Origin: a virus
Reading direction: 5' to 3' (one strand)
Length of the DNA: 22,610 nucleotides
IMG/VR virus record: IMGVR_UViG_3300028393_000360
Coordinates: 1 to 22,610 of that record
Shown: positions 1 to 22,610 of the stretch, one piece after another
Layout of the letters: every line of letters starts with the position of its first letter
How positions within the stretch are numbered: position 1 is the first letter of the stretch
Notes under the pieces: generated by a model
Databases searched by the model: none
What the model saw: the letters and a program-made list of their open reading frames with translations, nothing else
Told to the model about the DNA's origin: nothing
Translations under genes and position numbers: made by a program

Positions 1-1
1 A

Positions 2-349
2 GCATCTGGCGCAAGCGGCGCTTCAGGTGCTAGTGGTGCTTCAGGAGCATCAGGTGCTAGTGGAGCATCAGGTGCGTCAGGTGCTAGTGGTGCTTCAGGA
101 GCATCAGGTGCGTCAGGTGCTAGTGGTGCTTCAGGAGCATCAGGTGCTAGTGGTGCTTCAGGAGCATCAGGTGCTAGTGGAGCATCAGGTGCATCAGGTG
201 CGTCAGGAGCGTCGGGTGCTAGTGGGGCAAGTGGAGCATCAGGTGCGTCAGGAGCGTCGGGTGCTAGTGGGGCAAGTGGAGCATCAGGTGCAAGCGGCGC
301 TAGTGGTGCATCAGGTGCTAGCGGAGCATCAGGTGCAAGCGGCGCTAGT
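2..349 (+). repeat. GC-richer Gly-Ala-Ser coding repeat (9-base period)
   Basis: This is nearly continuous repetition of a 9-base unit of the type GGTGCTAGT / GGAGCATCA encoding Gly-Ala-Ser. A higher-order tandem duplication of 45 bases is visible, with 197-241 repeated at 242-286. Serine is written with both AGT/AGC and TCA/TCG codons, so the protein repeat is more regular than the DNA repeat. It continues past the left window edge. Confidence 0.9.
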
Positions 350-1009
350 GGTGCTACAGGCTCCACTGGTGCCACAGGCGGTGCTACAGGATCAACTGGC
401 GGTTCTACAGGTTCTACAGGAGCAAGTGCTGCGACTGGAGCATCAGCAGCAACAGGCTTTATATCAGATTATTTGAACCCAGGATTAATCAAGCCGGGCT
501 CATTCTATAATACAAACGATGTAGCACAAAGTAAAAACTATTGGGGGCAACATGCGTTCCAAACAGGTCCTAAATTTAACGAAACATTGTTCAATACACA
601 ACCTCAGGCGCCTAATACACCGTGGGGTTTACAACAACTTGCTAAACCATTAACAAGTCAAGATATACAAGATTTGATAGATGGTAAACCACTTAAATCA
701 ACAAAGGTTCAACCAGCAACTCGTGCTGTACCAATTACAGATGCTAACAAGAATGTAATGAACTTTGACTATAGTAAAGTTGGGCAATTAAAGCAAATAC
801 CTATAACACCTCTAGCAAAAACTACAGCAAACACGGCTACTAGTGATGCTACAGCATTATCACAGATACCACAAGGTTATGATAAGGTAACACAACAACT
901 TGGACCACAATGGTTCAATAAACAACAAGCAGCGGCAGCAGCAGGTGACTGGGATACTTACTATGCGATACAACAACAAGTTGCTAGCATAATGAAAACG
1001 CCAAGATAA
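2..1009 (+). CDS. Collagen-like phage structural protein, C-terminal part (5' end outside window)
   Basis: The frame is open from the first bases and runs without a stop into the 178-codon stretch that begins at 473, so both belong to one gene cut by the window edge (335 residues visible). Residues 1 to about 117 are Gly-Ala-Ser triplets. About 117-155 switch to Gly-Ala-Thr/Gly-Ser-Thr triplets with some irregular spacing. The last 180 residues form a non-repetitive domain with NYWGQHAFQTG and TPWGLQQLA, ending in a Gln/Ala-rich segment. Collagen-like triplets in phages usually form trimeric stalks of fibres or other virion proteins, so a virion role is inferred. The C-terminal domain is not one I recognise. 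The gene lies 37 bases ahead of the ejection-type genes. A different reading frame (27-476) is also open but is a by-product of the 9-base periodicity. Confidence 0.8.
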   Translation, partial: ASGASGASGASGASGASGASGASGASGASGASGASGASGASGASGASGASGASGASGASGASGASGASGASGASGASGASGASGASGASGASGASGASGASGASGASGASGASGASGATGSTGATGGATGSTGGSTGSTGASAATGASAATGFISDYLNPGLIKPGSFYNTNDVAQSKNYWGQHAFQTGPKFNETLFNTQPQAPNTPWGLQQLAKPLTSQDIQDLIDGKPLKSTKVQPATRAVPITDANKNVMNFDYSKVGQLKQIPITPLAKTTANTATSDATALSQIPQGYDKVTQQLGPQWFNKQQAAAAAGDWDTYYAIQQQVASIMKTPR

Positions 1010-1018
1010 GCAAAGTAC

Positions 1019-1026
1019 ACTAAATA
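1019..1026 (+). promoter_or_regulatory. TAAATA motif (CTAAATAT), candidate late promoter
   Basis: CTAAATAT lies in the 37-base gap between the collagen-like gene and the next gene, 20 bases before the ATG at 1047, with a separate Shine-Dalgarno AAAGGA at 1033-1038. It resembles the T4 late promoter core TATAAATA. Assignment as a promoter is inference from recurrence in other gaps. Confidence 0.4.
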
Positions 1027-1046
1027 TAATATAAAGGACCATACCA

Positions 1047-1772
1047 ATGAGTTTTGGAAAATCATCATCAACAACAACCCCTACATTAACGCAAGAGCAA
1101 AAAGATCAAATTGCCGCGCAAACAGGGTTTTTTACGGGAACAATAGCACCCACATATACAAATGCTGTTACAGGCGCTACTGATGTTTATAACAAGAATG
1201 TTGGTGGTGTAGTTAACGCAGCACAGAATCTTGCTGGAACAGCAGGACAAGCACAAAACACATTGGGTGAAACTGGTGAGTCAGCATTACGCACAGGCAT
1301 TGGTGGTCTTGAAAGTTTGTTTAGTCCTGACTATGAGAAGAATCAGATTACCGCAGCAATGGGTCCTGCTCAACAACAATATCAACAAAACATTGCTAAT
1401 CAAAAAGCACAGTTTGGTGGTACTGGTAATTTAGGTAGTGCTAGAGAAGCATTAGCAGGACAGCAACTAGCAGGCCAAGCGCAATCATTACAAGCACAAA
1501 CCGCAGCACAAATACAAAATCAAGTTGCTCAACAAAGAGCAGGGGTTGGATCTACACTAGCAAGTTTAGGTCAAGGTGGTATTGGACAAGCATTAGGCGC
1601 TGCAGGTCAACAAGTATCAGCAGCAATGACACCACAACAATTATACAATCAATATGCTAGTGTAATCTTTGGAACACCATCAGCAAGTTATAATCCTGAC
1701 TTTAGAGGTACAGCATCTACTACACAAACTGGATCTAACTTTAATGTCGCTGCCCCGCAAATTAAGTTCTAA
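1047..1772 (+). CDS. Probable internal virion / DNA-ejection protein (Gln/Ala-rich)
   Basis: This is a 241-residue protein very rich in Gln, Ala and Gly, with no signal peptide and no clear enzyme motif. The segment around residues 90-150 (SPDYEKNQITAAM, then AQFGGTGNLGSAREALAGQQ) resembles small ejection or internal virion proteins of short-tailed phages, which tend to be helical and Gln/Ala-rich. This is pattern recognition, not a domain hit. The start at 1047 is preceded by AAAGGA at 8-base spacing. The gene stops 14 bases before the transglycosylase gene, whose Shine-Dalgarno overlaps this gene's stop region, so the two are probably translated from one message. Order and company (transglycosylase, large ejection-like protein) match the ejection modules of podoviruses. 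Confidence 0.55.
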   Translation: MSFGKSSSTTTPTLTQEQKDQIAAQTGFFTGTIAPTYTNAVTGATDVYNKNVGGVVNAAQNLAGTAGQAQNTLGETGESALRTGIGGLESLFSPDYEKNQITAAMGPAQQQYQQNIANQKAQFGGTGNLGSAREALAGQQLAGQAQSLQAQTAAQIQNQVAQQRAGVGSTLASLGQGGIGQALGAAGQQVSAAMTPQQLYNQYASVIFGTPSASYNPDFRGTASTTQTGSNFNVAAPQIKF

Positions 1773-1786
1773 AGGATTATAGATAT

Positions 1787-4336
1787 ATGGCTTATGAAAA
1801 TTATGACGCATTTGGAACTAGTTTAGATACACAAGAAACTGATGAAGAACGCAGACGCAGATTAGAGCAAGAAACGCTAGCACAAAAACCTGTGGCACCA
1901 GTTGCCCCAGAAGATATGGCGCCAAGTGTAGGATCCATGAACAATGTTCAAGATCCTGCGCAACGCCAGCAGGCACAACAAATTGTTCAAAATCAAAATC
2001 AACAAGAACAACAACGGTATCAAGAACAACAATTAGCACAATTACAGCAGCAACAGGCTCAAAGAGAAGCACAAGCAAGAGCAGCACAGCAAGAGCAGCA
2101 ATCAGGACCAGGACCACAGCAAAATCAAGGTGGATTAGGTAATATTAATCAAATAAATAGAAACACACCTACTGCTATGCCATGGCAAGCAGGACAGCCT
2201 GTAGCTGCTCCAGTAAATCCTAATCAACCACAACAAGGTCAACCTGGCACCTACCAAAGAATGTTACAGGCAGAAAGCGGTAATAAAGATTATTACGCTA
2301 ATGGTCAACCAGTAACAAGTACAGCAGGCGCAATGTATGCTGGGCAAGTTATGCCATCAACGGCACGCGACCCGGGTTATGGAGTACAGCCAGCAAAAGA
2401 TGATTCGGCACAAGAATATAACCGTGTTGGTAGAGATTTATTTGCTGTAGCGCAAAAACGATACGGTGATGATGCTAAAGCAGCAGCAGCATATAATGCT
2501 GGATTTAGCCGTGTAGATAACGCACTTAAGCAAGCACAAGCAACTGGTCAAGATTGGCAAACATTCATTCCTAATGAAACTAAAGCATACATTAATAAAG
2601 TAATGGGTGGCCAACAAGCAGCACAAGGTCAACCTGGCCAACCATCACAAGCACAGATAGCAGCATCAAGTCAAGGTGGTATTCCAGCAGCAAATCCTAT
2701 GGGCATGGATATTCAGCAAAGAGTTAATAATTTTCTTGATAAACAAAACGATCTTAACGCACAAATACAAATTCGTGACGATACAAGTAATCCTGAAAGT
2801 TTGCGTAGAAAAGCTGGTGATAGAGCATTTGAACTTTATAGAAATCAATATAATGAACAAAAGGCTACAGCAGCAGTTAAAAGTATGGTAGAAAATGGTG
2901 ATCCAAAAATTCCATCTATCATTACATCAAAGCCTAAGGATGAAGAAGGTAGTTGGATGAAATTAATTCTACTATCATACATCAGTCCACAACTTGCCGG
3001 TGCTGAAGCAATCAAGTTAGGACTTGCTCCAACATCATATAAACCAGTTATGGATAGTCAAGGCAATACTGGTATTGTTAAATTTAGAGTTGATGGCAAA
3101 CCATTAGAAGGTGTTAAAGCCGATGGCACAGCAATGGATTCAAGTGAATTAGCAGCATACTCAAGTATGGGCAATACTAAAAATATTGAAGTTGGCGCTA
3201 CGCCACATCATGGAATAGTTAATGGTGAAGTTCATACATTTGCTACAAGAAAAATAGGTGGTCAATTACAATTTAAGGATTCAAGTATTCCTAATAGTTC
3301 ATGGTCTACACAAGCACCAGAAGGCTTCTCAACACTTGGATATCAAGATCCACAACATGTTAAGGGATTAAACGCAGCAAAAGAAGCAGTTCAACGCATG
3401 GAAAAAGATAACATTGCCGCATCAACTGTTGGTGGAAGACCATTACATACGCAAGCAGAAATTGATGCTGAAAAGAATAAATCATATTATGCGATGACTG
3501 GAAAGCCATTCCCTGGTATGACAGCACCGCAAGCAACAGCACAAGCAGCACCACAAGCAGCGGTTCAGCCTACGCCAATTAATCAAAATACGCAAACAAC
3601 TAATGCTACGCCACAACCAAAAGCAAAATCTATGGCGCAATCTATATTAGATGGTGACATTAGTCCTCCAGCAGGACCTACTACTGGAGCAAAAGCAGCA
3701 TTAACACAAGAAGTATTAAGATTAGCGCAAGAACAGGGAAGAACCTATAATGGTAATGCGTTTAAGATTAAACAAGAATATACCACTGGAACTCCAAGTA
3801 AAACAGTTAATAGTTTGAATACAGCAACATCACATTTAGATACATTAGATAAAGCCGGACAAGCATTACAAAATGGACAAATACAAATAGCAAATACTGT
3901 TACAAATGCTTTAGCAAAACAATTAGGTCAACCTGAAACTTCTAACTTCCAAGATATAGCATATGTTGTTGGTAGTGAGGTGGCAAAAGCAGTTGTTGGT
4001 AGTGGACAATCGGCAGTTCACGATAGAGAAAAAATTGAACAGGCATTTAGCAGTTCAAAGAGTCCAGAACAGTTAGCAGGCACAATTAAGTATTATAAAG
4101 AATTGATGGCTGGACAATTGATGACGCATAAGACACAATGGACATCATCTGGATTAAATCCATCAGAGTTTGATGCTAAATTATTACCAAATACAAGAAC
4201 GCTTGTTTCAGCAACAGCACCTGGCGCGGCGCCTGTGTCAAAATTGTCAGAACAAGATAATCAAGCAATTGAATGGGCAAGACAAAATCCCAATGACCCT
4301 CGTGCGGCTAAAATTAAAAAGCAATTAGGATTATAA
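1787..4336 (+). CDS. Large internal virion protein with lytic transglycosylase (SLT) domain
   Basis: This is an 849-residue protein. Residues 55-115 are an extreme Gln-rich low-complexity stretch. Residues about 155-275 look like a soluble lytic transglycosylase fold: QAESGNKDY with probable catalytic Glu163, GAMYAGQVMPSTARDPG (181-197) and AAAYNAG (233-239). Such enzymes cleave the MurNAc-GlcNAc bond of peptidoglycan; in virions they open a local hole for DNA entry, as T7 gp16 does. The C-terminal 250 residues contain a helical region (around SLNTATSHLDTLDKAGQAL) and a tail (LSEQDNQAIEWARQNPNDP) that I associate with other phage virion proteins, supporting an ejection role over lysis. There is no signal peptide. 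Shine-Dalgarno AAAGGA lies at 1771-1776. The next gene starts 2 bases after the stop. Confidence 0.8.
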   Translation: MAYENYDAFGTSLDTQETDEERRRRLEQETLAQKPVAPVAPEDMAPSVGSMNNVQDPAQRQQAQQIVQNQNQQEQQRYQEQQLAQLQQQQAQREAQARAAQQEQQSGPGPQQNQGGLGNINQINRNTPTAMPWQAGQPVAAPVNPNQPQQGQPGTYQRMLQAESGNKDYYANGQPVTSTAGAMYAGQVMPSTARDPGYGVQPAKDDSAQEYNRVGRDLFAVAQKRYGDDAKAAAAYNAGFSRVDNALKQAQATGQDWQTFIPNETKAYINKVMGGQQAAQGQPGQPSQAQIAASSQGGIPAANPMGMDIQQRVNNFLDKQNDLNAQIQIRDDTSNPESLRRKAGDRAFELYRNQYNEQKATAAVKSMVENGDPKIPSIITSKPKDEEGSWMKLILLSYISPQLAGAEAIKLGLAPTSYKPVMDSQGNTGIVKFRVDGKPLEGVKADGTAMDSSELAAYSSMGNTKNIEVGATPHHGIVNGEVHTFATRKIGGQLQFKDSSIPNSSWSTQAPEGFSTLGYQDPQHVKGLNAAKEAVQRMEKDNIAASTVGGRPLHTQAEIDAEKNKSYYAMTGKPFPGMTAPQATAQAAPQAAVQPTPINQNTQTTNATPQPKAKSMAQSILDGDISPPAGPTTGAKAALTQEVLRLAQEQGRTYNGNAFKIKQEYTTGTPSKTVNSLNTATSHLDTLDKAGQALQNGQIQIANTVTNALAKQLGQPETSNFQDIAYVVGSEVAKAVVGSGQSAVHDREKIEQAFSSSKSPEQLAGTIKYYKELMAGQLMTHKTQWTSSGLNPSEFDAKLLPNTRTLVSATAPGAAPVSKLSEQDNQAIEWARQNPNDPRAAKIKKQLGL

Positions 4337-4338
4337 GA

Positions 4339-6933
4339 ATGGCTGATTTTAATCCTGACGCATATCTAGCAGAAAAAGATAAGGAAAAGGCTTTTGATCC
4401 CGATGCTTATCTAAAACAATCTGAACCTAAATCAAATAGAGAAGATTGGTTTCAAAAATCTATTGTTGAAAATCCTATAACAAAAACACTAACCGCTGCC
4501 GGCATGGGAGCAGGACATACTGTATCTAATCTTGTAGGTGGCGGAATAGATTTAGTAGGTAAGGGAGTTGGAGCAGTAAGTCCGTCTACTGGTAAAGCAA
4601 TACAAGATTTCGCAGCAAGAAACAATCAATTTTCAGATGAATGGAATAGTGAATATCAAAAACAATCACCTATTCCTAACTATATTGGGCAAGCGGCTGG
4701 ATATATGGTTCCATTTGCTCCCGCAGCAAAAGCAGTTAATGCTGTTGTGCCAGCGGCAACAAGTTTAGGTCGTGTAGGACAAGCAGCGATTGCTGGCGGT
4801 GCGATTGGTGCTGTAGGTACACCAGGTGGGGTAGGTGAACGAGCAAAAGAAGCAGGAATTCAAGGTAGTATGGCCGCTGGCGGTCAATTATTATTGCCAT
4901 GGTTAGGTGGTGTTGTTAAAGGTGCGTATAACAAATTTAATAATATAGATCCTGCGAGAATGTATAATATGAGTAGTGGTTTACCTGATAGTGGGTTTCC
5001 TGTAAGTTCAGGAGCAAATCCACAAAATGTACCAATGCCACCAGAAGTTGCTCAAGCATATCCTAAAACACCATCTGTTCCATTACCTGGTACAGCAGGT
5101 GAACAAACTGGCGCAAGATTATATGATTATGCTACAAGTTTGCGTCCATGGGCTGACTTAATTGCTGGTCCACATGTATCAGGAATTACTGGGCCTGTTG
5201 GACATCTTGTAGGTGAAATTCCAGCATTAAAAAATGTGCCTGGTTTTAATAGTGAATCATTACCACAAATAGGTATTAAAGCAGTTAAAGAAGGATTACA
5301 AAGTCAAAAACTTCAAGGTATGATGCCGCGAGCAGCAGGACCAGTTAGTCCCGGATTGCCTCCAGCGCAGCAATCACAGCAAGAAGCAGCAAACATGGTA
5401 AACAAAAGCGGACCAAATGCCGGTCCGCCAAATCCTCCTGGGACAACTATAGCACCTGTTCCAGGAATATCGCCTGAACAGCAAGCAAGATGGAATCAAA
5501 CTCCCGGATACGCAGCGCCAGCTGGTGAACCTCCAGTGCCAGGAAATGTAGCACCTGAATCACTACCACCACCGCCACCAGCACCTCCACCGCCTCCAGA
5601 GCCAGTGGTAATGCCTCCGCCAGAAGTTGCGCCAGTTAATGAACCGGTTAAGCAGGCAAAAGAACAATTATTATCTACTGATCCAACATTAGAAAGATAT
5701 ACACAAGATTATGTTGTGCCAGAACATGTTGAACCAGGCATTAATGATTTTGTTAATGGCACCGCAAAAAACACATTAGCATATGGACCACCTGGTACAG
5801 GCAAAACAAGTTTAGCAGGTGAATGGATAAATAAAAACGCTGACGGTAGAATTGAAACAGTTCATAGCAAATCAACATTACAGGATGTTAAGGCAATTAA
5901 TGATAGATTAAACACTAATGGTAAAACATTAGTGTTAGTTGATGAAATAGATAAACTCGCACAAACCAATCCTAAAGCAGCAAAATATATTAGTGATACT
6001 TTAGGTAATCATCCTACCTCACAAATATTATACACTACTAATGATGTTAGCAAAGTTCCGGAAGCAATACGCAATACAACAACTCAACTTAATTTAGATC
6101 CTAAATTAACATTACAGCAAAAGCAGGCGTATGGTTTAAGTATTGCTGAAAAATATGGAACTAATAAAACACCAGAAGAAATTCAAAAGATAGCAAAAGA
6201 TAGTGCTAATTTTAGAGATATTAAACGACAGGTAACTGAAGGTATTCAGTTAAAACAAGAATCACCTTTTTCAAATCCCTATTCATTAGATAATGTTAAT
6301 TTACCTGACCCAGTTAAAACTACAATAGATAATACATTAAACAATCGCAGCAGTAAAAATCTTGTTATTTTTGATAAGAGTGTTTATGATATCAATCCAA
6401 ACTTTAGTAACGAGTTGGATAAATTAATGCCAACAACTTCAATGGAACAATTACATCATGTAACAAGAAATTTAACTAGTGGCAATATAATGAGTCCTTC
6501 ATTTAGGTTAAAAATTCAAGATACCGGTGACGCTAATAATATTAGTTCACTTAAAGGTTTAATGGAAAGAAGCAATGAATCTCGCCATCCAACTAATTTA
6601 GTAATTGAAGATAAGTTTGGTAAATTAGATCCAGCAATATATAGTAGAGCAAATATTATAACAGCAGAAGATTTAGGATTGGTTGTGCCTAAGGCAGCAA
6701 AATCTAAAACACCTAAAGCACCTAAAAATGTAAGTCAAATGTTGACTGATGACCAAGCAAGAACTTTTAATGGTATAAAATCAGCAGGAGAAAGTGAATT
6801 TGAACAAAAAATTGCCTCTATCCCGCAAGTTCATAGAGATGTTATTGAACAGGGTTTGCGTAAATTAAATAATCCAAATGATCCATTGATCAAGCACCAT
6901 TTAGATATACTAGAAAAATATAGGATTAAATAA
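4339..6933 (+). CDS. Ejection-type virion protein fused to an AAA+ ATPase module
   Basis: This is an 864-residue protein in three parts. Residues 1-200 carry two copies of F(N/D)PDAYL (4-10 and 19-25), then Gly/Ala-rich hydrophobic segments (about 50-80, 115-195) like large phage ejection proteins. Residues 340-435 are Pro-rich, with a near poly-Pro run at 410-422. Residues about 450-640 form an AAA+ P-loop ATPase: Walker A GPPGTGKT (483-490), Walker B LVLVDEID (531-538), sensor-1-like YTTND (565-569), possible arginine finger R578 and a sensor-2-like FRDIKRQV (625-632), most like clamp-loader/RuvB types. Residues 674-772 may be a degenerate second AAA-like half. The frame is intact and all three parts are co-linear, so this looks like a true fusion. 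Its place after the transglycosylase suggests virion incorporation. The ATPase function is confident; its role in the virion is unknown. Confidence 0.75.
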   Translation: MADFNPDAYLAEKDKEKAFDPDAYLKQSEPKSNREDWFQKSIVENPITKTLTAAGMGAGHTVSNLVGGGIDLVGKGVGAVSPSTGKAIQDFAARNNQFSDEWNSEYQKQSPIPNYIGQAAGYMVPFAPAAKAVNAVVPAATSLGRVGQAAIAGGAIGAVGTPGGVGERAKEAGIQGSMAAGGQLLLPWLGGVVKGAYNKFNNIDPARMYNMSSGLPDSGFPVSSGANPQNVPMPPEVAQAYPKTPSVPLPGTAGEQTGARLYDYATSLRPWADLIAGPHVSGITGPVGHLVGEIPALKNVPGFNSESLPQIGIKAVKEGLQSQKLQGMMPRAAGPVSPGLPPAQQSQQEAANMVNKSGPNAGPPNPPGTTIAPVPGISPEQQARWNQTPGYAAPAGEPPVPGNVAPESLPPPPPAPPPPPEPVVMPPPEVAPVNEPVKQAKEQLLSTDPTLERYTQDYVVPEHVEPGINDFVNGTAKNTLAYGPPGTGKTSLAGEWINKNADGRIETVHSKSTLQDVKAINDRLNTNGKTLVLVDEIDKLAQTNPKAAKYISDTLGNHPTSQILYTTNDVSKVPEAIRNTTTQLNLDPKLTLQQKQAYGLSIAEKYGTNKTPEEIQKIAKDSANFRDIKRQVTEGIQLKQESPFSNPYSLDNVNLPDPVKTTIDNTLNNRSSKNLVIFDKSVYDINPNFSNELDKLMPTTSMEQLHHVTRNLTSGNIMSPSFRLKIQDTGDANNISSLKGLMERSNESRHPTNLVIEDKFGKLDPAIYSRANIITAEDLGLVVPKAAKSKTPKAPKNVSQMLTDDQARTFNGIKSAGESEFEQKIASIPQVHRDVIEQGLRKLNNPNDPLIKHHLDILEKYRIK
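6926..6933 (+). promoter_or_regulatory. TAAATA-like motif overlapping a stop codon (TTAAATAA)
   Basis: TTAAATAA contains the stop codon of the AAA+ fusion gene and lies 4 bases before the ATG of the Dps-like gene at 6938. Because the stop codon supplies part of the match, this is the weakest member of the motif set. Confidence 0.2.
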
Positions 6934-6937
6934 TATT

Positions 6938-7369
6938 ATGATAACACAAACACTACTAACGCAAATCTTTAACAACAACTTTGTTGCCTACTATCGCAGC
7001 CATGTTGCTCATGTTAATACAGAAGGTCGTAACTTCTATAGTGACCACAAATTACTACAAAAGATATACGAAAGTTTACAAGATCAAATTGATGTGATTG
7101 CTGAACTACTACGCAGTATGGAAGAATATATGCCTTGTGATATACAAGATGTATTGAATGAAAGCGAAATATCTACGGCAATACTTGAGGGTGATAGCGA
7201 TTTCTTATTGGAAGCAATAATGAAAGATTTACAATCACTTAAAAATAGTTATGATGAATTAGAAGATGTGGCTGAAGATGAAGATTATGAAGAAATCTCT
7301 AACTATGCTCAAGACCGTGTATTGGCACTAAACAAACAAATATGGATGTTGAGGGCTACATTGAACTAA
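6938..7369 (+). CDS. Dps/ferritin-like protein
   Basis: This is a 143-residue, acidic, helical protein. It has the Dps signature layout: His25, a Gly-Arg-Asn-Phe-Tyr segment, His37, then Asp52 and Glu56 in IDVIAELLRSMEEYMP. The spacings (His+12 His, His+15 Asp, His+19 Glu) match the ferroxidase ligands H51, H63, D78 and E82 of E. coli Dps. The position of Dps D67 is Gln41 here, and the usual Trp after the first His is Val. Dps proteins form 12-mers that oxidise iron with peroxide and often bind DNA. No Lys-rich DNA-binding tail is seen; the N-terminus is only about 20 residues before the first His. The protein is slightly shorter than bacterial Dps. Its role in the phage could be protecting DNA from oxidative damage or storing iron, or it may be structural; I cannot tell which. 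There is no strong Shine-Dalgarno at normal spacing. Confidence 0.72.
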   Translation: MITQTLLTQIFNNNFVAYYRSHVAHVNTEGRNFYSDHKLLQKIYESLQDQIDVIAELLRSMEEYMPCDIQDVLNESEISTAILEGDSDFLLEAIMKDLQSLKNSYDELEDVAEDEDYEEISNYAQDRVLALNKQIWMLRATLN

Positions 7370-7410
7370 ATCGCTACAGCACTATCAAGAACTAGAGGAT
7401 TTTGCGATTT
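7368..7410. terminator. Possible bidirectional terminator between convergent genes (weak)
   Basis: The 58-base gap between the Dps-like gene and the convergent acetyltransferase gene contains the inverted repeat AAATCGC (7368-7374) and GCGATTT (7404-7410), followed by a short T run. The loop is about 29 bases, much longer than in a classical terminator, so this is only suggestive. Confidence 0.25.
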
Positions 7411-7427
7411 TCTAATCTGGGTATCAA

Positions 7428-7937
7428 CTAATTGGCAGGAGTGGCTTGTGTCGTGCTTACTTTTTTATATGCGTAACTACCCCGAACATCATAACCCGCT
7501 TTCTTATGTAGTTTTAGAAAGCCATCTTGGTCTTTACGCATAGTTGTTGAACAGATAATACTAACATTACAAGATTTTGCCCAACTTTCCCACAAATTAA
7601 TCATGTCAACAACTAACTTAACTTTTGTTCTTACAGGTAACTGTAAATCTATGTGTGCCATTCGCACCAAAATCATCTCGTCATCGGACCATGATGCTTT
7701 TTCACCACGAACGCACCAAGTATATGCTAGTAATTTGTTATTTTCGTCAATTGCGACGGAGAGTAATTGAGATAGAGGGCCATAGAATTGATTTACTACA
7801 GCAAGTGTGATATTTCGTCCGTAGATTACGGGTTCAGGGGTAAAGATATTGTCAATTTCGTTTTGAAAATGAGTTTCAGCCATACGAACGATGTTATCAA
7901 CATCAAATCCGTTAGCGGGTCGCCAATTGTAGTTCAT
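7428..7937 (-). CDS. GNAT-like N-acetyltransferase, antisense to all neighbours
   Basis: This is a 169-residue protein read on the minus strand. Its layout matches small phage GNAT acetyltransferases: N-terminal helix (FDVDNIVRMAETHF), strand pair LLSVAIDENNKLLAYTWCV (58-76), a long helix around 103-122 (KLVVDMINLWESWAKS), strand NVSIICSTT (124-132) and C-terminal GFLKLHKKAGYDVRGSYAYK (139-158). GNATs move an acetyl group from acetyl-CoA to an amine. The usual acetyl-CoA pyrophosphate loop (R/Q-x-x-G-x-G/A) is not intact: the site reads LPVRTKVKL (100-108) without the glycines. It may bind differently or be inactive; the substrate is unknown. Start ATG at 7937 is preceded on its strand by AGAAAGGC. 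It is the only minus-strand gene here and has its own upstream TAAATA-type motif, so it is probably separately transcribed. Confidence 0.68.
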   Translation of the reverse strand: MNYNWRPANGFDVDNIVRMAETHFQNEIDNIFTPEPVIYGRNITLAVVNQFYGPLSQLLSVAIDENNKLLAYTWCVRGEKASWSDDEMILVRMAHIDLQLPVRTKVKLVVDMINLWESWAKSCNVSIICSTTMRKDQDGFLKLHKKAGYDVRGSYAYKKVSTTQATPAN

Positions 7938-7955
7938 GCTTTGCCTTTCTAATAT

Positions 7956-7965
7956 GTATATTTAA
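7956..7965 (-). promoter_or_regulatory. TTAAATATAC motif on the minus strand, candidate promoter of the acetyltransferase
   Basis: On the minus strand TTAAATATAC lies 18 bases before the acetyltransferase start. It is the same core as the plus-strand motifs and closely matches CTAAATATATAC at 17114. Its presence on this strand in front of the only minus-strand gene is the best internal evidence that the motif is directional. Confidence 0.45.
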
Positions 7966-7984
7966 CGGTATATTGAATTTATTA

Positions 7985-7992
7985 ATAAATAC
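7985..7992 (+). promoter_or_regulatory. ATAAATAC motif, candidate late promoter or start signal
   Basis: ATAAATAC ends 4 bases before the ATG at 7997 and lies in the 59-base divergent gap between the acetyltransferase and the small-terminase gene. No Shine-Dalgarno is present between motif and start. A T4-type late promoter here would give an almost leaderless message. Confidence 0.45.
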
Positions 7993-7996
7993 TAGT

Positions 7997-8341
7997 ATGG
8001 AACACGAAAAATCTAAAGAAAAGAAACAACGAGGCGGTGCTCGCCCGGGGGCTGGGCGTAAGGCTGGTGGCAAGAATCAAGTTACTATTGAAACACTATT
8101 AGAGACATTACATGCTAAAACAGGCGGACATAGTTACGAGCAATTATTAGTTGAGGACTTTTTACAAGCCAGAATTAATGATGACAAGCAATTGATAATG
8201 AAATATCATAATTTAATATTAAATAAAGTAATGAACAGTTTGGCTCGTATTGAAGTAACTGATAGCGCAGACGCAGTAGAGTTAAAGAAGTTAGCATTTG
8301 CTGACGCATTGGCTAAACTCGCAGGTATCAAGGAAGAATAA
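7997..8341 (+). CDS. terS: Probable terminase small subunit
   Basis: This is a 114-residue protein with the basic N-terminal motif RGGARPGAGRKAGGKN (12-27), typical of many phage small terminase proteins, followed by a helical region (about 30-112). Small terminases bind the phage packaging site and pass DNA to the large subunit. I start at ATG 7997; an in-frame TTG at 7973 would add eight residues but has no better ribosome site. Neither start has a Shine-Dalgarno, and the ATG is immediately preceded by ATAAATACTAGT. It is divergent from the acetyltransferase gene. The large terminase is about 2 kb downstream, separated by five small genes. The 108-residue protein just before TerL is the alternative TerS candidate. 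Confidence 0.6.
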   Translation: MEHEKSKEKKQRGGARPGAGRKAGGKNQVTIETLLETLHAKTGGHSYEQLLVEDFLQARINDDKQLIMKYHNLILNKVMNSLARIEVTDSADAVELKKLAFADALAKLAGIKEE

Positions 8342-8345
8342 ATAG
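8338..8345 (+). promoter_or_regulatory. ATAAATAG motif overlapping the terS stop codon
   Basis: ATAAATAG includes the terS TAA stop and ends 4 bases before the ATG of the 48-codon gene at 8350. The nearest purine-rich stretch, AAGGAAG, is about 13 bases before the start, too far for a normal ribosome site. Confidence 0.35.
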
Positions 8346-8349
8346 TATT

Positions 8350-8496
8350 ATGCCATTGATTAAGTCAACGAGTAAGAAAGCATTCGGAGAGAATGTTAAA
8401 AGAGAGATTGCTAGTGGGAAACCACAAAAGCAAGCGGTAGCAATCGCCTATGCGACTAAAAGAGCAGTGGCTAAGAAAACAAAAGGGAAAAAGTAA
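8350..8496 (+). CDS. Conserved 48-residue basic phage microprotein
   Basis: This short open frame starts MPLIKSTSKKAFGENV and continues with GKPQKQAVAIAYATKRA, ending in a Lys-rich tail (KKTKGKK). I recognise this pattern (MPLIK...SKKAF..N...E...GKPQKQA.AIAY..KR) as a small protein seen often in phage genomes near terminase genes; its function is not known to me. The protein is strongly basic, with a predicted helix in the second half, so nucleic-acid binding is plausible (inference). Its stop overlaps the ATG of the next gene by one base (TAATG), implying translational coupling. Confidence 0.75.
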   Translation: MPLIKSTSKKAFGENVKREIASGKPQKQAVAIAYATKRAVAKKTKGKK

Positions 8497-8906
8497 TGAA
8501 ACCAAATAGCAAAACACAAGATGATTCTAATCTAAATTTTGATGGTATGGAAAAGATCGCTACAAAGCGTTCTAGTAAATATCAGACAAATCATTGGTCA
8601 GGTCATATGAATGATGGTCGTGATGTAAACTTCGGACGCGGTCCTACAAAAGGCAATCAAGATCACGCAGCAAAGAAAGTTGGACCTCCAGCAACATTTG
8701 ATAACTTTCGTGAGCCACCAATTGGCGGTATGCCAGCAGGAAAGTTTAAGAATCCTGATAGCATTAATGTCGGCGGTCAAGTTCGTAACAATGGTGGAAC
8801 TCGTGCGTGGGATCCTAAAGGTGAACAGAATTACAAAGGCAATATAGACAAGATCAATGCTGGTAACAATGGTCCAGCAGGTCCTGGCGTATGGAAAGGT
8901 TGGTAA
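8496..8906 (+). CDS. Unknown Gly/Asn/Lys-rich protein
   Basis: This is a 136-residue protein with low-complexity, probably disordered sequence rich in Gly, Asn, Lys and Pro, and no recognisable domain. Short motifs include FGRGPTKGNQDHAAKK and GGQVRNNGGTRAWDP, with a C-terminal GPGVWKGW. The start is coupled to the previous stop (TAATG), with AAAAGGG about 8 bases upstream. The next gene starts one base after its stop. Position in the packaging region suggests a DNA-binding or minor head protein, but this is a guess from context. Confidence 0.7.
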   Translation: MKPNSKTQDDSNLNFDGMEKIATKRSSKYQTNHWSGHMNDGRDVNFGRGPTKGNQDHAAKKVGPPATFDNFREPPIGGMPAGKFKNPDSINVGGQVRNNGGTRAWDPKGEQNYKGNIDKINAGNNGPAGPGVWKGW

Positions 8907-8907
8907 T

Positions 8908-9210
8908 ATGAGAATTAGTACATCAAACCCACAAACAAAAGCAATCAATCAAAAGCGTGGTCCTGCTACAGGTAATGCTGGCACTCCAAGCAAGCGTAAT
9001 GCTTTTGTTGATATGAAGAACGATACAAATAGTGAAAAGAATCAGATGGCTCAAATGATTCAAAATGCTGTTGCTAATCGTGGTCGCGGAATGAAACCAT
9101 TCATTGACCCTACTGTTGAAAGTTTACACGACAATACAGGTCCTAAAACTAATCCAACAGCAAATGGCGCAAAGTTGCCAAAGAAATATAAAAGCCCAAA
9201 GAAGTTTTAA
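8908..9210 (+). CDS. Unknown basic low-complexity protein
   Basis: This is a 100-residue protein starting MRISTSNPQTKAINQKRGP and ending KLPKKYKSPKKF. It is rich in Lys, Asn, Pro and Gly, with a short likely helix (NSEKNQMAQMIQNAVANRG, about residues 40-58). I chose the ATG at 8908 over an upstream TTG at 8857, because the ATG follows the previous stop by one base and has GGAAAGG upstream at good spacing. It is not recognised. It has the same disordered, basic character as the gene before it and is followed by a hairpin. Confidence 0.68.
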   Translation: MRISTSNPQTKAINQKRGPATGNAGTPSKRNAFVDMKNDTNSEKNQMAQMIQNAVANRGRGMKPFIDPTVESLHDNTGPKTNPTANGAKLPKKYKSPKKF

Positions 9211-9212
9211 GA

Positions 9213-9220
9213 GTAAATAC
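9213..9220 (+). promoter_or_regulatory. GTAAATAC motif, candidate late promoter
   Basis: GTAAATAC immediately precedes (and by two bases overlaps) the hairpin at 9219-9247, and lies 51 bases before the ATG at 9272. If it is a promoter, the hairpin would sit at the very 5' end of the transcript. Confidence 0.3.
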
Positions 9221-9247
9221 ATGAGATAGCATTGTGCTGTCTCATGT
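9219..9247 (+). terminator. Intergenic hairpin, possible terminator or 5' mRNA stem-loop
   Basis: ACATGAGATAGCA (9219-9231) pairs with TGCTGTCTCATGT (9235-9247) around the loop TTG: a 13-pair stem with one G-U wobble. It is followed by TTATTGATTT, a weak T-rich tract rather than a clean U run. It lies in the 61-base gap between the low-complexity genes and the 255-residue gene. It may be a weak terminator, or a stabilising stem-loop at the start of the next message. Confidence 0.55.
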
Positions 9248-9271
9248 TTATTGATTTGAAAGGAAAAAGAA

Positions 9272-10039
9272 ATGAACGATACTAACCCATGGGTAGATGA
9301 AACAACTCCAGTTGTCCCAGAGAAAAAAACAAAATCTAAATTAACAGCCCCTGTTGTAGAAGTCAAACAAGAGTTTGATGCCGAATACGATATAGACGGG
9401 CTAATGACTGACTTCCCCACAGCAAACTTACTTGAACGATTCGTCTATGATGAAACCGGTATTGTATTGAACTTAAAAGGTCGTGCGAACAAATTAAAAT
9501 ATCAAGTAGCAATGGATGTGCTTAATCGTAAAGAAGTGGACTTAAAGTTTATTGGTAGCGAGAACCCATACATTGACAGAAATGACATGGTCCCTACTGA
9601 ACCATTACTACCTATCCCACCTCGTGATCCTAGTTTACCTCCTAATTCAGAAGTACAAAATATATTCTTAAGTCATTATGTTCCACACCCTGATAATGAT
9701 TTCAGAGCAAGAGGAAAGAAAGTAATATGCTGGTTTAAGAAATACAAGAACGGCGTTATTAGTTATGAGATCATGGGTCCATTAGATCAAGTAGCGCATG
9801 GAACAAAGATTGACAAATATGGTCGTGAGCGTCCTGAAGTTATTAAATGGGTAAACCCACGCACTGGCGAACAAACTATTATGCGTGAGGATGGAACACT
9901 AACTCCTGTTGGTCGTAGATTGCGTAGTATGATGATGTCACTTAAAGTTAACAAGAGTAATCAATGGGATGTATGGGTTGATCGTGAATTTGGTCAATTA
10001 AATCAAGGCGCTATATCTAATCCATGGGACTTAAAATGA
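9272..10039 (+). CDS. Unknown phage protein upstream of terminase
   Basis: This is a 255-residue protein with a charged, Pro/Lys-rich N-terminus (1-35), then an apparently folded region with VYDETGIVLNLKGRANKL (58-75), a Pro-rich linker (PTEPLLPIPPRDPSLPP), and VICWFKKYKNGVISYEIMGP in the second half. I do not recognise a domain. A clear ribosome site, AAAGGA at 9259-9264, lies 7 bases before the ATG. Its stop overlaps the next start (ATGA at 10036-10039), so it is coupled to the pre-terminase gene and probably works in packaging or head formation (inference). Confidence 0.7.
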   Translation: MNDTNPWVDETTPVVPEKKTKSKLTAPVVEVKQEFDAEYDIDGLMTDFPTANLLERFVYDETGIVLNLKGRANKLKYQVAMDVLNRKEVDLKFIGSENPYIDRNDMVPTEPLLPIPPRDPSLPPNSEVQNIFLSHYVPHPDNDFRARGKKVICWFKKYKNGVISYEIMGPLDQVAHGTKIDKYGRERPEVIKWVNPRTGEQTIMREDGTLTPVGRRLRSMMMSLKVNKSNQWDVWVDREFGQLNQGAISNPWDLK

Positions 10040-10362
10040 CAATCCGTGATGGTGTAATAAAGCAAGCACAAGAACTTGCTAGACATAATGATACATTAAT
10101 ACTTCAAAAGATTAATGCTAGTCATCGTATAGCGTTTCAAGAAAAGTTTCCTGGACAAATTGAACACATTTTACGCTTACTAACTGAACGCTTACAAGCA
10201 GGATTAGATAAACGCGGTGATACTGTTGTGTTAGAAGATGTATCAACATGGAAATTAAGTCCTGCTGAATTACATGATATGTCAAGTGCTATTCGTGACA
10301 TATTTGAAGTTCGTCAACAAGTGAGGGTAGAAGATGCTATCAACAGAAGTATTGATGGCTAG
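10036..10362 (+). CDS. Small helical protein coupled to TerL; alternative TerS candidate
   Basis: This is a 108-residue protein starting MTIRDGVIKQAQELAR, predicted mostly helical (QIEHILRLLTERLQAGLDKRG; SPAELHDMSSAIRDIFEVRQQV). ATG 10036 is chosen because it forms an ATGA overlap with the upstream stop; an in-frame ATG at 10024 would overlap the upstream gene by 16 bases. Its end overlaps the large terminase start by 29 bases, so all three genes are coupled. Size, helicity and position fit a small terminase subunit, but it lacks a recognisable DNA-binding motif, and the gene at 7997 has the more typical TerS signature. Confidence 0.65.
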   Translation: MTIRDGVIKQAQELARHNDTLILQKINASHRIAFQEKFPGQIEHILRLLTERLQAGLDKRGDTVVLEDVSTWKLSPAELHDMSSAIRDIFEVRQQVRVEDAINRSIDG

Positions 10363-11947
10363 AGCCTTGCGCTGGGCAGTAGATAAATACGACCTAACAA
10401 TAGATTCACTTAAAACAATACCTGGCCCACTTAAAAGCCAACTACAAGAACTAGCAATTAGCGTATGCGATGACATGCGCTATAATCAACTAAAATACTT
10501 TCGCCCATTTAACCATCAACGAACATTTTTTCGTACTGGTAGTTGTGAGCGTAGAGGTATACTAGCAGCAAATCGTATTGGTAAAACAGTATCAACTTGC
10601 TATGAAACTGCCATGCACCTGACAGGAATATATCCTGAATGGTGGGATGGTTATCGCTTTGACACAGCAATCACTTGTATGGTAGCAGGTGAGGGCTGGA
10701 GTCAAGTCGCACTCGTATTACAAAACGAATTATTAGGAACTCAAGATGTCAAAATTTCTGAAAGTATTGGATCAGGTGCTATACCTCGCAGTTGTATTAT
10801 TACTGATACAATGCGTAATGACGGCGCAAATTGTATTGGTGTGGAAATTAAGCATATTAGTGGTGGCAACAGTTATTTGCTTTTTGCCAACTATACGCAA
10901 GAAGTTAGACAACTACAAGGGTTCAAGTTAAATCTTGCTGTCTTTGACGAGCAACCACCAGATGACTTCTTTAGTGAGATGGTAACTCGTACAGCAACAA
11001 CACAAGGTAAAGTGTTATGTTCATTTACTCCATTAAAAGGATTGAATGGATTAGTTAGCAAGTTTTGGAACAAAGAAGAAGGCTATGAATTTATTCGTGT
11101 TGCTTGGAGTGATGTACCAGAATATGATCCCTGGGGTCAACCATTTCTGTTAATGTCAACTCGTAGACAACTTGAACGAGATTATTTGCCACATGAAAGA
11201 GAAGCACGAATTGCTGGTAAACCTGTTATGGGTAAAGGCGCTGTGTTTCAATTAAGTAATTGGCCCACATATACTACAGGTGAAATTGATTTTACTCGTA
11301 TGCCAAACATACATAGAATCATATCACTTGATTTGGGTTTAGTTAATGATAAAACAGTTATTAGTTTAATATACTGGGAACCACATGAACGAACAGCATA
11401 CTTACACAAGCAAATCATTGTTCAGGGAATTGAAGAAGCAATACCCACACAGTATATTAATCATTTACTTCGTCCTGAAGTGTTTGGTACTCCTATTGTT
11501 TTACCTGCTGACGCAAATACTAGTGGCAGATATACTATGAGTAGTAGTTCAATTAGAGAATTGTTTGAGAGTTATCAATTGAATGTATATGAGAAAGCAA
11601 TAATGAATCCGCCAGATAATGAAGGGCGTACAACTAATCACAAGAGTTATGGTATTAATCAGATGCGGCAAATGCTAGAGGTTGGAAGTTTAATGGTTAA
11701 TGAGAATTGTACTCAATTCTTAAGTGAAGCACAGAACTATTATGTAGATGAAAGAGGGCGCTTTAGCGATCCAGACGATTGTATTGATTCAGTACGCTAT
11801 GGAATATTAGGTTGTTTACAGGGAATCGCAGAACCCTGGGATAATAGATCACCGCAACAACGCATGGCAGCGCAACGAGATCGTTATGTTAAATATGATG
11901 ACAGTAACAAACCAGCTTGGAAGAAAGCATACAATCCAGCACAATAA
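10334..11947 (+). CDS. terL: Terminase large subunit (packaging ATPase and nuclease)
   Basis: This is a 537-residue protein with a variant Walker A in GILAANRIGKT (75-85) followed by HLTGIYPEWW (95-104), a pattern typical of phage large terminases. The Walker B/glutamate reads LAVFDEQPPDD (D205, E206), and the coupling motif III is CSFTPLKG (229-236). The C-terminal RNase H-like nuclease shows the acidic residues expected: D333 in SLDLGLVNDKT, D393 in LPADANTSGR and D485 in DDCIDSVRYG. Length is normal and both halves are intact. TerL pumps DNA through the portal and cuts the concatemer. Start 10334 has GAGGG about 7 bases upstream; an ATG at 10355 has a poorer site. Confidence 0.93.
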   Translation: MLSTEVLMARALRWAVDKYDLTIDSLKTIPGPLKSQLQELAISVCDDMRYNQLKYFRPFNHQRTFFRTGSCERRGILAANRIGKTVSTCYETAMHLTGIYPEWWDGYRFDTAITCMVAGEGWSQVALVLQNELLGTQDVKISESIGSGAIPRSCIITDTMRNDGANCIGVEIKHISGGNSYLLFANYTQEVRQLQGFKLNLAVFDEQPPDDFFSEMVTRTATTQGKVLCSFTPLKGLNGLVSKFWNKEEGYEFIRVAWSDVPEYDPWGQPFLLMSTRRQLERDYLPHEREARIAGKPVMGKGAVFQLSNWPTYTTGEIDFTRMPNIHRIISLDLGLVNDKTVISLIYWEPHERTAYLHKQIIVQGIEEAIPTQYINHLLRPEVFGTPIVLPADANTSGRYTMSSSSIRELFESYQLNVYEKAIMNPPDNEGRTTNHKSYGINQMRQMLEVGSLMVNENCTQFLSEAQNYYVDERGRFSDPDDCIDSVRYGILGCLQGIAEPWDNRSPQQRMAAQRDRYVKYDDSNKPAWKKAYNPAQ

Positions 11948-11949
11948 TA

Positions 11950-11957
11950 CTAAATAG
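11950..11957 (+). promoter_or_regulatory. CTAAATAG motif, candidate late promoter of the portal gene
   Basis: CTAAATAG lies three bases after the terL stop and 35 bases before the portal ATG, which has its own AAAGGA site at 11980-11985. The spacing leaves room for a normal leader. Confidence 0.4.
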
Positions 11958-11992
11958 AATATATGCTATAAAAAGCACCAAAGGAACCATCA

Positions 11993-14275
11993 ATGTTGGA
12001 CATTAAAAATATCCCCGTAAGTAACATAAATCAGAACAGAAAGATAAATGCTACTTTCGTTCGTATGAAAAATCAAATGGATGTCAAAATGGCGGGTTAT
12101 TTACGCTATTTGGGCACAAAGAACGCAGTAAATCGTGCTAGTGATTATCATTATTTATGTCTTGCGGTTACAGATAGTACAGCACCTGTAAACGGGATAG
12201 ATTATATTCACCCTAGTGTTAAACCAGTAGTTGATTATGCTACAGCAGTTATTGCTAAAGGATTGATGCCAAATGGCGAAATTAACTTTGAATTCGTTGC
12301 TGATGGTGAAGATGATGAGATAGCAGCAAGACAAGCAACTGATATGGTCAGTAAAGTTGTCAATCAAATGAATGATCCACACTTTATATTAGAACGCTGG
12401 ATCATGGATGCGACCATGCACAAGAATGGTATGATGATGATCAAACCAATTCGTGAACCTATAGTGCGTTATATTGAAACACAAGGTACGATGGACCAAT
12501 TAAAAGCATTTGAGCAGCAAGCAAGTGAAGGCGGACTTACATCATTAAGACAAGGTAAGCGTAAAATCCATGTTGACATGGAAAAGGCAATGCCTGAAAT
12601 ACAACAACTATTAGGTCAACAAGATAAAGAATCAGCAAAACAAATGATAGATCATCATATGTCTACAATGGCTGATTTACCAGAAGAACAAGATCAAGAA
12701 ACATTATCAGATAATCAGCAAGAAATTACTCAAGGTAATCTTGCAGGTAAAGAACAAATTTTAAGTGACGCAATTAATCGCAATACAATCTATTCAGCAA
12801 AGTATAAACTAACTGGTTACAATGTTAATGTTAGATTTGTCCCAATCGCACAACACTATTGGATATGTGATCCTACTGTACCACAAATGAGAGATCAACC
12901 TTTCTGTGGTTACTATGATCCTATGACTATTCAAGAAGCAATGGAATTATATCCAGGCATTGATTTAGAAGAATTTAGAATTCATGCTGAATACAACATG
13001 AATGGTGCTTACCAAGCTGGTAGTGTATTAAACAATTTAGCGATTCACGCAAGAGATAGTGTGCCTGTTATGGGTATACCTGTAAGTTCAGCAGCAAGTG
13101 CTGACCCAGATAGTCGTCAAGTATCTATTGTTACCGTATGGAACAAATATGATATTGATGGTGATGGTGAACTAGAATTAGTAGAACTAATCTATAGTGG
13201 TAGTTATATTATATCAGCAAAAGAAGTTGAGTTTATTCCTGTTGCGAATATGTGTCCAAAGCCATTACCAGGTAATTTCTATGGTATGAGTATTGCTGAA
13301 AGTGTTATTCCCATGCAGGAATATAATACATCAGCAGCAAGAGCAGAAATACAATTGGGTCTATTGACAGCAACACCTCGTATTGGTGTTAAACCAGATC
13401 GTTTAGATTTTGAGATGTTACAAGATGGCGAAAGTGCTATCTTTATATTGGATAGTAAGTTTGATCCAGCAAAAGACATATACCAGATTCCTCCTCCAAG
13501 TGGCAATTTAGATTTCTTGGAAAGATCAATGGAGCGTATACAACAAGATACTATGGCTATGGTTGGTATGACAACACCTACGGATGTATTCAATCCAGAA
13601 GTTATGTCATCAGGTAATAGTGGTATCAAATTACAATTAGCATTGACACCAAATCAAATCATACAAGATAACACAGTTCGCAATAGCGCAGAAGGATTGC
13701 GTGAAGCAATATGGTTGGTATGGCGCACATTGATTCAATATGGTGATGATTATGGAGTAAAAAGATTAGCACAAAGTTTTCACCCAGACAAAAAGCCTGA
13801 GTTTTTAGATTATCTAGCTTGGGACGATATGAATTTTTGTGATAGAAAAGAAGTTCATTTAGAACTAGCATTAGGTATGATGAGTGAAGAAAACTCATTG
13901 GCACGATTACAGATTATACAGAAATGTCAAACTGAATTATATCAAGCAACACAAAGCATGGTACAAGCAGGAACATTGACTCCTGAGATATACAAGAAGA
14001 TTAAGAAGCCATTTGCTGACACATTATATGTGCTTGGCGTCAAAGATTGTAATACATATTTGCCAAGTGATGAAGAAGTAGCAACTATGATTAAACAAGG
14101 TCAAGAAGCAATGAAGAACAAAGAACCTAGTCCAGTAGAGAAGAAGGACTTAAGTTCAGCAGATTTGAACAAAGTAAAATCACAACAAATTATGGCTGAA
14201 ATACAGGGCAAAGACGCACAAAGTCAATTGGATTATATGGCGTTAGCACAAGGAACACCAAAAGTATACTCGTAA
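11993..14275 (+). CDS. Portal protein
   Basis: This 760-residue protein follows TerL directly. The size fits large podovirus portals of the P22, N4 and SU10 kind. Portal-like segments are YNTSAARAEIQLGLLTATPR (444-463), PGNFYGMSIAESVIPMQEYN (426-445) and SSGNSGIKLQLALTPNQII (539-557), followed by helical stem/wing sequence. The dodecameric portal sits at one capsid vertex and is the channel for DNA packaging and ejection. Residues 387-398 (DIDGDGELELVE) match the 12-residue EF-hand calcium loop pattern, with D387, D389, D391, G392 and E398. Residues 160-265 are Gln/Glu-rich and probably an insertion or flexible wing. There is a strong AAAGGA ribosome site. Confidence 0.85.
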   Translation: MLDIKNIPVSNINQNRKINATFVRMKNQMDVKMAGYLRYLGTKNAVNRASDYHYLCLAVTDSTAPVNGIDYIHPSVKPVVDYATAVIAKGLMPNGEINFEFVADGEDDEIAARQATDMVSKVVNQMNDPHFILERWIMDATMHKNGMMMIKPIREPIVRYIETQGTMDQLKAFEQQASEGGLTSLRQGKRKIHVDMEKAMPEIQQLLGQQDKESAKQMIDHHMSTMADLPEEQDQETLSDNQQEITQGNLAGKEQILSDAINRNTIYSAKYKLTGYNVNVRFVPIAQHYWICDPTVPQMRDQPFCGYYDPMTIQEAMELYPGIDLEEFRIHAEYNMNGAYQAGSVLNNLAIHARDSVPVMGIPVSSAASADPDSRQVSIVTVWNKYDIDGDGELELVELIYSGSYIISAKEVEFIPVANMCPKPLPGNFYGMSIAESVIPMQEYNTSAARAEIQLGLLTATPRIGVKPDRLDFEMLQDGESAIFILDSKFDPAKDIYQIPPPSGNLDFLERSMERIQQDTMAMVGMTTPTDVFNPEVMSSGNSGIKLQLALTPNQIIQDNTVRNSAEGLREAIWLVWRTLIQYGDDYGVKRLAQSFHPDKKPEFLDYLAWDDMNFCDRKEVHLELALGMMSEENSLARLQIIQKCQTELYQATQSMVQAGTLTPEIYKKIKKPFADTLYVLGVKDCNTYLPSDEEVATMIKQGQEAMKNKEPSPVEKKDLSSADLNKVKSQQIMAEIQGKDAQSQLDYMALAQGTPKVYS

Positions 14276-14298
14276 AATATGAATATATTAACCAAATC

Positions 14299-14306
14299 AT
14301 AAATAC
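14299..14306 (+). promoter_or_regulatory. ATAAATAC motif adjacent to a start codon
   Basis: ATAAATAC ends 3 bases before the ATG at 14310. No Shine-Dalgarno is present. This is the tightest motif-to-start spacing in the window and, unlike others, does not overlap a stop codon. Confidence 0.45.
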
Positions 14307-14309
14307 AAT

Positions 14310-14648
14310 ATGATTAATGAAGAAACAATAGAATTTTATAATAGTAGATTGACATTAGATGTAAGCAGTTTGAAGTCGCTTTCACCAGCACAGAAAGACA
14401 AAATTAGACACTATGGTAGTCAATCAGAAGCATTATTAAAGAATAAGGATCTGGCGATGTTCGTCCATCACTTCAAGTTTGAACTTGCTGATAGATTAGC
14501 AGGTATTGGAGGACATACACCAGATGACAATGCCCAAAGAATTGCGATAAGTAATGAATTAGCAGGTATTGACAATTTCATAACTGGTCTGAAAAGAGCA
14601 GTTTATTGGAAGAATCGTGTTGGTAACACAGAAGTGCCCAACACATAA
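14310..14648 (+). CDS. Unknown small protein between portal and scaffold
   Basis: This is a 112-residue, mostly helical, soluble protein (DVSSLKSLSPAQKDKIRHYG; FKFELADRLAGIGGH; GIDNFITGLKRAVYW). I do not recognise the family. It has no signal peptide or membrane segment. It starts without a Shine-Dalgarno just after an ATAAATAC motif, and ends 17 bases before the scaffold gene. Position between portal and scaffold suggests a head-assembly accessory role (inference only). Confidence 0.7.
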   Translation: MINEETIEFYNSRLTLDVSSLKSLSPAQKDKIRHYGSQSEALLKNKDLAMFVHHFKFELADRLAGIGGHTPDDNAQRIAISNELAGIDNFITGLKRAVYWKNRVGNTEVPNT

Positions 14649-14652
14649 ATAC
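14645..14652 (+). promoter_or_regulatory. ATAAATAC motif upstream of the scaffold gene
   Basis: ATAAATAC overlaps the stop codon of the preceding gene and ends 13 bases before the scaffold ATG. A separate AAAGGA site lies at 14654-14659, between motif and start. Confidence 0.4.
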
Positions 14653-14665
14653 TAAAGGAAATTAA

Positions 14666-15838
14666 ATGACAGAAACGATCACGCCTAACGCTCCAACAAG
14701 CGCGGCCACTGAACAAAACGCAGTCCCTAGTTTAGATTCTATAGCACAGAAAATGACCGCTATGCGTGAATTAACGCAGCGTAATCAAATTCGTACTACT
14801 GAACAGGCTGAGACAGGTCAAGATGAGTCGGCAGAAGCATCAAGCCCTGTGGCACCAAACAATGGAAACATTGTGCCAGAAGTTGACGATACTGAAGATA
14901 GTATTGATAATGCCACTGATGATGAAAATGCCCATGAAAATGTAAGCAATTCTAATTCAGACAGCACAAGCGATGAATTAATAGATTTTATTGAATTCGC
15001 AGAAACGAACCCTAACGCTAAGTTTAAGTTCATGCGAAACGGTAAAGAAGTAGTCGTAGATGCTAAAAAGGCAGCAGCAATATTAGGACAGGGATCGGCA
15101 ATACATGAAGATGCCCGACAACTGAAGATAGAACGAGCAGAATTTGATGAATATCTAAATCAAACTCGGCAACGACAGGAGGGGCTAACATTAGCAATGG
15201 AATTTACTATCCAACCGCAGTTGAGAAAAGCGTATGATGAGATTGTGAAAACACAAAATTATCAAACAACATTTCAACAGCAGTTACAGCAGACAAATGA
15301 TCCCGCGCATCAAGCACGAATTCATGCGTCCATGCAGCAGAATGAACAATATATTAGGCAACAACAGAATGTAATAGGTCAGTTGAAGCCACAAATAGAT
15401 CAGTTCAAACAATTGCGAGCCCAGGAGGTAGGTACCAGATTGACAGAAGCACGAAAGAACTTTACAGACAAAGAGTTGAAAAACGAATATGTCTTTAATG
15501 AGGTTCGTGAAAAAGTTGCTAAATTATGGCCTCATGCTAATCAAGAAATGATTCCTGGAATTCCGAACATAGACCTGATATCAAGTGATGAAAACTTATT
15601 AAGTTTAGTCCGTGATGGTCTACGATATAGAAGTAAACCATCAACAAAAAATGCTGGAAGCAGCATGGCCGCTCTAACGCAGCGTAAAGGTTCAAGCACC
15701 CAAAGAGGTGACAATGACCAGTTGAGCAAACTTCGTGAACAAGCCAAGACCGGTGACAAACGCACACGCGACTCAGCCGGTGACAATCTCTTAATGGCGC
15801 AGTTAAGTAAACTACGGTCAGCAAGAGGTGGTAGATAA
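14666..15838 (+). CDS. Probable capsid scaffolding protein
   Basis: This 390-residue protein lies directly upstream of the capsid gene, the usual place for scaffold. The N-terminal 110 residues are acidic and disordered (runs of D, E, S, N). About 108-165 is a conserved-looking segment (FIEFAETNPNAKFKFMRNGK, then KKAAAILGQG). About 165-270 is a Gln-rich probable coiled coil. The C-terminus (330-390) is basic (STKNAGSSMAALTQRKGSS; ending KLRSARGGR), as in scaffolds that use a basic tail to bind the coat protein. Scaffolds guide procapsid assembly and are lost or degraded before packaging. No protease motif is visible. The call rests on composition, layout and gene order, not on sequence family recognition. 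Confidence 0.72.
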   Translation: MTETITPNAPTSAATEQNAVPSLDSIAQKMTAMRELTQRNQIRTTEQAETGQDESAEASSPVAPNNGNIVPEVDDTEDSIDNATDDENAHENVSNSNSDSTSDELIDFIEFAETNPNAKFKFMRNGKEVVVDAKKAAAILGQGSAIHEDARQLKIERAEFDEYLNQTRQRQEGLTLAMEFTIQPQLRKAYDEIVKTQNYQTTFQQQLQQTNDPAHQARIHASMQQNEQYIRQQQNVIGQLKPQIDQFKQLRAQEVGTRLTEARKNFTDKELKNEYVFNEVREKVAKLWPHANQEMIPGIPNIDLISSDENLLSLVRDGLRYRSKPSTKNAGSSMAALTQRKGSSTQRGDNDQLSKLREQAKTGDKRTRDSAGDNLLMAQLSKLRSARGGR

Positions 15839-15869
15839 AATAGCCTAATTACATTTTAAGGAGAATATT

Positions 15870-17039
15870 ATGGCAGAAATTACAACCAGTCAAATTGGTA
15901 ATGGTACAACCGCTTATGGGTCAGATATCGTTGTCAAGGACTTAGATTTAGATGTTTCTAATCGTGTTAAAGATGATACACCTGTACTAAACATGTGTAT
16001 GAGTAAAAAGCGCAAAGTTAACTCAACCTTGCCTTTATGGACAGATGACATTTATCGTTTACCACAAGTTCAAGCGCAAGTTGAAGGTGCTACTGTTAAT
16101 ACCAGTCAAGCAGAATCAAATCAGCGTTTCAATTTAGGTAACTACACACAGATTTTTAGTACTGTTATCGCAGCATCTGGAACTGCTCGTGCCGTCATGC
16201 AGAGTGGTGGCGATCCACAAGCATATCAAGAAGTCAAGCAATTGATTGAATTGATGTTTGATGTGGAACAGCAATTAGTTCGTAACGATCAAATCGGTAC
16301 AAAATATGCTGGTCAAACAGGTACAGCAAGTGGTCTTCCATCAGGTCAAACTGGCCGTCGTATGGGTTCATTAGCAGCATTCGCAGGTACACAATCTTTC
16401 AATGTTACATCAAATGACGCAACTCAAATGGTGACTTTCACTAATAATGAAGATACTGACTCCGCTACTTATGTAGTAGGTCAGTTGAATGTTACTGGTG
16501 GTGGTAGCAACTACTTTGGATCTAGCGATTTCGTGAATCAAGTATTCAGTCCAGTATTGTACAAGCAATTGGTAACTGTTGCTGAAGAACGCTACAACGC
16601 TAAAATCCGTTCAATGGTTGCTCCAACAAGTTTGAGAACAATCATTAGTGATAACATCGTTAGTTCTAACAACAATGTAAACCGTCGTAATGTTGAGCGT
16701 GGTGACACGATTCAAACCTACGAAGGTGACTTCAACTACACTTATGAAGTTTATGATTCTTGGATCATGGACCAATCAGGTGTAAGTCACTCAATCTACT
16801 TCTTGAATGAAGATGTGTTACAATGGGGTTCATTGCGTGATCTAGGACCTAATAATGAAGTATTCAGTAATGCTGACGCTTCTCTAGACCAATTCATCAT
16901 GGAAGGAACATTAATTGTTCGTAACCCAGCTGGAGTTGGTATGTTGAATCAGATTACCAATACAGGTTCACTAGTAACTACACCACGCGGTGCTTCAATC
17001 GTACAGCGTGTAAACACTGGTGCTGGCGATACATATTAA
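15870..17039 (+). CDS. Major capsid protein, SU10-like (DUF5309 type)
   Basis: This is a 389-residue protein with features I associate with the SU10 / DUF5309 capsid family: N-terminal KDLDLDVSNRVKDDTPVLNM (23-42), NYTQIFSTVIAASGTARAV (91-109), a long helix with ELMFDVEQQLVRNDQ (127-141), then the Gly-rich GRRMGSLAAFAG (162-173) and a second half rich in beta strands. These are HK97-fold coat proteins that build the icosahedral head. The strongest ribosome site in the window (TTAAGGAGA at 15856-15864) precedes it, and a strong terminator follows, both expected for the most abundant virion protein. Confidence 0.88.
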   Translation: MAEITTSQIGNGTTAYGSDIVVKDLDLDVSNRVKDDTPVLNMCMSKKRKVNSTLPLWTDDIYRLPQVQAQVEGATVNTSQAESNQRFNLGNYTQIFSTVIAASGTARAVMQSGGDPQAYQEVKQLIELMFDVEQQLVRNDQIGTKYAGQTGTASGLPSGQTGRRMGSLAAFAGTQSFNVTSNDATQMVTFTNNEDTDSATYVVGQLNVTGGGSNYFGSSDFVNQVFSPVLYKQLVTVAEERYNAKIRSMVAPTSLRTIISDNIVSSNNNVNRRNVERGDTIQTYEGDFNYTYEVYDSWIMDQSGVSHSIYFLNEDVLQWGSLRDLGPNNEVFSNADASLDQFIMEGTLIVRNPAGVGMLNQITNTGSLVTTPRGASIVQRVNTGAGDTY

Positions 17040-17060
17040 TCACTAGATTAATACAACAAG

Positions 17061-17085
17061 AAAAGCCCCTTCTGGGGCTTTTTTT
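17061..17085 (+). terminator. Rho-independent terminator after the capsid gene
   Basis: AAAAGCCCC (17061-17069), loop TTCT, then GGGGCTTTTTTT (17074-17085): a GC-rich stem followed by an uninterrupted T run. This is the classical intrinsic terminator layout, 21 bases after the capsid stop codon. Confidence 0.93.
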
Positions 17086-17113
17086 GTAAGTATACACAAT
17101 AAACATAGAATGA

Positions 17114-17121
17114 CTAAATAT
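17114..17121 (+). promoter_or_regulatory. CTAAATAT motif restarting transcription after the terminator
   Basis: CTAAATAT lies 28 bases after the capsid terminator and ends 4 bases before the ATG at 17126. A promoter is needed here if the terminator is efficient, which makes this one of the better supported promoter candidates. No Shine-Dalgarno precedes the start. Confidence 0.5.
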
Positions 17122-17125
17122 ATAC

Positions 17126-17710
17126 ATGAACAATATAAACGAACCTGAATATTTAAGCGACAAAGAGCCTGAAAAGAACCACGATTATTGGAGACAAGAT
17201 CATGGTGGAATGGTAACAAATCATAATGGTGTAGCAGATAAACTACTAAAGAATGACAAGTTATATCAATCAATGAAGGGTGACTGGAAAAGAAGTGATT
17301 GGAATAAAAGCAAGAACATCAAAGTAACGACTGGTCGTGAAGATGGTAAGTTTTTTATTCAAAGAGAACAACATAATACAGATGAAGTAGCAGAATATTG
17401 CGCTCAATATCGTAAGTTAGCAGAAATGGGAGTTCCTGATCCATTAGCACCATTGATGCCAGACGGTAAACTTGGTTATAAATGGATGGATTTACCAACA
17501 GTTATTTCTATTCGTATTAGTGATGAGTATTTTGGTGGTATTCCCTGGAACGCACTTAAGAATGATAGAACATTAAAAGCACAATTCTATCGTGTAGTTC
17601 AGCAAGAATACCCACAATATGTTTGCTATCCACATGGCAAATTACCTATTCCAATTGAGGTCCCGTACCCAAGTAAAGTAGGACAACAGAAATTTTTTAG
17701 AGGACATTAA
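17126..17710 (+). CDS. Unknown protein between capsid and adaptor
   Basis: This is a 194-residue protein with a hydrophilic N-terminus (NEPEYLSDKEPEKNHDYWRQ, residues 4-23), a central basic segment (KGDWKRSDWNKSKNIKV) and a more compact C-terminal half rich in aromatic residues and proline (LGYKWMDLPTVISIRIS; EYFGGIPWNALKNDR; YPQYVCYPHGKLPIP). The C-terminal half shows a helix-like segment (WNALKNDRTLKAQFYRVVQQ) and may be a folded domain; I do not recognise the family. It starts soon after the capsid terminator and ends two bases before the adaptor gene, so it likely belongs to the head-completion unit (inference). Confidence 0.7.
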   Translation: MNNINEPEYLSDKEPEKNHDYWRQDHGGMVTNHNGVADKLLKNDKLYQSMKGDWKRSDWNKSKNIKVTTGREDGKFFIQREQHNTDEVAEYCAQYRKLAEMGVPDPLAPLMPDGKLGYKWMDLPTVISIRISDEYFGGIPWNALKNDRTLKAQFYRVVQQEYPQYVCYPHGKLPIPIEVPYPSKVGQQKFFRGH

Positions 17711-17712
17711 TA

Positions 17713-22610
<4,898 letters not shown>

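Follow-up and report, generated by a model that had tools for sequence, protein, structure and literature searches.

Short-tailed phages have to pass DNA and proteins through a transient channel, and the roles of the ejected proteins once inside are poorly known. P1 DarB, a virion component with a known antirestriction role, shields the DNA once it is inside and has a SWI2/SNF2 ATPase; SWI2/SNF2 ATPases also occur in some of the polyvalent proteins encoded by phages and mobile elements (PMC5512222). The term AAA is absent from the main text of that paper (PMC5512222), and neither ATP nor ATPase occurs in the text of a review of ejection proteins (PMC8954989). In phage SU10, gp20-24 are encoded after the tail genes; virions contain them, and they are gone once the genome has been released (PMC9509320). 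An earlier sequence-only reading of the locus analyzed here held that an NTPase is usually missing from large ejection proteins, a generalization that omits P1 DarB and the polyvalent SWI2/SNF2 ATPases (PMC5512222).

The DNA that was analyzed, hereafter the window, is an IMG/VR virus record of 22,610 bases and represents a fragment. Its portal protein matches Pfam SU10_portal (E=1e-47) and its major capsid protein matches Pfam SU10_MCP (E=9e-33); the carrier of the gene under study, gene X, is probably an SU10-type short-tailed phage. Near both window ends (1-476 and 18877-22563) are fibre genes with collagen-like G-X-Y repeats. Gene X and its neighbours are arranged as follows:

1047..1772, + strand: 241-aa ejection-like protein, with a match to PHROG 'DNA ejection protein' in one member of its family (E=7e-12)
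1787..4336, + strand: 849-aa virion protein with an SLT transglycosylase domain (Pfam, PHROG)
4339..6933, + strand: gene X with the AAA+ module, 864 aa; a single ORF, with an identical protein in contig L001
6938..7369, + strand: Dps-like gene, directly after X in the relatives examined

Relatives were obtained by a terminase search of viral contigs, which returned 80 with terminase identities of 82-100%, and 34 loci found via the Dps-like gene supplied further X genes. Wherever the upstream sequence suffices, the genes come in one order: a fibre gene, then the 241-aa ejection-like protein, the transglycosylase, X, the Dps-like gene, an opposite-strand gene (with exceptions), small genes, terminase and portal. 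This synteny of the cassette holds in dozens of relatives. The opposite-strand gene (7428-7937, - strand), which lies within the structural region in most relatives, is GNAT-like by appearance only and has no Pfam match. Among members of the two families upstream of X there are matches to the PHROGs 'DNA ejection protein', 'internal virion protein with endolysin domain' and 'released from the phage upon host infection'. The position of X within an ejection gene cassette is thus directly supported by synteny, by the PHROGs of its neighbours and by the SU10 gene map, which fits the ejection-type protein proposed earlier.

Gene X is one fused gene. The intact 864-residue frame of the sequence-only reading is borne out by the ORF at 4339-6933 and by L001, a second IMG/VR contig of which 14,298 bases align to the window with 5 mismatches, none of them in gene X, and whose encoded X is identical in protein to that of the window. 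The protein is laid out as follows:

4339..4413, + strand: N-terminal tag, aa 1-25, with two F[ND]PDAYL copies (4-10, 19-25)
4432..5325, + strand: Gly/Ala-rich body, aa 32-329; 56% identity to the X of L063
5359..5670, + strand: Pro-rich linker, aa 341-444; 31% Pro, with a Pro-rich stretch around 410-422
5671..6258, + strand: AAA+ domain D1, aa 445-640 (RecA-like core ~456-600 plus lid), of predicted clamp-loader/RFC type
6259..6693, + strand: region without family match, aa 641-785
6715..6930, + strand: C-terminal tail NVSQML...KYRIK, aa 793-864; common to L049, L064, L062, L088, L039 and L087

A break at residues 340-450, raised earlier as the sign of two separate genes, was not found, and 12 other long relatives run uninterrupted from body and linker into the C-terminal part. 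In relatives with a short X, the gene adjoins the Dps-like gene directly, and a detached second gene is absent. Near the AAA+ module of the window X, no internal start preceded by a Shine-Dalgarno sequence was found. GC3 is equal across the gene (0.147 in the N-terminal half, 0.143 in D1); overall GC is lower in the C-terminal half, but it also falls to a similar extent in the last third of X in most relatives. A recent foreign insertion, as judged by composition, was therefore rejected. That X is an assembly chimera, or a frameshift merging two genes, would fit the restriction of the fusion to one lineage, but the identical protein in L001 with no nucleotide differences in X, the even GC3 and the shared tail beyond the AAA+ domain make this barely credible.

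The AAA+ domain is the sole domain recognised in X by Pfam, PHROG and other profile searches, and no convincing PHROG or Pfam match was obtained outside it. Residues 1-440 had no significant match to Pfam or PHROG families (the best PHROG, of unknown function, reached E=0.037), and the 'ejection-like' N-terminus of the sequence-only reading is a judgement, since this part matches no known ejection family. The hydrophobic stretches described with it are mild: the top 19-residue Kyte-Doolittle mean is 1.15, and no clear transmembrane segment was found by this measure. Membrane-spanning segments are expected in ejection proteins resembling gp14 and gp16. Comparison of X with known ejection proteins (Pfam, PHROG, SU10 gp20-24) gave no credible sequence homology; as ejection proteins diverge quickly in sequence, this missing homology is weak evidence. 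Because X has no family match outside the AAA+ domain, we infer its ejection role from its position. The lack of an ejection-family match and the weak hydrophobicity would also suit a non-ejected head or tail structural protein in which the AAA+ domain has an unrelated role. We consider this quite improbable, given that X always follows the transglycosylase protein and that the ejection genes of SU10 occupy an equivalent block (PMC9509320).

Every motif of the sequence-only reading (the tag copies, Walker A, Walker B, TTND and FRDIKR) is present, with Walker A and Walker B at exactly the residues that it gave. The motifs of D1, together with the arginine-finger position of clamp loaders, are:

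5785..5808, + strand: Walker A GPPGTGKT, 483-490
5929..5952, + strand: Walker B LVLVDEID, 531-538
6034..6045, + strand: sensor-1 TTND, 566-569, in register with sensor 1 of the clamp loaders
6073..6081, + strand: clamp-loader SRC arginine-finger position, which reads NTT in the alignments, 579-581
6211..6228, + strand: sensor-2-like FRDIKR, 625-630; clamp loaders have FPDxR

D1 has the features of the AAA+ superfamily, namely Walker A, Walker B (DE), an intact sensor-1 Asn and a RecA-like core fold, and that it is a true AAA+ domain, as first suggested by its motifs, is directly supported by Pfam, PHROG, our own profile and predicted-fold matches. The Pfam AAA match has E=3e-8 (34.5 bits against a curated cut-off of 21.2). 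The best PHROGs for X are clamp loaders of DNA polymerase (11838 and 168, E ~1e-11), the best NCBIfam model for its AAA+ domain is the RFC large subunit, and residues 456-588 match a profile that we built on nine clamp-loader-like proteins of phages (E=1e-15), with hhalign concurring. In an AlphaFold2 prediction with clamp-loader rows, the core of D1 has pLDDT values mostly of 75-89, and the best structural matches of the model are RFC subunits (Z ~16 over 133 residues). A model built without an alignment was poor, and the fold evidence leans on the clamp-loader rows; since these rows may guide the AlphaFold2 model, the family assignment is carried by the sequence evidence. By these comparisons, the AAA+ core of X most probably belongs to the clamp-loader (gp44/RFC) group. 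PADLOC defence matches to X reflected the P-loop only and were not meaningful.

The description of this core as complete is accurate for Walker A, Walker B, sensor 1 and the AAA+ fold, but not for the SRC arginine finger of the nearest family, which is replaced. Where clamp loaders have QSRCQ, X has IRNTTT in the alignments; the SRC motif is absent, and R578 sits one residue ahead of its position (NTT). With this arginine finger lost, a conventional homo-oligomeric ring motor becomes less likely and ATP hydrolysis by the predicted ATPase uncertain. It is very improbable, in our estimate, that the AAA+ module forms an ATP-powered ejectosome component, that is, an ejected part of the channel that pulls or ratchets DNA by ATP, or that puts a sliding clamp on the DNA during entry or takes one off it.

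Downstream of D1, no significant match was found for residues 641-785 against the clamp-loader collar, in Pfam or by profile comparison. A degenerate second AAA domain in this region, for which LDPAIYSRANI is suggestive by eye, was rejected: 0.44 of shuffles reached its local-alignment score to D1, Pfam returned nothing and an alignment-free model was poor.

With that of the window included, there are 49 distinct X sequences of up to 864 aa, four of them truncated at a contig end; complete ones start at 213 aa. The tail of the window X (797-864) has 36-54% identity to those of L049, L062, L088, L064 and L039, while a tandem tag like its own is found in L034, L015 and L078, other X genes having unrelated short tags. 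The X of L063 has its body in common with the window X, yet a different tail (common to L050 and L092) and a module in common with L039. As tag, body, module and tail are shared independently among relatives, these parts reassort, with the AAA+ domain occupying the module slot. X is thus a mosaic in which an N-terminal tag and a body are followed by a Pro-rich linker, a swappable C-terminal module and a short tail. It is best explained as a third, highly variable member of the ejection cassette, in which the AAA+ domain fills the slot between the Pro-rich linker and the conserved short tail.

The slot of L039 (L039:3689-6097) and L063 (L063:3964-6261) contains an exchangeable module of ~120-170 aa with VLLGYA/VLLGMA and TQEQVIRMMYxELTGKK and no family match. 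The first 60 aa of X genes contain at least seven unrelated short tag patterns, several of them in tandem (e.g. L034:4193, L056:4732 and L087:416). These patterns are confined to X and absent from the other ORFs of the scanned loci. The tags could be packaging or ejection signals; a general packaging signal was rejected, as the patterns occur in X alone and no second protein supports it.

Two further interpretations of the AAA+ module were considered. The module might be a nucleotide-binding but inactive pseudo-ATPase that serves as a spacer, a DNA- or clamp-binding element or a decoy; the change of the SRC arginine finger to NTT and the altered sensor 2 point this way, as do the short modules without a convincing enzyme match that the slot holds in other X genes. 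With Walker A, Walker B (DE) and the sensor-1 Asn intact, we regard this as unlikely. AAA+ proteins are commonly chaperones, ATP is present during assembly and a long linker could be cleaved, so the module may instead work only while the particle is built, as a chaperone of assembly that is joined to an internal protein and is cleaved off or idle in the virion. Walker A is found in the window X only, however, the other 48 X sequences being without it, and since the tail shared with relatives lies C-terminal of the AAA+ domain, cleavage would take with it a segment that the cassette homologues conserve. An assembly chaperone is therefore doubtful.

A search with the whole of X at an E threshold of 1e-5 found no match in 50,697 phage records, and among viral contigs L001 alone matched. 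No X relatives were found in bacterial and archaeal genomes by scans that reach close relatives only. Terminase, Dps, tail-pattern, body and AAA scans revealed no other X with an AAA+ domain; the rarity scans reach close relatives or sharers of exact patterns, and more distant fusions could escape them. The fusion of X and AAA+ was seen in one lineage, represented by two near-identical contigs. The fused architecture described in the sequence-only reading is absent from the phage records and, within the reach of the scans, present elsewhere in the viral collection in the near-identical contig only.

Among the matches listed in a scan of viral contigs with the clamp-loader alignment, most were stand-alone clamp loaders and a few were other AAA proteins. 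Of 26 related contigs, one encodes a match to the PHROG clamp-loader family; the protein stands alone and is not similar to D1 by BLAST. Since relatives as a rule have no detectable clamp-loader gene, the AAA+ domain cannot be explained simply as a replication gene of the clade that has moved. The contig of L069 encodes a stand-alone AAA protein of 292 aa (L144:1309-2187), followed by two short, related-looking ORFs. This protein was considered as a stand-alone donor gene from the same clade and rejected, as it has no BLAST match to D1.

Our main reading, to which we tentatively give a probability of roughly 0.48, is that X, a modular protein of the ejection cassette, acquired a clamp-loader-type AAA+ domain as a C-terminal payload, and that it is packaged, ejected and active in the host. 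For packaging, ejection, ATP binding and hydrolysis, and the target, we infer the following course. X would be carried in the head and ejected along with the other internal proteins; its N-terminal half would join or follow the ejection channel, and the flexible linker would leave the AAA+ module in the host cytoplasm. There the module would bind ATP, perhaps hydrolyzing it, and act early in infection, either on the DNA as it enters or on a host protein of DNA handling or defence. An exchangeable C-terminal module in a syntenic gene suggests that the slot is a cargo carrier, and the modules may be swappable cargo delivered with the DNA. An AAA+ domain in this slot offers a biochemically testable activity.

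SU10 and its gp20-24 resemble this locus in gene order and cassette position, in the SU10-type portal and capsid and in a transglycosylase ejection protein, but the SU10 text consulted describes no AAA+ ejection protein (PMC9509320), and gp20-24 have no credible sequence similarity to X. The T7 gp14/gp15/gp16 ejectosome is likewise an ejection-protein set with mosaic, swappable domains, such as a transglycosylase (PMC8954989), whereas none of our profile searches linked X to a T7-type family. T4 gp44-like clamp loader small subunits (PHROG 168, 11838) share with X the RecA-like core, Walker A and B, sensor 1 and the N-terminal box before Walker A; in contrast to these stand-alone proteins, the AAA+ domain of X is fused inside an ejection-cassette gene and is without the SRC motif or a confirmed collar. 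The polyvalent proteins, with P1 DarB as prototype, are like X multidomain and modular, with proposed entry together with the DNA and, in some, an ATPase (PMC5512222). Their ATPases are SWI2/SNF2 and related helicases (PMC5512222), whereas that of X is probably of clamp-loader-type AAA+. A DarB-like protein would combine at least two of the described effector domains in a single injected chain; in X, Pfam, PHROG and other profiles recognised the AAA+ domain and no other polyvalent domain. By analogy, polyvalent proteins are the nearest concept for X, and a clamp-loader-type AAA+ domain would join the ATPases known from proteins that may accompany the DNA of a phage.
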